Part shown: positions 1 to 64,000 of the stretch, piece by piece | Layout of the letters: the number at the start of each line of letters is the position of its first letter | Numbering within the stretch: the stretch's first letter is position 1 | From: Bacteroides eggerthii | Lineage (GTDB): Bacteria; Bacteroidota; Bacteroidia; Bacteroidales; Bacteroidaceae | NCBI RefSeq assembly: GCF_025146565.1 | Contig: NZ_CP102258.1 | Span: 1,458,001 to 1,522,000 of the forward strand | DNA: 64,000 nt | Reading direction: 5' to 3' | Translations under genes and position numbers: made by a program | The notes under the pieces: generated by a model | The model's database searches: none | The model's input: only the letters and a program-made list of their open reading frames with translations | Told to the model about the DNA's origin: nothing

Positions 1-114
1 GAACGGTTGAGAAGCATTCGTGAAGAGCTTACCGGCATGAAGGAAGCTCTCGATGCTTTTACTTATGAAGATGTAGAGGCATTGAAAGAGAACCTGATGA
101 AAGAGCATCCATAA
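1..114 (+). CDS. C-terminal end of an unidentified protein (truncated by window edge)
   Basis: The first 37 codons form an open frame that runs in from the left edge and ends with TAA at 112-114. The visible peptide is charged and predicted helical, ending in KENLMKEHP. This is too little to assign a family. It converges with the Rel gene, whose stop lies only 4 bp away on the other strand, so no separate terminator fits between them. It is probably real because its codon use matches the neighbours and it stops cleanly, but the function is unknown. Confidence 0.6.
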   Translation, partial: ERLRSIREELTGMKEALDAFTYEDVEALKENLMKEHP

Positions 115-118
115 AGAA

Positions 119-2377
119 CTACCCTTCTATTCTCGTCACTTGCTTGATGTTCTGTATCAGCTTCAGGTTGTTGCAGATGCTGCGTACATCGTCTACGTCA
201 TGTACGTAGAGTTGTATCTTACCTTCAAATATACCGTCAGTGGTTTCTATGGTCAGTTTACGGATGTTCACGTTCAGCTGGCGGGAGATGACTTGCGTCA
301 CTTCATTCAGCAATCCCATGCTGTCAATACCTTTCAAATAGATAGTTACAAGGAATGAAAGCTCTTTGTGAGTGTCCCATTCGGTTGCGATGATGCGGTT
401 GCCGTAACTGCTTTTGAGACGTGCGGCTACCGGGCATTGGCGTTTATGGATAATCACCCGGTTCTGTTCGTCGATGTACCCCAGCACATCGTCACCGGGA
501 ATGGGGTGACAGCAATCCGCCATGATATAGTTCTTTTGGATGGTTTCTTCCGTCAGTTTCAATATCTGCTTGGTATTGATTTTCTCTTGCGGGGCTTTTT
601 CTTCGGGTTGTTCCTTGGCATCCTTGCTGTCTTTGTTGCCGAAAGAGAAAGTCAGGAACTTCTTCCAGTTGGTGCTCTGTTTCTCCTTGAATGCATTTTT
701 ATCCGCATCGCCCAATACGAGCTTCTTGCTGCCGACGGCGACGAGCAGTTCGTCTCGGGTATGGAAATTGTGCAGACGGGTGAGCTTGTCCAATGCTCCG
801 TCGTCCATGCGTATATCTTCATTCTTGAAGAATTCGGAAAGGATTGTTTCACCTTGCTTTTGATTGGCTTTGGCTTCCTTGCGCAGGATAGATGCGATTT
901 TGGCGCGTGCGCGTGCAGTGGTGGCATACACTTCCCATTCCGGTTGTACGCGTTGTGATTTGGAAGTCAGAATTTCTACCTGGTCACCGCTCTGCAGTTT
1001 GTGGCTGAGAGGTACGAGTTTGTGGTTCACTTTGGCGCCGATGCAGTGGCTGCCGATGTCTGTGTGCAGGGAGAAAGCAAAATCCAGCGCTGTCGAATTC
1101 TGCGGCATGGTCTTGATTTCACCTTTCGGGGTAAACACAAATATTTCCGATGCGAACAGGTTCAGTTTGATAGTGTCCAGAAAATCAATGGCATCCGGTT
1201 GGGGGTCATCGAGTATTTCCTTGATAGTGCGCAACCATTTCTCCAATTCTCCTTCATCTTCGCTGCCGCCGCCTTCTTTGTATTTCCAGTGGGCGGCAAA
1301 CCCTTGTTCGGCAACGTCGTTCATGCGTTCGCTGCGGATCTGGACTTCAATCCATTGTCCGTTGTTGCCCATGAGGGTAACGTGCAGGGCTTGGTAACCG
1401 TTGGCTTTCGGATGGCTCACCCAGTCACGCAGGCGGTCGGGATGAGGTTTGTATATTTTGGATATGGATACGTAGATGTTGAAGCAGTCGTTCAGTTCTT
1501 CCTCCATGTTGCGAGGCTCGAAGATGATGCGTACGGCAAGCAGGTCATAGATTTCCTCGAACGGCACATGCTTGGTTTGCATCTTGTTCCAGATGGAGTA
1601 AATGGATTTGACGCGGGCAAGAATGCGGTATTTCAATCCCATTTTGTCCAGTTGGGCGCGTATCGGGGTGGTGAACTCTTTGAATACTTTGTCGCGCTCT
1701 ACGGCTGTCGCTGCAAGTTTTTCTTCTATTTCGCGGTATTCTTCCGGATGTTCGTACCGGAAACTCAGGTTTTCCAGTTCCGTCTTTATCTTGTATAGCC
1801 CCAACCGGTTGGCAAGCGGCGCATAAATGTATAATGTCTCACCGGCTATTTTGAACTGCTTGTTGGGAAGCATGGAGCCGAGGGTGCGCATATTGTGCAG
1901 TCGGTCAGCTATTTTGATAAGGATAACGCGGATATCGTCGGACATGGTGAGCAGTAACTTCTTGAAGTTTTCTGCTTGTGCCGAGGCGCGGTCGCCGAAG
2001 ATGCCGCCTGATATTTTGGTCAGCCCGTCCACAATCTGTGCTATTTTGGGGCCGAAGATATTTTCAATGTCTTCAACGGTGTAGTCGGTATCTTCCACCA
2101 CGTCGTGCAAAAGGGCTGAACAGATAGAGGTGGATCCGAGACCTATTTCGTTGCAGACAATCTTTGCGACGGCGATAGGGTGCATGATGTAAGGTTCACC
2201 CGAACGGCGTTTGATTCCCTTGTGTGCCTGATTGGCGAAATTGAATGCTTTGGTTATTATTTCGACGCGCTTGCGATGCTTGGTTGCCAAATAATCGTTC
2301 AACAGTTCCTGGAATGCCTGTTCAATCATTTCTTCTTCGGCTTTCTCTTTCTCCTTCTGGCTTACATTCTCTTCCAT
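119..2377 (-). CDS. RelA/SpoT-family (p)ppGpp synthetase/hydrolase
   Basis: A 752-residue Rel/SpoT homologue that makes and degrades the stringent-response alarmone (p)ppGpp in the cytoplasm. Domain order is HD hydrolase (about 40-200, with HDVVED near residue 91 and ADRLHNMRTL later), nucleotidyl-transferase synthetase (about 260-380, with SHPKANGYQALH), TGS (about 430-490) and a C-terminal ACT domain. The intact HD motif suggests an active hydrolase, so a bifunctional enzyme is likelier than a synthetase-only RelA. Bacteroides usually carry more than one RSH protein, so I leave the symbol blank. The start at 2377 is chosen because GGAGA lies just upstream and the -7 promoter box lies inside the longer open frame. 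The gene is last in a same-strand block after parA-parB-DUF5683-mltD, but it has its own promoter. Confidence 0.93.
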   Translation of the reverse strand: MEENVSQKEKEKAEEEMIEQAFQELLNDYLATKHRKRVEIITKAFNFANQAHKGIKRRSGEPYIMHPIAVAKIVCNEIGLGSTSICSALLHDVVEDTDYTVEDIENIFGPKIAQIVDGLTKISGGIFGDRASAQAENFKKLLLTMSDDIRVILIKIADRLHNMRTLGSMLPNKQFKIAGETLYIYAPLANRLGLYKIKTELENLSFRYEHPEEYREIEEKLAATAVERDKVFKEFTTPIRAQLDKMGLKYRILARVKSIYSIWNKMQTKHVPFEEIYDLLAVRIIFEPRNMEEELNDCFNIYVSISKIYKPHPDRLRDWVSHPKANGYQALHVTLMGNNGQWIEVQIRSERMNDVAEQGFAAHWKYKEGGGSEDEGELEKWLRTIKEILDDPQPDAIDFLDTIKLNLFASEIFVFTPKGEIKTMPQNSTALDFAFSLHTDIGSHCIGAKVNHKLVPLSHKLQSGDQVEILTSKSQRVQPEWEVYATTARARAKIASILRKEAKANQKQGETILSEFFKNEDIRMDDGALDKLTRLHNFHTRDELLVAVGSKKLVLGDADKNAFKEKQSTNWKKFLTFSFGNKDSKDAKEQPEEKAPQEKINTKQILKLTEETIQKNYIMADCCHPIPGDDVLGYIDEQNRVIIHKRQCPVAARLKSSYGNRIIATEWDTHKELSFLVTIYLKGIDSMGLLNEVTQVISRQLNVNIRKLTIETTDGIFEGKIQLYVHDVDDVRSICNNLKLIQNIKQVTRIEG

Positions 2378-2407
2378 ATACCGTTCTCCTTTTTTCTTCA
2401 CTTTTTG

Positions 2408-2438
2408 CAAAAATAAGCAATTTTCAACACCGGGCAAG
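2408..2438 (-). promoter_or_regulatory. Bacteroides-type promoter for the Rel gene
   Basis: On the minus strand, TATTTTTG (2408-2415) matches the -7 consensus TAnnTTTG, and CTTG (2435-2438) lies 19 bp upstream as a -33 element. The predicted start lies about 25-30 nt before the ATG at 2377. This separates Rel transcription from the upstream transglycosylase gene. Confidence 0.65.
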
Positions 2439-2449
2439 TATTTATGTCT

Positions 2450-3769
2450 TTATTTGTAAATCTTCAGTCGCTTTCCTGCATTAATTCTGGTGCTGCTCAT
2501 GCCATTCCAGTTTTTTATCTGGTTGACGGTCACGCCGTATTTGCGTGCGATGGTCGACAGGGTTTCTCCGCTGCGTATTTTGTGATAGGTTACTTCTCCT
2601 TGTGGGGAACTTTTCCCTTTGCTGCTGCGCGCTGTGCTGCGGGTGTTTGCAACGGATACGGTCCGGCGGTTTTTGAACAGTTCTGCGCTGCGGTGGGCAT
2701 AGATCGTGTCTTGGCTGTCAATAAAAGTACTGATATAGTTTATCGGCAGGCGGAGTGTACGGGGCTTGCTGTCACCCGGAACGATATTTCTTTTGTACTG
2801 GGGGTTCAGGCTTTTGATTTCATCCATGTTGATACCGCAGACATCGGCTATTTGCTCAAAATGCAGGTTACGGTTCACTTGTATGGTGTCTGTCGCGTCC
2901 GGAATATTGGTTTCCATGGGACAGATGTTGTGTTTGCAGTAGTAAGTCATTACGTAGTTGGCGGCAATGAAGGCGGGTACGTATCCTCGTGTTTCTTTGG
3001 GCAGATAATTATAGATTTCCCAATAGTCCGTTTTGCCGCCTGCACGTCGAATGGCTTTGTTGATTGTTCCCGGGCCACAGTTGTAGGCGGCAATCACCAG
3101 GTTCCAGTCTTGGTAGATGGCATACATGTCTTTGAGATAACGTGCGGCGGCCCAGGTAGCTTTAATCGGGTCGCGGCGTTCGTCCACCAGACTGTTGCTT
3201 TCCAGTCCGTATATTTTGCCTGTATTAAGCATGAACTGCCATAGTCCGGAAGCGCCTGCGCGGGATACGGCAGAGGGATTGAGGGCCGACTCGATAATAG
3301 GCAGATATTTCAGCTCCAATGGCAAGCCGTATGTGTCGAGGGCTTCTTCAAAAATGGGCATGTAGAAGTTGCAGGCGCTCAGCATGAAAGCCACCTGATT
3401 GCGGAGACGTCCGGTGTACATGTCGATGAATTTGCGTACAATCTCGTTGTACGGCATTTCCATGACGGTCGGCATGCGTGAGAGCCGGTCGATGTATATG
3501 GAGTCGCTGAACTCAGGATTTACGATAGAGGTACTGCAATCCTTTCCCAAATCGATATAGTTTTTGGCTTTCCAGTCGTTGAGCAGACTGTCTACGGGGT
3601 AGGTCATGCTTTTGGGCAAGTCGATAACTTCCCGGCGTTCCGTCCCGTTGTCGTGAATGATTACGTCTACGCTTTCCTGGGCGTGTGCCTGTGGAACTGC
3701 GAGCAATATGCTGAACAGAAGTGAGGAACCTATGATTATTTTTCTCATGTATGCGGGTTTATTTGTCAT
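2450..3769 (-). CDS. MltD-like lytic murein transglycosylase with LysM domain
   Basis: A secreted enzyme of about 439 residues predicted to cleave peptidoglycan glycan strands with formation of 1,6-anhydro-muramic acid. The N-terminus has a signal peptide ending near PQAHAQES. The SLT domain shows the family signature: ESALNP with the catalytic Glu, GASGLWQFM, and later AAYNCGPG. The C-terminus is a LysM peptidoglycan-binding module (YHKIRSGETLSTIARKYGV to the end). One LysM is fewer than in E. coli MltD. The start at 3769 gives a short leader before the signal peptide; the alternative ATG at 3748 begins directly with MRKIII and is equally plausible. It lies 25 bp after the DUF5683 gene, probably in the parAB operon, so it may act in wall turnover during growth or division. 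Confidence 0.88.
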   Translation of the reverse strand: MTNKPAYMRKIIIGSSLLFSILLAVPQAHAQESVDVIIHDNGTERREVIDLPKSMTYPVDSLLNDWKAKNYIDLGKDCSTSIVNPEFSDSIYIDRLSRMPTVMEMPYNEIVRKFIDMYTGRLRNQVAFMLSACNFYMPIFEEALDTYGLPLELKYLPIIESALNPSAVSRAGASGLWQFMLNTGKIYGLESNSLVDERRDPIKATWAAARYLKDMYAIYQDWNLVIAAYNCGPGTINKAIRRAGGKTDYWEIYNYLPKETRGYVPAFIAANYVMTYYCKHNICPMETNIPDATDTIQVNRNLHFEQIADVCGINMDEIKSLNPQYKRNIVPGDSKPRTLRLPINYISTFIDSQDTIYAHRSAELFKNRRTVSVANTRSTARSSKGKSSPQGEVTYHKIRSGETLSTIARKYGVTVNQIKNWNGMSSTRINAGKRLKIYK

Positions 3770-3794
3770 GGATAAATCTGTTTTATTTGTTTCT

Positions 3795-4646
3795 TTAAAA
3801 TCTGAAGCTGCATTGCAATCCAACGGAGCGGTTGGAAGAATTGCTTGTTTGGGTATTGATGACGGCGGGCTCTACCTTCATGCTGAGATCGGGGGTTATG
3901 TCGAAATTGGATAATTCGGCATCCACATAAGCGTCTATGACAGACAGCAGGTAGACCCCGATGAAAGCGAAGATACTTAGGTCGCGGTATCTGCGGTAAG
4001 TGTCTTTTCGCTTGCGCAGCAATTCTTTCAATTGGGTTTCGGAGATTGTATATCCGGGCGGCAACAGGTCGGTGATGCTGCTGGACTGCATATTGCCGTT
4101 CATTGCGTCTTTATAGGCGGTAGAGTAGTCCTTGTACATTTTGCTGTTCCATGTCAGGGCATAGGCGCAACCGGCAAATCCGCCGTAGAAGATGGGCAGT
4201 TTCCAGTATTTCCGGTTGTAGATTTGTCCTCCTCCGGGGATCACAAGCGCCAGCCAGGTTGCTTTCGTGGGGTTGGGAATCCACATCTTCCTGTTTATCT
4301 CTTTATGCAGACTGTCGGCCGGCACTTCCTGTTCCTGCAGGGTGGGGGAAGAGGTCATTTCCAGCAATTTTTTCTTATTTTCGGCTGCAATGCTGTCGGC
4401 GGTGGCAATGCTGTCGGCGGGCGTAACAGCCTGATGCGGCATTGGTTTGTCCGTTGTCGGAGTCAGACTGTCGGCTTGCATCTGTACAGCCTTCCGCAGG
4501 GTATGGAGGGAGTCTGCCTGCAGCCTGTGTATCCTTTTGGAAGCGGCGCGCGGGCGGCTCTGACCATACATAGCAATCCCTGCCGTCTGTATGAAGCAGA
4601 GCAGCAGGGCGATACTGATTTGGTATATTTTTCTTCTTTTCGTCAT
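3795..4646 (-). CDS. DUF5683 domain protein (exported, membrane-associated)
   Basis: A 283-residue protein with an N-terminal hydrophobic signal segment (QISIALLLCFIQTAGIAMYG). A polar low-complexity region of about 90 residues follows, then the conserved core WIPNPTKATWLALVIPGGGQIYNRKYWKLP (cited in part) and a second hydrophobic segment near DLSIFAFIGVYLLSVIDAYV. The core matches the Bacteroidetes DUF5683 family, for which I know no established function. Its ATG directly follows the parB TAA with no gap, so the two are probably translationally coupled. Its place between parB and a lytic transglycosylase hints at a role at the cell envelope, which is inference only. Confidence 0.8.
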   Translation of the reverse strand: MTKRRKIYQISIALLLCFIQTAGIAMYGQSRPRAASKRIHRLQADSLHTLRKAVQMQADSLTPTTDKPMPHQAVTPADSIATADSIAAENKKKLLEMTSSPTLQEQEVPADSLHKEINRKMWIPNPTKATWLALVIPGGGQIYNRKYWKLPIFYGGFAGCAYALTWNSKMYKDYSTAYKDAMNGNMQSSSITDLLPPGYTISETQLKELLRKRKDTYRRYRDLSIFAFIGVYLLSVIDAYVDAELSNFDITPDLSMKVEPAVINTQTSNSSNRSVGLQCSFRF

Positions 4647-5534
4647 TTATTTTTTCAGCGTATCAAGGATGCCGATGATACGTTCCAATTCTTCTTCGTT
4701 ACTGAACGGGATACTGATTTTACCTTTGCCTTTCTCGGAGCAGGTCAGTTGCACTTTGGCGCTGAAGAAGCTGGAAAGTTGCTGCTTCAGCATGTTGAAC
4801 TCTTCGGGCAGTTTGGAGCGTTTGGGCGCGATTTTTCGGCCGCCGCTTTTTATGGTTTCGCCTTCATTCAGGGACTTTACTATTTCCTCTACTTTGCGGA
4901 CGGAATAGCCATGCTCCAGTATCTCTTCAAAAATCTTCACTTGCAGTTTGGGGTCGCCCAGCGTTATCAGGGCGCGGGCATGTCCCATGTCTATCTGCTT
5001 GTTCTGCAGGCCCATTTGGATGGGAGCCGGCAGTTTCAGCAGACGCAGGTAATTGGCGATGGTGGTGCGTTTCTTTCCTACGCGTTCGCTGAGGCGTTCT
5101 TGGGTGAGGCCGTATTCTTCCAGCAGGTGCTGATAGGCGAGCGCTATTTCTACGGAGTTCAGGTCTTCGCGCTGTATGTTTTCGATGAGTGCCATTTCCA
5201 TGACATTCTCATCGTCGGCCGTACGGATGTAGGCAGGGATGCTTGTCAGCCCGGCTATTTGTGAGGCGCGGAAGCGACGTTCGCCGGCAATGATCTGATA
5301 CTCATCGTCGGATAGCTTGCGCAGGGTGATGGGTTGGATGATACCAATTTCTGCAATAGACTCGGCAAGCTCCTGCAACGCTGTTGGGTCGAATTCGCGA
5401 CGGGGCTGGTTAGGATTGACGGCAATCTTCGACAATTCTATTTCATTGATAGAAGAAGAGCCTTCGGTCTGCACCTCATCCATAGAGAGCAGGGCATCCA
5501 GCCCGCGTCCAAGTGCATTTCTTTTCTGTGCCAT
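4647..5534 (-). CDS. parB: Chromosome partitioning protein ParB (CTPase/DNA-binding)
   Basis: A 295-residue ParB/Spo0J homologue that loads at centromere-like parS sites and spreads as a CTP-dependent clamp. The N-terminal domain has the conserved NPNQPRREF box and GERRFRA, which belongs to the CTP-binding pocket. A helix-turn-helix region follows (LTQERLSERVGKKRTTIANY), then a lysine-rich linker and a short C-terminal dimerisation segment. It lies 46 bp downstream of parA and its stop abuts the DUF5683 ATG. I found no copy of the classical parS palindrome (TGTTTCACGTGAAACA) in the window. Confidence 0.95.
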   Translation of the reverse strand: MAQKRNALGRGLDALLSMDEVQTEGSSSINEIELSKIAVNPNQPRREFDPTALQELAESIAEIGIIQPITLRKLSDDEYQIIAGERRFRASQIAGLTSIPAYIRTADDENVMEMALIENIQREDLNSVEIALAYQHLLEEYGLTQERLSERVGKKRTTIANYLRLLKLPAPIQMGLQNKQIDMGHARALITLGDPKLQVKIFEEILEHGYSVRKVEEIVKSLNEGETIKSGGRKIAPKRSKLPEEFNMLKQQLSSFFSAKVQLTCSEKGKGKISIPFSNEEELERIIGILDTLKK

Positions 5535-5580
5535 CTATTTCTTTACTGTTTTACGGTTATTACATTTGCCATGCGGGATA

Positions 5581-6348
5581 TTACTTCTCGTTGTGGCTGA
5601 TTAACTCTTTGGCCAGTGCGATGTGGTTTTTGGCTCCGGTGGAGTCCGCATCGTACAGGATTGTGGGAAGCCCGTAGCTGGGTGCTTCGCTCAGCTTTAC
5701 ATTGCGCTGGATGACGGTGCTGAATACCAGTTCCTGGAAATGGCGCTTCACTTCATCGTAAATCTGGTTGGCCTGGCGCAGGCGCGAGTCGTACATCGTC
5801 AGGAGGAAGCCTTCGATTTCGAGCGCGGGGTTCAGCTTGGACTTGATGATTTTAATGGTGTTCAGCAGTTTGCTGATACCTTCCAAAGCAAAGTATTCGG
5901 CTTGTACCGGGATGATGACCGAGTCGGCTGCCGTAAGCGCATTGATTGTGATCAACCCTAACGACGGAGAGCAATCTATCAAGATATAGTCAAACTCTTC
6001 TTTCAGCGGGGCGAGCACTTCCTTCAGTATCTTTTCCCGGTTCTTGAGATTGAGCATTTCTATTTCGGCACCTACCAGATTGATGTGGGAGGAAATAACT
6101 TTCAATGTATCAATCTCTGTGTCGTGAATGGCATCCCGCACATTGGCGCGGTCTATAATACACTCATAGATAGTACATTCTGCCTGCTTGATGTCTACGC
6201 CCAACCCGGATGAGGCATTTGCCTGGGGGTCTGCGTCTACAACAAGAACTTTCTTTTCAAGCGTGGCGAGAGAAGCTGCGAGGTTAATGGTCGTTGTTGT
6301 TTTTCCTACACCACCTTTTTGATTTGCCAAAGCAATTATTTTTCCCAT
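5581..6348 (-). CDS. parA: Chromosome partitioning ATPase ParA (Soj)
   Basis: A 255-residue ParA/MinD-superfamily ATPase that works with ParB in origin segregation. The deviant Walker A KGGVGKTTTTINLA lies at residues 10-23, the Walker A' region contains VVDADPQANASSG, and the Walker B region contains YILIDCSPSLG. There is no N-terminal DNA-binding extension, as expected for chromosomal ParA. It is the first gene of the parA-parB-DUF5683-transglycosylase block. A -7 box about 180 bp upstream implies a long 5' leader. Confidence 0.95.
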   Translation of the reverse strand: MGKIIALANQKGGVGKTTTTINLAASLATLEKKVLVVDADPQANASSGLGVDIKQAECTIYECIIDRANVRDAIHDTEIDTLKVISSHINLVGAEIEMLNLKNREKILKEVLAPLKEEFDYILIDCSPSLGLITINALTAADSVIIPVQAEYFALEGISKLLNTIKIIKSKLNPALEIEGFLLTMYDSRLRQANQIYDEVKRHFQELVFSTVIQRNVKLSEAPSYGLPTILYDADSTGAKNHIALAKELISHNEK

Positions 6349-6527
6349 AATTTCAATGTTTATTGGCAGCGAAATAAGTGATAATTCCGAATAGCACCTA
6401 CTAAAAAGGAGAAAGATTGCAAAAACGGTTGAAAAGTCGCCTGTTTTGTTAATAACTCCCGGGTGGCTTATTCCGTTTTTTTAGTCTAAAAGCGTGTGCT
6501 TTAGGCTTTCTTTTCCTGATTAGTGAG

Positions 6528-6560
6528 CAAATATACGTATTTATCTTGAAATGAAGCAGA
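6528..6560 (-). promoter_or_regulatory. Probable promoter of the parAB operon
   Basis: Minus-strand TATATTTG (6528-6535) fits TAnnTTTG, and TCTG (6557-6560), 21 bp upstream, is a weak -33 element. Transcription would start near 6521 and leave about 170 nt of untranslated leader before parA. The leader holds a small hairpin (CTAAAAGC/GCTTTAG with a GTGT loop, about 6486-6504). Confidence 0.45.
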
Positions 6561-6644
6561 TTTTTTGTCTCGCTTGCGGAAGATTAAGATTTCTAAAGCA
6601 ATAATTGGGAGGTGGAAATTCCCCTTTCACTTGGTTTATTTATT

Positions 6645-6728
6645 GTTTACTTAAGATAAACTCCCGGTTTATTAGGAATAAACCGGGAGTTTATGCCTAA
6701 TAAACCAGAAGTTTAATGGGAATAAACT
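6645..6728. repeat. 22-bp-period array of short palindromes
   Basis: Units start at 6655, 6677, 6699 and 6721, exactly 22 bp apart. Each has the form n-ATAAAC-N5-GTTTAT-N4. The first two are complete, the third has GTTTAA, and the fourth keeps only the left half. A further right half-site (GTTTAC, 6645-6650) is in register upstream. Because the first two centres are complementary, 6657-6673 and 6677-6693 also form a perfect 17-bp inverted repeat with a 3-nt loop. The array lies between the 3' end of the DUF456 gene and the par promoter. It lacks the U-tract of a simple terminator. Confidence 0.85.
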
Positions 6729-6816
6729 GATGACGGGCTGCGTGTAAAAAAAACGCTTGTTGTCGGTTGATCTCTATCCCGCATGAATAAAGGGATTGAA
6801 GGATGAGGAAAGCTGC

Positions 6817-7296
6817 TTATTGCTGTACCAGCGCTGATGCGAATTCCCACGCGAAGTATCCGCATAAGATACATTTCAGCACTGTGCCGCACAGGAAACC
6901 AAACAAAGAACCCATTCCGGACTTTAATGCCTGGCGGGTTTCCTTGCCGCCGAGAAGTTCTCCGATAAACGCTCCCAAAAACGGGCCGAGGACAATGCCC
7001 CAGGGCATGAAGAACAGTCCGATGATTGTTCCTGCAAGGCATCCGCGCGTTCCCCAGCGTGTTCCTCCGCTATATTTGCTGCCCAGCATGGGGATGAAAT
7101 AGTCGAGCACCTGTAAAATGATGACGAGCAGCAGCCATAGCAATAATTGGGTGGTGGAGTATTGCACCTTGTCGGTGAAATGCAACAGCAGTAATCCCGC
7201 ATAAGCAACGGGAGGACCGGGTATTACGGGCAGGAAGCAGCCTGCCAGGCCGGTGAGGAGACAGAGAATACCTATGATAATAAACAGAATGTCCAT
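6817..7296 (-). CDS. DUF456 family membrane protein
   Basis: A 159-residue, very hydrophobic protein with four to five predicted membrane segments and glycine-rich turns (LAGCFLPVIPGPPVAYAGLL, GTIIGLFFMPWGIVLGPFLG). This matches the DUF456 family of small inner-membrane proteins, whose function is unknown. It appears to be a single-gene unit: the palindrome array follows it, and upstream the divergent DUF418 gene begins about 120 bp away. Confidence 0.85.
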   Translation of the reverse strand: MDILFIIIGILCLLTGLAGCFLPVIPGPPVAYAGLLLLHFTDKVQYSTTQLLLWLLLVIILQVLDYFIPMLGSKYSGGTRWGTRGCLAGTIIGLFFMPWGIVLGPFLGAFIGELLGGKETRQALKSGMGSLFGFLCGTVLKCILCGYFAWEFASALVQQ

Positions 7297-7405
7297 AGCG
7301 CCGATGTTTTTGGAAAAACGCCAAGTTTCTCCGTTTTGCGAGCAAAAATAATACTTATATGCTTTTACGAAGGAATTTATTGCGGGAAATCACTCTTCTT
7401 TTTCT

Positions 7406-7413
7406 TATTTTTG
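7406..7413 (+). promoter_or_regulatory. -7 box upstream of the DUF418 gene
   Basis: TATTTTTG matches TAnnTTTG; no good -33 element is visible. The start of transcription would fall near 7420. The in-frame ATG at 7418 would then lie outside or at the very end of the mRNA, which favours initiation at 7433 or 7451. Confidence 0.5.
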
Positions 7414-7432
7414 CAAAATGAAAAATGATTGT

Positions 7433-8551
7433 ATGAACCAAATCCCCCAAATGAAACGCGTAGACTCGGTCGACGCTCTCAGAGGTTTTGCAGTAGTTGC
7501 CATTATGCTGCTGCATTTTGTGGAACATTTTATTTACGGTGTCTATCCGGAAGCGACATCCAAAACGGCAGAATTGCTCAATCAGAGTGTCTGGGACGCT
7601 CTGTTCTTCATTTTTGCCGGAAAGAGTTATACGGTTTTCGCTCTTCTTTTCGGATTCACGTTCATTGTCCAGCAGCGAAACCAAGAGGCTAAAGGCGGCG
7701 ACTTCGGAGGACGTTTCGCATGGAGGCTGGTCATACTGATGTTTTTTGCCACCCTCAATGCTGCATTCTTTCCCGGAGGCGATGTGCTGCTGCTTTTTGC
7801 GATAATGGGGTTTGTTATGATTCCGTTGCGCAAACTTTCCCAAAGAAATCTTTTGCTCATTGCATCGCTGTTTTTGATTCAGCCGATTGAATTGCTGGAG
7901 TGTTTCGGCATCGACTTTATACCCACATTGCTCAATGACACCTATTATCCTACGCTGAAAACTGTTACCGATTCGGGCAACTTTTGGGACATGATTGTCG
8001 CTAATGCAGGTATAGGGCAGTTGGCAAGTTTGTTTTGGGCTGTCGATACGGGACGGTTGTTGCAGGCTCCGGGACTTTTTATTTTGGGGATGATTCTTGC
8101 GCGGGGAGATTACTTTAGTCGTGGAGCAGGTTTTTGGGTGAAGATTTTTGTGGGGAGCTTCATTGCGAGTTTTCTGTTTTATGTTGCAAAGACTTCTGCT
8201 GTGGATGCTTTGCAGATCATCCTGACAATGTGGTACAATATGGCCTTTACCGGTATGCTCGTTTCTATGTTCGTGATATTGTATCAGAACGACGTGTTTG
8301 GCAGAATGACCGACGGACTGCGTTTTTATGGGCGGATGAGTCTCACGAACTACATCAGTCAGTCAATCATCGGAAGTCTGATATTCTTTCCCTACGCCTT
8401 AGGGCTGGCATCAACGTTGGGCATTGCATGGAGCTTCGTAGTGGGTCTGGGGGTAATGTCTGCTCAAATATGGTTCTGCCGCCGGTGGCTCAGGACGCAT
8501 AGGCAAGGTCCGCTTGAGGCTGTGTGGCATCGTCTCACGTGGCTGAAGTAG
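7433..8551 (+). CDS. DUF418 / YeiB-like polytopic membrane protein
   Basis: About 372 residues, with the family's N-terminal signature RVDSVDALRGFAVVAIMLLH followed by about ten hydrophobic segments. The C-terminal DUF418 portion includes RFYGRMSLTNYISQSIIGSL. DUF418/YeiB proteins belong to the broad acyltransferase-3-like/HGSNAT-like membrane superfamily and their substrate is usually unknown. Alternative in-frame starts lie at 7418 and 7451; the promoter position argues against 7418. It stands alone between a divergent DUF456 gene and SurE, which lies 381 bp downstream. Confidence 0.85.
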   Translation: MNQIPQMKRVDSVDALRGFAVVAIMLLHFVEHFIYGVYPEATSKTAELLNQSVWDALFFIFAGKSYTVFALLFGFTFIVQQRNQEAKGGDFGGRFAWRLVILMFFATLNAAFFPGGDVLLLFAIMGFVMIPLRKLSQRNLLLIASLFLIQPIELLECFGIDFIPTLLNDTYYPTLKTVTDSGNFWDMIVANAGIGQLASLFWAVDTGRLLQAPGLFILGMILARGDYFSRGAGFWVKIFVGSFIASFLFYVAKTSAVDALQIILTMWYNMAFTGMLVSMFVILYQNDVFGRMTDGLRFYGRMSLTNYISQSIIGSLIFFPYALGLASTLGIAWSFVVGLGVMSAQIWFCRRWLRTHRQGPLEAVWHRLTWLK

Positions 8552-8932
8552 GGTGGCTGCGGCAAAGGTGTGGCGTCTGCACCAGCCTGGCTGTGTGGAT
8601 GTTGGACAAGACAGGCTCCTCCGGGTTTTGTGCATCGGGAAAATTAGCGGGTAAAGGGTTGCCGGCTTCTTTCTTTTTCGCTAATTTTGTGAGCAATAAA
8701 TTAAGTGATTGTCCGTATGAGTATCGTCGGCTGATAAATCGAGGATTTATCTCACTGCAAAGTGCATAGAGCCTCAGTGAGGGCATGATGCGGTTTCGAC
8801 AGTATCCTTTTTCTTTGTGCAGTATCCTTTTTCTTTGTAAGAAGAGAGAACACTCTGTGAGATTCTGTGTTGCCTGTGATGAAGACTTAATGGTATGAGT
8901 GCGGATAAAATCATAATAAAACAATTAGAAAT
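8552..8932. other. Intergenic region with hairpins and a 20-bp tandem repeat
   Basis: No convincing gene lies in these 381 bp. They contain a terminator-like stem (8640-8698) and a perfect small hairpin GATAAATC-gag-GATTTATC (8733-8751). Two adjacent 20-bp copies with one mismatch (8800-8819 and 8820-8839, core AGTATCCTTTTTCTTTGT) follow. The surE promoter must lie near the right end, but I see no clear -7 box. Confidence 0.6.
8640..8698 (+). terminator. Stem-loop downstream of the DUF418 gene
   Basis: AAAATTAGCG (8640-8649) pairs perfectly with CGCTAATTTT (8689-8698), leaving a 39-nt loop. It could terminate the DUF418 transcript, but the loop is large and the T-run is short. Confidence 0.35.
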
Positions 8933-9697
8933 ATGGAAAATCAAAGGCCTTTAATATTGGTTTCCAATGATGACGGCATCATTGCGAAAGGAATTAGTGA
9001 GTTGATAAAGTTTCTCCGTCCGTTGGGCGAGATTGTGGTAATGGCGCCTGATGCACCCCGTTCGGGCAGTGCCTGTGCGCTGACTGTGACGGAGCCTATC
9101 CGCTATCAGTTGCTCCGTAAGGATGTGGGGCTGACGGTTTACAAATGTTCCGGCACGCCGACTGACTGTGTCAAACTGGCGTTTCATACAGTGCTCGACC
9201 GTAAACCCGACCTTGTTGTGGGCGGCATTAATCATGGTGACAACTCTTCTGTCAATGTGCATTATTCCGGTACAATGGGGGGCGTCATCGAAGGCTGCTT
9301 GAAAGGTGTGCCCTCTATCGGTTTTTCACTATGCAACCACGACCAGGATGCCGATTTTGAACCGGCAGGAACGTATATTCGTGAGATAGCCCGCCGGGTA
9401 TTGGAAAAAGGATTGCCACCGTTGACTTGTCTCAATGTCAACTTTCCCGATACCAAAGAACTGAAAGGGGTGAGAGTCTGCGAACAGGCCAAAGGGCAAT
9501 GGATCAATGAGTGGGAGAATTTCGCCCACAGAGGAGATGCGCACTATTATTGGCTGACCGGAGAATTTGAAGATGCTGAAACCGGTAATGAAAAGAGTGA
9601 CCATTGGGCACTTGAAAACGGCTATGTGGCAATCACCCCGACCACCGTAGATGTAACTGCGTATGGATTGATAGATGAATTGAAAACGTGGTTCTAA
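8933..9697 (+). CDS. surE: 5'/3'-nucleotidase SurE
   Basis: A 254-residue SurE phosphatase, which dephosphorylates nucleoside 5'- and 3'-monophosphates in a metal-dependent way. The metal-binding motif SNDDGI is at residues 11-16. [18 protein letters not shown] and [10 protein letters not shown] are the other conserved blocks. Length is normal for the family. lpxB follows after 46 bp in the same direction, so the two are probably co-transcribed. Confidence 0.95.
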
Positions 9698-9743
9698 GCG
9701 GGCTGCCGTTCAGACTGTACAGGATGTTTAAACATAAGCGCGT

Positions 9744-10892
9744 ATGAAGTATTATTTGATTGTCGGCGAGGCTTCCGGTGATTTGCATGCGTCCCACCTG
9801 ATGAGCGCTTTGCAGGCGGAGGATCCGCAGGCGGAGTTCCGCTTTTTCGGAGGCGACTTAATGGCGGCGGTAGGCGGAACCTTGGTGAAGCATTATAAGG
9901 AATTGGCATATATGGGCTTCATTCCCGTCTTGCTGCACCTGCGCACTATTTTCGCCAATATGAAACGCTGTAAGGAGGATATTGTGGCCTGGCAACCGGA
10001 TGTACTTATATTGGTGGACTATCCGGGCTTCAACCTGAATATAGCCAAGTTTATTCATGCTCGCACGCAAATTCCGGTATTTTATTATATCTCTCCCAAA
10101 ATATGGGCATGGAAGGAGTATCGCATCAAGAACATCAAACGGGATATAGACGAGTTGTTCTCTATTCTTCCGTTTGAGGTGGAATTCTTTGAGGGCAAGC
10201 ACCGGTATCCCATACATTATGTAGGTAATCCGACAATGGATGAGGTTACAGCCTTTCAGGCTGCTTGTTCGGAAACGCCGGATGAGTTCAGGCTGGCCAA
10301 CGGCCTTTCTTCAAAACCTATTATCGCTTTGCTGGCGGGTAGCCGTAAACAGGAAATCAAAGATAATCTGCCGGATATGATCCGGGCGGCAGCTTCGTTC
10401 CCCGATTATCAGTTGGTGCTGGCGGGGGCTCCGGGCATTTCTCCGGAATATTACAAAGAATATGTCGGCAACTCGGATGTGAAGATAATCTTTAACCGCA
10501 CTTATCCTTTACTCCGGCATGCGGAGGCTGCATTGGTCACCTCAGGTACTGCGACGCTGGAAACCGCTTTGTTCCGGGTGCCACAGGCAGTGTGCTATCA
10601 TACGCCGATAGGGAAGGTGATTGCCTTTCTGAAGCGGCATGTCTTGAAAGTGAAGTATATCTCCCTGGTGAATCTCATTGCCGACCGGGAAGTTGTGAAA
10701 GAACTGGTTGCCGACACCATGACGGTGGAGCAGGTACGCGCGGAACTCCGGCGCATCCTTTATGATGGGGAATACCGCCGGCAGATGCTCTCCGGTTACG
10801 ACTACATGGCGTCCCGCTTGGGCGAAGCGGGAGCACCCGGACGGGCTGCCAAAGAAATGGTGGCTTTGCTTGAGAAAAGTTTTAAAAAGTAG
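9744..10892 (+). CDS. lpxB: Lipid-A-disaccharide synthase LpxB
   Basis: A 382-residue GT19 glycosyltransferase. It joins UDP-2,3-diacylglucosamine and lipid X to form the lipid A disaccharide on the inner face of the inner membrane. Conserved blocks include the N-terminal VGEASGDLHAS, ILVDYPGFNLNIAKF, YYISPKIWAWKEYRI, ALLAGSRKQEIK and VTSGTATLETAL. It is downstream of surE and followed by a weak terminator-like hairpin. The C-terminal helix ends LLEKSFKK, full length for the family. Confidence 0.95.
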   Translation: MKYYLIVGEASGDLHASHLMSALQAEDPQAEFRFFGGDLMAAVGGTLVKHYKELAYMGFIPVLLHLRTIFANMKRCKEDIVAWQPDVLILVDYPGFNLNIAKFIHARTQIPVFYYISPKIWAWKEYRIKNIKRDIDELFSILPFEVEFFEGKHRYPIHYVGNPTMDEVTAFQAACSETPDEFRLANGLSSKPIIALLAGSRKQEIKDNLPDMIRAAASFPDYQLVLAGAPGISPEYYKEYVGNSDVKIIFNRTYPLLRHAEAALVTSGTATLETALFRVPQAVCYHTPIGKVIAFLKRHVLKVKYISLVNLIADREVVKELVADTMTVEQVRAELRRILYDGEYRRQMLSGYDYMASRLGEAGAPGRAAKEMVALLEKSFKK

Positions 10893-10925
10893 GATGATAT
10901 TTAATTTCTTGTTAAAAGGGAAAGG

Positions 10926-10951
10926 GCCGGTGCAGTAAATGCCCGGCTTTT
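10926..10951 (+). terminator. Possible weak terminator after lpxB
   Basis: GCCGG (10926-10930) pairs with CCGGC (10943-10947), followed by TTTT. The 5-bp stem is short, so read-through into the next gene is likely. Confidence 0.3.
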
Positions 10952-10989
10952 GTATTTTCTATACAGAAACAAACGAAAGGACTTTGATT

Positions 10990-11733
10990 ATGAGAAAACT
11001 ACATTGGTTATTTATGGTAGTCTGCCTGGCTGTAATGCCGGCGCTGCAATCCTGTGATGACAACGACGGGTATTCAATCGGTGACTTCACCCCGCCGTTG
11101 TGGGCTACGGTGCGTGTCACCGGAAATGCTTTCTATCTGGACTGTGATGTGTGGGGAACGCTTTGGCCTGTAAATACGGATTTAGGATGGTACGAGCCTG
11201 TCGACGGAAAGCGTGTAATTACTATATTCAATCCTTTATCCGACGGGTTTGACGGATACGACCACGCTGTGAAGCTTTTGCGCCTATATGACGTATTGAC
11301 TAAAGAGGTTGAAACCTTAACTCCTGAGACTGAGGAAGAATTCGGTAATGACCCTGTTGCGATATTCAAGGGAGATATCGGGATCAGTGGTGGGTATCTG
11401 AATATTGTATTCCAGCAGAACCTGCCTTCCGAAAAGAAACATCGTATCAGTCTGGTACGCTCGCAAGACGATGCGGAAGTGTACGGGGAGGATGGCTACA
11501 TACATTTGGAACTCCGTTATAATAACTATGATGACCTGACCGGATTGCGCAGTCCAGGGGCGGTATCCTATAATCTGAATAGCCTGAATATTACCTCTGA
11601 AACGCAAGGTATCAAACTGAAGATTAATTCGGAAGTAAATGATGAAGTGGAGTTGGTATTTGACTTTAAGAACAGTGAGGATAATACAAAAAATATACAG
11701 GAACTTGATTTGTCGAAGATGCAGTTGAAATAG
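10990..11733 (+). CDS. NigD-like lipoprotein
   Basis: A 247-residue secreted lipoprotein. The signal peptide MRKLHWLFMVVCLAVMPALQ is followed by SCDDND, with Cys22 as the lipidation site and an acidic stretch after it, which in Bacteroidetes often directs surface display. The start at 10990 is supported by AAAGGA about nine bases upstream. The two-part layout, with a short N-terminal barrel-like domain (about 35-80) and a C-terminal beta-sandwich, resembles the NigD1/NigD2 family. That family is named from a bacteriocin locus in Bacteroides but is mostly of unknown function. No bacteriocin genes are near it. A strong terminator follows. Confidence 0.75.
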   Translation: MRKLHWLFMVVCLAVMPALQSCDDNDGYSIGDFTPPLWATVRVTGNAFYLDCDVWGTLWPVNTDLGWYEPVDGKRVITIFNPLSDGFDGYDHAVKLLRLYDVLTKEVETLTPETEEEFGNDPVAIFKGDIGISGGYLNIVFQQNLPSEKKHRISLVRSQDDAEVYGEDGYIHLELRYNNYDDLTGLRSPGAVSYNLNSLNITSETQGIKLKINSEVNDEVELVFDFKNSEDNTKNIQELDLSKMQLK

Positions 11734-11755
11734 GTATTTCTTAATAGTAAGAGTG

Positions 11756-11802
11756 AAGGGCATAGAGGAAAGATATTCACATCAACCTCTATGCCCTTTT
11801 TT
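11756..11802 (+). terminator. Rho-independent terminator after the NigD-like gene
   Basis: AAGGGCATAGAGG (11756-11768) pairs perfectly with CCTCTATGCCCTT (11786-11798), followed by a T-run to 11802. It lies between convergent genes and could also stop cdsA transcription from the other side. Confidence 0.85.
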
Positions 11803-11829
11803 ATGTCTTATCCGTTTGGTGATTCTTTA

Positions 11830-12669
11830 TTAGATCATTGATAGTATATACAAATAGAATACTGCTGCTGGAATAGCCATTAGAGCGCTGTCAAAACGGT
11901 CGAGCATCCCACCATGTCCCGGAAGAATGTTGCCGGAGTCTTTTATGCCTAATTGGCGTTTCATCAGCGATTCGGTCAGGTCTCCCCAAGTGCCGAAGAT
12001 AACCACAACAACGGCCAGGCCTGCCCATTGCCACATGGATATAAACGGGAAGAAGTAGGCGAAAACAAAGGATGAAGCAATGGAAAAAACTGCGCCACCT
12101 ATGCTGCCTTCCCAAGACTTTTTAGGAGAGATACGCTCGAAGAGACGATGCTTGCCTATTAAGGACCCTACGCAATAGGCACCTGTGTCGCTCAACCAGA
12201 TGAACACGAAGATAGAAAGGGGCAGGATGGGATTGTAGGTTACGCTGCTCGTTTCCGGTGAGTTCTGGAAAGCAAGTACGTTCAGCAATGCGAAAGGCAA
12301 GGCCACATATAACTGGCTTAGCATGGAGTATGCCCAGTTGCCAATGGGATTTTTCTTTTTCAGATATAGCTCTGTGATCATTAAATAGAGCAACAGCCCC
12401 AAGTAGGGAAGAAATACACGCGCATCGATGGCTGATGTACAAAATCCCATGAGTGCAAGGAATAAATAGGCTCCGCCTAAAGCGGTAATCATTCTGTTGA
12501 TACTGACTTCACCGCTCTTATTTACCAAATGAGCAAATTCATGTACGCTCAATGCGGCGATGATAGTGAATAAGATTCCGAATGAGAGGGGGCTGTAAAG
12601 AATACAGCCCACCAATATGACTACAAATAATGCACCCGTAATCGCACGTTGTATGAAATTATTTTTCAA
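11830..12669 (-). CDS. cdsA: Phosphatidate cytidylyltransferase CdsA
   Basis: A 279-residue polytopic inner-membrane enzyme that makes CDP-diacylglycerol from phosphatidic acid and CTP, the branch point of phospholipid synthesis. The C-terminal family signature is present (GIKDSGNILPGHGGMLDRFD), as is SPKKSWEGSIGG. About seven to eight hydrophobic segments are visible. The start codon is TTG at 12669, 12 bp after ftsH; the next in-frame Met would remove the first membrane helices. It is the last gene of rsfS-ftsH-cdsA. Confidence 0.94.
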   Translation of the reverse strand: MKNNFIQRAITGALFVVILVGCILYSPLSFGILFTIIAALSVHEFAHLVNKSGEVSINRMITALGGAYLFLALMGFCTSAIDARVFLPYLGLLLYLMITELYLKKKNPIGNWAYSMLSQLYVALPFALLNVLAFQNSPETSSVTYNPILPLSIFVFIWLSDTGAYCVGSLIGKHRLFERISPKKSWEGSIGGAVFSIASSFVFAYFFPFISMWQWAGLAVVVVIFGTWGDLTESLMKRQLGIKDSGNILPGHGGMLDRFDSALMAIPAAVFYLYILSMI

Positions 12670-12681
12670 GGTGTTCTCGTT

Positions 12682-14727
12682 TTAATTTTTTGATTCGGTA
12701 TTATCGGAGGCTTCTGTGTTACGGCTTTCTTCCTCTTTCACCTCTTTTTCTGCTTCTTCGGCTCTGGCGGCTTCTTGCTCTTCCGCTTCTTTCAGTTCTT
12801 TGGAAGTCTTGCTGGCGCTGATGATTTCTTCAGAGCGGGAAGCCCATGGGCGTTTGCCGAAAATAGCTTCCACATCTTCTGCAAAGATTACCTCTTTGTC
12901 GATCAACTGCTGGGCTAATTGGTTGTGGCCGTCTTTATTGTCGGAGAGAATCTTTTTGGCGCGTTCGTACTGTTCGTTTACCATGCGTTTCACTTCTTCA
13001 TCAATCAGTTCGGCGGTCTTCTCGCTGTACGGGCGGTTGAAAGAATATTCTTCGTTGTTGTAGTAACAGAGATTCGGTAACTTGTCGCTCATGCCTAGGT
13101 AGGCAATCATGCCGTATGCTTGCTTGGTTACGCGTTCCAAGTCGTTCATTGCACCGGTTGAGATTCTTCCGAGGAATAAATCCTCTGCGGCGCGTCCACC
13201 CAAAGTGGCGCACATCTCATCCAACATTTGTTCCTTGGTCGTAATTTGGCGTTCTTCGGGGAGGTACCAAGCTGCACCTAAGGCGCGGCCGCGTGGAACG
13301 ATTGTTACTTTAATCAGAGGATTGGCGTATTCCAGTAACCAGGAAATGCTGGCGTGGCCTGCTTCGTGTATGGCGATGGAACGGCGTTCTTCTTCGGTAG
13401 TGATTTTAGTTTTCTTTTCCAAGCCGCCTACAATGCGGTCCACCGCATCCAAGAAGTCTTGCTTTTCTACAAACTTCTTTCCATGACGGGCAGCAATCAA
13501 GGCTGCTTCGTTGCACACATTGGCAATGTCGGCGCCGGAAAAACCGGGAGTCTGGCGGGCCAGCAGTTCCACATCCACCGTATTGTCTATCTTGATAGGA
13601 CGCAGGTGCACACCGAATACTTCTTTGCGCTCGTTCACGTCCGGTAAGTCTACATGTATCTGACGGTCGAAGCGTCCGGCACGCAGCAATGCTTTGTCCA
13701 GAACGTCCACGCGATTGGTTGCGGCAAGAATAATAACACCGCTGTTGGAACCGAAACCGTCCATTTCTGTCAACAACTGGTTCAATGTGTTTTCGCGTTC
13801 ATCATTGCCACCCATGGCGGCAGCTTTGGCGCGTGCACGTCCTACGGCATCAATTTCATCAATGAATACGATGCAAGGCGCTTTCTCTTTGGCCTGGCGG
13901 AACAAATCGCGGACGCGTGAAGCACCTACGCCGACAAACATTTCCACAAAGTCGGAACCTGCCAATGAGAAGAACGGTACATTGGCTTCCCCGGCCACAG
14001 CTTTTGCCAACAAGGTCTTACCTGTTCCCGGAGGCCCCACGAGCAATGCTCCCTTAGGAATTTTACCACCCAGGTCTGTATATTTCTGCGGTTGCTTCAG
14101 AAATTCTACGATCTCCTCTACTTCCTGTTTGGCTTCTGCAAGACCGGCAACATCCTTAAATGTTACTTTCACCGGAGAGTTTTTCTCGAATAACTGTGCT
14201 TTGGATTTGCCGACACTGAAAATGCCACTGCCGCCGCCCATGCCGCCGCCACCACTCCAGCGGCGGGAGAGGAATATCCAGAAACCGATAAGGAATGCAA
14301 ACGGTAATATCTGCCAGAGGATTGCACCGAAATAATTACGCTTCTTTTCGTAGCTGATAGAGCCGTCGAAGCGTGTTTCGTCTTTTTCTTTTTGCAGGAA
14401 ATCACCCAGGCTTTCGCGTGAGGGAGCTTCTGTTGTAATCAACGGATTCTTGCCTACGCGACTTGAATCCGCCTTGAATACATTAGGTACATATTGCGGT
14501 TTGACGTATGCTTCCACTGAGTTGTCGTCATAACCGGTTACTTTGCTTATATAACCGTTGCGGACGTATTCCTGGAATTCATCGTAGGGGATGTTTTTGC
14601 TGGATGTACCGCTTTCATTGGTGAGGTACAGCCCCAGTAACATCATAGCTATAATCATATACAACCAGTTCAAATTGAACTTAGGCATATTGGTTTTAGT
14701 AGGTTTTTTATTGGTGTTATTGTCCAT
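12682..14727 (-). CDS. ftsH: ATP-dependent zinc metalloprotease FtsH
   Basis: A 681-residue membrane-anchored AAA+ protease for quality control and regulated proteolysis of membrane and cytosolic proteins. TM1 is near residues 16-36, a periplasmic loop follows, and TM2 is near 130-150. The AAA domain carries GPPGTGKT (near residue 230), [13 protein letters not shown] and the SRH block. The zinc site HEAGH lies near residue 455. A glycine-rich linker ([10 protein letters not shown]) precedes the ATPase domain, and the C-terminal tail is strongly acidic and Glu/Ala-rich. It lies 9 bp after rsfS and 12 bp before cdsA. Confidence 0.97.
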
Positions 14728-14736
14728 AAGTCTAAA

Positions 14737-15096
14737 TTAATCGAGGTCGGGAACTTGAGTTAATTTGGCATCTGCCCATAGATGCTCCAGATTATAGAAT
14801 TCACGCACTTCCGGCAGAAAGACATGAACCAGTACATCGGAATAATCCATGGCTACCCATTCGGCATTGCGCAGTCCGTCTACCGCAAAAGGTTTGCTGT
14901 TTGCTCCTTTACGGGTGAAGTCTCTTATGGAATCTACGATGGCGCTTACTTGACTTGGAGAATTTCCTTGACAGATGACGAAATAGTTACAAATCGTATC
15001 GCTTATTTGGGTAAGGTCTGCTATGACGATTTTCTTTCCTTTTTTATCTTGAATACCTTCTGTTATTTGTTGAATTAGTTTCTTAGCTTCGTTCAT
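14737..15096 (-). CDS. rsfS: Ribosomal silencing factor RsfS
   Basis: A 119-residue RsfS/Iojap protein, which binds uL14 on the large ribosomal subunit and blocks subunit joining during starvation. Conserved features are DTICNYFVICQGNSPSQVSA and the C-terminal EWVAMDYSDVLVHVFLPEVR. It leads the rsfS-ftsH-cdsA operon, a common arrangement in Bacteroidetes. Confidence 0.95.
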   Translation of the reverse strand: MNEAKKLIQQITEGIQDKKGKKIVIADLTQISDTICNYFVICQGNSPSQVSAIVDSIRDFTRKGANSKPFAVDGLRNAEWVAMDYSDVLVHVFLPEVREFYNLEHLWADAKLTQVPDLD

Positions 15097-15123
15097 TACA
15101 CATTATTAATATTAAACAGGTGA

Positions 15124-15151
15124 CAAATATACGTTGATTTATTATATCAAA
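15124..15151 (-). promoter_or_regulatory. Probable promoter of rsfS-ftsH-cdsA
   Basis: Minus-strand TATATTTG (15124-15131) matches TAnnTTTG. TTTG (15148-15151) lies 16 bp upstream, closer than the usual spacing. Predicted transcription starts about 20 nt before the rsfS ATG. Confidence 0.5.
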
Positions 15152-15257
15152 CACGCAAAAGGGAAAAAGTCTTTCATTTTTTGTTTTTTTTTAGGTATAT
15201 AATTCTTTGTGTAATGGTATCTTATCAGTTTTTAATGAAAAAAATCGCAGAAAATGT

Positions 15258-15286
15258 TTTGGTTTATCGAAATCTTTGTATCTTTG
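15258..15286 (+). promoter_or_regulatory. Promoter of the tRNA-Gln gene
   Basis: TTTG (15258-15261) and TATCTTTG (15279-15286) fit the Bacteroides -33/-7 pair, with a slightly short 17-bp spacer. Initiation would fall about 20 nt before the mature tRNA. Confidence 0.6.
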
Positions 15287-15315
15287 CACCGCAAAACAGA
15301 AAAGTGATGCTCAAT

Positions 15316-15389
15316 TGGGCTATGGTGTAATGGTAACACTACAGATTCTGGTCCTGTCATTTCTGGTTCGAGTCCAGATAGCCCAACCA
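15316..15389 (+). tRNA. tRNA-Gln (anticodon CTG)
   Basis: A complete cloverleaf can be drawn. The acceptor stem is TGGGCTA/TAGCCCA, the D-stem is GTGT/ACAC and the T-arm contains GGTTCGAGTCC. CCA is encoded at 15387-15389. The anticodon loop TTCTGGT places CTG at positions 34-36, reading CAG (glutamine). One A-C mismatch closes the anticodon stem. A strong terminator follows 16 nt downstream, so it is transcribed alone. Confidence 0.92.
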
Positions 15390-15405
15390 TATTTATCGTA
15401 AAATG

Positions 15406-15440
15406 AAACCTCCTAAATTGTGATTTTAGGAGGTTTTTTT
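15406..15440 (+). terminator. Rho-independent terminator after tRNA-Gln
   Basis: AAACCTCCTAAA (15406-15417) pairs with TTTAGGAGGTTT (15425-15436), followed by a T-run to 15440. Confidence 0.9.
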
Positions 15441-15483
15441 ATTACCATAAAACGTATTTGCAGTTATCCAAACAATAATAATT

Positions 15484-16662
15484 ATGGCAAAAGAACTATC
15501 TTTGAAATACGGCTGTAACCCTAATCAAAAGCCGGCCCGCATCTTTATGCAGGAGGGAGAGTTGCCTATCGAAGTCTTGAACGGACGTCCGGGGTATATC
15601 AACTTTATGGATGCCCTGAACGGTTGGCAGTTGGTAAAAGAACTGAAAGAGGCTACCGGGATGCCGGCCGCCGCTTCATTTAAACACGTAAGTCCGGCAG
15701 GAGCCGCTATCGGATTGGAGCTGGACGAAACAATGAAAAAAATCTATTTTGTTGATGGCTTGCAGCTTTCACCGCTTGCCAATGCTTATGTGCGTGCTCG
15801 CGGTGCCGATCGTATGTCTTCTTATGGTGATTTTATTGCCTTAAGTGATGTGTGTGATGAGGCTACTGCCCGTTTCATAAATCGTGAAGTGTCTGACGGA
15901 GTAATTGCGCCGGGATATACCGATGAGGCGTTTGAGATATTGAAGAATAAGCGTAAGGGTACTTATAATGTAATCAAGATTGATCCAGCTTATAAACCGG
16001 CTCCGATTGAGCATAAAGATGTTTTCGGGGTTACTTTTGAGCAAGGTCGTAATGAGATTAAGTTGAATGGGGAGGAGTTGTTTGCAAATATCCCTACCAG
16101 GAATAAGAATTTTCCCGAAGCCGCCAAGCGTGATTTGATGATAGCACTTATTACATTGAAGTATACTCAGTCTAATTCTGTTTGTTATGTAAAGGAAGGG
16201 CAGGCCATCGGTATTGGTGCCGGACAGCAGAGCCGTATTCATTGTACCCGCTTGGCGGGAAATAAGGCTGATATATGGTACTTGCGCCAACATCCGAAAG
16301 TGCTGAATTTGCCTTGGGTGGAGAAAATACGACGTGCTGACCGCGACAATACAATTGATGTCTATATCAGTGATGATTACGAAGATGTATTGGCCGACGG
16401 TGTTTGGCAGCAGTTCTTTACTGAAAAGCCGGAGGTTCTGACTCGTGAGGAGAAACGTGCGTGGTTGGATACTTTGAAAGGTGTTGCGCTGGGTTCTGAT
16501 GCGTTTTTTCCATTCGGTGACAATATTGAACGTGCGCACAGGAGTGGTGTGGAGTTTATAGCGCAGGCAGGAGGTTCGGTACGTGATGATCATGTTATAG
16601 AGACTTGTGATAAATATGGCATAGCAATGGCATTTACCGGTGTCCGTCTGTTCCATCATTAA
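15484..16662 (+). CDS. Stand-alone AICAR transformylase (PurH C-terminal-domain type)
   Basis: A 392-residue protein matching the AICAR formyltransferase half of PurH. This half transfers a formyl group from 10-formyl-THF to AICAR in the last-but-one step of IMP synthesis. LKYGCNPNQKPARIF, FKHVSPAGAA, YGDFIALSD, IGIGAGQQSRIHC and SDAFFPFGDN are recognisable PurH C-domain blocks. The N-terminal MGS-like IMP cyclohydrolase domain is absent and there is no room for it upstream, so this is not a truncation by frameshift. A full-length PurH is probably encoded elsewhere. It is a monocistronic gene starting 44 bp after the tRNA terminator. Confidence 0.9.
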   Translation: MAKELSLKYGCNPNQKPARIFMQEGELPIEVLNGRPGYINFMDALNGWQLVKELKEATGMPAAASFKHVSPAGAAIGLELDETMKKIYFVDGLQLSPLANAYVRARGADRMSSYGDFIALSDVCDEATARFINREVSDGVIAPGYTDEAFEILKNKRKGTYNVIKIDPAYKPAPIEHKDVFGVTFEQGRNEIKLNGEELFANIPTRNKNFPEAAKRDLMIALITLKYTQSNSVCYVKEGQAIGIGAGQQSRIHCTRLAGNKADIWYLRQHPKVLNLPWVEKIRRADRDNTIDVYISDDYEDVLADGVWQQFFTEKPEVLTREEKRAWLDTLKGVALGSDAFFPFGDNIERAHRSGVEFIAQAGGSVRDDHVIETCDKYGIAMAFTGVRLFHH

Positions 16663-16674
16663 AAATGATTGCAT

Positions 16675-16716
16675 AAAAAATCACCACAGATTACACGTGA
16701 TGATAATCTGTGGTGA
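16675..16716 (-). terminator. Terminator of the DUF349 gene
   Basis: TCACCACAGATTA (16681-16693) and TAATCTGTGGTGA (16704-16716) form a perfect 13-bp stem. On the minus strand it is followed by a T6 run, so it terminates the leftward transcript. There is no T-run on the plus side. Confidence 0.85.
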
Positions 16717-16765
16717 AATATTAAATACTGTCATTTTTTATAACCTCATATCATAGGCTCAAAAA

Positions 16766-18619
16766 CTATTCTGCTTCGCTGATTGAGTTGTCAATCACTT
16801 TAATTTTCTGCTTCACCAATTCGATGTCACTCTTTAACTTTTCCACTTTACGGTTAAGCTCTGTCAGCAAGTTGCTGCCTTTCTTGGAAGATGTTGTCAG
16901 AAAGCCCAGATTGTTTTCGTAGGTCTGCAATTCATTTTTCATATTTTCGCAGGCACGTACCAGCTTTTCCCGTTCGCGGTAGAGGGCTTGCGGGCTACCT
17001 TCCTGGATATTGCTGATAGACGATTTGAAGTTACTCAGCTTCTTGTTGGAAGCGCTGATGTTGAAACGTTCAAACAATTTGTCTATCTGTCCATGGTATT
17101 GTTTGTATATCTTATCCTTTTCTTTGAAAGGTACATGCCCTACGCTATTCCATTCTTTCATAAGTTCACGAACCAATAGCGTAGCCTCTTCTACATCCAT
17201 TGTTTCATCAATGGCAGTTAGCTTTTCGATAATGACTTTCTTTTTTTCCAGGTTCTCTTGTTCAACGGAACGTTGCGAAGAGGTTGCTTTGTTCTTTTGT
17301 TCAAAGAAATAGTCACAGGCAGAAATGAACCGTTTCCATATAGTGTCTGAGTATTTCTTGGCAACGGGACCTACTGTTTTCCATTCCTTTTGCAGTTTGG
17401 TCAACTCTTCTGCCGTTGTTTTCCAATCGGTACTGTCTTTCAAGGCTTCTGCTTTTTCGCATAAGATGCGTTTCTTCTCCAGATTTTCGTTCATGCCTTC
17501 TTTCAGGGACTTGAAGAATTCGCCTTTCTTTTGGAAGAACTCATCGCATGCTTTGCGGAAGCGTTCAAATATCTTCACGTTCATCTTTTGCGGGGCAAAA
17601 CCGATGGTTTTCCATTTATTTTGCAAGGCAATGATTTCCTGTGTCTTGTTTTCCCAAGAAGAGAAGTTGGTGAGCTCGTTGTAATCAATGGCTTCGATGA
17701 TTTCACAAATTACGGTCTTTTGATCGAGATTGTGTTGCTCAGTCTCTTTCAGGGCTTCAAAGTGTTGTTGGTGGCGACGGTTTACAGTCGTGGAGGCTGC
17801 CTTGAAACGCGCCCATATTTCATCGCGTAATTCTTTTGCCACCGGGCCTGTATCGCGGAATTCCTGATGCAGCTTCTGCAATTGGTGGAAAGCGGAGACC
17901 ACATCCGGTTCGTCGGCCAATTTTTCAGCGGCTTCGCAAAGATGGTTCTTTATTTCAAGGTTCTTCTTGAAATCATATTCACGAAACTCATTGTTCAGCT
18001 TTAAGAGGTCGTAGAATTTTTCGACATACAGTTGATAATTCTTCCACAACTCATTTACTTTGGCTTGGGGCACAACTTTCACTTCATTCCATTGCTGTTG
18101 CAATTTCTTGAACTCTGTATAGTTCTTGTTGGCATCTTCAGGAGACTCTACCAATTCCTTTAGTTCCTCAATGATAGAAAGCTTGATTTGCAGGTTGAGT
18201 TCTTTCTGTTTCTCTTGCTCTGCATTGAGCGCACTTCTTTTTTCTTTGATGACGGACATGGTATTCTTGAATTCCTCTTCCAAAGCATCGGCTTGTGGAA
18301 CAAACTCTTCAATAATTCCTCCATTCTCAACGAATAGCTTCTTTGCAGCTTCCTGCTCGGAGTTATGTAGTTTGTAGAAAGCCTGTTTCAAGCTGTCTAT
18401 TTCCGATTTGGCTGCGTTTTCTACATCCGTCGCAATTTCTTTAAGCTTATTCAGGATTTCTTCTTTTGTGAGCTTTTGAACAGATTCGGCCGGCTTGTCT
18501 GTCAAGGTTGCTTCAGCTGAAGTTTCTGTTGTTGCCGGCTCAGAAACCTCTGCTGTTTTCTTGTCTTCTTCTAATTCCACCGCTTTGTCGGGGAGATTAG
18601 TGTCATGAGTGTCCGTCAT
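16766..18619 (-). CDS. DUF349 repeat protein, coiled-coil rich
   Basis: A 617-residue cytoplasmic protein built of repeated DUF349 helical units. Variants of LQKEWKTVGPVAKK, LQNKWKTIGFAPQK and LMKEWNSVGHVPFK recur about every 70 residues. The N-terminus is acidic and threonine-rich (TTETSAEATLTDKPAES), and the last 60 residues are a predicted coiled coil. The repeats are lysine- and glutamate-rich with no catalytic motif. DUF349 proteins are widespread and their biochemical role is not established. It is monocistronic, with its own terminator. Confidence 0.88.
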   Translation of the reverse strand: MTDTHDTNLPDKAVELEEDKKTAEVSEPATTETSAEATLTDKPAESVQKLTKEEILNKLKEIATDVENAAKSEIDSLKQAFYKLHNSEQEAAKKLFVENGGIIEEFVPQADALEEEFKNTMSVIKEKRSALNAEQEKQKELNLQIKLSIIEELKELVESPEDANKNYTEFKKLQQQWNEVKVVPQAKVNELWKNYQLYVEKFYDLLKLNNEFREYDFKKNLEIKNHLCEAAEKLADEPDVVSAFHQLQKLHQEFRDTGPVAKELRDEIWARFKAASTTVNRRHQQHFEALKETEQHNLDQKTVICEIIEAIDYNELTNFSSWENKTQEIIALQNKWKTIGFAPQKMNVKIFERFRKACDEFFQKKGEFFKSLKEGMNENLEKKRILCEKAEALKDSTDWKTTAEELTKLQKEWKTVGPVAKKYSDTIWKRFISACDYFFEQKNKATSSQRSVEQENLEKKKVIIEKLTAIDETMDVEEATLLVRELMKEWNSVGHVPFKEKDKIYKQYHGQIDKLFERFNISASNKKLSNFKSSISNIQEGSPQALYREREKLVRACENMKNELQTYENNLGFLTTSSKKGSNLLTELNRKVEKLKSDIELVKQKIKVIDNSISEAE

Positions 18620-18734
18620 TTGTATTTACTTTTTAGAAACGGGATGCCCCGTTCGGGTTACATTAGGTTACAAATTAATGAAATAAAATGATTACTTCAT
18701 ACTTTTTTCATTGTTTTTTTTCGATTTTACCGTT

Positions 18735-20081
18735 TCAGGCCAATAATACGGTGATGCCCATATACATCATCATACCGATAATGTCATTGGTGATGGAGAT
18801 AAACGGGCCTGTGGCGATAGCCGGATCTACTTTCAGCTTTTCGAGTGTCATCGGTACCAGTGTCCCGAATATGGAGGCGAACATAACAACGGCAAACAGG
18901 CTGATGGATACTGAATAGGTCACAGTGGCCGTACCTCCGAACCGTACAAAGTTGTATATGTATACCAATAGCGATATGATAGTCGCATTGATCAGGGCCA
19001 CTATGGATTCTTTGGCTATCTGCTTGAATGTATCTTTGGCATCCAGGGAACTGTTGGCAAGGCCCTGCACGATAATTGCGGAGGATTGGGTTCCCACGTT
19101 TCCGCCCGTACCGCCAATCAGAGGGATATACAGTGCCATTTCGGGATGTGCGGCAAAGGTTGCGTCAAAGTTTCCTAATATCATGGAGTTGCCGATGCCG
19201 CCCAGCATGCCGATAAGCAACCAGGGAAGGCGTGCGGAGGTTTGGCGCATGACGTTGTCGTCCGTCTCTACGTCTTGTGACAAACCGGATGCTAACTGGT
19301 AGTCGCGTTCCGATTGTTCGCGAACCTCGTCCATAACGTCGTCTACGGTGATTTGTCCTACCAAACGGCCTATGCTGTCGATGACGGGGACTGCCACCAA
19401 GTCGTATTTCTCGATAATCTGTACCACTTCGTCTGTGGGGGTGTCTACATGAACGGAAATAGGGTCTTTCCTCATTACATGTTTCACTTTGGAGACGGAA
19501 GGGGAGGTGATCATCTTTTTTAGCGGAAAAACACCTTGCAGGCGTTCGTCGTCATCAATGACGTAGACATAGTAGATTTCATCCAATTGCTCAGCCTGCA
19601 AGCGCATCTCCTTCAGACATTCCGGCATACTCCAGTTTTCATTGACGGTAACCATCTCCGTACCCATTAAACCGCCGGCGGTATCTTCGTCATATTTCAG
19701 CAGGTCGACGATGTCTCCAGCTTGTTCGATGTCTTCAATATGGGAGAGGACTTCCTCTTGTTTGTCCTCGTCGAGGTCGCGCATCAGGTCTACGGCATCG
19801 TCCGTATCCATGTAGTCTACAAAGCGTTTGGCAATGGTTTCCGAAGGCAGGAGCTCCAAAAAGTCTCTTCGGACGTCTTCATCCATTTCTACCAGTACGT
19901 CGGCGGCTGTTTCGTTGTCGAGGAGACGATAAACGAAGCGTGCTTCTTCGGGCGCGAGGTCATTACACAGTTCGGCAATATCTGCCGGATGCAGGTCGAT
20001 GAGGAGCGCCTTGACATTGTCTGCGTCTTTCTGCTCTATAAAGCTTTTGACTTTATCTATGTATTCTTCGTCTATTTCCAT
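18735..20081 (-). CDS. mgtE: Magnesium transporter MgtE
   Basis: A 448-residue Mg2+ channel/transporter. It has an N-terminal superhelical MgtE_N domain (about 1-125), paired CBS domains (about 130-255, with MRKDPISVHVDTPTDEVV) and five C-terminal membrane helices. The family pore sequence GGTGGNVGTQSSAIIVQGLA is intact. Acidic residues in the N and CBS domains form the Mg2+ sensor in this family. It lies 56 bp downstream of rsmA on the same strand and may be co-transcribed. Confidence 0.95.
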   Translation of the reverse strand: MEIDEEYIDKVKSFIEQKDADNVKALLIDLHPADIAELCNDLAPEEARFVYRLLDNETAADVLVEMDEDVRRDFLELLPSETIAKRFVDYMDTDDAVDLMRDLDEDKQEEVLSHIEDIEQAGDIVDLLKYDEDTAGGLMGTEMVTVNENWSMPECLKEMRLQAEQLDEIYYVYVIDDDERLQGVFPLKKMITSPSVSKVKHVMRKDPISVHVDTPTDEVVQIIEKYDLVAVPVIDSIGRLVGQITVDDVMDEVREQSERDYQLASGLSQDVETDDNVMRQTSARLPWLLIGMLGGIGNSMILGNFDATFAAHPEMALYIPLIGGTGGNVGTQSSAIIVQGLANSSLDAKDTFKQIAKESIVALINATIISLLVYIYNFVRFGGTATVTYSVSISLFAVVMFASIFGTLVPMTLEKLKVDPAIATGPFISITNDIIGMMMYMGITVLLA

Positions 20082-20137
20082 ATTTTTAATGATGTGCTAA
20101 TGTCATTAATGTGCCAATCTTACTGATTGGCTGTGCA

Positions 20138-20923
20138 TTATTCGCGTAATGCCTGTTCCACTCGGTTGGTCAGCTCGATGAACTCTTGTACGGACAGCTG
20201 TTCGGGACGTTTATTGAAAAGAACGTCTTCGGTTAGCGGGCAATCTTTGCCGAGTATCGGTTTTATGGAATTGCGCAGGGTTTTCCGGCGCTGGTTGAAC
20301 GTTGTTTTTACAACCTGTTTGAATAATTTTTCGTCACATCCCAGTTGTTGCGTATCATTGCGCGTCATGCGGATGACAGCGCTTTTTACTTTCGGAGGCG
20401 GGTTGAATACGTGTTCATGTACAGTAAAGAGATATTCCACGCGGTACCACGCCTGTATCAGTACGCTCAGAATGCCGTACGTCTTACTGCCCGGACCGGC
20501 TGCTATGCGTTCGGCTACTTCTTTCTGTATCATGCCCGTACAGCATGGGATCAGATCCTTATTGTCCAGCATCTTGAAGAATATCTGACTGGATATGTTA
20601 TAGGGATAGTTGCCCGTCAGTACGAAAGGCTGCCCGTCGAATAGGCGCTGAAGGTTCATTTTCAGAAAGTCATCTTCTATGATGTGGTCCTCCAATTGCG
20701 GATAAGCTTCCCGTAGATAGGCCACTGATTCGTAATCTACTTCCACAACTTTCACTGTGCGTCCTTTGGGTAAAAGAAATTGCGTCAGTACCCCCATACC
20801 CGGTCCCACTTCCAGTACTGGGAGTTCGGGGCAGGCATCTACGGTATTGGCAATGTCTTGTGCCACTTTCAGATCTTTCAGAAAGTGCTGGCCGAGAAAC
20901 TTTTTAGGTTTAACTAATCTCAT
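20138..20923 (-). CDS. rsmA: 16S rRNA dimethyladenosine transferase RsmA (KsgA)
   Basis: A 261-residue SAM-dependent methyltransferase that dimethylates the two adjacent adenines in helix 45 of 16S rRNA. The N-terminal KKFLGQHFLKD, the SAM motif VLEVGPGMGVLTQFL and the catalytic TGNYPYNISSQIF are all present. The C-terminal domain has the typical FNQRRKTLRNSIKP. Its loss gives kasugamycin resistance in other bacteria. It is divergent from the UPF0104 gene. Confidence 0.96.
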   Translation of the reverse strand: MRLVKPKKFLGQHFLKDLKVAQDIANTVDACPELPVLEVGPGMGVLTQFLLPKGRTVKVVEVDYESVAYLREAYPQLEDHIIEDDFLKMNLQRLFDGQPFVLTGNYPYNISSQIFFKMLDNKDLIPCCTGMIQKEVAERIAAGPGSKTYGILSVLIQAWYRVEYLFTVHEHVFNPPPKVKSAVIRMTRNDTQQLGCDEKLFKQVVKTTFNQRRKTLRNSIKPILGKDCPLTEDVLFNKRPEQLSVQEFIELTNRVEQALRE

Positions 20924-20952
20924 GTATCAACTAAATCGTTACTTTTGCGGTT

Positions 20953-20960
20953 CAAAGGTA
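20953..20960 (-). promoter_or_regulatory. -7 box for rsmA-mgtE
   Basis: Minus-strand TACCTTTG matches TAnnTTTG, about 30 nt before the rsmA ATG. No good -33 element is visible. Confidence 0.45.
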
Positions 20961-21032
20961 ATCCTTTTCGGCGAATAATGAGTTACAAATCACAAATTAC
21001 GATGTGTGCCGGATGAATTTTAAAGGAAAACG

Positions 21033-22016
21033 ATGAATAAGATTATAAAAAAGACATTGAAAATCGTATTGCCCATTCTTTTGGGCGGATTTATCCTGTA
21101 TTGGGTGTATCGTGATTTTGATTTTGAACGCGCAAAAGAAGTGCTTCTGCATGGGACGGACTGGGGCTGGATGTTGCTTTCTCTGCTTTTTGGAGTGATG
21201 AGCCATGTGCTGCGCGGATGGCGCTGGCGGCAGACGCTGGAGCCGCTGGGGGCTTATCCTAAGAGGAGTGATTGTGTGGATGCCATTTTCATTTCTTATG
21301 CTGCCAATTTAATGCTTCCCCGTGTGGGAGAGGTGTCGCGTTGCGGTGTACTGGTCAAGTACGATGATGTCTCGTTTTCCAAGTCTTTGGGTACTGTGGT
21401 AACGGAGCGTTTGGTGGATACCTTGTGTATTCTTTTGATTACGGGGCTTACTTTTATGGCCCAGATGCCTGTGTTTCTCCGTTTTTTTCAGGAAACGGGT
21501 ACGAAAATTCCCTCGCTGATGCATCTGCTTACTTCCCCTTGGTTCTATGTTTCTTTGTTCTCTGTTATTGGAGTACTGGTACTTGCCTACTATCTGATGC
21601 GGATGCTTTCTTTCTTTGAGAAAGTGAAGGGGGTGGTGTTGAATGTATGTGAAGGGGTGATGTCACTTCGCAATGTGAAGAACATCCCGTTATTTGTTTT
21701 CTATACATTGTCTATATGGGGGTGCTATTTCTATCATTTCTACTTGACTTTCTATTGTTTCTCTTTTACAGAACATCTTAGTTTTCAGGCGGCAATGGTG
21801 ATGTTTGTAGGCGGAACCTTTGCCGTAATCGTTCCGACGCCTAATGGGGCGGGACCTTGGCACTTTGCAGTAATCACCATGATGATGCTTTATGGCGTGA
21901 GTGCTACTGATGCAGGTATATTTGCGTTGATTGTACATGGCATCCAGACATTGCTGGTCATAATACTCGGCATCTATGGGGCGTTGCACGTTTCAATGGC
22001 AAACCGTTCGAGGTAA
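21033..22016 (+). CDS. UPF0104 / flippase-like membrane protein
   Basis: A 327-residue protein with about eight hydrophobic segments, matching the family of lysylphosphatidylglycerol synthase membrane regions (UPF0104). Recognisable blocks are LRGWRWRQTLEPLG, YAANLMLPRVGEVSRCGVL and VIVPTPNGAGPWHF. It contains only the membrane domain, without the aminoacyltransferase domain of MprF, so it is more likely a lipid or glycolipid translocator or accessory protein than a lysyl-PG synthase. The substrate cannot be told from sequence. Confidence 0.82.
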   Translation: MNKIIKKTLKIVLPILLGGFILYWVYRDFDFERAKEVLLHGTDWGWMLLSLLFGVMSHVLRGWRWRQTLEPLGAYPKRSDCVDAIFISYAANLMLPRVGEVSRCGVLVKYDDVSFSKSLGTVVTERLVDTLCILLITGLTFMAQMPVFLRFFQETGTKIPSLMHLLTSPWFYVSLFSVIGVLVLAYYLMRMLSFFEKVKGVVLNVCEGVMSLRNVKNIPLFVFYTLSIWGCYFYHFYLTFYCFSFTEHLSFQAAMVMFVGGTFAVIVPTPNGAGPWHFAVITMMMLYGVSATDAGIFALIVHGIQTLLVIILGIYGALHVSMANRSR

Positions 22017-22162
22017 GAAAATCTCCTTTTCCGCAAAATCCCGTATTGGTGCAGAACTTTCTATATGATGTCGTATGTGTGTATGGGAGTATTGCGATAT
22101 ATGGAAGGAAGATCATGTTGACTTTTACAATTCCGATTAGAGGTATATTGGAAAATAACTCT

Positions 22163-22170
22163 TATATTTG
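22163..22170 (+). promoter_or_regulatory. -7 box for pepD
   Basis: TATATTTG matches TAnnTTTG. Transcription would begin about 12-15 nt before the ATG at 22191, a very short leader. Confidence 0.5.
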
Positions 22171-22190
22171 CGAAAACAACTTTTATAATT

Positions 22191-23648
22191 ATGAGTACAA
22201 TTTTGCAGTTGGCTCCACAAAATGTGTGGAAGCATTTCTATTCGCTGACTCAGATACCCCGTCCGTCTGGACATATGGAGCAAATAACTGAGTTTTTAAT
22301 AAGTTTCGGTAAGAGTTTAGGTTTGGAGTCATTTGTCGATGAGGTGGGCAATGTCATTATCCGTAAGCCTGCCACTCCGGGTATGGAAAACCGTAAAGGA
22401 GTTATTCTTCAGGCGCATATGGATATGGTGCCGCAGAAGAACAACGATACTGTTCACGACTTTACCAAAGATCCCATTGAAACATACATTGACGGTGATT
22501 GGGTAAAGGCCAAAGGCACTACGTTGGGTGCCGATAACGGCATGGGTGTGGCCGCCATTATGGCTGTACTTGAAGCAAAAGACCTGAAGCATGGTCCGCT
22601 GGAAGCATTGATTACTAAGGATGAGGAAACGGGTATGTATGGTGCATTCGGCTTGAAACCGGGTACACTGAAAGGCGAGATTTTGCTGAACCTCGATTCG
22701 GAAGACGAAGGAGAACTTTATATCGGTTGTGCAGGAGGAATTGATATCACAGCTACATTGGAATATAAAGAGGAAGAGCCCGCTGCCGATTTCGTGGCCC
22801 GTCAGATAATCTTGAAAGGCTTGCGCGGTGGACATTCCGGATTGGAGATCAATCAGGGACGAGGCAATGCCAATAAGTTGCTTGCCCGTATAGTGCATGA
22901 CTTGTTGATTGAATTCGATTGCCGTCTGTCGAGTTTTGAGGGCGGCAATATGCGTAATGCTATTCCGCGCGAGGCGCATGCTGTCTTGGTTTTCAATCCC
23001 GAAGATGTTGAAGGGTTGGAAGATTACATAAAGGAATATGAAGCATTGCTGAATACTGAGTATGCTCCAATTGAAGAAGGCATAACTTTGAAGTTGGAGA
23101 ATGTGGACTTGCCTGCTTTCATTGTTCCTGAAGAGATTCAGGATAATATGATTAGTGTGCTGATGGCTTGCCAGAACGGGGTGATGCGTATGATTCCTAC
23201 TGTTCCTGACACAGTGGAGACTTCTTCCAATCTGGCCATTGTAACGATTGGGGGCGGTAAAGCCGATGTCCGTATTCTCGCTCGCAGCTCTTGCGATACA
23301 ATGAAGGATTTCTTGGCAGACAGTTTGACGGCATGTTTCTCGATGGCAGGTATGAAAGTGGAACTGAGTGGCGCTTATTCTGGCTGGCAACCTAATGTCG
23401 ATTCTCCGATTTTGCATGCCATGACCTTGTCTTACAAGCAGCAATTTGGTGTAGAGCCGGCAGTGAAAGTGATCCATGCAGGTTTGGAGTGTGGCATTAT
23501 CGGTGCTAATTGTCCGGGACTCGATATGATTTCTTTCGGTCCTACATTGCGCTCACCACATTCACCGGATGAACGTGCATATATTCCTTCTGTTACAAAA
23601 TTCTACGATTTTCTGGTTGCAACACTGGAGCAGACTCCGGAAAAGTAA
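22191..23648 (+). CDS. pepD: Aminoacyl-histidine dipeptidase PepD (M20 family)
   Basis: A 485-residue cytosolic metallodipeptidase that hydrolyses Xaa-His dipeptides such as carnosine. Zinc-binding and catalytic blocks are visible: LQAHMDMVPQK, TTLGADNGMGVAAIMAVLE and the KDEETGMYGAFGL loop with the catalytic Glu. LRGGHSGLEINQGRGNA marks the dimerisation lid domain, and HAGLECGIIG and SFGPTLRSPHSPDE complete the C-terminal part. Length is normal. It is monocistronic, ended by a clear terminator 25 bp downstream. Confidence 0.95.
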   Translation: MSTILQLAPQNVWKHFYSLTQIPRPSGHMEQITEFLISFGKSLGLESFVDEVGNVIIRKPATPGMENRKGVILQAHMDMVPQKNNDTVHDFTKDPIETYIDGDWVKAKGTTLGADNGMGVAAIMAVLEAKDLKHGPLEALITKDEETGMYGAFGLKPGTLKGEILLNLDSEDEGELYIGCAGGIDITATLEYKEEEPAADFVARQIILKGLRGGHSGLEINQGRGNANKLLARIVHDLLIEFDCRLSSFEGGNMRNAIPREAHAVLVFNPEDVEGLEDYIKEYEALLNTEYAPIEEGITLKLENVDLPAFIVPEEIQDNMISVLMACQNGVMRMIPTVPDTVETSSNLAIVTIGGGKADVRILARSSCDTMKDFLADSLTACFSMAGMKVELSGAYSGWQPNVDSPILHAMTLSYKQQFGVEPAVKVIHAGLECGIIGANCPGLDMISFGPTLRSPHSPDERAYIPSVTKFYDFLVATLEQTPEK

Positions 23649-23671
23649 TTTTTCTTATATATAATAAGGAG

Positions 23672-23704
23672 AAAGCAGGGTATTGATGTGCCCTGCTTTT
23701 TTTT
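23672..23704 (+). terminator. Rho-independent terminator of pepD
   Basis: AAAGCAGGG (23672-23680) pairs with CCCTGCTTT (23691-23699) within a T-run ending at 23704. Confidence 0.88.
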
Positions 23705-23708
23705 ATTG

Positions 23709-23779
23709 CTGTCATCTTGTCTCCAGACTGTCAGAATTTCTTAGCCTTACTGTCAACTTGTCTTTTTCTTGTACCGTCA
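23709..23779 (+). repeat. Four spaced CTGTCA-type direct repeats upstream of the peptide cluster
   Basis: CTGTCA occurs at 23709, 23728 and 23750, and CCGTCA at 23774, giving spacings of 19, 22 and 24 bp, roughly two helical turns each. Copies 1 and 3 extend to CTGTCA-N-CTTGTCT. The repeats lie 70-135 bp upstream of a good promoter, where an activator or repressor array would be expected. Confidence 0.55.
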
Positions 23780-23811
23780 CTTTGAAGAAAATTGATTTAG
23801 GTCAATAAATA

Positions 23812-23889
23812 TGTTGTAAAACATAGTTTTCTATGTGAAATCACTTGTTATCTTGAACAAAGGCCTTATTTTTGTGTTGTAAAACATAG
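23812..23889 (+). promoter_or_regulatory. Paired 15-bp direct repeat flanking the peptide-cluster promoter
   Basis: TGTTGTAAAACATAG occurs identically at 23812-23826 and 23875-23889, 63 bp (about six turns) apart. One copy is upstream of the -33 box and the other lies immediately after the -7 box, over the expected start site. The upstream copy also forms a hairpin ACATAG-tttt-CTATGT. This layout resembles an operator pair used for looping repression. Confidence 0.6.
23844..23874 (+). promoter_or_regulatory. Promoter of the small-peptide cluster
   Basis: CTTG (23844-23847) and TATTTTTG (23867-23874) are separated by 19 bp, a textbook Bacteroides -33/-7 arrangement. Transcription is expected near 23881, about 70 nt before the first peptide start. 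Confidence 0.75.
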
Positions 23890-23950
23890 AAATAATAGGA
23901 TAACAGGTTATTTTTAAGAATAACAAGATTGATTTTAGGAGGATAACAAA

Positions 23951-24025
23951 ATGAAAAAGTTAAGAAAATTGTTCAGACATTTCGGCGAGGCCGATAAGAA
24001 CATTTGGGGTTATGTAATGCTTTAA
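23951..24025 (+). CDS. Small cationic peptide 1 (24 aa)
   Basis: ATG at 23951 is preceded by AGGAGG seven bases upstream, an unusually strong Shine-Dalgarno for Bacteroides. The product begins MKKLRKLFRHFGEADKN and ends GYVML. It has six Lys/Arg against two acidic residues, and the first eleven residues make a basic amphipathic helix. There is no cleavable signal peptide or Gly-Gly leader. It is the first of three tandem peptides between one promoter and one terminator. The family is unknown to me. An antimicrobial or membrane-active peptide, a toxin component or a regulator would each be speculation. Confidence 0.65.
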   Translation: MKKLRKLFRHFGEADKNIWGYVML

Positions 24026-24096
24026 GTATTCATCCCCTTTTTAAAGAGAGAATTTAGTTTTCAGTTTTCAAGGTGTTAGTTTAATTTTTTAAGGTT

Positions 24097-24189
24097 ATGA
24101 AAAAAAAGATTATGAGTTCATTCAGACGTATTCTCGCAGAGGTAGGTCGTAATGAGATGTTAATGATGGGATATACCATCAAAAAGTAA
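24097..24189 (+). CDS. Small cationic peptide 2 (30 aa)
   Basis: ATG AAA AAA AAG at 24097 to TAA at 24187-24189. The sequence starts MKKKIMSSFRRILAEVG and ends MMGYTIKK; it has eight basic and two acidic residues. Its N-terminal half aligns with peptide 3 (shared KK-I-x-SSFR and LA-x-VG), and it shares GY near its C-terminus with peptide 1. There is no Shine-Dalgarno; the leader is A/T-rich, typical for Bacteroides. Conservation of the frame against peptide 3, despite many nucleotide differences, supports real translation. Confidence 0.68.
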   Translation: MKKKIMSSFRRILAEVGRNEMLMMGYTIKK

Positions 24190-24230
24190 AGAAACAAAGT
24201 TTTCAGGGTATTAGTTTAATTTTTAAGATT

Positions 24231-24326
24231 ATGGGAAAAAAGATTGTAAGCTCTTTTAGAAACGTTCTTGCTAAAGTCGGCGAGAACTGGATTGAAGCAA
24301 TGAAGTATTATAACTACCCGAGATGA
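24231..24326 (+). CDS. Small cationic peptide 3 (31 aa)
   Basis: ATG GGA AAA AAG at 24231 to TGA at 24324-24326. It starts MGKKIVSSFRNVLAKVGEN, continues WIEAMKYY and ends NYPR, with six basic and four aromatic residues. It is a paralogue of peptide 2, with near-identical spacing of Phe9, Arg10, Leu13 and Gly17. A strong terminator starts 20 bp after its stop, closing the three-peptide unit. Confidence 0.68.
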   Translation: MGKKIVSSFRNVLAKVGENWIEAMKYYNYPR

Positions 24327-24345
24327 GTGTAGTAGCAGATAAGAT

Positions 24346-24388
24346 AGCGGGGGATATGTTCTGAGAATGTATCCCCCGCTTTTTTTTA
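24346..24388 (+). terminator. Rho-independent terminator of the peptide cluster
   Basis: AGCGGGGGATA (24346-24356) pairs perfectly with TATCCCCCGCT (24370-24380), followed by T8. Together with the promoter at 23844 it defines a transcript of about 500 nt. Confidence 0.92.
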
Positions 24389-24541
24389 TTATTGCAGGTA
24401 TTTATGTCAGTATATGCTTTGTTTTTTTATTTTTTCTAAAAAACGGTACAATGTGACTATTAATTTGTTATTTTTACAATGCACATTCATATAGTAAAGA
24501 TATGAGATGTTTGTATAGATGAGCCGATATAGCTTTACGGT

Positions 24542-24620
24542 TGAATTGCCATTAAAAGGCTTATAATAATATATTAAAAGGCTTTTAATATGCAATTATA
24601 AGCCTTTTAATAGTAATTCA
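24542..24620. repeat. 22-bp-period array of 17-bp palindromes inside an inverted repeat
   Basis: Three units start at 24551, 24573 and 24595, exactly 22 bp apart. Each is a 17-bp palindrome (ATTAAAAG-n-CTTTTAAT and close variants) plus 5 bp of spacer. Because the outer units are mutually complementary, 24542-24566 and 24596-24620 form a 25-bp stem with two mismatches around the perfect central palindrome (24571-24591). The rest of 24389-24778 is A/T-rich with no gene that I can support. Confidence 0.85.
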
Positions 24621-24778
24621 TCATAGGCAAGAGACGGACAGGTTCGGCGAGGGAATGGATATAAGGCGTATGAACTGTCAGGTTGGGATATGAATGAAGG
24701 TAATCATACAGAGAATTTTTTTTTGATTTGATTCTTGATTCGCATAAAAAACAAAAACTAATAACAAATAGAATAGCT

Positions 24779-27700
24779 ATGAATAAAATTCGAAGTTTTT
24801 TTACATTGTTGCTGCTGATGATCGGGTTGTGCTTGTCTACCTTACAAGCCCAGTCATATAACAGCCTGTGGAAACAGGTAGAGCAAGCCCAAAAGAAAAG
24901 TTTGCCGCAAACAGTAGTGAAATTGACGGGGCAAATCTACCGTAAAGCCGAACAGGAAAAGAATGTTCCGCAAATGCTGAAGGCATATATTTGCCGGGAA
25001 GCCTATCAGGAAAGACTTACGCCGGATAGCTTGTATGTCAATTTGAGAAATTTGGAAAACTGGGCAAAATCGGAACAAAATCCGGTAAGTAAAGCTATAT
25101 TGCACTCTTTGCTCGCTCGTGAATATGCTGATTATATGCGATATAACCGGCAGTTGTTGTCAGGGCGTACAGCTTTGGATACAGATGAAGCGCCTGCTGA
25201 CATTCGCGAGTGGAGTAGTAATATTTTTGTAACTAAGGTGGATGAGCATAATCTTGCTTCATTGCAAGATTCCGTTCGTCTGCTTGAGGTGTCCTCCAAG
25301 GAATACGTGCCTTTTGTTGTACAGGAAGATGGTAGTCGTTTTTACGGTCACGATATGTATCATCTACTGGCAGCCCGGGCGGTGGACACTTATCTCTTAT
25401 TGGATGGCTTTCGGGCGGACTCATTGCAACGTATGCGCATTGCCGGTATTTATGAGGGAATGATAAATACTTACCGGCATCGTGCCGGGGCTGAAGATGC
25501 GACTGTGTTGGCCACGCTCGATTATTGGAAATGGAAAAGAACCGGAAGTGGCATAAGCAGGGAGCCGTATGCCACTTATCGCGAACGGAAGGCGCAAGTT
25601 GACAAGGAGTATCTTGGTGCGTTGGACAATCTGATTCGAGAATATGGAGCGCGTGAAATTTGTGCGGAAGCCTATATCTGTAAAGCCGACTTGCTCCGTA
25701 ACATGGGAGCATCCCATATGGATGAGGCTTTGCAGACGTGCGATGAAGGCGTGAAGCGTTATTCCGCTTATAAGCGTGTCAACGAACTACGTAACATACG
25801 GGAAAGCATCCTGCAACCTCATTTGGATATTAATACCCAGGGGAGTATCTACCCCGGTGACTCTTTGGAACTGAATGTGAGTTATCGCAACCTGAAAGGA
25901 TTTACGTTGAATCTATATCGCACGGACTTGTCCGAGGTTCCCTGGATGGACACAGGAATAAACAATACTTTTTATCAGAAGCATGCCCGCAGGATGTCTG
26001 CCACTCATTTCGAGCTGGAACCTTTGGCTAAGAAGGCCGGGGAACCGGGAGAGCTATTGAACAACTTGCAACGTACGGTTTTGAAACTATATGTACCCGA
26101 TGAACCGGGCGTTTATATATTGCAAATTGTACCCGATGCCGTAACAGCCCGTACGGCAGACCAGTTCCTTGTTTCGACTCGCTTCAAGGTGCTGACACTG
26201 GCTCTGCTGGACAATAAAATGGAAGTGGTTACGGTAGATGGCCGTAGCGGGCAGCCCATTTCCGGCGCAAAAGTCAGTTTCTATTCCACTTATAATGAAG
26301 AAAACCGTAAACTGTTGCAGGATGTTACCACTGACGCCGGTGGAAAGGCTGTTATAGAATGGAATAAAGCTATCCGCAGCTATGTGGCACGCAAAGGGAC
26401 GGATACTGCTATGTTGCCCCAAAGCATTTATCTGAATAGATATTACGAACGTGGTGAATCGGGCCCGACAGAGCATATCACTCTGTTGACCGACCGTTCT
26501 TTGTATCGTCCCGGTCAGACTGTCTACGTCAAAGGGATTTCTTATGAACAAACAGCCGATACGGCTCATGTCTTGGCAGGAAAGAATTACCTGGTACGAT
26601 TGCTGGATGTGAACAGGAAAGAGCTGGTGCAGAAGAGTGTGGACACCAATGAGTTCGGCTCTTTTACAACAGAATTTGTATTGCCTGCTGTTTGCCTCAA
26701 TGGCAACTTCATGGTTGAAGTAAAGGATAAAGCGGCTGTTCCCGTACGGGTGGAGGATTATAAACGGCCTACTTTTGAGATTGTGTTTAATCCTGTGGAA
26801 CAGGCCTACAGTTTGGGGGATACGGTAAGTATCACCGGAAATGTCAAGGCATACAATGGTATGGCTGTTCAGGATGTTCCGGCAGTATACACTGTGACCC
26901 GACGTAACCACTGGAGATATTGGGGACAACCGTCTGCCCCGCTTGTCTCAGATACAGTGCAACTGGATGCTAAAGGCAACTTCTCCATTCCCGTTGTCCT
27001 GATACCGGATGCTGATGCGGATTTGACGCGAGGAGAGCGTTTCTCTTATCAGGTAGAAGTGTCGGTTACCGGGGATGCGGGCGAGACCCAGACCGCGCAA
27101 TATAGTTTGAGTGCTACCGGACAAGCCTATTTTTTTATGTCCGATATCAACAGGGAATTATGCCGGGAAGATTCCATATCGGGAAAACTGGCAGTGATGA
27201 ATGCTTACAATGAGACGTTACCCATGGAAGGAATGTGCCGGCTTTATCCGGTTATAGATTCTAAATCGGGGAAGATAGCTGATAAACCTGTCTACGAGAG
27301 TGTATTTACGTCGGGTGAAATAAAAGATTTTGCAGCCTGGAAACAATTGCCGTCGGGAGAATACCGTTTTATTCTGTCGGTTCGCGACCGTAACGGTAAA
27401 GAGGTTAGCAATGCGGATAATGCGGTGAACCTTATGCTGTTCTCATTGGCGGATCCGCGTCCGGCTATGTTCGTAGAGACTTTCCTCTATGAGAAGAATA
27501 CGGAGTTTGATGCAACTCATCCGGCGGTGTTTTATTTCGGTACTTCAATGCAGGATGCGTATGTTCTGGTTGATGTTTTCGGGCAGAAAGGGAGGTTGGA
27601 GAGCCGTACCTTGTCGTTGAGTGACTCAATTGTTCGTATGAAATATCCTTATCGTAAGGAGTATGGAGACGGAGTTGCCGTACAGTTCACTTTTGTTAAA

Positions 27701-30595
27701 AACGGTCAGCTATATACCCGCCGGGTAGAATTGCGGAAGCGTTTGCCCAAACGGACACTGGATATGAAGTGGGAGGTTTTCCGCGATCGTTTGCGTCCGG
27801 GACAGGAGGAGGAATGGAAGCTGGTCATCAAGACTCCGCAAGGTTTTCCTGCTGCAGCCGAGATGCTGGCAATGATGTACGATGCCTCATTAGACCGGAT
27901 TTATAGCCGTCATCAGTCATTGAGTGTCTATTACAATCGGTATATCCCTTATTTCTACTGGGATCTTAGTAGCAATTACGGAAAGAGTTATACTCCTTAT
28001 TTCCCATTGAAGTCGTGGAGAGTTCCCGTCTGGCGTTTTGATTACTTCTGTTCTCCTTATAACGGAATTGCGGAAGTATTGCAGATAGTCGAAAACGATG
28101 CTGTCCTTTGTGAACCGACGATTGTCGGGTATGGAGCTACACGTACTAAAATGAAGACCGGACGGGCGGTTGAAGTGAAATATGCTCCTGCGCTGGCTGA
28201 GGAAAGTGTGACAGATGTTGTCTTTGAGTCGGAGACCATCCCACTTGATGAGCAGGCGTTACAGCCTATGGCAGGTTTGCGTACTAATTTTGCAGAAACG
28301 GCTTTCTTCTATCCTCAGTTGCGTACCAACGAACAGGGAGAGGTCACTTTCTCATTTACTATGCCGCAGAGCCTGACACGTTGGAATTTCCGCGGTTATT
28401 CCCATACCAAGGATATGATGACAGGCATGCTGGATGCTACTGCCGTTACATCCAAAGAGTTTATGCTGACTCCGAATATGCCGCGCTTTGTGCGGGTAGG
28501 TGATAAGACACAGATAGCTGCCGGTATTGCCAATCTGACGGATAAGGAGATAAGAGGGACGGCCGTATTAACCCTCTTTGACCCGATGACGGAGAAGATT
28601 ATTTCCACCCGTCGTCAAAAATTCTCAGTGGAAGCAGGAAAGACGGCATCGGTTGATTTCCGGTTTGACGTAACAGACCGTTACGACCTGCTTGGTGTCC
28701 GCATGGTGGCCGACGGCGGCAAGTTCAGTGACGGTGAACAGCATCTGTTGCCTGTTCTGAGCAATAAGGAGTATATTACAGAAACACTCGCCATGCCTGT
28801 TCGTGGTGGGGAAACACGTACTTTCTCACTGGACAGCCTTTTCAACGGCAACAGCCGTACAGCGACCGACCGCCGCCTGACAGTAGAATTTACGGGTAAT
28901 CCGGCATGGTATGCCGTACAAGCCCTGCCTGTACTGAGCCAACCTGCAACGGATAATGCCATTTCTTGGGCAACTGCTTTCTATGCCAATACTTTGGCGG
29001 GCTATATCGCCAATAGCCAGCCGCGCATTAAAGCGGTATTCGACAACTGGCGTTTGTCGGGCGGAACAAAAGATACTTTCCTCAGTCAGTTAGAGAAAAA
29101 TCAGGATGTGAAGAATATTCTGTTGGGCGAGTCCCCCTGGCTGCTCGAAGCCACTACCGAGGCGGAACAGCAGCAGCGTATCGCTACTTTGTTCGATGTA
29201 AATCAATTGAATTACCGTAATATGGCGTCCTTGCTCAAATTGAAAGAACTGCAGAACGAAGAAGGGGCATGGAGCTGGTTTGGAGGTATGTCCGGCAACC
29301 GTTATGTAACGGGATATATCACCGGACTGCTTGTCCGGCTTTCTTTACTTACGGATAGGGCATTGCCGGAAGAAGTTGCGGTGATGAAAGCCAAGGCTTT
29401 TGACTATCTGAATGAAGAAGCGCTGAAAGAATATCGTGCTATCCGTAAGGCAGAGAAGAACGGGACTAAGATTACCACCCTGTCGGATGCCACTATGGAA
29501 TACATGTATTTGGTGGCTCTCGGTTCGGTAAAACTCTCCGGTGAGTATGCAAAAATGTTCGATTACTTCCTTACCAAGTTGGGACGTAACCTCGTGAACG
29601 GTACAATGATTTGCAAAGCGCAGACCGCCATTATCTTGCAGAAACAGGGACGCAGGACGGAAGCGAATGGGTTTATAGCTTCTATTAAAGAACATCTTGT
29701 GCAAACGGACGAAATGGGAGCGCATTTTGCTTTCCATGCCAATCCTTATACTTGGGGTATGCTGCCGGTTCCTGCACATGTGGCTGTAATGGAAGCCCTG
29801 CGCGAGGCGGGCGGCAACGATGCTTTGATAGAAGAAATGAAGCTTTGGTTGCTGAAACAGAAACAGACGACAAGCTGGAATTCTCCGGTAGCTACTGCCG
29901 ATGCGGTTTATGCATTGCTTTGTCAGGGTAGCGATTTGCTGGAAAGTAAAGGAGATGTCCGCATCACTTTGGGAGATAAGGTATTGGAGACTTTCTCGCC
30001 TGCAAAGACCGCTGTTCCGGGATTGGGATACATCAAGGAGGCCTTTGTTCAAGGCAGTCCTGAGGTAAAGGTTAAGTCAGTTACCGTAGAGAAGCGAGAT
30101 GCAGGCATTGCGTGGGGGGCCGTCTATGCACAATACTTGTCGCCCATATCCGATGTGAAGCAACAGGGCAGTGAACTGAATGTTGAGAAGAGACTCTTTG
30201 TAGAGCGTATCTCGGCCGACGGACAGAAGTCCTTGCAACCGCTGTCGGAGGGCACGCAGCTTTCGGTAGGTGATAAGGTCGTATCCCGGCTGACTCTTAG
30301 TTTGGACCGGGCTATGGATTTTATCCAGCTGAAAGACCAGCGTGGAGCCTGCTTCGAACCGGTAAGTTCACTTTCAGGCTATCGTTGGAATAATGGCATG
30401 GGCTATTATGCAGAAGTGGAAGATGCCGGAACTAATTTCTTCTTCGATCATTTGGGCAAAGGAGTTTATGTATTGGAACATAGCTACCGGGTTGCTCGTG
30501 GAGGAACGTACGAAACCGGACTGGCTACCGTAGAGTGTGCTTATGCGCCGGAATATGCTTCTCATTCTGCGGGAGGTACTGTTGTTATCAAATAG
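24779..30595 (+). CDS. Large alpha-2-macroglobulin-like exported protein (MG2 domain)
   Basis: About 1,938 residues, starting at the signal peptide MNKIRSFFTLLLLMIGLCLS, which ends near LQAQS. No lipobox is present. An N-terminal helical region of about 330 residues precedes the macroglobulin-like beta domains. MG2 is recognisable near residue 565 (TLLTDRSLYRPGQTVYVKGI) and the A2M block near residue 1200 (SLTRWNFRGYSHTKDMMTGM). A helical thioester-type domain follows from about 1390. The thioester motif CxEQ is absent: the equivalent segment reads LSQPATDNAIS. It therefore probably does not trap proteases covalently. Such periplasmic proteins are thought to protect against proteases or act in envelope quality control. 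The longer open frame from 24728 adds 17 residues that would spoil the signal peptide. It stands alone. Confidence 0.88.
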   Translation: MNKIRSFFTLLLLMIGLCLSTLQAQSYNSLWKQVEQAQKKSLPQTVVKLTGQIYRKAEQEKNVPQMLKAYICREAYQERLTPDSLYVNLRNLENWAKSEQNPVSKAILHSLLAREYADYMRYNRQLLSGRTALDTDEAPADIREWSSNIFVTKVDEHNLASLQDSVRLLEVSSKEYVPFVVQEDGSRFYGHDMYHLLAARAVDTYLLLDGFRADSLQRMRIAGIYEGMINTYRHRAGAEDATVLATLDYWKWKRTGSGISREPYATYRERKAQVDKEYLGALDNLIREYGAREICAEAYICKADLLRNMGASHMDEALQTCDEGVKRYSAYKRVNELRNIRESILQPHLDINTQGSIYPGDSLELNVSYRNLKGFTLNLYRTDLSEVPWMDTGINNTFYQKHARRMSATHFELEPLAKKAGEPGELLNNLQRTVLKLYVPDEPGVYILQIVPDAVTARTADQFLVSTRFKVLTLALLDNKMEVVTVDGRSGQPISGAKVSFYSTYNEENRKLLQDVTTDAGGKAVIEWNKAIRSYVARKGTDTAMLPQSIYLNRYYERGESGPTEHITLLTDRSLYRPGQTVYVKGISYEQTADTAHVLAGKNYLVRLLDVNRKELVQKSVDTNEFGSFTTEFVLPAVCLNGNFMVEVKDKAAVPVRVEDYKRPTFEIVFNPVEQAYSLGDTVSITGNVKAYNGMAVQDVPAVYTVTRRNHWRYWGQPSAPLVSDTVQLDAKGNFSIPVVLIPDADADLTRGERFSYQVEVSVTGDAGETQTAQYSLSATGQAYFFMSDINRELCREDSISGKLAVMNAYNETLPMEGMCRLYPVIDSKSGKIADKPVYESVFTSGEIKDFAAWKQLPSGEYRFILSVRDRNGKEVSNADNAVNLMLFSLADPRPAMFVETFLYEKNTEFDATHPAVFYFGTSMQDAYVLVDVFGQKGRLESRTLSLSDSIVRMKYPYRKEYGDGVAVQFTFVKNGQLYTRRVELRKRLPKRTLDMKWEVFRDRLRPGQEEEWKLVIKTPQGFPAAAEMLAMMYDASLDRIYSRHQSLSVYYNRYIPYFYWDLSSNYGKSYTPYFPLKSWRVPVWRFDYFCSPYNGIAEVLQIVENDAVLCEPTIVGYGATRTKMKTGRAVEVKYAPALAEESVTDVVFESETIPLDEQALQPMAGLRTNFAETAFFYPQLRTNEQGEVTFSFTMPQSLTRWNFRGYSHTKDMMTGMLDATAVTSKEFMLTPNMPRFVRVGDKTQIAAGIANLTDKEIRGTAVLTLFDPMTEKIISTRRQKFSVEAGKTASVDFRFDVTDRYDLLGVRMVADGGKFSDGEQHLLPVLSNKEYITETLAMPVRGGETRTFSLDSLFNGNSRTATDRRLTVEFTGNPAWYAVQALPVLSQPATDNAISWATAFYANTLAGYIANSQPRIKAVFDNWRLSGGTKDTFLSQLEKNQDVKNILLGESPWLLEATTEAEQQQRIATLFDVNQLNYRNMASLLKLKELQNEEGAWSWFGGMSGNRYVTGYITGLLVRLSLLTDRALPEEVAVMKAKAFDYLNEEALKEYRAIRKAEKNGTKITTLSDATMEYMYLVALGSVKLSGEYAKMFDYFLTKLGRNLVNGTMICKAQTAIILQKQGRRTEANGFIASIKEHLVQTDEMGAHFAFHANPYTWGMLPVPAHVAVMEALREAGGNDALIEEMKLWLLKQKQTTSWNSPVATADAVYALLCQGSDLLESKGDVRITLGDKVLETFSPAKTAVPGLGYIKEAFVQGSPEVKVKSVTVEKRDAGIAWGAVYAQYLSPISDVKQQGSELNVEKRLFVERISADGQKSLQPLSEGTQLSVGDKVVSRLTLSLDRAMDFIQLKDQRGACFEPVSSLSGYRWNNGMGYYAEVEDAGTNFFFDHLGKGVYVLEHSYRVARGGTYETGLATVECAYAPEYASHSAGGTVVIK

Positions 30596-30676
30596 AGTAG
30601 ATAGATTTAGTTGCTATTGAATGTTTATAGGTTATAAAAAGCGGAAAGAAAGTCTGCGTATATCACTTAAAAACTT

Positions 30677-30684
30677 TACATTTG
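30677..30684 (+). promoter_or_regulatory. -7 box for the DUF1573-meaB unit
   Basis: TACATTTG matches TAnnTTTG, 25 bp before the ATG at 30710. Confidence 0.5.
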
Positions 30685-30709
30685 TGCAGCTAATTTAGAA
30701 ACAATATAA

Positions 30710-31780
30710 ATGAAACGCAGTTTTATCACCTTATATGCGCTTGCTGCTACGGCATTGACTGCCGTAGCACAACCGCGTTTTACTTCCAATACGGAGACGT
30801 ACGATTTCGGACAGATTGAATGGAAACATCCGGTAACGGTGCAATACTCCATTACGAACACAGGTAACCAGCCGCTGGTACTTACCGACGTGGAGCCCGA
30901 TTGCGCCTGCTCCGTAGCCCGGTGGACAAAGACTCCTATCGCTCCTGGGGCAAAGGGAGTGGTCGATGTCACTTTTGATGCGGAGGCTTTGGGGCATTTC
31001 AATAAATCCGTAGCCATTTACAGCAATGCGCAGCCGCATTTGGTCTATTTGAAGTTCAATGGAGAAGTGGTGCAGGAAATAAAGGATTTTACTAAAACCC
31101 ATCCGTATCTTATCGGGCAGATACGTATTGATAAGAACAGCCTTGATTTTCCTGATGTGCAAGCCGGCGAAAAGCCCGTCGTGCATATTGGAGTCGTGAA
31201 CCTGTCGGACCGTCCATACGAACCTGTGCTGATGCATCTGCCGCCTTATCTGCAAACAGAGGTTAAGCCTAATGTCTTGCAAAAGGGTGAGAAGGGCGTT
31301 ATAACCGTTACACTGGATTCCGAACGGCTGACGGACTTCGGGCTGACGCAAGCATCGGTCTACTTGGCGCGTTTTTCCGGTGACAAGGTGGGCGATGAAA
31401 ATGAAATACCCGTTTCTGCCATTCTGTTACCCGATTTTTCAGGCATGACCGAGGCAGAAAAGGCAAATGCTCCCGTTGTCAATCTTTCCACAAAGGACAT
31501 CGATATGAGTGCCGTATTGGCAAAGAAATCAAAGGCACGTCAGGATATTATCATAACCAATACCGGACGTTCTCCTTTACGAATCAGTAAGCTTCAGGTT
31601 TTTCATCCGGCTGTGGGCGTCAGTTTGAAGAAGAGTGTGTTGCAACCGGGAGAAAGTACCCGCCTTCGTGTTACTGTTGTGAAAAAGAACATTGGGAAGA
31701 AACGCCGTCATCTGCGTTTGCTGATGATTACGAATGATCCGATGCAATCGAAAGTAGAGATTAATATTAAAGCGAAATAA
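30710..31780 (+). CDS. DUF1573 domain protein (secreted, Ig-like repeats)
   Basis: A 356-residue protein with a signal peptide (MKRSFITLYALAATALTAVA). At least one clear DUF1573 module lies near residues 25-110, with YDFGQIEWKHPVTVQYSITN, then DVEPDCACSVARW and the hydrophobic beta-strand pattern of an immunoglobulin-like fold. A second, more diverged module lies at about 270-356. DUF1573 proteins are common in Bacteroidetes periplasm or surface and have no assigned activity. meaB follows after 19 bp, which implies co-transcription without an obvious functional link. Confidence 0.84.
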   Translation: MKRSFITLYALAATALTAVAQPRFTSNTETYDFGQIEWKHPVTVQYSITNTGNQPLVLTDVEPDCACSVARWTKTPIAPGAKGVVDVTFDAEALGHFNKSVAIYSNAQPHLVYLKFNGEVVQEIKDFTKTHPYLIGQIRIDKNSLDFPDVQAGEKPVVHIGVVNLSDRPYEPVLMHLPPYLQTEVKPNVLQKGEKGVITVTLDSERLTDFGLTQASVYLARFSGDKVGDENEIPVSAILLPDFSGMTEAEKANAPVVNLSTKDIDMSAVLAKKSKARQDIIITNTGRSPLRISKLQVFHPAVGVSLKKSVLQPGESTRLRVTVVKKNIGKKRRHLRLLMITNDPMQSKVEINIKAK

Positions 31781-31799
31781 TCAAACCATAAATCTTATC

Positions 31800-32897
31800 A
31801 TGGAACATCCTGAAAATAGCGGAGAATATAAAGGCTTGGTTGTCAATGCAGGCATTGAGCAACCTTCGTCCGTCAATCCTTATTTGAAGCGGAAGCCCAA
31901 AAAACGTCAACTTTCCGTAGCAGAGTACGTAGAGGGTATTATTAAGGGTGATGTTACGATATTGAGCCGGGCTGTGACGTTGGTGGAAAGTGTAAAACTG
32001 GAACATCAGGCCATAGCTCAGGAGGTAATAGAGAAATGTCTGCCGTATTCGGGAGACTCCATTCGTATCGGTATCAGTGGGGTGCCGGGAGCCGGTAAGA
32101 GTACGTCTATTGATGTGTTCGGATTGCATGTGTTGGAGAAATACGGGGGGAAACTGGCTGTATTGGCTATCGACCCAAGCAGCGAACGCAGTAAGGGCAG
32201 CATCTTGGGCGACAAAACCCGTATGGAGAAACTTTCCGTCCATCCCAAGTCTTTCATCCGTCCCAGCCCTTCGGCAGGCTCATTGGGAGGGGTGGCACGT
32301 AAGACGCGTGAGACAATCGTACTTTGCGAGGCTGCCGGATTTGATAAGATATTCGTTGAAACGGTAGGGGTGGGACAGAGTGAGACTGCTGTGCACTCAA
32401 TGGTGGACTTTTTCCTGCTTATCCAGCTTGCCGGTACGGGCGACGAACTGCAAGGTATCAAGCGCGGTATTATGGAAATGGCAGACGGCATCGTTATCAA
32501 CAAGGCGGACGGAGATAATCTGGAACGTGCCAAGCTGGCTGCTACTCAATTTCGTAATGCGCTGCATCTTTTTCCGGCTCCGGAGAGCGGCTGGACACCG
32601 CAAGTGCTGACCTATTCGGGTTTCTATAATCTTGGAGTGCAGGAAGTATGGGACATGGTATATAAGTATATTGACTTTGTAAAAGATAACGGCTATTTTG
32701 AACATCGCCGTAATGAACAAAGCAAATATTGGATGTATGAAACCATTAACGAACAGCTTCGCGATAGTTTCTATCAGAACCCCAAGATTGAAGCGATGCT
32801 GGCCGGCAAGGAGAATCAGGTACTGAAAGGCAATCTGACGTCTTTTGTCGCTGCAAAGAATCTGTTGGATACTTATTTTGCAGAGCTGAAAAAATAA
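31800..32897 (+). CDS. meaB: MeaB/ArgK-family GTPase (methylmalonyl-CoA mutase chaperone)
   Basis: A 365-residue G3E-family GTPase that gates cobalamin delivery to, and protects, methylmalonyl-CoA mutase. GVPGAGKSTSIDVFG is the P-loop. IDPSSERSKGSILGDKTRM and RPSPSAGSLGGVARKTRET are MeaB signatures, ETVGVGQSE is the G3 region and NKAD the G4 motif. In Bacteroides the mutase works in propionate formation from succinate. The mutase genes are not in this window. Confidence 0.94.
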   Translation: MEHPENSGEYKGLVVNAGIEQPSSVNPYLKRKPKKRQLSVAEYVEGIIKGDVTILSRAVTLVESVKLEHQAIAQEVIEKCLPYSGDSIRIGISGVPGAGKSTSIDVFGLHVLEKYGGKLAVLAIDPSSERSKGSILGDKTRMEKLSVHPKSFIRPSPSAGSLGGVARKTRETIVLCEAAGFDKIFVETVGVGQSETAVHSMVDFFLLIQLAGTGDELQGIKRGIMEMADGIVINKADGDNLERAKLAATQFRNALHLFPAPESGWTPQVLTYSGFYNLGVQEVWDMVYKYIDFVKDNGYFEHRRNEQSKYWMYETINEQLRDSFYQNPKIEAMLAGKENQVLKGNLTSFVAAKNLLDTYFAELKK

Positions 32898-32911
32898 GGA
32901 ATTTAATAGTT

Positions 32912-32991
32912 ATGAATTATGAATTGGTTGTGCTGTTATGCCGCATGGCAATTCATAATTCATAATTCATAATTCATAATTCATAATTCAT
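32912..32991. repeat. Heptanucleotide array (AATTCAT)6 with inverted copies, 3' of meaB
   Basis: Six perfect AATTCAT copies occupy 32950-32991. The complementary pair ATGAATTATGAATT lies at 32912-32925, so a 14-bp or longer stem can form at several registers. The element sits between the convergent meaB and EamA genes and probably acts as a bidirectional terminator. The identical tandem copies predict length variation by slippage. Confidence 0.88.
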
Positions 32992-33012
32992 AATAAACGA
33001 AGCTTTGCTTCC

Positions 33013-33924
33013 TTACACCTCTTTCCCCTCTTTCTCGAAGTCCTTGCGTGACTTGCTTTGCGTTACGATATATACACCGAGAAACACCAGTGCAATGGCA
33101 ATTCCTTTTTCCAGATTGAATGTTGCCATACCGATTACGACCGTAACTATTGAAGCTACGATGGGTTGCATATAGTTGTACATGCTCACTACTGTGGGAC
33201 GCAGTAATCTTTGTGCCGTCATAATGCATATATAGGCAAGGAAGCTGCCTCCCACCACTACATAACCCACTTGCACCAATGCCGCAGTGGAAACTTCAGC
33301 CCATTGAATGGCAGCTATTCCATGATAAGAGAAGGGAATATAGCACATTGAGGCGTATACAAACATCCACTTGTTCAGTGTAATGGGGGAGTACTTCTGG
33401 GACAGTCCTTTGAATACGGTCAGGTAGATAGAGAAGCTGATTTGGGCAATCAAGCATAGCAAGTCACCTATGACGCTGCCACCGCCACTTCCGGTATTCT
33501 GGCTGTTCATAATCAGTATTAAGGCTCCCATTGCTCCTACGAAGATGCCCAACACTTTTTTGTTGGTAACAGGTTCTTTCAGATAAATGGCGGCTACAAT
33601 CATGGTGACGATGGGAAGGGTGGTGGTTACGATGGATGCGTCGATGGGTGAGGTCATGGACAGGCCGAAGATGTACACTCCCTGGTTGAATACCAATGCA
33701 AAAAGCGTTGCAAAGAATATCTTCAACATGTCCCGGTGATCCACTTGTTCGCGTTTGCAGAACAGTGAGAGCAACCAGAAGCAGGCTGCCGCACCCACCA
33801 TACGGAAAGTTGTAACGGACAAAGCTGAAAATTCAGCCAATGCGGATTTGCCGATAGGCGCCATTAATCCCCATAGGATATTGGCGGTCAAAGCAAACAG
33901 GTGACCTTGTATGTTCTTGTTCAT
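33013..33924 (-). CDS. EamA/DMT-superfamily transporter
   Basis: A 303-residue membrane protein with ten predicted helices in two EamA repeats (about 5-140 and 155-290). Examples are GHLFALTANILWGLMAPIGK at the start and LLRPTVVSMYNYMQPIVASI near the end. Drug/metabolite-family exporters of this type carry amino acids, purines or metabolites; the substrate is not predictable. The start at 33924 (MNKNIQGH) is used because the longer frame adds 34 polar residues and an A/T-rich upstream region. The last residues are charged (SKSRKDFEKEGKEV). Confidence 0.87.
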   Translation of the reverse strand: MNKNIQGHLFALTANILWGLMAPIGKSALAEFSALSVTTFRMVGAAACFWLLSLFCKREQVDHRDMLKIFFATLFALVFNQGVYIFGLSMTSPIDASIVTTTLPIVTMIVAAIYLKEPVTNKKVLGIFVGAMGALILIMNSQNTGSGGGSVIGDLLCLIAQISFSIYLTVFKGLSQKYSPITLNKWMFVYASMCYIPFSYHGIAAIQWAEVSTAALVQVGYVVVGGSFLAYICIMTAQRLLRPTVVSMYNYMQPIVASIVTVVIGMATFNLEKGIAIALVFLGVYIVTQSKSRKDFEKEGKEV

Positions 33925-34052
33925 ATCTGTATTTCTTTTGAGCTGCAAAAGAACAATATTTTTTTGAAACAAAGAATAGTAAGTTACATTTGTTTTTTCT
34001 TTTATTTTGCCATACTTTTGTAACAAAGTGACAGGGCTTAAAATAAGAAATC

Positions 34053-34880
34053 ATGGAAATACAAGCTAATTACATCAAGCGTATCGAAATACATGGGTTG
34101 TGGCATCGCTACAACATAGCTTGGGAGTTGCGTCCTGACGTCAATATACTTTCCGGCATCAACGGAGTGGGAAAGACCACAATTCTGAACCGTTCGGTGG
34201 GCTATCTGGAACAGACCACAGGAGAAGTAAAGAGTGATGAGAAGAACGGGGTACATGTTTTCTTCGATAATCCGGTGGCTACCTTCATTCCTTATGATGT
34301 GATCCGCAGCTACGACCGTCCCCTTATCATGGGAGATTTTACCGCCCGTATGGCGGATCCTAATGTGAAGTCCGAGTTGGATTGGCAGCTCTATCTGCTT
34401 CAACGTCGCTACCTTGACTATCAGGTGAACATCGGTAACAAAATGATTGAACTGCTGAGCGGTGATGACGAACAGCGAAAACTGGCTCCCGATCTGTCCG
34501 TTCCTAAACGGAAATTTCAGGATATGGTGGACGAACTGTTCAGCTACACCCGTAAGAAAATCGACAGGAAGAGCAATGACATCGTTTTCTTTCAAGACGG
34601 CGAGCAGCTTTTGCCCTATAAACTTTCGTCCGGTGAGAAACAAATGCTGGTGATTCTGCTGACGGTCCTTGTACGTAATGAAGAGCATTGCGTACTCTTT
34701 ATGGATGAGCCGGAAGCGTCATTACACATAGAATGGCAACAGAAACTTATCGGCATGATACGTGATCTGAATCCGAATGTACAACTTATCCTTACCACTC
34801 ATTCGCCTGCCGTCATCATGGAAGGATGGTTGGATGCTGTGACGGAGGTGGAGGATATTTCAACGGTGATTAGTGTTTAG
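34053..34880 (+). CDS. ABC-type/AAA ATPase, partner of a DUF4435 protein (AriA-like)
   Basis: A 275-residue soluble ATPase of the SMC/ABC-like class. Walker A GINGVGKTT is at residues 35-43, the ABC signature LSSGEKQ near 192, Walker B VLFMDEPEAS near 214 and the H-loop TTHSPAV near 248. There are no membrane segments. An insert of about 100 residues separates Walker A from the signature. Together with the next gene it forms the ATPase+DUF4435 (Toprim) combination seen in PARIS (AriA/AriB) and OLD-like defence modules. It is shorter than AriA proteins as I know them, and the location looks like core genome, so a housekeeping role is possible. The last codons lie inside a 7-bp repeat array. 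Confidence 0.8.
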   Translation: MEIQANYIKRIEIHGLWHRYNIAWELRPDVNILSGINGVGKTTILNRSVGYLEQTTGEVKSDEKNGVHVFFDNPVATFIPYDVIRSYDRPLIMGDFTARMADPNVKSELDWQLYLLQRRYLDYQVNIGNKMIELLSGDDEQRKLAPDLSVPKRKFQDMVDELFSYTRKKIDRKSNDIVFFQDGEQLLPYKLSSGEKQMLVILLTVLVRNEEHCVLFMDEPEASLHIEWQQKLIGMIRDLNPNVQLILTTHSPAVIMEGWLDAVTEVEDISTVISV

Positions 34881-34898
34881 TGATTAGCGATTAGTGAC
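34864..34898 (+). repeat. Heptad array at the ATPase/DUF4435 junction
   Basis: Five consecutive 7-bp units run from 34864: CGGTGAT, TAGTGTT, TAGTGAT, TAGCGAT and TAGTGAC. The ATPase stop TAG (34878-34880) is the start of the third unit, and the GTG start of the next gene (34899) follows the last unit directly. A change in copy number would alter the ATPase tail and the gap between the two genes. Confidence 0.75.
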
Positions 34899-35903
34899 GT
34901 GGCAACATCTTTACGACATAATCTGACCTCGGCTTATCTGGACGCCGCGCATAAATTCTCATCGAAGAAAGGGCGCAGGCGCATTGTGGCATATGTGGAA
35001 AGCTATGATGATATAGCATTTTGGCGTACTCTTTTGGCAGAGTTCGAGAATGAAGAACGCTATTTTCAGGTAATGCTTCCTTCCGCCACTTCATTGGCCA
35101 AGGGTAAGAAAATGGTGCTGATGAATACGCTCAACACTACGGAGCTGGGACGCAGTCTGATAGCTTGTGTGGACAGTGATTACGACTTTCTGCTTCAGGG
35201 AGCCACCAACGTATCGCGGAAGATAAACCGCAACCCTTATATTTTCCAGACTTACGGATATGCCATTGAGAACTTCCATTGTTTTGCCGAGAGTCTCCAT
35301 GAAGTATGCGTGCAGGCAACGTTGAACGACCGTTATATTCTTGACTTTCCCGCTTTCCTGAAGCGTTATTCACAAATCGCTTATCCGTTGTTCCTATGGA
35401 ATGTGTGGTTCTACCGGCAGCATGATACGCACACATTTCCCATGTATGACTTCAACAACTATGTCCGTCTTCAGGAAATAAGTCTCCGTCATCCTTATAG
35501 CGCTCTGGACAATATGCAACGTGCGGTATCTGCCAAGCTGTCCGAGATGCGGACCCGTTTCCCGCAACACATAGAGCACGTCGACAAGCTGGGCGAGGAG
35601 CTGCGGAAATTAGGGCTGATTCCTGATAACACCTATCTTTATATGCAGGGACATCACATCATGGACTGCGTGGTCTTGAAATTGCTGATACCCGTTTGCA
35701 CAGTGCTCCGTCGTGAGCGCGAGCAGGAGATAAAACGTTTGGCGGAGCATAACGAGCAGTTTCGCAATGAGCTGACAGGCTATGAGAACAGTCAGGTCAA
35801 TGTGTCCGTTATGTTGAAGAAAAACAGCGGTTACAAGAACCTTTATCTCTATCAGTGGTTGAAAGAAGATATACGGGAGTTTCTCGAACGGGAGCACCTT
35901 TAA
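34899..35903 (+). CDS. DUF4435 (Toprim-like) protein, AriB-like
   Basis: A 334-residue protein with DUF4435 features. An acidic VESYDD is near residue 29, the Toprim-like VDSDYDFLL near 90 and YAIENFHC near 121. A helical C-terminal half follows, with a charged coiled coil (REREQEIKRLAEHNEQFRNE). In PARIS systems the DUF4435 protein AriB is a Toprim nuclease held by the ATPase AriA until a phage anti-restriction protein releases it. The conserved Glu and Asp residues make nuclease activity plausible here, but it is not shown. The start is GTG immediately after the heptad repeats, with an 18-bp gap from the ATPase stop. Confidence 0.8.
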   Translation: MATSLRHNLTSAYLDAAHKFSSKKGRRRIVAYVESYDDIAFWRTLLAEFENEERYFQVMLPSATSLAKGKKMVLMNTLNTTELGRSLIACVDSDYDFLLQGATNVSRKINRNPYIFQTYGYAIENFHCFAESLHEVCVQATLNDRYILDFPAFLKRYSQIAYPLFLWNVWFYRQHDTHTFPMYDFNNYVRLQEISLRHPYSALDNMQRAVSAKLSEMRTRFPQHIEHVDKLGEELRKLGLIPDNTYLYMQGHHIMDCVVLKLLIPVCTVLRREREQEIKRLAEHNEQFRNELTGYENSQVNVSVMLKKNSGYKNLYLYQWLKEDIREFLEREHL

Positions 35904-35951
35904 TCTTTTTATACCTGATATTTTAGTTTTATCTTTTATCCCCTTCTTATC

Positions 35952-37205
35952 ATGGACATATTAAAGAATATCGACGAATTATTGGTTTCCTGGGGAACAG
36001 CCCCTTCCTTGGCTGATATGCTCGACCAGTTTATAGCTTTTGCGCTTGTACTGATCGTTGCTTTTCTGGCAGATGTTCTCTGCCGGAATATCTTGTTGAA
36101 GGTGGTGGCGCACCTGATAAGGAAAACAAAAGCTACATGGGATGATATTGTTTTTGACCGTAAGGTGCTGATTCATCTCAGCCGGATGGTGGCTCCCGTT
36201 ATAATCTATATTTTTATTCCGGTGGCTTTTGCCGAGACGAGTTCTTCCACTTTGGGATTCATCCAGCGTGTTTGCCTCATTTATATTCTCATCACTTTCC
36301 TGAGTTTCATAAACTCATTCATGAAAGCTGTTTATAGCGTGTACAGCGAGAAGGAGCAGCTACGTGACCGGCCGCTGAAGGGAATGTTGCAGACGGTTCA
36401 GGTGATTCTGTGGTTTGTAGGGGCCATCATTGTGGTAAGTATCCTGATTGATAAATCTCCGTTGTCATTGCTGGCCGGTCTGGGCGCTTCTGCCGCTATA
36501 CTGATGTTGGTGTTCAAGGATTCGATTATGGGGTTTGTTTCCGGTGTGCAGTTGTCTGCCAATGACATGTTGAAGGTGGGCGACTGGATTGCAATGCCCA
36601 AATATGGAGCTGACGGTACGGTGATAGAAGTCACGCTGAACACAGTGAAGGTGCGTAACTGGGATAATACCATTACTACAATTCCGCCCTATCTGCTTGT
36701 CAGCGACTCGTTCCAGAATTGGCGGGGGATGCGTGAGAGCGGCGGACGTCGTGTGAAGCGTTCCATTAATATTGATATGAACAGCGTGAAGTTCTGCACG
36801 CCGGAGATGCTGGACAAATATCGGAAGATCCGTTTGCTGAAAGATTATGTGGAGCATACAGAGGCGGTGATAGAGGAGTACAATAAAGAGCATCATATTG
36901 ATAACTCCGTCCTTGTCAACGGCCGCCGTCAAACCAACTTGGGAGTATTCCGGGCTTATCTGACTGCCTATTTGAAGAGCCTTCCCGATGTGAACCAAGA
37001 GCTTGTCTGCATGGTTCGCCAGTTGCAACCCACCGATCATGGTATTCCTATGGAGCTTTATTTCTTCTGTGCTATCAAGGATTGGGTGCCCTACGAGGGT
37101 GTACAGGCCGATGTCTTCGACCATGTACTGGCCATTATTCCAGAGTTCGATTTGCAGGTGTTCCAGTCACCGTCCGGAAGGGATTTCCAAAGGGTGTTGT
37201 CTTGA
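35952..37205 (+). CDS. MscS-family mechanosensitive channel (YbdG-like)
   Basis: A 417-residue inner-membrane channel protein. Five or so hydrophobic segments cover residues 20-200. The pore-lining TM3-like helix and beta-domain entry are LLAGLGASAAILMLVFKDSI followed by VSGVQLSANDMLKVGDWI. The soluble domain contains TVKVRNWDNTITTIPPYLLV. Length and the extended C-terminal domain resemble E. coli YbdG (MscM) more than the small MscS. It would open under membrane tension to relieve osmotic stress. It lies 48 bp after the DUF4435 gene, so transcripts may overlap. Confidence 0.92.
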   Translation: MDILKNIDELLVSWGTAPSLADMLDQFIAFALVLIVAFLADVLCRNILLKVVAHLIRKTKATWDDIVFDRKVLIHLSRMVAPVIIYIFIPVAFAETSSSTLGFIQRVCLIYILITFLSFINSFMKAVYSVYSEKEQLRDRPLKGMLQTVQVILWFVGAIIVVSILIDKSPLSLLAGLGASAAILMLVFKDSIMGFVSGVQLSANDMLKVGDWIAMPKYGADGTVIEVTLNTVKVRNWDNTITTIPPYLLVSDSFQNWRGMRESGGRRVKRSINIDMNSVKFCTPEMLDKYRKIRLLKDYVEHTEAVIEEYNKEHHIDNSVLVNGRRQTNLGVFRAYLTAYLKSLPDVNQELVCMVRQLQPTDHGIPMELYFFCAIKDWVPYEGVQADVFDHVLAIIPEFDLQVFQSPSGRDFQRVLS

Positions 37206-37272
37206 TTTTCTGCGGTGAAGTATCCGGCGGAGACTTCATAGATATAACGGTTTGTGAGAACCGGAAAAGTAA

Positions 37273-37312
37273 GAGGTTGTGTCAGCGTTTTTTTGACACA
37301 ACCTCCTTTTTT
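37273..37312 (+). terminator. Rho-independent terminator after the MscS-family gene
   Basis: GAGGTTGTGTCA (37273-37284) and TGACACAACCTC (37294-37305) form a perfect 12-bp stem followed by CTTTTTT. Confidence 0.9.
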
Positions 37313-37351
37313 AATAAACTCCTAATAAAATATTCAATGAGCAATGTATGC

Positions 37352-38503
37352 TTATTTCACCCAGTTTCCGTTCATCCAGTCACATTCCGCTTTTATGGCG
37401 TCGAAAGAGGCGTATGACAAGGCGGCGTCCACTTTGTTGCCTGTTGCGGCAATGAAATCGGCATTGGTGTAGTCGCCGTCGGTTGTCAGTTCGGCAGAAA
37501 TAGTCATGTTGGCCAGTAGGGAAGTGCCGTTCTTCAAAGCACTGTTGGTCAATGCGCTTTCTATTGCCAGTGGTTGGCCTTTGCCGCATACTTTGGCATT
37601 GTCTATATGGACTTGGGTGCCGCGGCGCAGGCGGATACCCTGTTTGCTTTCACCATTACCTGCAAGGATGAGATTCTTTAGTGTAGGGTGTGATATGGGG
37701 CTGGCTGCATTGTCGTTTTCATTGTTGTCGGCTTCGATGAGGCAGTCGCAGTCGTAGCCCAATGTGGCTTTGGGTTCTTGGTAGGCAACGAGGTCGGTGC
37801 CCTTTCCGTTCCATCCTTCGGTCCAGTCAAAAGAGTCGTCGCTGCAACTCACCACCACCATGTTGCTGACATTTACAGAGCCGCCGAAGAATTCGAAACC
37901 GTCGTCCGAGCCTTTGTAGGCCTGACAGTGGTCTACGATTGTACCGCTGCCCACACCGTAGAACGTGATTCCGTTGGCTTCATGTTCCTCATCGAAAGCA
38001 TAGCCGGTGTATTCTACGCGCACATATTGCAGTTTGCCGGAGTTGTCGGCATCGTCGTTGCCGCCATAAACGGCACCGCCGATTTCGGAACTTCCTTTAC
38101 CTCCTTCGGCATTGGTGTGTGCCTTGCCGCAGATGTGGATACCGCCCCAGGCACCCGGTTCTTCCTTTTCGCTGGTCATGACGATAGGAGCGTTTGCCGT
38201 ACCCATGGCATTGATTTTGGCACCTTGCTTTATCAGGATATAATCCACTATATCGTCGTAGACGGATATAATCTTTACGCCTGCCTCGATGTTCAGTGTG
38301 GCGCCTGCTTCGACGATGTACTCGCCGCTCAGTTTGTACGTGGTGCCCGCTTTCAGGGTTACATCCGAGGTAATCGTTCCTTTTAGGGTTTCCACTTCAC
38401 CGTTGTCGTTTCCGCCGTTGTTGTCGTCATCACTGCAAGAAGTGAGGAAAGACATGCTTGCCACGAGGGCAAGTGATAAAAATTTCCATTTTAAAGATTC
38501 CAT
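37352..38503 (-). CDS. Surface lipoprotein with beta-helix repeats, partner of the TonB receptor
   Basis: A 383-residue lipoprotein. The signal peptide ends in LTSC (Cys23), directly followed by SDDDNNGG, the acidic Bacteroidetes signal for export to the cell surface. The body is rich in Gly, Asn and Asp with short hydrophobic strands (VRVEYTGYAFDEEHEANGI, GTIVDHCQAYKGSDDGFEFF), a pattern typical of right-handed parallel beta-helices. Aspartate clusters (SDDGFEFF, SDDSFDW) could bind calcium. I know no assigned substrate; an old "multidrug transporter" label used for similar proteins has no support here. It follows the receptor gene by 63 bp on the same strand, so the two likely form a capture-and-uptake pair. 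Confidence 0.78.
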   Translation of the reverse strand: MESLKWKFLSLALVASMSFLTSCSDDDNNGGNDNGEVETLKGTITSDVTLKAGTTYKLSGEYIVEAGATLNIEAGVKIISVYDDIVDYILIKQGAKINAMGTANAPIVMTSEKEEPGAWGGIHICGKAHTNAEGGKGSSEIGGAVYGGNDDADNSGKLQYVRVEYTGYAFDEEHEANGITFYGVGSGTIVDHCQAYKGSDDGFEFFGGSVNVSNMVVVSCSDDSFDWTEGWNGKGTDLVAYQEPKATLGYDCDCLIEADNNENDNAASPISHPTLKNLILAGNGESKQGIRLRRGTQVHIDNAKVCGKGQPLAIESALTNSALKNGTSLLANMTISAELTTDGDYTNADFIAATGNKVDAALSYASFDAIKAECDWMNGNWVK

Positions 38504-38566
38504 AATAAATGAATTAAATTAGTGTTATCGTTCGTATAACTTTTTGTTTCTCTCTATATTTTGTTT

Positions 38567-41269
38567 TTACAGTTTGTAGCTGAAACCTATTTCAAGGTTG
38601 GCGCCTTTCTTGTAGCGTTCCACTTCTACCTCCTCTCCGGTAGAGGGTACTTCCTGCTTGAAGATGACGGTACGGTTCAGCAGGTCGTTCACCTGCAGTT
38701 TCAGGCTGAAGTGGCTGTTGATGTCATAGCCGGCGCTGAAGTTCAGTGTATGCAGGGTTTGCTGTTTGATGTCCCCCAGTTTGGATACGCCTACCGCATG
38801 GATACGGCTGCCTTGCAGGTTGTAGAGCAGGGCGAGGTTCAGTTGCCGTTCTTCGCCGAAGCGGGGCGAGTAGGTGAGGTCGGCATTGGCAAGGATAGGG
38901 GATGCACCTTGCAGGGGGCGTTCCTTGTTGGTGTAGGCGCCGCCTTCGGGCAGTTTCACGTTGGTGTACATGTAGCTGATGTTGGCTCCCAGGCGGAGGT
39001 CTTTCATCAGTTGTTTGCGGAACTCCACTTCCATACCGCCTGCCATGCCGTTGTTTGCATTTTGGAAACTGTGTAGCGTGGCTCCGCCTTGCAAGGCTTG
39101 GATACGTTCTATCGGACTGTCTAAGTATTTGAAGTAGGCGGTCAGTGAAATCATGTCTCCGTTCTTGCCGAAGTGTTCATAGCGCAGGTCGAAATTGTAG
39201 TTGTAACCGTTTTGCAATTCGTTATTACCGCGGATTTGCGCCGAGCCGTAGGACTCTTGGTAGAGGAAGGGCGCCATTTCGATGAACGAGGGACGGGTGA
39301 CGGTACGCGAAGCGGAGAAGCGGATGCTGTTGGCATCGTTCACTGTGTATTTCAGATTCAGGGTGGGGAAGAGGTCATTTTTGTCAAGGTTGCGTCGTTC
39401 GGCATACCAGTCGCCGCCGTCGGTGGCATAGTCCACCCATTGCCTGCTGATTTCGTAGCGCACGCCGAGGTTTACTAATAATGATGGTACAGGGTAGAAA
39501 TCAGTCAGCAGATAGCCGGAGTAGATTTCGTTTCCGGCACGATAACTGTCTTTGGGCTGCATCACGCGTTGCACCACTACATTTCCGTCGGCTATGTTCT
39601 CTTGGTTCAGAAATCCGTCGGTGTCGTAAATATCGGTGATGACGGGATCTATTTTGTTGAGGTTATAGTAGAAACGGGTTGCCTTGTAGTCGCGGCTTTT
39701 GTTCTTGTAGTTGACGCCTAACTTCAGGAAGTTGTTTTCGTTCCATTTCCAGCGCATGGCGAGGTTGCCGTTCCATTCTTCCTCGTCCAAGCTGCCGAAG
39801 TAACGCATGGTTTCCTGACGGTTCAGCTTGAAGAGGCTGAGTGCGCCGTTGTCGTTCTTTATGTACATCACTTGGCGTCTGTCGGGTTCTTCACTGCCCG
39901 TCTTGCTGTATGAGCCGCCCCAGGTGAGTTCCCACTGCCCGCGTCCGCCGAAGCTGTGAACCCCGTCCAACTGGTGGTTCTGCAAGGAGTAGATGTGGGT
40001 GATGTTGTTGCTTCCTGTCAGTTCGTGGTCTTCGGCGTCTATACCCTCACGACGTTGGTAGGTGTCGGTGGCGTTGCGTGCATAGAAAAAGGTGTAGCCT
40101 ATGCGGTCGTGGCGGCGCAGGGTGTAGCCTATGTGCCCCAATGCGGCCAGTTTCAGTTCCTGGGCATAGCTATCGTAGGCAAAGTTGTCCTGCACGCTGC
40201 CTGTGGCTTCCAGGGTTTTGTAGAAAGCGTCGTCCATGTTCTGGAAGCTGTTGCCGGCGCTTGCGGATGCCAGTATGCTGAGTGTCTGGTTGCCGATGCC
40301 GATATTTTTGCCGAAACCGAGGTTGCCGCTGAAGTCCGGCAGGGAGGATTTCTTCTTTACGGCAAATGAGGTGTCGAATATATTCCTTGTCTTTACGTAG
40401 TTGTCGAATTCAGACAGGGGCATGTTGAGTGCGGCCTGGTCCACACCGGAGGTTCTGAACAGCGAGCCGTTGCGGTTCATCCGGTAGCTGTCTTTGCCCA
40501 GTGTGTTGAATTTGCCGCCGGTATTGAAACCGATGTTGAAGAAGTCTTCGGTGATATTCTCTTTGGTATTGATGTCGATGTGTGCACCCGAATAGTCGGC
40601 GAAGGCTTCCGCGTTATATACCTTGCTCACTGTGATGTTCTGTACGGTACTCGACGGGAAAAGGTCCAGCGGAATCAGTTTGTTGTCGGGGTTGGGCGAG
40701 GCTATGGGGAGTCCGTTCAGGGTTGTGGTGCTGTAACGGTCGCCCAGTCCGCGCACAATGAGTTGGCCTGCATCGGCAACGGAGATGCCCGTAATCTTCT
40801 TTACTCCTTCTTCCACATTGCCGATGCCTTTGAGGCTCATCTCCTTCGAACCGAGGTTCTCGATGGCGAGGGTTGCTTTCCGGCGTTCCATCTGCAAGGC
40901 GCGTTCGCCCTCAAGGTTCTTTCTGGCCACTACCGACACTTCACCCAAAGCCTGTGCGTCGCTCTCCAGCTCAAAGTTCAGTATGAGGTCGGATTTGCCG
41001 GCTTTTACGTTGTTTATGATGATGTCCTTGTAGCCTACATATTTAATGGCCAATGTATAAGTTCCGTTGTTTACATCCAAGGAGTAGTTACCGTCCACAT
41101 CGGCAACGGTGCCTTGTGTTGTTCCTGCTATCTGTATGGTGGCTCCGGTCAGAGGTTCCCGGGTCTGCTTGTCGGTGACGGTGCCTTTAATGGTGCCTGC
41201 CACGACCGTCATGGCAGAGAGTGTGAGAAATAAAATAAAGAAGAGAACTTTTCCTGAATCTGATTTCAT
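38567..41269 (-). CDS. TonB-dependent outer-membrane receptor with carboxypeptidase-like N-terminal domain
   Basis: About 900 residues. After the signal peptide (VLFFILFLTLSAMTVVA) comes a CarboxypepD_reg-like domain (GTVTDKQTREPLTGATIQIA to about residue 105). A plug domain with GVKKITGISVADAGQLIVRG and GLGDRYSTTTLNGLPI follows, then a 22-strand barrel ending in EIGFSYKL. No SusD partner is adjacent; instead a beta-helix lipoprotein follows, so this is not a classical glycan SusC/D pair. The start at 41269 (MKSDSGKV) is chosen over an upstream Lys/Arg-rich extension that overlaps the -7 region. The substrate is unknown; phosphate, metal or peptide uptake are possible. Confidence 0.87.
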   Translation of the reverse strand: MKSDSGKVLFFILFLTLSAMTVVAGTIKGTVTDKQTREPLTGATIQIAGTTQGTVADVDGNYSLDVNNGTYTLAIKYVGYKDIIINNVKAGKSDLILNFELESDAQALGEVSVVARKNLEGERALQMERRKATLAIENLGSKEMSLKGIGNVEEGVKKITGISVADAGQLIVRGLGDRYSTTTLNGLPIASPNPDNKLIPLDLFPSSTVQNITVSKVYNAEAFADYSGAHIDINTKENITEDFFNIGFNTGGKFNTLGKDSYRMNRNGSLFRTSGVDQAALNMPLSEFDNYVKTRNIFDTSFAVKKKSSLPDFSGNLGFGKNIGIGNQTLSILASASAGNSFQNMDDAFYKTLEATGSVQDNFAYDSYAQELKLAALGHIGYTLRRHDRIGYTFFYARNATDTYQRREGIDAEDHELTGSNNITHIYSLQNHQLDGVHSFGGRGQWELTWGGSYSKTGSEEPDRRQVMYIKNDNGALSLFKLNRQETMRYFGSLDEEEWNGNLAMRWKWNENNFLKLGVNYKNKSRDYKATRFYYNLNKIDPVITDIYDTDGFLNQENIADGNVVVQRVMQPKDSYRAGNEIYSGYLLTDFYPVPSLLVNLGVRYEISRQWVDYATDGGDWYAERRNLDKNDLFPTLNLKYTVNDANSIRFSASRTVTRPSFIEMAPFLYQESYGSAQIRGNNELQNGYNYNFDLRYEHFGKNGDMISLTAYFKYLDSPIERIQALQGGATLHSFQNANNGMAGGMEVEFRKQLMKDLRLGANISYMYTNVKLPEGGAYTNKERPLQGASPILANADLTYSPRFGEERQLNLALLYNLQGSRIHAVGVSKLGDIKQQTLHTLNFSAGYDINSHFSLKLQVNDLLNRTVIFKQEVPSTGEEVEVERYKKGANLEIGFSYKL

Positions 41270-41302
41270 GCTTGTCTTTTTAATGCGTTTCTTAATTCGC
41301 TG

Positions 41303-41381
41303 CAAAGATGAGGAGAGAATGTTACGCGGCTGATACGCGGCGTATACATTACGCTTTCAAAAGTGTTAAGGTTCTGTTACA
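41303..41381 (-). promoter_or_regulatory. Promoter and operator-like sites of the TonB receptor gene
   Basis: On the minus strand CATCTTTG (41303-41310) is one base off TAnnTTTG. Upstream lies a perfect inverted repeat ATACGC-g-GCGTAT (41333-41345). Further up, CTTAACA and TGTAACA (41364-41370 and 41375-41381) are repeated at an 11-bp period. An 11-bp period of TTAACA/CTGTCA-like half-sites is how PHO boxes are built, so control by phosphate limitation is possible but unproven. Confidence 0.4.
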
Positions 41382-41408
41382 CGAATCCTAAAAAGACATT
41401 TAGCCATG

Positions 41409-41459
41409 AAAAAAATGAAGCATAACAACATAGGCTTTGCCTTATGCTGTTATGCTTCA
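41409..41459 (-). terminator. Terminator of the mannonate operon
   Basis: A 17-bp stem with one mismatch (41416-41432 with 41443-41459, TGAAGCATAAC on the left arm) is followed on the minus strand by seven T. It ends the uxuA-SDR transcript before the TonB receptor promoter region. Confidence 0.88.
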
Positions 41460-41481
41460 CAACCTTATTTAAACTTTCTGC

Positions 41482-42297
41482 TTACACGCCGCTGAATGCG
41501 CTGAAGCCGCCGTCAATGGGGAGCAGTGCGCCTGTGACGAAGCTGGCGGCATCGCTGCACAGGAACTGTACGGCGCCGTTCAGCTCGTTGATGTCGCCGA
41601 AACGTTTCATCGGAGTCTTTGCCAATACTTTCTTGCTGCGGTCGGTCAGTGAGCCGTCGGGGTTGATGAGTACGGCGCGGTTCTGGTCGCCGATGAAGAA
41701 ACCGGGAGCAATGGCGTTGACGCGGATGCCGTCTCCATATTTCAGAGCCAGTTCGCTTGCCAGCCATTGGGTGAAGTTGGCAACGGCTGTTTTGGCTGCC
41801 GAGTAACCCGGAACGCGCGTAATGGCGCTGTAAGCAGCCATGGAAGATACGTTGACAATGCATCCTTTACCCTGTTTTGCCATGACCTTGCTGAATACCA
41901 AAGACGGATAAACGGTTCCGTTCATGTTCAGGTTGGTTACTTTCTCCCAGCAGGAGATGTCCATGTCATAGAAGTGCTGGTCGGGAGCCAATGTTGCGCC
42001 CGGCATGTTTCCACCGGCAATGTTGAGCAGGATGTCGATGCGTCCCCACTTTGCCACAATGTCGTCGGCAAGTTTCTCAAGGCTGGCGATGTCCAGCACG
42101 TTACCCACAATGCCGATTACGTCCTCGCCGTATGTCTTCAACTCTTCTACACGCTTGTCCAGCTGTTCCTGACGGATGTCCACTGCCACAACCTTGGCGC
42201 CTTGTTGCATAAAACATTTGGCAATGCTGCCACCCAAAACACCACCTGCACCGGTGATGACTGCCACTTTACCTGCAATACTGAATTGTTCGTTCAT
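41482..42297 (-). CDS. SDR-family oxidoreductase (probable fructuronate/mannonate reductase)
   Basis: A 271-residue short-chain dehydrogenase. The NAD(P)-binding motif ITGAGGVLGGSIA lies near residues 15-27, the family NIAGG motif is in the middle and the catalytic YSAAK follows. The sequence ends in FVTGALLPIDGGFSAFSGV. It lies 29 bp downstream of mannonate dehydratase, so it most probably interconverts D-fructuronate and D-mannonate. E. coli UxuB belongs to a different (long-chain) family, so this would be a non-orthologous replacement. The assignment rests on context. Confidence 0.82.
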   Translation of the reverse strand: MNEQFSIAGKVAVITGAGGVLGGSIAKCFMQQGAKVVAVDIRQEQLDKRVEELKTYGEDVIGIVGNVLDIASLEKLADDIVAKWGRIDILLNIAGGNMPGATLAPDQHFYDMDISCWEKVTNLNMNGTVYPSLVFSKVMAKQGKGCIVNVSSMAAYSAITRVPGYSAAKTAVANFTQWLASELALKYGDGIRVNAIAPGFFIGDQNRAVLINPDGSLTDRSKKVLAKTPMKRFGDINELNGAVQFLCSDAASFVTGALLPIDGGFSAFSGV

Positions 42298-42326
42298 AAT
42301 CTTTTTTCTTTTTTTTATTTAGAGTT

Positions 42327-43499
42327 TTATCCTTTCATTTCATCCTGTACCACTGCCATCATTCCTTCCACCTGTGCCAGTGCCAGCATGCGGCCATGGA
42401 ATGAGTAGCCGGGGTTGTATCCCTTGTTCTCGTCGCCCAGCATCATCCGTCCATGGTCTACGCGCATCGGCAGGGCCGGGTTTTCTTTCTCGAAGATGCG
42501 GATGAGGTCGATGAGATGTCCGCGTCCTGACAGGTGTGAGCTTTCTATGAAGTTTCCGCCCGGCATGGCTGCGGTGCTGCGCAGATGCACGAAGTGGGTG
42601 CGCGATGCAAACTTCCGGGCAAGTTCACGAGTGTCGTTGTGCTCCCCTGCACTGAGCGAGCCGGCACAGAAAGTCAGTCCGTTGTGTGGATTGTCCACCG
42701 CATTCAGGAACCAGGCGATGTCCTCTTCGTTGGTGACGATGCGCGGCAGCCCTAATACTTGGAAAGGAGGATCATCGGGATGTACGCACATGTTCACTCC
42801 GTATTCCTCGCACACCGGCATGATTGCGGCAAGGAAATACCGCATGTTTTCGCGGAGTGCGTCGCGGTCTATGCCTTTGTACAGGGCCAGCAGGTTCTTG
42901 AAGATGTTCACCGGGTTCTTGTCGCCCTCTTTGATGTTGCCGTTGACGAATCCCTGTGTCTTTACGATAATCGTGTCGATGAGGCTTTCCTTCTCGGCTT
43001 CGGTAATGGTTTTGTCCAGTTCCTCCACTTTGGCGAGCTCTTCCGGGGAATAGTCTTTTTCCGCTCCTTCACGTTGGAGGATGCGGAGGTCGAAATAGGC
43101 AAAACGCACCCGGTCGAAGTAGAGCGATGAGGTACCGTCCGCCCATGGATGCTGCAAGTCCGTACGTATCCAGTCGATGACGGGCATGAAGTTGTAGCAT
43201 ACGGTCTTGACGCCGCATTTACCTAGATTGGCGAGACTGACTTTATAGTTTTCTATCAACTTGTCGCGTTCCGGTCCGGCATATTTAATGGCTTCGCATA
43301 CGGGCAGGCTCTCTACAACCGACCAGCGCAGGCCGTAGGACTCAATGTATTGCTTCAAATCATTGATTGCCTCTTCTGTCCATATTTCGCCGTTGGGCAC
43401 ATCGTGCAAGGCGGTAACGATACCTTCCACACCGATTTGCCGCAGCATGTCAAGCGTTATTTTGTCTTTCTTGCCAAACCATCTCCAAGTCTTTTCCAT
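42327..43499 (-). CDS. uxuA: Mannonate dehydratase UxuA
   Basis: A 390-residue metal-dependent dehydratase converting D-mannonate to 2-keto-3-deoxy-gluconate, a step in glucuronate use. Conserved blocks are WRWFGKKDKITLDMLRQIGV at the N-terminus, CVHPDDPPFQVLGLPRIV, LTFCAGSLSAGEHND and a C-terminal MRVDHGRMMLGDENKGYNPG. It is the first gene of a two-gene operon with the SDR enzyme and is divergent from an AraC-type regulator. The repeat-rich region in between probably contains the regulator's binding sites. Confidence 0.94.
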   Translation of the reverse strand: MEKTWRWFGKKDKITLDMLRQIGVEGIVTALHDVPNGEIWTEEAINDLKQYIESYGLRWSVVESLPVCEAIKYAGPERDKLIENYKVSLANLGKCGVKTVCYNFMPVIDWIRTDLQHPWADGTSSLYFDRVRFAYFDLRILQREGAEKDYSPEELAKVEELDKTITEAEKESLIDTIIVKTQGFVNGNIKEGDKNPVNIFKNLLALYKGIDRDALRENMRYFLAAIMPVCEEYGVNMCVHPDDPPFQVLGLPRIVTNEEDIAWFLNAVDNPHNGLTFCAGSLSAGEHNDTRELARKFASRTHFVHLRSTAAMPGGNFIESSHLSGRGHLIDLIRIFEKENPALPMRVDHGRMMLGDENKGYNPGYSFHGRMLALAQVEGMMAVVQDEMKG

Positions 43500-43539
43500 A
43501 CTTCTTTTTGTATTAATGATTTAAAATGATTATTTATTG

Positions 43540-43605
43540 CAAATATAGGCACTAAAACACTTCGCTCATGAATGGATATTTGCAGGATGTTTGCAGATAT
43601 TTGCA
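43540..43605 (-). promoter_or_regulatory. uxuA promoter with three helically phased GATrTTTGCA repeats
   Basis: Minus-strand TATATTTG (43540-43547) is a consensus -7 box, but no TTTG is present at the -33 position, which suggests activator dependence. Directly upstream lie three copies of GATATTTGCA/GATGTTTGCA at 43575, 43586 and 43596, spaced 11 and 10 bp. A fourth copy lies at 43653-43662. The position is right for an activator touching RNA polymerase. Confidence 0.6.
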
Positions 43606-43664
43606 TGTATCGGAAGAAAAATGTTACGGTTGCTTCTACGGGGAGGCGAGCAGATATTTGCACA

Positions 43665-43774
43665 CGTAATGGGAGCCTGTTTCAGTCGTAATGGGAGTGT
43701 GTTTCAATCGTAATGAGAGCCGGGTTCAGTCGTATAGAGAACATCGTTCCCTCGTAAATGGAAGTGGCGGGAGT
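43665..43774. repeat. Five degenerate 22-bp tandem repeats between uxuA and araC-type gene
   Basis: Copies begin at 43665, 43687, 43709, 43731 and 43753, each starting CGTA. The first three share CGTAATGnGAG and end in TTCA(G/A)T; copies four and five are more diverged. The period of 22 bp equals two helical turns, so any bound proteins would line up on one DNA face. Unlike the arrays at 6645 and 24551, the unit is not clearly palindromic. Confidence 0.8.
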
Positions 43775-43845
43775 ATAAGTCCCATTATTGAAAATGATGG
43801 TGGGACATCAAGGTCGCTGATACTTAGCTATATGGAAAGCTCCGG

Positions 43846-43876
43846 TTTGGATAACTGATTATTATTCGTATCTTTG
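43846..43876 (+). promoter_or_regulatory. Promoter of the AraC-type regulator gene
   Basis: TTTG (43846-43849) and TATCTTTG (43869-43876) with a 19-bp spacer form a full Bacteroides consensus promoter. The predicted start near 43883 leaves about 40 nt before the ATG at 43924. Confidence 0.72.
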
Positions 43877-43923
43877 TTCTGCCGGCAGGGCGATGGATGC
43901 CGCAACCAACATCAAGCAGCGTT

Positions 43924-44793
43924 ATGAGACAAATAATAAACGAACAGCTCCAGATATCGGAGTCCAATCCGATAAAAGCGCGTTACTACGACTACGACCG
44001 CTTCACCTATCCCTGGCACTTCCACAGCCAGTACGAGATTATCTATGTGAAGAAAGGCCGCGGCTGCTGCTTTGTAGGCGACTGCATAGAGCAGTTTGCC
44101 GACGGGGATGTGATATTGTTCGGCCCCAACCTGCCTCATTATATGCGGAGTGACGATGAATATCGGTGCGGCAATCCCATGCTACGTGTTCAGGGGACTA
44201 TCGTTCAGTTCGAGGAGAATTTTATGCAATATTCTTTCGACCATTATCCGCAGTTTCACCAGATAAGGCTGCTGCTGGAGGAGTCTAAGCGGGGGGTGCT
44301 TCTCCATACCGCCGGTAGCGGTCCGGTGTGCGGCATGATGTCCGGCTTTCCCGGACTGAAAGGATTTGGACAGATAGCGGGATTGCTGGATTTGTTGCAG
44401 GAACTGTCTGTCTCCGTTCAGAGGAAGATGCTGGCAAGCCCTTTCTACTATGAGAAGTTTCCGGCAGTGGGAAACAAACGGATTGATAAAATCATTTCCT
44501 TTATCAACAGCAATTATACCCGATCACTCAAACTCGACGAGATTGCCGAAATGGCGAATATGAACAGCAGCGCTTTTTGCCGGTTCTTTAAGGAAGTGAC
44601 GGAGAGGACTTTTTTGCAATATGTGACGGACATGCGCATAGGCTACGCGTGCAAATTGCTGACTATCGGTGATATGGAGGTTTCGCAAATAGCCGTAGAA
44701 TGTGGCTTCGACTCTATCTCGCACTTCAACCGCACCTTTAAACAACTCACCAAGCTGACTCCCACGCAATACAGAAATCAGATAATGAAGTGA
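43924..44793 (+). CDS. AraC-family transcriptional regulator with N-terminal cupin domain
   Basis: A 289-residue regulator. The N-terminal cupin (about 10-100) has YPWHFHSQYEIIYVKKGRG and a following FADGDVILFGPNLPHYM strand pair. The C-terminal AraC double helix-turn-helix covers about 190-289, with LKLDEIAEMANMNSSAFCRF and VSQIAVECGFDSISHFNRTF. It is divergent from uxuA, so it is the obvious candidate activator of the mannonate operon in response to an acid-sugar ligand bound by the cupin. An earlier ATG at 43897 would add nine residues. Confidence 0.88.
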   Translation: MRQIINEQLQISESNPIKARYYDYDRFTYPWHFHSQYEIIYVKKGRGCCFVGDCIEQFADGDVILFGPNLPHYMRSDDEYRCGNPMLRVQGTIVQFEENFMQYSFDHYPQFHQIRLLLEESKRGVLLHTAGSGPVCGMMSGFPGLKGFGQIAGLLDLLQELSVSVQRKMLASPFYYEKFPAVGNKRIDKIISFINSNYTRSLKLDEIAEMANMNSSAFCRFFKEVTERTFLQYVTDMRIGYACKLLTIGDMEVSQIAVECGFDSISHFNRTFKQLTKLTPTQYRNQIMK

Positions 44794-44834
44794 TGCAATG
44801 CTGCATGCGGCAGTGCAGCAATATGAAAATAAAT

Positions 44835-44892
44835 ATCCCCTTTCACCCGTCCTCCTCCTATGGGCAGGAGGGCGCGGACGGTGAAAGGGGAT
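44835..44892. terminator. GC-rich stem-loop between convergent araC-type gene and nuoN
   Basis: ATCCCCTTTCACC (44835-44847) pairs perfectly with GGTGAAAGGGGAT (44880-44892). A further inner stem is possible in the GC-rich loop. It lies between convergent stops and lacks a T-run, so it may be a factor-dependent terminator or an mRNA 3'-end stabiliser for the nuo transcript. Confidence 0.5.
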
Positions 44893-44924
44893 GTTATAAA
44901 AGTTATTTTGCGGGAAAGCAACCG

Positions 44925-46364
44925 TTACATTCCGAATGAGAATTTGTCGATGGACTGGTATACCACACTGGCAATGCTCAGCGCCACGATGCCCAGCGTA
45001 CAGATGGCAAGGCTGGCGCGTGTGTAATTGTCGCTGCGGAAAGTGGCGATAGGCTCATCGCTTTTGTTGATGTACATTGCCTTCACAATCTTCAGATAGT
45101 AGTAAAGTGACAGGATCGTGTTGATCAACGCAATGAATACCAGCAAGTGGAAACCGCTTTCGAACGCTGCCGCAAAGATGAAGAACTTCGAGAAGAAACC
45201 TGCAAACGGGGGGATACCTGCCAGAGAGAACAATGCCAGCGTCATCAGGAACGCCAGTTTGGGGTTGGTGGTGTACAGTCCGTTGTAATCTTCCAGCGTG
45301 AATTTATGGGAACGCAATGCCACAATCGTGATAACCGTAAAGACTGCAAGGTTGGCAAACAGGTAAATCAGTACGTAGTATACCAGCGAGGTCATGCCCA
45401 GCGATGTCCCGCTGATCACACCCAGCATGATGTATCCTGCCTGTGAGATACTGGAGAACGCCATCAGTCGCTTCAGGTTTTCCTGACGAAGCGCAAAGAG
45501 GTTGGCGAGCGTAATGGAGGCGATGATCACCCAGTAAAGCACTTCCTGCCATTGCACCACCATGGGCGCGAACACCTTGTAAAGGATTGTCATCAGCACG
45601 AATGCCGCCGATCCTTTGGAGATGACGCTCAGGTAAGCGGTTACCGTACTTGGAGCACCCTCGTAAACGTCTGCCGTCCACAGGTGGAAAGGTACCAGCG
45701 AAATCTTGAAACCCATGCCGGAGAAGAAGAATACGAATGCCATAATCTGCAACGGGTTCCCGTCCAGATGTGCCGGGATGTCGGCAAAGTAGAGCGTGCC
45801 TACCGAACCGTATATCAGTGAAATGCCATAAAGCAGCAAACCACTGGAGAACAGGGCGGTAAGGATGTATTTGGCGCCTGCCTCGGCAGAATGGTGGCGG
45901 TATTTGTCGAAGGCCACCAAAGCAGCCATCGGGATGCTTGCCGTTTCCAGTCCGATGAAGAACATCAGGAAGTGTCCTGCGGAAATCATAAAGTACATGC
46001 CCAGCAGTGTGGAGAGGGTCAGTATGTAGAACTCGCCTTGCTTGATTGCCGTATCGGGAAGACGCATCCACTCGTGTGCCATAAGGAATACGATGAGCGT
46101 ACCTACACTGAGGATGGACTTGACGATGCTCTGTATGGGCTGGTTGTGGTACATCCCGCCGAAAGCGTCAGCCGCCGGACCGGGGACAATGGTTATAAGC
46201 GTATGGATAATGAGCAGAGCAACGGGCAGCATAGTGTTCAACATTGGCTTGCCGTCATTCTTGTGCGCATCCGGACTCATGAAGAGGTCGGCTATGAACA
46301 GGATAACGATGACCGCTATCAGCGACAGCTCTTCTTTCATTAAAAGAAATTGGGAGTAATCCAT
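44925..46364 (-). CDS. nuoN: NADH-quinone oxidoreductase subunit N
   Basis: A 479-residue antiporter-like membrane subunit of respiratory complex I, with about fourteen hydrophobic helices. The Mrp-type core includes [20 protein letters not shown], the conserved Lys region [20 protein letters not shown] and [13 protein letters not shown]. It is the last gene of the nuo operon. A heptad repeat element and a 13-bp inverted repeat separate it from nuoM. Confidence 0.96.
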
Positions 46365-46367
46365 GTT

Positions 46368-46455
46368 ATTTAGTGATGAATTGATTAATGATTAATAATT
46401 AGCGATTGGTAACTGGTGATTCATGATTCGGCACTTCATTACTTCATCACTAAAT
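46368..46455. repeat. Heptad repeats and inverted repeat at the nuoM-nuoN junction
   Basis: ATTTAGTGATGAA (46368-46380) is the perfect reverse complement of 46443-46455, which lies within the last codons of nuoM. Between them is GATTAAT twice in tandem (46383-46396). The result is a stem that joins the nuoM 3' end to the nuoN leader. Confidence 0.7.
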
Positions 46456-47926
46456 TGTTGACTATCGGCAGAACGCTGTCTCCAATCATGTTGCTCATCC
46501 ACAGCGGGGCAAGACCGAGTCCGGCTACGCAGGCGATGAGGATGATTACAGCGGTACGCTCGTCCCAAGTGGCATCGCTCAGTGTCAGATGGTGCTTGTC
46601 GGTGCAAGTGCCGTAGAGGATCTTGCCCACAAGACGCAGGATGTAGACTGCGGTGATTACGATGCTCGTACAGGCTATGACGGTCCATACGCGGTGGAAT
46701 GTATCGGGATGTTGGAACGCACCGTTGAAGATAGTCATTTCGGCAATGAAACCGCTGAGGCCCGGCAAACCGAGGTTGGCAAGACCGGCAATGACGTAGG
46801 ATACTGCAAGGAAAGGCATTATCTTCATCAGCCCGTTAAGCTCGCGTACGTCACGTGTGTGTGTACGTCCGTAAATCATACCGATGAGTGCAAAGAATAA
46901 GGCGGTCATCAATCCATGCGAAAGCATCTGCAGTACGGCGCCGGTGCAGGCGGTACGGTTCATCATCAGAATGGCGAAAAGTACCAGGCCGCAGTGCGAT
47001 ACGGAAGAGTAGGCATTGATGTATTTCAAGTCGGTCTGTACGCAGGCGGAGAATGCACCATACACTACGGAGATGCCCGTCAGCACGAGGAATATCCATC
47101 CGAGTTCCTGTGCGGCCTCAGGCATCAGATACATGGCGATGCGGAAGCATCCGTAACCTCCCAGCTTCATCAGTACGCCTGCATGCAGCATGGAAACGGC
47201 AGTCGGTGCGGATGCGTGACCGTCGGGGCTCCATGTGTGGAACGGGAACAGGGCTCCCAATACGCCGAAACCGAGGAAGGTAAGCGGAAACCAGATTCGT
47301 TGCTGCTCAATAGGGATATTGTGCAGTTGGGCTATCTCCAGCAGGTTCATGGTGGTGCCGCCGCTGCCGAAGTAGATGCCCAGAATACCGATGAGCAGGA
47401 AAGCGGAACCACCCATCAGCATCAATGTCAGCTTCATGGCGGCATATTCCTTGCGCCCCGAACCCCATACGCCGATCAGCAGATACATCGGTATGAGGGC
47501 CACCTCATAGAACATGAACATGGTGAACAGGTCGGTGGAGATGAAGAAGCCGAATACACCCATTGACAACAGGGTGAACCACAGGAAATATTCTTTGGTC
47601 AGCGGTTGCAGACGCCAGGAAGCGAATGTTCCGGTGAAAACGATGATTGCCGAGAGCAGCAGCATGGCCACCGAGATGCCGTCTACGCCTACGGAATAGT
47701 GAATGTTCAGTGCCGGATACCATGCCGCGTCAGCGCGGAACAGCATTTCATCCGTAGCGCCGCCATGACGGGCTTGCAGATAGGCGACAGTCAGTCCGAC
47801 AGCGGCAATGAGCAATGCCGAAGCACCGGTCACCATCACCGCACGTATCTGTGCTATGCTGCGGCTGAGCCAAAGTCCCAGCAGCATCAGCAAGGGGATG
47901 AGTACGAATATGGATAAGAAATTCAT
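46439..47926 (-). CDS. nuoM: NADH-quinone oxidoreductase subunit M
   Basis: A 495-residue proton-pumping membrane subunit of complex I. MFMFYEVALIPMYLLIGVWG with the key Glu, FPFHTWSPDGHASAPTAVSM with the conserved Lys/His region, and NAYSSVSHCGLVL are diagnostic NuoM blocks. About fourteen membrane helices are visible. It lies 70 bp after nuoL. Confidence 0.97.
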   Translation of the reverse strand: MNFLSIFVLIPLLMLLGLWLSRSIAQIRAVMVTGASALLIAAVGLTVAYLQARHGGATDEMLFRADAAWYPALNIHYSVGVDGISVAMLLLSAIIVFTGTFASWRLQPLTKEYFLWFTLLSMGVFGFFISTDLFTMFMFYEVALIPMYLLIGVWGSGRKEYAAMKLTLMLMGGSAFLLIGILGIYFGSGGTTMNLLEIAQLHNIPIEQQRIWFPLTFLGFGVLGALFPFHTWSPDGHASAPTAVSMLHAGVLMKLGGYGCFRIAMYLMPEAAQELGWIFLVLTGISVVYGAFSACVQTDLKYINAYSSVSHCGLVLFAILMMNRTACTGAVLQMLSHGLMTALFFALIGMIYGRTHTRDVRELNGLMKIMPFLAVSYVIAGLANLGLPGLSGFIAEMTIFNGAFQHPDTFHRVWTVIACTSIVITAVYILRLVGKILYGTCTDKHHLTLSDATWDERTAVIILIACVAGLGLAPLWMSNMIGDSVLPIVNNLVMK

Positions 47927-47996
47927 CTTTATAATTATTGTATTAATTGTTATTGTTCTATTGGTTGATAAACCGATATCAACTTATGTTTCTCGT

Positions 47997-49907
47997 TTAC
48001 AGCAACAGCAGCAGTATCAGTGCAAGTGTGCCCAGCAGGAATACGAATGTGTATTGCTGGATGCGTCCGCTTTGCAAGCCTCGTATCTCGTCGCTGGTGG
48101 CGTTAGCGCCCCAGGCAAGGAAATCGAAGAAGCCATCCACCACATGGCGGTCCCACCAGGCTATCGGGCGGCTGATACAACCGAAGATGATGCGGTGGGT
48201 GATGAACTGGTAGATTTCATCGAGGTAGAAGCGGTGATAGGCAGCTGTCCATAAACCGTTGAAGCGGCGGGCAAGCGCATTGGCAACCTGCTGTTTCCCG
48301 CTTTTGTACATATAAGTGGCCAAAGCTATGGAGATGACGGCAATGGCAATGCTTGTGCCTGCCACACCCCAGTCCAGATGAATGGTATAGGCTTCACCGT
48401 TTGAGCTGACGAAGTGTCCGAAAGGAATGAAGCCGGCAACTATCGTAACCAGAGCAAGGAACATTAGCGGGACGGTCATTGTCAACGGGCTTTCGTGAGG
48501 AGTGTGGTGAGCGTTGTGTGATGAGTGCTCATCATTGGCTGCTGACCGTTTGTCACTCCAGAAGATGCCGTAGTAGAGGCGGAACATATAGAATGCAGTC
48601 ATTGCGGCAATCACTGTCATTATCCAACCCATGACGGGGCTGAACCGGAAACAGGCTGTCAGTATCTCGTCCTTGGAGAAGAACCCGGAGAGCGGTGGAA
48701 TACCGGCGATGGCCAGACAGGCTATCAGGAAAGTGATATGCGTAACCGGCATGTACTTGCGCAATCCGCCCATAGCAGACATCTCGTTGCTGTGCACCGC
48801 ATGGATGATGCTGCCTGCGCCAAGGAACAGCAGGGCCTTGAACATGGCATGTGTAAACAAATGGAACATGCCTGCCATATAACCCAGTCCGCCTTCGTGG
48901 GGATTCAGGGAGGTGCATACGCCGAGTGCCACCATCATAAAGCCTATCTGTGAGATAGTGGAGAAGGCAAGCACACGCTTGATGTCGCTTTGCACGCAAG
49001 CTACACTGGCGGCATAGAATGCGGTGAATGCGCCCACATAAGCAACGAGGTGCAGCACCTGAGGCGCATAGTCTATGAAGAGCGGGAACATACGTGCCAC
49101 CAGATACACGCCTGCAACCACCATTGTGGCGGCGTGGATCAGTGCGCTGACGGGAGTAGGACCTTCCATTGCATCGGGCAGCCAGATGTGCAACGGGAAC
49201 ATGGCGCTCTTTCCGGCTCCGCCGATGAACATCAGTCCCAGTGCCAGCGGAATCATGGTAGCGCCGCCTTTCAGCAGTGCCATTTCATCGGGCTGGAAAG
49301 TATAGGTTCCGGCATAGTAGCCGTAGACCAGAATACCGATCAGGAAGCCCAAATCGGCAAAACGGGTAACGATGAATGCCTTTTTGCTGGCGGCTATGGC
49401 TGCCGGTTTGGTATAGTAGAAACCAATCAGCAGGTAGGAAGACACGCCCACCAGTTCCCAAAACAGATACATCTGGAAGATGTTCGTAGCCACCACGAGT
49501 CCGAGCATGGACATGGTGAAAAGCGAAAGAAAGGCATAATAACGTTGAAAACCGCGCTCACCTTTCATGTAGCCGAAGGAGTAGAGGTGTACCATGAATG
49601 AAACGGTACTTATGACAATCAGCATCATCACCGAAATGGGGTCGAGCAAGATTCCCAGGTCAATGCTGAGTGAAGGCGTGAACGGCAGCCATGTACAGTT
49701 ATAAGGCATCAGTGTGGCGTATGTGCCGTCTGCCAGCCGGGGAGCAGTGAAATACTGTATTGCGGTGAGGTAGGAGAGCACCGTCACCACACCCAACACG
49801 CCCGTACCGATACTTCCGGCGGTACGGTGTGACATCCATTTACCGCCCAATCCCAAAACAAGGAAAGAGAGTAAGGGAAGAAGAAGGATTAGAATCGTAT
49901 ATTCCAT
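47997..49907 (-). CDS. nuoL: NADH-quinone oxidoreductase subunit L
   Basis: A 636-residue antiporter-like subunit at the distal end of the complex I membrane arm, whose long lateral helix is expected near the C-terminus. FWELVGVSSYLLIGFYYTKP, FPLHIWLPDAMEGPTPVSAL and LAFSTISQIGFMMVALG are conserved. A His/Ser-rich loop (DEHSSHNAHHTPHES) lies near residue 460. The start at 49907 (MEYTIL) overlaps the nuoK stop by a few bases; an ATG at 49919 is also in frame. Confidence 0.96.
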   Translation of the reverse strand: MEYTILILLLPLLSFLVLGLGGKWMSHRTAGSIGTGVLGVVTVLSYLTAIQYFTAPRLADGTYATLMPYNCTWLPFTPSLSIDLGILLDPISVMMLIVISTVSFMVHLYSFGYMKGERGFQRYYAFLSLFTMSMLGLVVATNIFQMYLFWELVGVSSYLLIGFYYTKPAAIAASKKAFIVTRFADLGFLIGILVYGYYAGTYTFQPDEMALLKGGATMIPLALGLMFIGGAGKSAMFPLHIWLPDAMEGPTPVSALIHAATMVVAGVYLVARMFPLFIDYAPQVLHLVAYVGAFTAFYAASVACVQSDIKRVLAFSTISQIGFMMVALGVCTSLNPHEGGLGYMAGMFHLFTHAMFKALLFLGAGSIIHAVHSNEMSAMGGLRKYMPVTHITFLIACLAIAGIPPLSGFFSKDEILTACFRFSPVMGWIMTVIAAMTAFYMFRLYYGIFWSDKRSAANDEHSSHNAHHTPHESPLTMTVPLMFLALVTIVAGFIPFGHFVSSNGEAYTIHLDWGVAGTSIAIAVISIALATYMYKSGKQQVANALARRFNGLWTAAYHRFYLDEIYQFITHRIIFGCISRPIAWWDRHVVDGFFDFLAWGANATSDEIRGLQSGRIQQYTFVFLLGTLALILLLLL

Positions 49908-49912
49908 ATTTA

Positions 49913-50221
49913 TTACCATTTGAGTTCATCCAGTTTGTTCACCTGGATAGAGCGTATGTTACGATAGATATTAATCATGATAGCAATAGCTACTGCTGTT
50001 TCGGCTGCCGAAATGGCAATGGAGAACAGTGAGAAGAAGTAACCTTCCAGTCCGCCGGGAAACAGAAAACGGTTGAATACTGCGAAGTTGATGTCGGTAG
50101 CGTTCAGTATCAACTCAATCGAAATTAATATCGCCAATGTGTTGCGACGGGTAAAGAACCCGTAAATGCCGGCGAAAAACATGATAGCCGAGACTATCAG
50201 GTAATATTCCATGTGTATCAT
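49913..50221 (-). CDS. nuoK: NADH-quinone oxidoreductase subunit K
   Basis: A 102-residue subunit with three membrane helices in the complex I proton path. The conserved glutamates are in AILISIELILNATDINF and AISAAETAVAIAIM. The start is 5 bp after the nuoJ stop and the end overlaps nuoL, so translation is coupled. An alternative Met lies three residues in. Confidence 0.96.
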   Translation of the reverse strand: MIHMEYYLIVSAIMFFAGIYGFFTRRNTLAILISIELILNATDINFAVFNRFLFPGGLEGYFFSLFSIAISAAETAVAIAIMINIYRNIRSIQVNKLDELKW

Positions 50222-50226
50222 AATTC

Positions 50227-50739
50227 TTATCTTTTACGTGCGATTAATAATCCGCCTACGATACATGCCAGCAGCAGGATGCTGACAGCTTCGAAAGGCA
50301 ACAGGTAACCATATTTGTCGCCGCTCAGCATGTGATGCCCGATAGTCTTGATGTTGACCTCAAGAGGCACCACGTCGGTGGTGGCGATAAACTTATGTTT
50401 CAGGGTTATGAATACTACTATAATGGCTCCGCCTATGGTAGCGCCCAGCCCGGCAAGGAACTTGCTGCGTTTCAGCTTTCCCGCGATGTCGCCTTCACCG
50501 CTGGTGAGCAGGATGGAGAAGACGTAGAGGACGACGATACCGCCTGCGTACACCATAATCTGTACAGAGCCGAGGAATGTATATCCCAACAGGAAATAGA
50601 TGCCTGCCGTACCGAAAAGAACGAACAGCAGGTAAGTGGCCGAGCGTACCATGCGTCTGGTAGTTACCGTCAGTATGGAAAATACGGTAATGAAAGCCGC
50701 AAGGAAGTAGAATACTATTGTTTCAAGATTGAATTCCAT
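50227..50739 (-). CDS. nuoJ: NADH-quinone oxidoreductase subunit J
   Basis: A 170-residue membrane subunit of complex I with five helices. The conserved third helix reads FLGSVQIMVYAGGIVVLYVF, the site of the pi-bulge in this family. It starts 29 bp after nuoI, within a heptad repeat element. Confidence 0.95.
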   Translation of the reverse strand: MEFNLETIVFYFLAAFITVFSILTVTTRRMVRSATYLLFVLFGTAGIYFLLGYTFLGSVQIMVYAGGIVVLYVFSILLTSGEGDIAGKLKRSKFLAGLGATIGGAIIVVFITLKHKFIATTDVVPLEVNIKTIGHHMLSGDKYGYLLPFEAVSILLLACIVGGLLIARKR

Positions 50740-50746
50740 GTTTTTG

Positions 50747-50774
50747 ATTACTAATTATGAATGACTAATTACTT
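50747..50774. repeat. Heptad array at the nuoI-nuoJ junction
   Basis: Four 7-bp units (ATTACTA, ATTATGA, ATGACTA, ATTACTT on the plus strand) fill the 50747-50774 gap and run into the nuoI stop codon at 50769-50771. Confidence 0.55.
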
Positions 50775-51281
50775 CGCTACTTCAGCTTGGGGAGCGGCGG
50801 ATTTCTTCTTCTCTTCTACGTGACTGCCCGGATGATTCAGCGTCAGCACCAGTTTGCTACGGTCGAATACTGCATGCTCAAAATTCTGGTCGAATGTAAT
50901 GGCATCATGCGGACAGGCATTGACGCAGAGCTGGCAGAATATGCACGAACCGAGGTCGTACTCATATTTCGCCAATATCTTCTTTTTCTTACCGTCTTCC
51001 GTCTCTATGGTTTCACTCGTCACTTTGATGGTGTCGTTGGGACAAGCCATTTGGCACAGGCCGCAAGCTACGCAATGATGCTCGTTCTGCTCGTTGTGGG
51101 GCATCGTCAGCGTACCCCTGAAGCGTTCGGAGAGTTTCAGTGTCTTCCGGTTCTCCGGATATTGTTCGGTGGTCTTCTTCCGGCAGAAAACGGTCATAGT
51201 GGTTTTCATGCCCGTCAGCAGGGAGCTGACACCGTTTATGAGGCCGCCTATATAAGAGTTATGTTCTTTATTATCTTTCAT
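50769..51281 (-). CDS. nuoI: NADH-quinone oxidoreductase subunit I
   Basis: A 170-residue peripheral-arm subunit carrying iron-sulfur clusters N6a and N6b. Both CxxCxxCxxxCP motifs are present (Cys70, 73, 76, 80 and Cys113, 116, 119, 123). A Lys/Ala/Glu-rich tail ends the protein. In this operon without nuoEFG it may be where a non-NADH electron donor such as ferredoxin docks, which is inference. Confidence 0.95.
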   Translation of the reverse strand: MKDNKEHNSYIGGLINGVSSLLTGMKTTMTVFCRKKTTEQYPENRKTLKLSERFRGTLTMPHNEQNEHHCVACGLCQMACPNDTIKVTSETIETEDGKKKKILAKYEYDLGSCIFCQLCVNACPHDAITFDQNFEHAVFDRSKLVLTLNHPGSHVEEKKKSAAPQAEVAK

Positions 51282-51342
51282 TATTTTATTGTTTTAGATT
51301 TATCCGAATGGGAACTTTGTTCCGATGCAACGTCGGCGTCGG

Positions 51343-52419
51343 TTAAAAGTGTAGTCCGAATACGACAATCAACACCATCAATATCAGGTTTACCATGGAG
51401 ATAGGTACCAGGTATTTCCATTCAAGATTCAGGATCTGATCGATACGCAGACGCGGGAATGTCCATTTAATCCACATCAGCAGGAACACTACGAAAAATG
51501 CTTTGCCGAAGAACCATACAAATCCCGGAATGTAATCCATTACTGCATTGAAACCGTCCAGACCGACGATGTGCAGCGGCATCCAGCCTCCCAGAAAAAT
51601 AGTGGCTGCAACACTGGCAACGATGAACAGGTTCAGGTATTCTGCCAGATAGAAGAAGCCGAATCCCATACCGGAGTACTCCGTATGATAACCGGCTGTC
51701 AGCTCACTTTCTGCTTCCGGCAAGTCGAACGGGCCGCGGTTGGTTTCAGCATTGCCTGCAATCAGATAAATAACAAACGCTATCACTGCCGGAATATGTC
51801 CTTTGAAGATGAACCATCCGTCAGCTTGTCCGGCTACGATTTCGGAGAACTGCATCGTACCCATTAAAACAACCATTGTCAGAATGCTCAGTCCGCACGA
51901 AAGTTCATAGCTGATGATTTGTGCACCGCTTCGCATGGCTCCGATAAGTGAGAACTTATTGTTGGAACTCCAACCGGCAAGCAGGATACCTACCACGCCG
52001 ATGCTTGAAGCTGCAAGCAGGAAGAAGACACCTACGTTAAAGTCCAGAACTTCCAGCCCTTTGCTGATGGGCAGACAGGCGAATGTCAGGAATGAAGCGA
52101 TGATAACCATGAATGGCGCCAGGTTATAGAGAAGCCTGTCGGAGAATTTCAGGTCAATGATTTCTTTGGTCAGCATCTTGATAACGTCGCAGGGCACTTG
52201 GAGCAGTCCCCACTTTCCTACACGCATCGGACCGAGGCGGCACTGGAAGAAAGCGCATATCTTACGCTCCATGTAAATCAGAATAATGGCAAGCACCGCA
52301 TACATAAGGATGATGCATACGCCTATCACTACACATTCGAGGAACACCGCCAGACCTTCCGGCATAAAGGAGGTCAGCATCTGGTGAATCCAATTGGTTA
52401 CTATACTAAAGTCAAACAC
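51343..52419 (-). CDS. nuoH: NADH-quinone oxidoreductase subunit H
   Basis: A 358-residue membrane subunit forming much of the quinone chamber of complex [21 protein letters not shown] and the acidic loop [20 protein letters not shown] with its conserved Glu residues are diagnostic. About eight to nine helices are visible. The start codon is GTG at 52419. A 99-bp gap with inverted heptad arrays precedes it. Confidence 0.96.
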
Positions 52420-52425
52420 GTTATT

Positions 52426-52512
52426 TAGTTATTAGTTGTTAGTGATTAGCGACTAACAGGTTGCACTGTCAATACTGCAAGGGGTTAATCACTAATCGTT
52501 AATCATTAATCA
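52426..52512. repeat. Inverted heptad arrays between nuoCD and nuoH
   Basis: TAGTTAT, TAGTTGT, TAGTGAT and TAGCGAC (52426-52453) face TTAATCA, CTAATCG, TTAATCA and TTAATCA (52485-52512) in inverse orientation. A long imperfect stem-loop results. On the nuo strand the first array starts a few bases after the nuoCD stop. Confidence 0.78.
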
Positions 52513-52518
52513 ATTAAT

Positions 52519-54111
52519 TTACCTGTCAATATCCGGTACTACATAGTCCAGTGTTCCACCGATAGCGATAAGGTCGGCAATCTTTGCACCGCGACAAATT
52601 GTGTCTACGGTAGATACCAATGGAAGCCCCGTACTGCGGAAATGCAAGCGGTAGGGCATTTTGTCGCCATGGCTTTCGAGGAATACCCCGAATTCACCGC
52701 GGCTGCCTTCTACGGCGGCATAGTAGTTGCCTTCCGGCACGCGGATAATCGGTTTCATCTTTTCCTGATAGTTGCCTTCGGGGATGTTGTCTATCAACTG
52801 TTCGATGATATTCAGGCTTTCCATGATTTCATCCATGCGGATGAGATAGCGTGCCCAGGAATCACCTTCGGTGCGGATAACTTCTTTAAAGTCCACCTTG
52901 CTATACATGCTGTAAGGCATACGCTTACGCACATCGCAAGCCCAACCGCTGGCACGACCTGTGCCTCCGGTGGCGCCGAAGGCTATGGCATCTTCACGAG
53001 ACAGTACCCCTACGCCTTTCAGACGTTGTTGCGCAATGATGTTTCCCGTAAATACATCGTGGTATTCATGCAGGATGCCGCGCAGGTAAGGAATGAATTC
53101 TTTTACCTTTTTCTGGAAGTCGGGAGCAATGTCGGCTTGTACGCCGCCAATTGTGTTATAGTTCATGATGAGGCGTCCGCCGCAGGTTCCTTCAAAGATG
53201 TCCAGAATCTTCTCGCGATCGCGAAAACCGTAGAAGAAAGCGGTCAGTGCGCCGAGGTCCATTGCCAGGCAGGAGTAGAAAAGCAAGTGTGAATCGATGC
53301 GTTGCAATTCGTCCATGATTGTGCGGATGTACTGCACGCGTTCGCTGACTTCTATACCCATTGCTTGTTCGATGCACATGCATAGGGCATGGCGGTTTTG
53401 GTGGGCGCCCAGATAGTCCAAACGGTCGGTTAGAGCCAGTGTTTGCGGGTATGTCAGGCTCTCGCACATCTTTTCGATGCCCCGGTGGATATAGCCGCAG
53501 TTGGCATCGATTTTTTCGATGATTTCACCTTCCAGTGACACGCGGAAACGCATTACACCATGGGTTGCAGGATGCTGCGGACCGATATTTACTACATATT
53601 CATCATCACCGAAGAGTAGCGATTCTTTGTTCTTTACGGTTCCATCCGGATTCAGCTCCAGTTCGGTGGTTGTATCGACTGTCTCCTCATTATCCATACG
53701 CAGAGGGTTTTGTGCTTCAGGATCATCGTCCTTACGCATCGGATAGCCTACCCAATCATTGCGCAGATAAAGACGTCGCATATCGGGATGACCGATGAAA
53801 ACCACCCCATAGAAATCGAATACTTCACGTTCCAGGAAGTCGGCGGCTTTCCATATGTCGCACACTGAAGGCAGTTCGGGATGTTCCCTGTCGAGGGTGG
53901 CGGTGCGAACTGCCATCCGTTTGCCGGTGGCAGTAGATTCCAGCTGATAAACAACGCCAAGGCCTCGTGGAGTGTCGGGAGTATCTTTAGCTGTGTCCGG
54001 CTCACCCCAGTCCATGCCTGTAAGGCATTCAAGGAAGTCCATCTGCTCTTCTTGCCGTAGGCGCAGCATCTCGTCATGCAAGGCTGCGGGATTTATATAT
54101 TTTATTTCCAT
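52519..54111 (-). CDS. nuoCD: Fused NADH-quinone oxidoreductase subunits C and D
   Basis: A 530-residue fusion. NuoC (30-kDa type) covers about 1-145, with EREVFDFYGVVFIGHPDMRR. NuoD (49-kDa type) covers about 165-530, with NIGPQHPATHGVMRF, NCGYIHRGIEKM and the C-terminal TLDYVVPDIDR. These form the quinone-reduction module of complex I next to cluster N2 in NuoB. The linker is short. The operon order A-B-CD-H-I-J-K-L-M-N lacks E, F and G. Confidence 0.96.
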   Translation of the reverse strand: MEIKYINPAALHDEMLRLRQEEQMDFLECLTGMDWGEPDTAKDTPDTPRGLGVVYQLESTATGKRMAVRTATLDREHPELPSVCDIWKAADFLEREVFDFYGVVFIGHPDMRRLYLRNDWVGYPMRKDDDPEAQNPLRMDNEETVDTTTELELNPDGTVKNKESLLFGDDEYVVNIGPQHPATHGVMRFRVSLEGEIIEKIDANCGYIHRGIEKMCESLTYPQTLALTDRLDYLGAHQNRHALCMCIEQAMGIEVSERVQYIRTIMDELQRIDSHLLFYSCLAMDLGALTAFFYGFRDREKILDIFEGTCGGRLIMNYNTIGGVQADIAPDFQKKVKEFIPYLRGILHEYHDVFTGNIIAQQRLKGVGVLSREDAIAFGATGGTGRASGWACDVRKRMPYSMYSKVDFKEVIRTEGDSWARYLIRMDEIMESLNIIEQLIDNIPEGNYQEKMKPIIRVPEGNYYAAVEGSRGEFGVFLESHGDKMPYRLHFRSTGLPLVSTVDTICRGAKIADLIAIGGTLDYVVPDIDR

Positions 54112-54190
54112 ACTTAACTTATATAATGTCTGGAGTTTAGCAATTAAGGATTATTGATTTATAGACTTATTTATTGATATTTGTACCGTT

Positions 54191-54225
54191 CTAATCACTA
54201 ATTTCTAATCGCTAATCACTAATCA
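54191..54225. repeat. Heptad array starting at the nuoB stop codon
   Basis: Five units on the plus strand: CTAATCA, CTAATTT, CTAATCG, CTAATCA and CTAATCA. The nuoB stop TGA (54223-54225) is the first triplet of the array on the coding strand. Confidence 0.8.
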
Positions 54226-54807
54226 CAAGTTCTTCTCTTCTTTTCGGTTTACTCCGCCAAAATATTTTTCGATTTTCACTTTGCGTTGCAACTGCATCAT
54301 TCCGTAGTAGAATGCTTCGGGTCGGGGAGGGCATCCCGGAATATATACGTCTACCGGCAGGATCTTATCCACTCCATTGACAACGTGGTAAGACTTCTTG
54401 AACGGACCGCCACTGACTGCGCAGCCACCTACGGCTATCACATACTTAGGGTCGGCCATCTGGTCGTACAGACGTTTCAGCACCGGGGCCATTTTGTTTG
54501 TGATTGTTCCACACACCATGATCATGTCTGCCTGACGCGGACTGGCGCGGGCTACTTCAAACCCGAAGCGTGCCATATCATAGCGGGCTGCACCGAGGGC
54601 CATAAATTCGATACCGCAACAACTTGTTGCAAACGTAAGCGGCCACAGTGAGTTACTGCGTCCCCAATTAACGAAATCGTCCAGTACGCCGAGGGCCACG
54701 TTGGCACCTCCTGCATTAAGTTCCCGAACCAATTTCTCCAACGTTTCATTGTCTGTAAACTCCTCATAAGGGATAGATTTTATGTTGGGTTTCTTCGTTA
54801 CTTCCAT
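54223..54807 (-). CDS. nuoB: NADH-quinone oxidoreductase subunit B
   Basis: A 194-residue subunit holding the terminal [4Fe-4S] cluster N2. Its ligands are the tandem Cys63-Cys64 ([14 protein letters not shown]), Cys129 (VGGCAVSGG) and Cys159 ([11 protein letters not shown]). The start at 54807 is supported by AAAGGAG nine bases upstream; the gene overlaps the end of nuoA by 10 bp. The longer upstream frame is only the nuoA sequence read in another phase. Confidence 0.97.
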
Positions 54808-55148
54808 TCCAAAGCTCCTTTCCTCCAGGCATAAGCAAGACCCAGAATTAATATAATAAGGAAAAATAAAATACTGAAAAGCCCGGCTACTCCAAGCTCC
54901 CTTGTAATGACTGCCCAAGGGAACAGGAAAACCGTCTCCACCTCGAACATCAGAAACAGGATGGCAAACAGGTAGTAACCCACCCGGAACTGCATCCATG
55001 ATTTACCGCGGGTGGGAATACCACATTCGTACGGCTCCATTTTCTGCGCATTGTACGAACGGGGCGCTATCGCATTAGACAGCGCGATGACGATACCCAC
55101 GAAAGCAATTGCCGTCAACAGGACGACTACTAACAAAGTAAAGTTCAT
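54798..55148 (-). CDS. nuoA: NADH-quinone oxidoreductase subunit A
   Basis: A 116-residue membrane subunit with three helices. The TM1-2 loop holds the conserved [20 protein letters not shown]. It is the first gene of the nuo operon. About 115 bp of A/T-rich sequence separate it from the next gene upstream, and I found no full-consensus -7 box there. Confidence 0.95.
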
Positions 55149-55265
55149 AAATCTGATAAGATTTTAGATGTATAAATATAGATATACGGTAATAATACAG
55201 CGATAGGACAATAAGATGATAGAATGACAATATGTAAAAGGATTCCCCGCTGTCTATCACTCGTT

Positions 55266-55637
55266 TTATACGATAATCTTTCTTAACCCGAATACGTAGT
55301 AATGCAGATCGGGTACAGGAGTATGGTGCAGGTCGGGTATGCGGTCATAACTCTGTGCACGTAGCATTTGTTGCATACGGATGATGCCGGTGCGCAACAT
55401 AGAACTTTTATTACTCGGTACTTGCATATTATCCACATGTTCCAGACAGGAAGCGGTGGATGATGAATGTTGGTAATAGTTCTGAACGGCTTGCCGGGTG
55501 GTAGGTGCTTGAGTTAGGGTGCAACTCTCTGTCTGGTGGTCAACCGGAGTGCATAATAAATCCGCAGCTTCTATTGCACCGTTGTGTAATAAAACTGCGA
55601 GTATGGCTATCATACAATATTTTATGCACTGTTTCAT
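55266..55637 (-). CDS. Small exported protein of unknown function
   Basis: About 123 residues with a signal peptide (MKQCIKYCMIAILAVLLHNG, cleavage near AIEAAD). The mature part is polar and rich in Gln, Thr, Ser and His, with Cys residues (LLCTPVDHQTESC, ASCLEH) that could form disulfides. It ends LHYYVFGLRKIIV. I recognise no family. The start at 55637 follows a -7 box; the longer frame from 55664 would include that promoter. It sits immediately upstream of the nuo operon on the same strand, so read-through into nuoA is possible. Confidence 0.6.
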   Translation of the reverse strand: MKQCIKYCMIAILAVLLHNGAIEAADLLCTPVDHQTESCTLTQAPTTRQAVQNYYQHSSSTASCLEHVDNMQVPSNKSSMLRTGIIRMQQMLRAQSYDRIPDLHHTPVPDLHYYVFGLRKIIV

Positions 55638-55661
55638 ACCTCCATATCTCTTTTCAGGGCG

Positions 55662-55669
55662 CAAAGATA
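55662..55669 (-). promoter_or_regulatory. -7 box upstream of the small exported protein
   Basis: Minus-strand TATCTTTG matches TAnnTTTG, 24 bp before the ATG at 55637. It may also feed the nuo operon, since no terminator is visible in between. Confidence 0.5.
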
Positions 55670-55739
55670 TAATAAGTATCTCTCATTTTGCTATCTCGGC
55701 ATGACAAAAAATGACTATTTTTACACTTTTTATCCTAAA

Positions 55740-57200
55740 TCAATTCCGTTTCCAGAATTCCGGTGTGAATAAAAGTAAAACGGTGAATAATTCCAGACGT
55801 CCCAGCAACATCAGGAACGACAGCAGCCATTTAGCGGCATCGGGTAGGGAATTCCACGAATATGCCGGGCCGGTATCTCCTAATCCCGGACCCATATTCC
55901 CGATGCTGGACACAACGCAGCCGATAGATTCTTCGGCATCTATCCCCATTCCCATCATTATTAATATGCCGATGATAGCAATAATGAAATATAAAAAGAA
56001 GAATGCCAGTACGGTAGAAACAATGGAAGGCGATATGACTTGCTTGTTTACGCGTACCGGTAATACGGCGTTGGGGTGGAGGATATGCTTGAACTCATTG
56101 CGTGACACTTTGGCGAGAATGACCATTCGAATACATTTTAGTCCGCCTGTCGTGCTGCCTGCGCACGCTCCCATTATCATGACGATGGTCAGTAATCCCC
56201 AGAGTATGGGCGTCCATAGCATGTAGTCGTCTGTGGCAAAGCCGGTGGAAGTGTGCAGGGAGATAACCTGGAACAATGATTTGCGGAAGGCTTCTTCCAT
56301 GCCCATCGAACTGGTATAATGAAGGATAACGGCAATTACGGTGGTAAATCCGGTTACCGACCAGAAGTACCATTTCAATTCAGCGTTATCAATGACTTTT
56401 TTGAATTTCCGGTTGACAAAAAACAACAGCAACGTAAAGTTGATGCCGGAGACAAACATAAAAAGGGAGATAACATATTCTATGTAGGGAGAATGATAGT
56501 ATGCCACACTCGCCTGTTTGGTAGAAAAACCTCCTGTGCCTGTGGTGGCGAAAGCATGGCATATGCTGTCAAACCAGTTCATTCCTCCCAGCATTAGCAG
56601 GATTACGAGGATAAAGGTAAGTCCGGTATAGATTCCCCATATCCATTTGGCTGTAATGCCGATGCGCGGGTGCACTTTGTCATGGGTGGGGCCGCTGGCT
56701 TCGGCTGCGAATACTTGCAGGCCGCTGACTCCGAAGATGGGCAACACTGCAATCGTGAACATGATGATTCCCAAACCGCCTATCCATTGCGTCATGCTGC
56801 GCCAGAACAAAAGTCCATGGGGAAGCGACTCTATGTTGTCCAGTACGGTGGCTCCCGTACTGGTAAAGCCGGACATGGTTTCAAAAAAAGCATTTGTAAT
56901 GTCGGGGACATATCCGCTGATGTAAAAAGGCAACATACCGAAGAGGGAGAAGGCTACCCAGGCAAAGCTGACCAATACATAACCGTCGCGACGGGTTAAC
57001 TGCTTGTCGCCCCCTTTTCCGGCAACTGCCATGAGCAGACCGGCTCCGGCTGTGATTCCTGCCGATTTCCAAAAGTCGAGCAGTGCTTCGTCGTTATAGT
57101 AATATGATATGCCCGAGCATGCCAACAGCATGATTGTTTCCAGCAATAGCAGAATACCGATAATCCGTATAATTGTCTTAAAGTTGATCACGTCTGTCAA
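55740..57200 (-). CDS. trkH: Potassium uptake channel subunit TrkH
   Basis: A 486-residue K+ channel-forming membrane protein of the Trk/Ktr superfamily. Selectivity-filter-like loops occur as TMSGFTSTGATVLDN, TTGTGGFSTKQASV, STGFATDDYM and SIGNMGPGLGDTGPAY, with one per M1-P-M2 repeat. It follows trkA by 18 bp, so channel and regulator are co-expressed. Confidence 0.95.
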   Translation of the reverse strand: MTDVINFKTIIRIIGILLLLETIMLLACSGISYYYNDEALLDFWKSAGITAGAGLLMAVAGKGGDKQLTRRDGYVLVSFAWVAFSLFGMLPFYISGYVPDITNAFFETMSGFTSTGATVLDNIESLPHGLLFWRSMTQWIGGLGIIMFTIAVLPIFGVSGLQVFAAEASGPTHDKVHPRIGITAKWIWGIYTGLTFILVILLMLGGMNWFDSICHAFATTGTGGFSTKQASVAYYHSPYIEYVISLFMFVSGINFTLLLFFVNRKFKKVIDNAELKWYFWSVTGFTTVIAVILHYTSSMGMEEAFRKSLFQVISLHTSTGFATDDYMLWTPILWGLLTIVMIMGACAGSTTGGLKCIRMVILAKVSRNEFKHILHPNAVLPVRVNKQVISPSIVSTVLAFFFLYFIIAIIGILIMMGMGIDAEESIGCVVSSIGNMGPGLGDTGPAYSWNSLPDAAKWLLSFLMLLGRLELFTVLLLFTPEFWKRN

Positions 57201-57218
57201 GTAACTCTTAATTCTTCG

Positions 57219-58559
57219 CTAATTAAAGTATTTTTCGATTTTCTTAATCATCATGTTCAGGCAGAATACCACCACATGGTCGCCGGGTTGTATTTGCGTG
57301 TTACCCATAACCACAACACCTTCACCGTTACGTATCAGTCCGCCGATAGTGGTTCCTTTGGGCAGGCCGAGGTCTTTTACCGGGTGTTTGGTTATTTTGG
57401 ATCCTGCCTTGACGGTAAACTCCGCTACATCAGCATTGGCGAAAGTCAGGCATTTCACATTGCTGACGTCGGCATCCAGCATCATCTGGTAAATATGGCT
57501 GGCAGCGATCATCTTTTTATTGATGACAGTGCCGATGTCAAGGCTTTCCGCCATACCTATATAATCTATGTTTTCTACTTCCGCCACTGTTTTGCTTACT
57601 CCCATACGCTTTGCCGCCAGACAGGCAAGGATGTTTGTTTCCGAGTTGCCGGTTAGTGCAACAAAGGCTTCGGTGTTCTTCAATCCTTCTTCCACGAGTA
57701 AGTCCATGTCTCGTCCGTCTCCGTTGATAATCATTGTCTTGTCATCCAATAATTCGGTCAGCCGGTTGCATCGGTTCAGGTCGTTATCCACAATTTTCAC
57801 TTGCATATAGTCGGGAACATATTGTGCGGTGCGCACGGCAATGCGGCTTCCGCCCATAATCATGACGTTGCGTACGTCGGCATAATCTTCTTTGCCGGCT
57901 ATCTTGCGGATATATGGAACGAATTTGCGGGTGGTGGTGAAGTAGACAATGTCGTGCAGCTTTATGACATCGTCGCCACGAGGAATCAATGTTTCGTTAC
58001 CGCGTTTGATGGCTACCACGTGATAGGGCAGTTCCGGTCCGCCCAGTTGGTGCAGGGGGATGTCCAGAATCTCAGCCTTTTCGCGCATCTTGGCACCTAT
58101 CAGAATCAGTGCACCGCCGCAAAATTCCCACCATTGGCGCACCCAGCTCATGCGGATGGATGATACGATTTCTTTTGCAGCGAGCATTTCCGGATAAATG
58201 AGCGAGTCTACCCCTAACTTCTGGAAGAACTCCTTGTTTTTGGGTAGCAGGTATTCGTAGTTGTCAATGCGCCCTACGGTCTTTTGCGCACCGAGGTTGG
58301 TGGCAAGCATACAGGCGGTGATGTTGCGGCTTTCATCGGGGGTGACGGCAATGAAGAGGTCGGCTTCTCCTACTCCTACTTCTTTTAATCCTGTAATGGA
58401 GGTGGGAGAGGCGGTGACGGTCATCAAGTCGAAGTTGGAGCTGAGCGTGCTCATCCTTTCTTCGTTGTCGTCCATCAATATGATGTCTTGCTTCTCGCGC
58501 GACAAGAGTTTGGCTAAATGTGTGCCTACTGCGCCGGCACCTGCAATAATAATCTTCAC
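57219..58559 (-). CDS. trkA: Trk potassium uptake regulator TrkA
   Basis: A 446-residue cytosolic protein with two tandem RCK modules. Each has a Rossmann nucleotide-binding fold (IIAGAGAVGTHLAKLLSREK at the N-terminus; VMIMGGSRIAVRTAQYV near residue 230) and a TrkA_C domain. It binds NAD(H)/ATP and gates TrkH. The start codon is GTG at 58559, 75 bp after dxs; the gap contains inverted heptad repeats. Confidence 0.94.
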   Translation of the reverse strand: MKIIIAGAGAVGTHLAKLLSREKQDIILMDDNEERMSTLSSNFDLMTVTASPTSITGLKEVGVGEADLFIAVTPDESRNITACMLATNLGAQKTVGRIDNYEYLLPKNKEFFQKLGVDSLIYPEMLAAKEIVSSIRMSWVRQWWEFCGGALILIGAKMREKAEILDIPLHQLGGPELPYHVVAIKRGNETLIPRGDDVIKLHDIVYFTTTRKFVPYIRKIAGKEDYADVRNVMIMGGSRIAVRTAQYVPDYMQVKIVDNDLNRCNRLTELLDDKTMIINGDGRDMDLLVEEGLKNTEAFVALTGNSETNILACLAAKRMGVSKTVAEVENIDYIGMAESLDIGTVINKKMIAASHIYQMMLDADVSNVKCLTFANADVAEFTVKAGSKITKHPVKDLGLPKGTTIGGLIRNGEGVVVMGNTQIQPGDHVVVFCLNMMIKKIEKYFN

Positions 58560-58574
58560 AATATTTTTAGAAAT

Positions 58575-58651
58575 GAAGAATTAAGAATGAAGAATTTCCT
58601 TGCGGATGGCTTGCGCATGGCGCAGCCCGGTTCTTCATTCATCATTCTTAA
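58575..58651. repeat. Inverted heptad repeats at the dxs-trkA junction
   Basis: GAAGAAT, TAAGAAT and GAAGAAT (58575-58595) face TTCTTCA, TTCATCA and TTCTTAA (58631-58651). The right-hand units lie within the last codons and stop of dxs, and a stem-loop with a GC-rich loop (about 58603-58630) forms. Confidence 0.72.
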
Positions 58652-60542
58652 TTAATATATTATAGATTCCTTCTTCATCCATTCCGCACAACCGGTATAG
58701 TTCTTGTACCGTACCATGTTCAATAAATGTGTCGGGCACGCCGATACGCTTTATATGCGGGGTGTAGTCATGATCTGCCATGAATTCCAGTACGGCACTT
58801 CCCATGCCGCCTTTTCGTGCACCGTCTTCTATGGTGAGGATGCGACTGAAGTTACGTCCTACTTCATGTAATAATGTTTCATCCAGAGGCTTGAGGAAAC
58901 GCAGGTCGTAATGGGCTATGGAGATTCCTTTGTCTGCTTCCGCCCGTTTAATGGCGCGTGCGGCAATGTTTCCTATCGGGCCGAGGGTGATGACTGCCAG
59001 GTCTTTGCCGTCTTTCAGTTTACGCCCTTTGCCTACGGGGATTTCTTCCAGTGGACATTTCCAGTTTACCAGTACGCCGCGTCCACGCGGGTAACGGATA
59101 ACGAACGGACCCTTATCGGGCAGTTGGGCTGTGTACATCAGCCGGCGCAACTCGTGTTCGTCCATAGGTGAAGATATAGTCAGATTAGGGATAGGGCGGA
59201 AATAGGCAAGATCGTATACTCCATGATGCGTAGGTCCGTCTTCGCCTACCAGTCCGGCGCGGTCCAAACAAAGTACGACGGGTAGCTTCAGGATGGCAAT
59301 GTCGTGTATCACGTTGTCGTAGGCCCGTTGCATGAAGGACGAATAAATGTTGCAGAAAGGTTGCAGCCCTTCTTTTGCCATACCGCCGGAGAATGTGGCG
59401 GCATGTCCTTCGGCAATACCCACGTCGAAGGCGCGGTCGGGCATGGCTTTCATCAATAGGTTCATGGAACATCCTGTGGGCATGGCGGGGGTGATACCGA
59501 CAATTTTCGGATTCTTCTCGGCCAATTCCACCAATGTCTCTCCGAATACGGTTTGGTACAGAGGGGGCAGATTGCTGGTATCGGTCGTGATGCGTTCGCC
59601 TGTCTCCGGATCGAATTTGCCCGGTGCATGCCAGATGCCCGGATTTTTTTCTGCCGGTTCAAAGCCTTTGCCTTTGACTGTGTGCAGATGAAGGATCTTA
59701 GGACCCTGCATATCTTTTATATCCCGCAGGATGCGTGCCAGGTTTTTTACATCGTGTCCGTTTATTGGACCGAAGTAGCGGATGTTCATCCCCTCGAAGA
59801 TGTTCTGCTGCTGGGCTGCCATTGATTTCAGGCTGTTGGAGAAGCGGATTAACGCTTTACGCCGGTCTTCATTCAGTACGCCCATTTTGAATAGCATTTT
59901 GGATGCTTTGAAGCGTAGCTGGTTGTAGCGGTTCGATGTGGTCAGGTTGAAGAGATATTGTTTCATGCCACCCACACTGCGGTCTATCGCCATGTCATTA
60001 TCGTTGAGGATAATCAACAGGTTGTTGGCCGTGGACGAAGCATTGTTCAAGCCCTCGAAAGCCAGTCCTCCGCTCATGCTGCCGTCGCCAATGACGGCTA
60101 CTACGTGGCGGTCTTTTTCTCCTTTCTTGGCTGCTGCGACAGCCATACCCAAAGCCGCCGAAATAGAATTGGAGGCATGTCCGCAGGTAAAGGTGTCGTA
60201 ATCGCTTTCTACGGGAGTGGGAAAAGGACGTATGCCTTTGAATTTGCGGTTGGTGCAGAAAGCCTCGCGACGTCCGGTGAGCATCTTGTGCCCGTAAGCC
60301 TGATGCCCCACATCCCATACGATGCGGTCGTATGGAGTGTTGTAGACGTAATGCAGCGCTACGGTCAGTTCCACCGTACCCAAACTCGCAGCAAAATGTC
60401 CCGGATTGCATGAAAGTTCTTGAATGATGTCTTGCCTTAATTCTTCACAAAGTTCCGGAAGTTGTTCTACGCTTAATTTACGTAAGTCTTCCGGATAAGA
60501 AATGGAATTTAGCAAGTTATATGTTGTTGACTCTGTTTTCAT
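58635..60542 (-). CDS. dxs: 1-deoxy-D-xylulose-5-phosphate synthase
   Basis: A 635-residue thiamine-diphosphate enzyme that condenses pyruvate and glyceraldehyde-3-phosphate, the first step of the MEP isoprenoid pathway. The TPP motif is [16 protein letters not shown] with a downstream NDND. Also visible are [34 protein letters not shown] and RYPRGRGVL. The start at 60542 (MKTESTTY) is chosen because a -7 box lies 25 bp upstream within the longer frame. trkA-trkH follow on the same strand. Confidence 0.96.
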
Positions 60543-60566
60543 CACTGTACTGAAGATTACAAAATG

Positions 60567-60574
60567 CAAAAATA
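60567..60574 (-). promoter_or_regulatory. -7 box for dxs
   Basis: Minus-strand TATTTTTG matches TAnnTTTG, about 25 bp before the ATG at 60542. The -33 position is not well conserved. Confidence 0.5.
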
Positions 60575-60694
60575 CGAAAAGAAAACGGATGACTATATCA
60601 TTTTATCTGTTTTTTATTTTGTCGTCTTCTTTTTACATAGAAAAGAGGGATAAATCCTTTCCGCTATGAAATATACAATGAAAACTTGTTTTGC

Positions 60695-60850
60695 CCGGCG
60701 GGAAAACCTATCTTTGTAGTATCCAAGACTTGGAATTGAGCTTTGATTTCTGAAACTGAAAGTTCAATTCCTTAGAATGAAAGCTTTATTCTAAGAAATG
60801 AAGCCTTCATTCCAAGTCTTGGATACTGCAAAGATAGGTTCCCTTGCCGG
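60695..60850. repeat. Long inverted repeat (42-bp arms) enclosing several palindromes
   Basis: 60695-60736 is the reverse complement of 60809-60850 except for five mismatches, four of them near the outer ends. Inside are smaller palindromes: CCAAG-a-CTTGG (centre 60728), TGAA-ag-TTCA (60761), AAAGCTTT within CTTAGAAT...ATTCTAAG (60783), AATGAAG-c-CTTCATT (60804) and CCAAG-t-CTTGG (60817). Units starting near 60754, 60776 and 60797 resemble each other at a 21-22 bp period. The element fills most of the gap between divergent dxs and the HU-like gene. It is about 70 bp from the HU-like start. Confidence 0.85.
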
Positions 60851-60923
60851 ATGAAGTAAGTTTGGATAGGGAGTACAGGAAGAAATAAGAGTGTGGAACC
60901 TTTTAAAAAAAAGAAGATAGCAA

Positions 60924-61556
60924 ATGCCTACGCATTATGTAATGAAAGAAATGCCTGACCTGCAAGGGAAAGGCGAACGGGTGACTTACCCGCAAATGGT
61001 ATTGTTGGGACAAAGTTCAACCCGCGAATTGGCGGAATATATCTCCCTACGGAGCGGCTTTTCTCCGGGGATGGTCGAGGGCATCATCTGCGAGCTGGCG
61101 GAGGCAATGGCGCATACAATGGCGCGGGGCTTTTCGGCAAAGATAGACGGCATCGGTACGTTCACTCCGGGGCTGGTGATAGGCGCCGACAAGGAGCGTG
61201 AAGAAGCGGACGGTGACGCCACCCATCGCAATGCGCAGAGCATCTTTGTGGGGAAAATTAATTTTCAGGCGGAAAAGGAACTGGTGTATAAAACCAATAG
61301 GCACTGTACGCTGCGGCGTGCACCGTGGAAGCCTGTCCGCTCTTCGCAAAAATATACTGCCGGACAACGGTTGGAGATAGCACGAAAACATTTGGAAGCA
61401 CATCCTTTTCTCACCGTCCGTACGTATTGCCAACTGACGGGATTGCTTCGTTCGTCAGGAACCGTTGAGCTGCGTAAGTTGTCGCATACACCGGGAACGG
61501 GCATCGGCTTCAGCGGATTTGGCAGTCACCGCGTATATATCAAGTCTGAAGAATGA
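60924..61556 (+). CDS. HU/IHF-like DNA-binding protein with C-terminal extension
   Basis: A 210-residue protein. Residues about 15-125 match the HU/IHF-like fold found in Bacteroidetes (STRELAEYISLRSGFSPGMV, then AKIDGIGTFTPGL, then QSIFVGKINFQ). The last 80 residues form a second, basic domain (YTAGQRLEIARKHLEAHPFL, then TYCQLTGLLRSSGTVELRKL) that looks like a small helix-turn-helix unit. Canonical HU is about 90 residues. It probably binds and bends DNA. GSCFA and murF-alr follow closely on the same strand (21 bp, then a 25-bp overlap), suggesting one operon. Confidence 0.8.
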   Translation: MPTHYVMKEMPDLQGKGERVTYPQMVLLGQSSTRELAEYISLRSGFSPGMVEGIICELAEAMAHTMARGFSAKIDGIGTFTPGLVIGADKEREEADGDATHRNAQSIFVGKINFQAEKELVYKTNRHCTLRRAPWKPVRSSQKYTAGQRLEIARKHLEAHPFLTVRTYCQLTGLLRSSGTVELRKLSHTPGTGIGFSGFGSHRVYIKSEE

Positions 61557-61577
61557 ATATTTAATACCGGTTTGCTT

Positions 61578-62567
61578 ATGAATTTTTATACCCCTGTGGA
61601 AATTCCCGGAAGTTTGCCGCAGTTGACGCATGCCGACCGACTGATGTTGTTCGGCTCTTGCTTTGCCACACACATCGGCATGAGGCTCACCAATGCCAAG
61701 TTCCGCTGTGATGTCAATCCATACGGAGTGCTGTATAATCCGCTTTCTATCTCTGCCGCTTTACGGGAAATCGTTGAAGGAAAGAGATATGCTCAAGACG
61801 ATTTGTTCTTCTTTCGTGAATGTTGGCACAGCCCGATGCATCATGGGGATTTTTCGTCCTCATCGGTAGAAGAAACATTACGCATTATCAATGAACGGAT
61901 TGCCTCGGCTCACAATACTGTTTTTAATGCGGATTGCTTATTGTTGACTTTCGGCACAGCATGGGTGTACGAACAGAAGCATACGGGACGCATTGTGGGC
62001 AACTGCCACAAGCAACCGGAGAAAGAATTTACCCGCAGGCGGTTGGAGGTTGATGAAATAGTATTGGACTATACTTCATTGCTTTCCGGATTGTTGGCGC
62101 GGAATCTTGACTTGAAAGTGATTTTCACAGTCAGTCCTATCCGTCACGTGCGCGACGGGTTGCATGCCAATCAACTCAGCAAGGCTACGCTGCTGTTGGC
62201 GGTGGACCGGCTGCAAGCTGCTTTTCCGGAGAATGTATTCTATTTTCCCGCCTATGAATTGGTTTTGGATGAATTGCGGGATTACCGCTTCTACGCTGAA
62301 GATATGGTGCATCCTTCCGAAGTGGCTGTGCAGTATGTGTGGGAGCGCTTCTCGTCCGCCTGTTTTTCGCCGGAGACGTTACAGATCATAGAAGAAAGTG
62401 AAAATATACGTAGGGCATTGGCACACAAGCCCTTTCATCCCGGCTCTGAGGAGTATAAGCGTTTTTTAGGACAAATTGTGTTAAAAATAGACCGACTTAA
62501 CGGAAAATACCCGTACTTAGATTTTCAAAAAGAAAGAGAATTATGTCATATACGATTGAAAATATAG
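61578..62567 (+). CDS. GSCFA domain protein
   Basis: About 329 residues with the motif that names the family near the N-terminus (LMLFGSCFATHIGMRL). LLTFGTAWVYEQ, IFTVSPIRHVRDGLHANQLS and DYRFYAEDMVHPSEVAVQYV follow. The Gly-Ser, Gly-Thr-Ala and Asp-x-x-His arrangement is that of SGNH/GDSL-like hydrolases, with the catalytic Ser in GS and the Asp/His near the end. An esterase or acyl-transferase activity on a cell-surface polymer is plausible. The ATG at 61578 is preferred over a TTG two codons earlier. The end overlaps murF by 25 bp. Confidence 0.85.
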   Translation: MNFYTPVEIPGSLPQLTHADRLMLFGSCFATHIGMRLTNAKFRCDVNPYGVLYNPLSISAALREIVEGKRYAQDDLFFFRECWHSPMHHGDFSSSSVEETLRIINERIASAHNTVFNADCLLLTFGTAWVYEQKHTGRIVGNCHKQPEKEFTRRRLEVDEIVLDYTSLLSGLLARNLDLKVIFTVSPIRHVRDGLHANQLSKATLLLAVDRLQAAFPENVFYFPAYELVLDELRDYRFYAEDMVHPSEVAVQYVWERFSSACFSPETLQIIEESENIRRALAHKPFHPGSEEYKRFLGQIVLKIDRLNGKYPYLDFQKERELCHIRLKI

Positions 62568-64000
62568 CTCAAATCATTGGTGCGCGGCGGATAGGAGAGT
62601 TGTCCGCTACGATTGACTGGTTACTTACGGACAGTCGCTCCTTGAGTTTCCCTGAAGAAACATTGTTTTTTGCTTTGGCAACCAAACGGAATGACGGAGC
62701 CCGTTATATCCGCGATCTGTATGCGCGCGGTGTCCGCAACTTTGTCGTTAGTGAAGAAGGGCTTAAAGAAGCGGAAGCGCTTGGCTCTCCACTTCCGGAT
62801 CTCAACTTATTGGTTGTGCCAAGTCCGTTGAAAGCATTGCAGAAGCTGGCGGAACAACATCGTGACCGGTTCCAGATTCCTGTTATCGGTATTACCGGCA
62901 GCAACGGAAAGACAGTTGTGAAAGAATGGCTGCACCAGTTGCTGAGTCCGGAACGTGTTATCACCCGTTCACCCCGCAGTTACAACTCGCAGATAGGTGT
63001 GCCTTTGTCTGTATGGCAGATGAACGAGCAAACAGAACTTGCCATTTTGGAGGCGGGAATCTCGGAGCCGGGAGAAATGCGCGCTTTGCAAAATATCATC
63101 AAGCCGACCATCGGAATTCTAACCAATATAGGCGGCGCACATCAGGAGAATTTTTTCTCTTTGCAGGAGAAGTGCATGGAAAAACTGGCGCTTTTTAAGG
63201 ATTGTGATGTCGTGATTTATAATGGTGATGACGAGTTTATCAGTAATTGTGTAAGTAAATCCATCTTTTCGGCCCGCGAAATAGCATGGAGCAGGAGAGA
63301 TATGGAGCGCCCCTTGTATATCAACAAGGTGGAAAAGCAGGAGAACTCTACCGTAATTTCCTATCGTTATTTGGATATGGACAACACATTTACATTGCCG
63401 TTCATAGATGATGCTTCTATCGAGAACTCGTTGAACTGTTTGGCAGCCTGCCTGTATCTGATGCTTCCTGCCGGGCAGATAACGGAGCGTATGGCAAAAT
63501 TGGAGCCGGTGGCAATGCGTCTGGAAGTGAAAGAGGGTAAAAATGGTTGCTTGCTGATAAACGATAGTTATAATTCGGATCTCGGTTCTTTGGACATAGC
63601 GCTCGATTTTCTGTATCGTCGCTCACAGAGCAAGGGACTGAAGAGGACACTTATTCTTTCGGATATATTGGAAACCGGGCAGAATACTCCTACTCTTTAT
63701 CGCCAGGTGGCACAGTTGGTGAACAGCAGGGGAATAGAACGTGTTATTGGTGTGGGAAATGAAATCTCCTCATGTGCCTCACGATTTAATATCGAGAAAG
63801 CTTTTTATCCTGATACGGCTGCGCTGATTGATGCCATTGGAAAAGGTGAACTGTCGCTGGAGAATGAAATAATCCTGATTAAGGGCGCGCGTAAGTTTGG
63901 TTTCGATGCATTGACGGAGGTTTTGGAGAGAAAGGTTCACGAAACGATATTGGAGGTGAATCTTGGTGCGATGATTGCCAATCTGAATTATTATCGCAGT
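62543..64000 (+). CDS. Bifunctional MurF / alanine racemase fusion (3' end beyond window)
   Basis: An open frame of 486 codons from ATG at 62543 to the window edge. Residues 1 to about 460 are MurF, which adds D-Ala-D-Ala to UDP-MurNAc-tripeptide. The ATP motif GITGSNGKTVVKEWL is near residue 115, SYNSQIGVPLSVWQ follows, and the C-domain contains LINDSYNSDLGSLDIAL. After KGARKFGFDALTEVLERKVH the frame continues into ETILEVNLGAMIANLNYYRS, the typical N-terminus of a PLP-dependent alanine racemase. This fused layout is known in Bacteroidetes and supplies and uses D-Ala in one polypeptide. The racemase catalytic residues lie outside the window. Confidence 0.93.
   Translation, partial: MSYTIENIAQIIGARRIGELSATIDWLLTDSRSLSFPEETLFFALATKRNDGARYIRDLYARGVRNFVVSEEGLKEAEALGSPLPDLNLLVVPSPLKALQKLAEQHRDRFQIPVIGITGSNGKTVVKEWLHQLLSPERVITRSPRSYNSQIGVPLSVWQMNEQTELAILEAGISEPGEMRALQNIIKPTIGILTNIGGAHQENFFSLQEKCMEKLALFKDCDVVIYNGDDEFISNCVSKSIFSAREIAWSRRDMERPLYINKVEKQENSTVISYRYLDMDNTFTLPFIDDASIENSLNCLAACLYLMLPAGQITERMAKLEPVAMRLEVKEGKNGCLLINDSYNSDLGSLDIALDFLYRRSQSKGLKRTLILSDILETGQNTPTLYRQVAQLVNSRGIERVIGVGNEISSCASRFNIEKAFYPDTAALIDAIGKGELSLENEIILIKGARKFGFDALTEVLERKVHETILEVNLGAMIANLNYYRS

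Follow-up and report, generated by a model that had tools for sequence, protein, structure and literature searches.

Introduction

In type I systems such as hok/sok and tisB/istR a small RNA blocks the translation of a tiny peptide, and the antitoxin RNA is usually, although not universally, encoded at the toxin locus. SroC and the ChbBC spacer are sRNA sponges, that is, RNAs with sites for one sRNA. The locus described here is like the type I systems in its tiny peptides and in the small-RNA block of translation that we propose, but differs from them in that the sRNA, BTnc060 (Rfam RF04184), is located at another locus and has other partners. A second locus, L072, also bears sites for one sRNA, as the sponges do; it differs from them in that 22 of the 30 loci have multiple sites and in that it seems, judging by its sequence, to form its own transcription unit.

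A handful of Bacteroides sRNAs has been characterised so far, according to PMC10861873. GibS, MasB and BatR of B. thetaiotaomicron pair with the 5' region of their target mRNA and repress it (PMC7366714, PMC10994844, PMC10861873). Like BTnc060 as proposed below they are trans-encoded and pair at target 5' regions; unlike it, none of them is presented in the parts of these accounts available to us as having its own sponge, as sharing an operator or as pairing at three places on one polycistronic mRNA for micropeptides. Bacteroidia ribosomes are said to ignore Shine-Dalgarno sequences, and a Shine-Dalgarno control of bS21/rpsU has been described (PMC9976891); the present locus shares with that case, as presented there, a strong Shine-Dalgarno despite such ribosomes, the difference being that here it precedes the first micropeptide.

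No published description of this micropeptide operon was found among titles and abstract beginnings on Bacteroides sRNAs, micropeptides and sponges, and no target, sponge or operator of BTnc060 was found in print, its very name being absent from the papers searched; most subscription journals lay outside both searches. Ryan et al. 2020 give 409 sORF candidates (PMC7366714), and an earlier listing of single ORFs, e.g. in supplements, is possible. In the present study we propose a new micropeptide family as a target of BTnc060 and, together with L072, a target set plus decoy for this very conserved sRNA, which could be tested in laboratory strains of gut commensals. We give a probability of roughly 0.7 to the reading that BTnc060 silences the translation of amphipathic micropeptides as part of an envelope circuit which a sponge buffers.

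Results and Discussion

Architecture and occurrence of the operon

The window, by which we mean the whole 64-kb stretch of DNA analysed, contains three short ORFs in a row on the plus strand, exactly where the preliminary description had placed them: ORF 1 (peptide 1, type A, MKKLRKLFRHFGEADKNIWGYVML; 23951-24025, 24 aa), ORF 2 (peptide 2, type B, MKKKIMSSFRRILAEVGRNEMLMMGYTIKK; 24097-24189, 30 aa) and ORF 3 (peptide 3, type C, MGKKIVSSFRNVLAKVGENWIEAMKYYNYPR; 24231-24326, 31 aa). The dedicated promoter and terminator that had been claimed for them are also found in the sequence. The promoter (23845-23874, plus strand) is of the Bacteroides type, with a -33 TTG, a spacer N19 and a -7 TATTTTTG, for which we take the letters of the Bacteroides -7 box to be TAnnTTTG; an intrinsic terminator occupies positions 24346-24387 of the same strand. 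The -7/-33 promoter type of Bacteroides is named in PMC7366714. Upstream the operon has as neighbour an M20 dipeptidase gene (22191-23648, TIGR01893) and downstream an A2M-family gene, whose start was taken as 24779.

That the ORFs encode leader peptides attenuating this downstream macroglobulin-like gene is hardly credible. Short ORFs in long 5' UTRs of B. thetaiotaomicron do recall attenuation leader peptides (Ryan et al. 2020, PMC7366714), but here the operon has its own terminator after ORF 3, followed by about 390 nt before the next start codon, and none of the three ORFs contains a run of codons for a single amino acid, as read from the DNA alone.

Of the 99 genomes of the genus, 49 contain a match to peptide 1, as do 36 of the 64 good ones. 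DNA and profile searches gave 48 distinct operons after identical operons had been merged and L126, a false type C, had been dropped; some of these share a genome or belong to close relatives, and since the operons share descent they are not independent. Their make-up is AB (21), ABC (13), AC (6), BC (4), A (3) and B (1). Among the operons without peptide 1, the AGGAGG first-ORF leader now precedes peptide 2 in L018 and L028, and L035 seems to retain a short piece of ORF 1, both judged by eye. The type C profile gave convincing matches in 3 of 151 genomes of the family, all of them in the own genus, and 7 further matches among these genomes with E 0.067-0.097 were judged spurious. A codon pattern of type A found 32 stretches in the GTDB species genomes, 31 of them in Bacteroides, Mediterranea or Caecibacteroides; the one in Sphingopyxis was put down to chance.

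The AGGAGG ribosome site ascribed earlier to peptide 1 is present at 23937-23942 (plus strand) as the Shine-Dalgarno of ORF 1. The same motif occurs in 41 of 43 peptide-1 leaders and 43 of 48 first-ORF leaders, and in 1 of 57 later-ORF leaders. It is also kept by most of the lineages in which the A leader no longer pairs with BTnc060. We consider this conservation a clue, because Bacteroidia ribosomes reportedly do not recognise Shine-Dalgarno sequences.

Coding capacity and properties of the micropeptides

The three micropeptide ORFs are real genes under purifying selection. Types A, B and C, with 39, 36 and 22 distinct coding sequences, have median pairwise dN/dS values of 0.165, 0.154 and 0.213 (428, 177 and 117 pairs, restricted to 0.05<pS<0.7), below 1 across relatives as the preliminary description had anticipated for coding frames, and pooled pN/pS values of 0.28, 0.40 and 0.34; the most variable positions are the third ones of the codons. 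The operons had been gathered via intact ORFs, so that intactness is partly built in, and for this reason the fair test of intactness is the search with the peptide-1 profile, which reads through stops: among the 54 matches listed from the 99 genus genomes there is no internal stop. Peptide 1 is frameshifted in one copy (L150, a B. rodentium draft), which may be an assembly fault and which was left out of dN/dS and of the charge and moment ranges. The check named at the outset as able to refute coding, a search for stops or frameshifts in relatives over a preserved RNA, came out in favour of coding, with L150 as the one frameshifted copy.

The net charges of peptides 1, 2 and 3 (K/R minus D/E) are +4, +6 and +4, within the range claimed before, and their hydrophobic moments exceed those of shuffles with p values of 0.002, 0.019 and 0.034. 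Peptides 2 and 3 resemble each other and so do their leaders, in agreement with a duplicated leader-plus-ORF unit. The C-terminal half, said to be rich in aromatic residues, is so in peptides 1 and 3 (W, Y), but not in peptide 2, which has one Y. A single-sequence AlphaFold2 model of peptide 3 consists of one helix, residues 3-27, with pLDDT 84.7 and pTM 0.41, and types A, B and C have the conserved C-terminal motifs WGYVML, MGYT and NWMEAM-YY, respectively. None of the three peptides matches a Pfam or NCBIfam family at E <= 1, in agreement with the preliminary description, which recognised no family, and none contains a GG pair, which together with neighbours that encode an M20 dipeptidase and a member of the A2M family bears out that this is not a double-glycine bacteriocin; neither neighbouring gene resembles the immunity or export gene whose absence had been remarked upon.

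The preliminary description proposed exported or membrane-active peptides with a signalling or antimicrobial role, a reading that the charges of +4 to +6, the moments above those of shuffles and the helix 3-27 of the peptide 3 model would suit. We find it decidedly unlikely: by eye no signal peptide or double-glycine leader is evident, neither neighbouring gene is a transporter, and the conserved C-terminal motifs suggest a specific partner.

Homologue of the small RNA BTnc060

In a BLAST search of the 701-nt region against its own genome the best place beyond the region itself was the antisense of an sRNA (E 7.2e-4), this blind match aligning the leader of ORF 2 with a spot 0.96 Mb away; the same part of the query has a match in at least 55 of the 99 genus genomes. 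The sRNA locus, L003, matches Rfam RF04184 (BTnc060) over model positions 1-213 with E 1.1e-29. Its 167.4 bits lie below the Rfam gathering score of 228.9, and we therefore name it a homologue of BTnc060, one which aligns over the full length of the model and whose core and 3' hairpin are all but identical to those of members above the cut-off. RF04184 has matches with E <= 0.01 in 91 of the 99 genus genomes, in 89 cases with E under 1e-10, and in 63 of the 64 good genomes; the gathering cut-off is reached in 13 of the 99. In an alignment of 31 sequences, the own copy and the 30 best-scoring ones, the core CGTTATCCTGAAAACAATC...TGAAAACTG, which comes after an internal TATATTTG-type promoter, is almost invariant and is followed by a hairpin and a T run. 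There seem to be two promoters at this locus (L003:1336-1480), an upstream one for the 213-nt Rfam form and the internal conserved one for a form of about 95 nt. We infer from the sequence that the short form is made, and for its first 62 nt no self-structure is predicted. Three other RNAs were rejected as the pairing RNA: MasB is BTnc201 (PMC10994844), BatR was BTnc167 (PMC10861873) and SnoA is antisense to the hcp promoter.

Complementarity between BTnc060 and the leaders

According to the computed pairing, the leader that was duplicated is complementary to the BTnc060 homologue. RNAduplex predicts three complementary sites on the plus strand: site 1 (23892-23948; 43 pairs, -31.6 kcal/mol) spans the Shine-Dalgarno of ORF 1, whereas site 2 (24060-24125; 49 pairs, -42.8) and site 3 (24197-24260; 46 pairs, -38.9) cover the leader and the first codons of ORFs 2 and 3. 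The duplexes at the latter two start at -37 and -34, respectively, leave the start codon mostly looped out and extend into the AAAAAGATT codons of the KKI motif that the two peptides share.

Compared with shuffled leaders, the leader-only energies for ORFs 1-3 have z values of -5.6, -4.7 and -4.3. Of 5328 72-nt segments of the 64-kb stretch, the four with the best energy all fall within the micropeptide operon, and the best energy with BTnc060 among the 42 other gene leaders is -17.5. Net of the opening cost, leaders 1-3 reach -11.1, -26.5 and -20.9, the values of sites 2 and 3 referring to the leader part, and the 42 controls have a mean of -2.0 and a best value of -9.7. Site 1 is marginal, because the opening cost brings its -11.1 near to the best control; in a cruder version of the net energy it has -8.8 against -8.4 for the best control. 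An A/T-rich composition as the cause of the pairing was ruled out by dinucleotide-preserving shuffles and the control leaders. A generic Bacteroides leader was rejected as well, TTTTCAGGTATTAGTTT with <=3 mismatches having 20+20 matches in the own genome vs 21+17 for the reversed control.

Among relatives, the leaders with z below -3 number 31 (of 43) for type A, 18 (of 39) for type B and 15 (of 23) for type C; z is not below -2 in 8, 17 and 6 leaders, respectively. The A leaders without clear pairing are those of L031, L032, L036, L038, L146, L189 and L191, with L023 borderline. A leaders that differ between clades often match another part of the sRNA, GTTTTCAATAGG in one group and TTTTTTAAGG in another, which argues for pairing and against common descent alone. 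The conserved complementarity over the ribosome-binding regions exceeds what composition gives; in some lineages it is weak or has disappeared, and at site 1 it is marginal.

Searched against the own genome, a leader model from A leaders (R2) ranks the antisense sRNA spot second (E 0.0012) and one from B/C leaders (R1) ranks it fourth (E 0.28); as these leaders had been picked by a pairing energy < -25, the matches are no independent proof. When all A leaders (33 distinct) were used on 272 kb of own-genome DNA, the sRNA spot was the best match outside the operon, at no better than E 0.08, and when all B/C leaders of later ORFs (55 distinct) were used it was absent among the best ten matches in the same 272 kb, all ten being in the operon.

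As a further, weak control we took the 1200 nt after pepD in 21 genomes without a peptide-1 match, all 21 having pepD. Recognisable B/C-like peptides occur in 2 of them, L246, with its best site (-30.2) directly before the peptide ORF, and L242, with its best site (-31.8) at the end of pepD, far upstream of the ORFs. L244 (-29.5) and L240 (-27.1) have a site and no recognised peptide, and in the remaining 17 genomes the best energies range from -17.5 to -25.6. This spread indicates that BTnc060 sites accompany the peptides mostly, not strictly.

Further RNAs complementary to BTnc060

A second apparent mRNA partner, L004:1540-2039 (G000:C1:39731-40081), encodes a secreted 117-aa Spy/CpxP-like protein, the CpxP-type and Metal_resist matches of which are sub-threshold; relatives are present in 69 of the 99 genus genomes. 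In all 30 Spy-like loci the leader is complementary to nearly the entire BTnc060 core, with z < -3 (range -4.2 to -9.7) and a mean of -41.8, the pairing being located mostly at about -70 to -18. These loci, and those of the sponge, were the best-scoring ones fetched rather than a random draw.

The other partner, L072:1330-1625 (G000:C1:2515543-2515838), comprises some 250 nt whose ends resemble a promoter and a terminator, and has no Rfam match at E <= 0.1. Of the 99 genomes, 63 contain a DNA match at E <= 0.01 and 32 one at E <= 1e-10, some of the weak matches being the antisense of BTnc060 itself. The 30 aligned loci share no ORF (longest ATG ORF 0-48 aa), and z is below -3 in 29 of them; the anti-BTnc060 blocks are largely retained and indels fall mostly between blocks, as seen by eye in 20 of the 30. 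L072 is thus probably, from these sequence features, a sponge of BTnc060.

The existence of L072 bears on whether the micropeptide transcript might itself be mainly a decoy, its three leaders titrating BTnc060 and the peptides being secondary. One RNA carrying three long sites would serve such a purpose, but the peptides are under purifying selection and a separate RNA without a shared ORF already suits the decoy role, which makes this explanation very unlikely.

A type I toxin-antitoxin-like module, in which the peptides would be self-toxic at the membrane and BTnc060 their trans-acting RNA antitoxin, is an unlikely alternative. The short cationic amphipathic peptides, their tandem duplication, the varied operon make-up and the possibility of RNA silencing at every ribosome-binding site are all features that it would explain. 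Against it, the sRNA gene lies elsewhere, about 0.96 Mb away in this genome, rather than at the same locus as is usual for an antitoxin; BTnc060 has other conserved partners and is found in 91 of 99 genomes vs 49 of 99 for peptide 1; and the peptides are amphipathic, without an evident hydrophobic membrane span.

A shared operator

The palindrome ATGTTnTAAnACAT is found at the promoters of the peptide operon, BTnc060, the Spy-like gene and the sponge. In the peptide operon it occurs twice, with a spacing of 63 bp and no strand assigned: operator 1, ATGTTGTAAAACAT (23811-23824), is a putative factor site without mismatch to the consensus, and operator 2, GTGTTGTAAAACAT (23874-23887), has one mismatch and lies over the predicted transcription start. 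When <=1 mismatch is allowed, 46 of 47 operons have the palindrome, as operator 1 or 2, ahead of their first ORF, and all 30 distinct BTnc060 loci have it upstream at a constant distance. Under the same tolerance it is present in 26 of the 27 Spy-like promoters, out of 30 loci, that yielded an anchor motif. A looser pattern finds it in 16 of 29 sponge loci, the upstream regions scored there including misaligned windows; L072 of the own genome has no good ATGTTnTAAnACAT operator. Outside the operon the 64-kb window contains one more match, with one mismatch. Such sharing points to a co-regulon.

Just upstream of operator 1 there is an FNR-box-like palindrome, TTGATTTAGGTCAA (23792-23805, no strand assigned), for comparison with the FNR box, given as TTGATnnnnATCAA (PMC1274295). 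Operator 1 was located in 45 of the 48 operons, and in 44 of these a TTGA...TCAA box occupies this place; the box is also present in all 27 Spy-like promoters with the anchor motif. Counted by hand, the distance from the operator centre to the probable start downstream is about 50-60 bp for BTnc060, for the sponge and for operator 1, while operator 2 lies over the start and the Spy-like operator between the promoter boxes. Our guess is that the putative ATGTTnTAAnACAT factor activates the RNAs and represses the mRNAs. As to an operator known from the literature, TGTTATAAAACA was met in three papers, the titles of which all concern Streptococcus pneumoniae.

Proposed mechanism

In the silencing mechanism that we favour, the single-stranded 5' part of BTnc060 would pair with all three ORFs at their ribosome-binding regions, at ORFs 2 and 3 crossing the start-codon region into the first codons, and initiation would consequently be blocked at all three. 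The leader-plus-ORF unit would have been duplicated along with its sRNA site. L072, with near-full-length anti-BTnc060 blocks, would act as a sponge, upon which the peptides would be released. The putative ATGTTnTAAnACAT factor may link the sRNA, the sponge, the peptide operon and the Spy/CpxP-like secreted protein in one circuit, and an FNR-like factor may act at the two mRNA promoters, those of the peptide operon and the Spy-like gene. The peptides are most likely cationic amphipathic helices on the inner face of the membrane, forming part of an envelope response; we infer this action at the membrane surface because of their amphipathicity, the helix modelled for peptide 3 and the Spy-like partner. 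More tentatively, and as a possibility on which we would not rely, the system may be a genus-wide RNA circuit in which a near-invariant sRNA and several long-duplex partners, namely the tandem micropeptide mRNA bound at each start site, the envelope mRNA of the Spy-like gene and the sponge, are all wired to one palindrome-reading factor, peptide 1 with its strict AGGAGG maybe being made chiefly by altered ribosomes, e.g. those without bS21.

Two other stretches show complementarity to BTnc060. The leader of a lipoprotein-like ORF in L070 (minus strand) contains AGTTTTCAATAGGTATTA, with 18 exact letters complementary to BTnc060 and a duplex of -36.0, and is a possible further target. In L071:1490-1570, GGTAAAAAGATTG stands directly before a terminator-like hairpin, perhaps in a 3' UTR, and forms a predicted duplex of -43.0 with the core; this element is a possible 3' UTR sponge.
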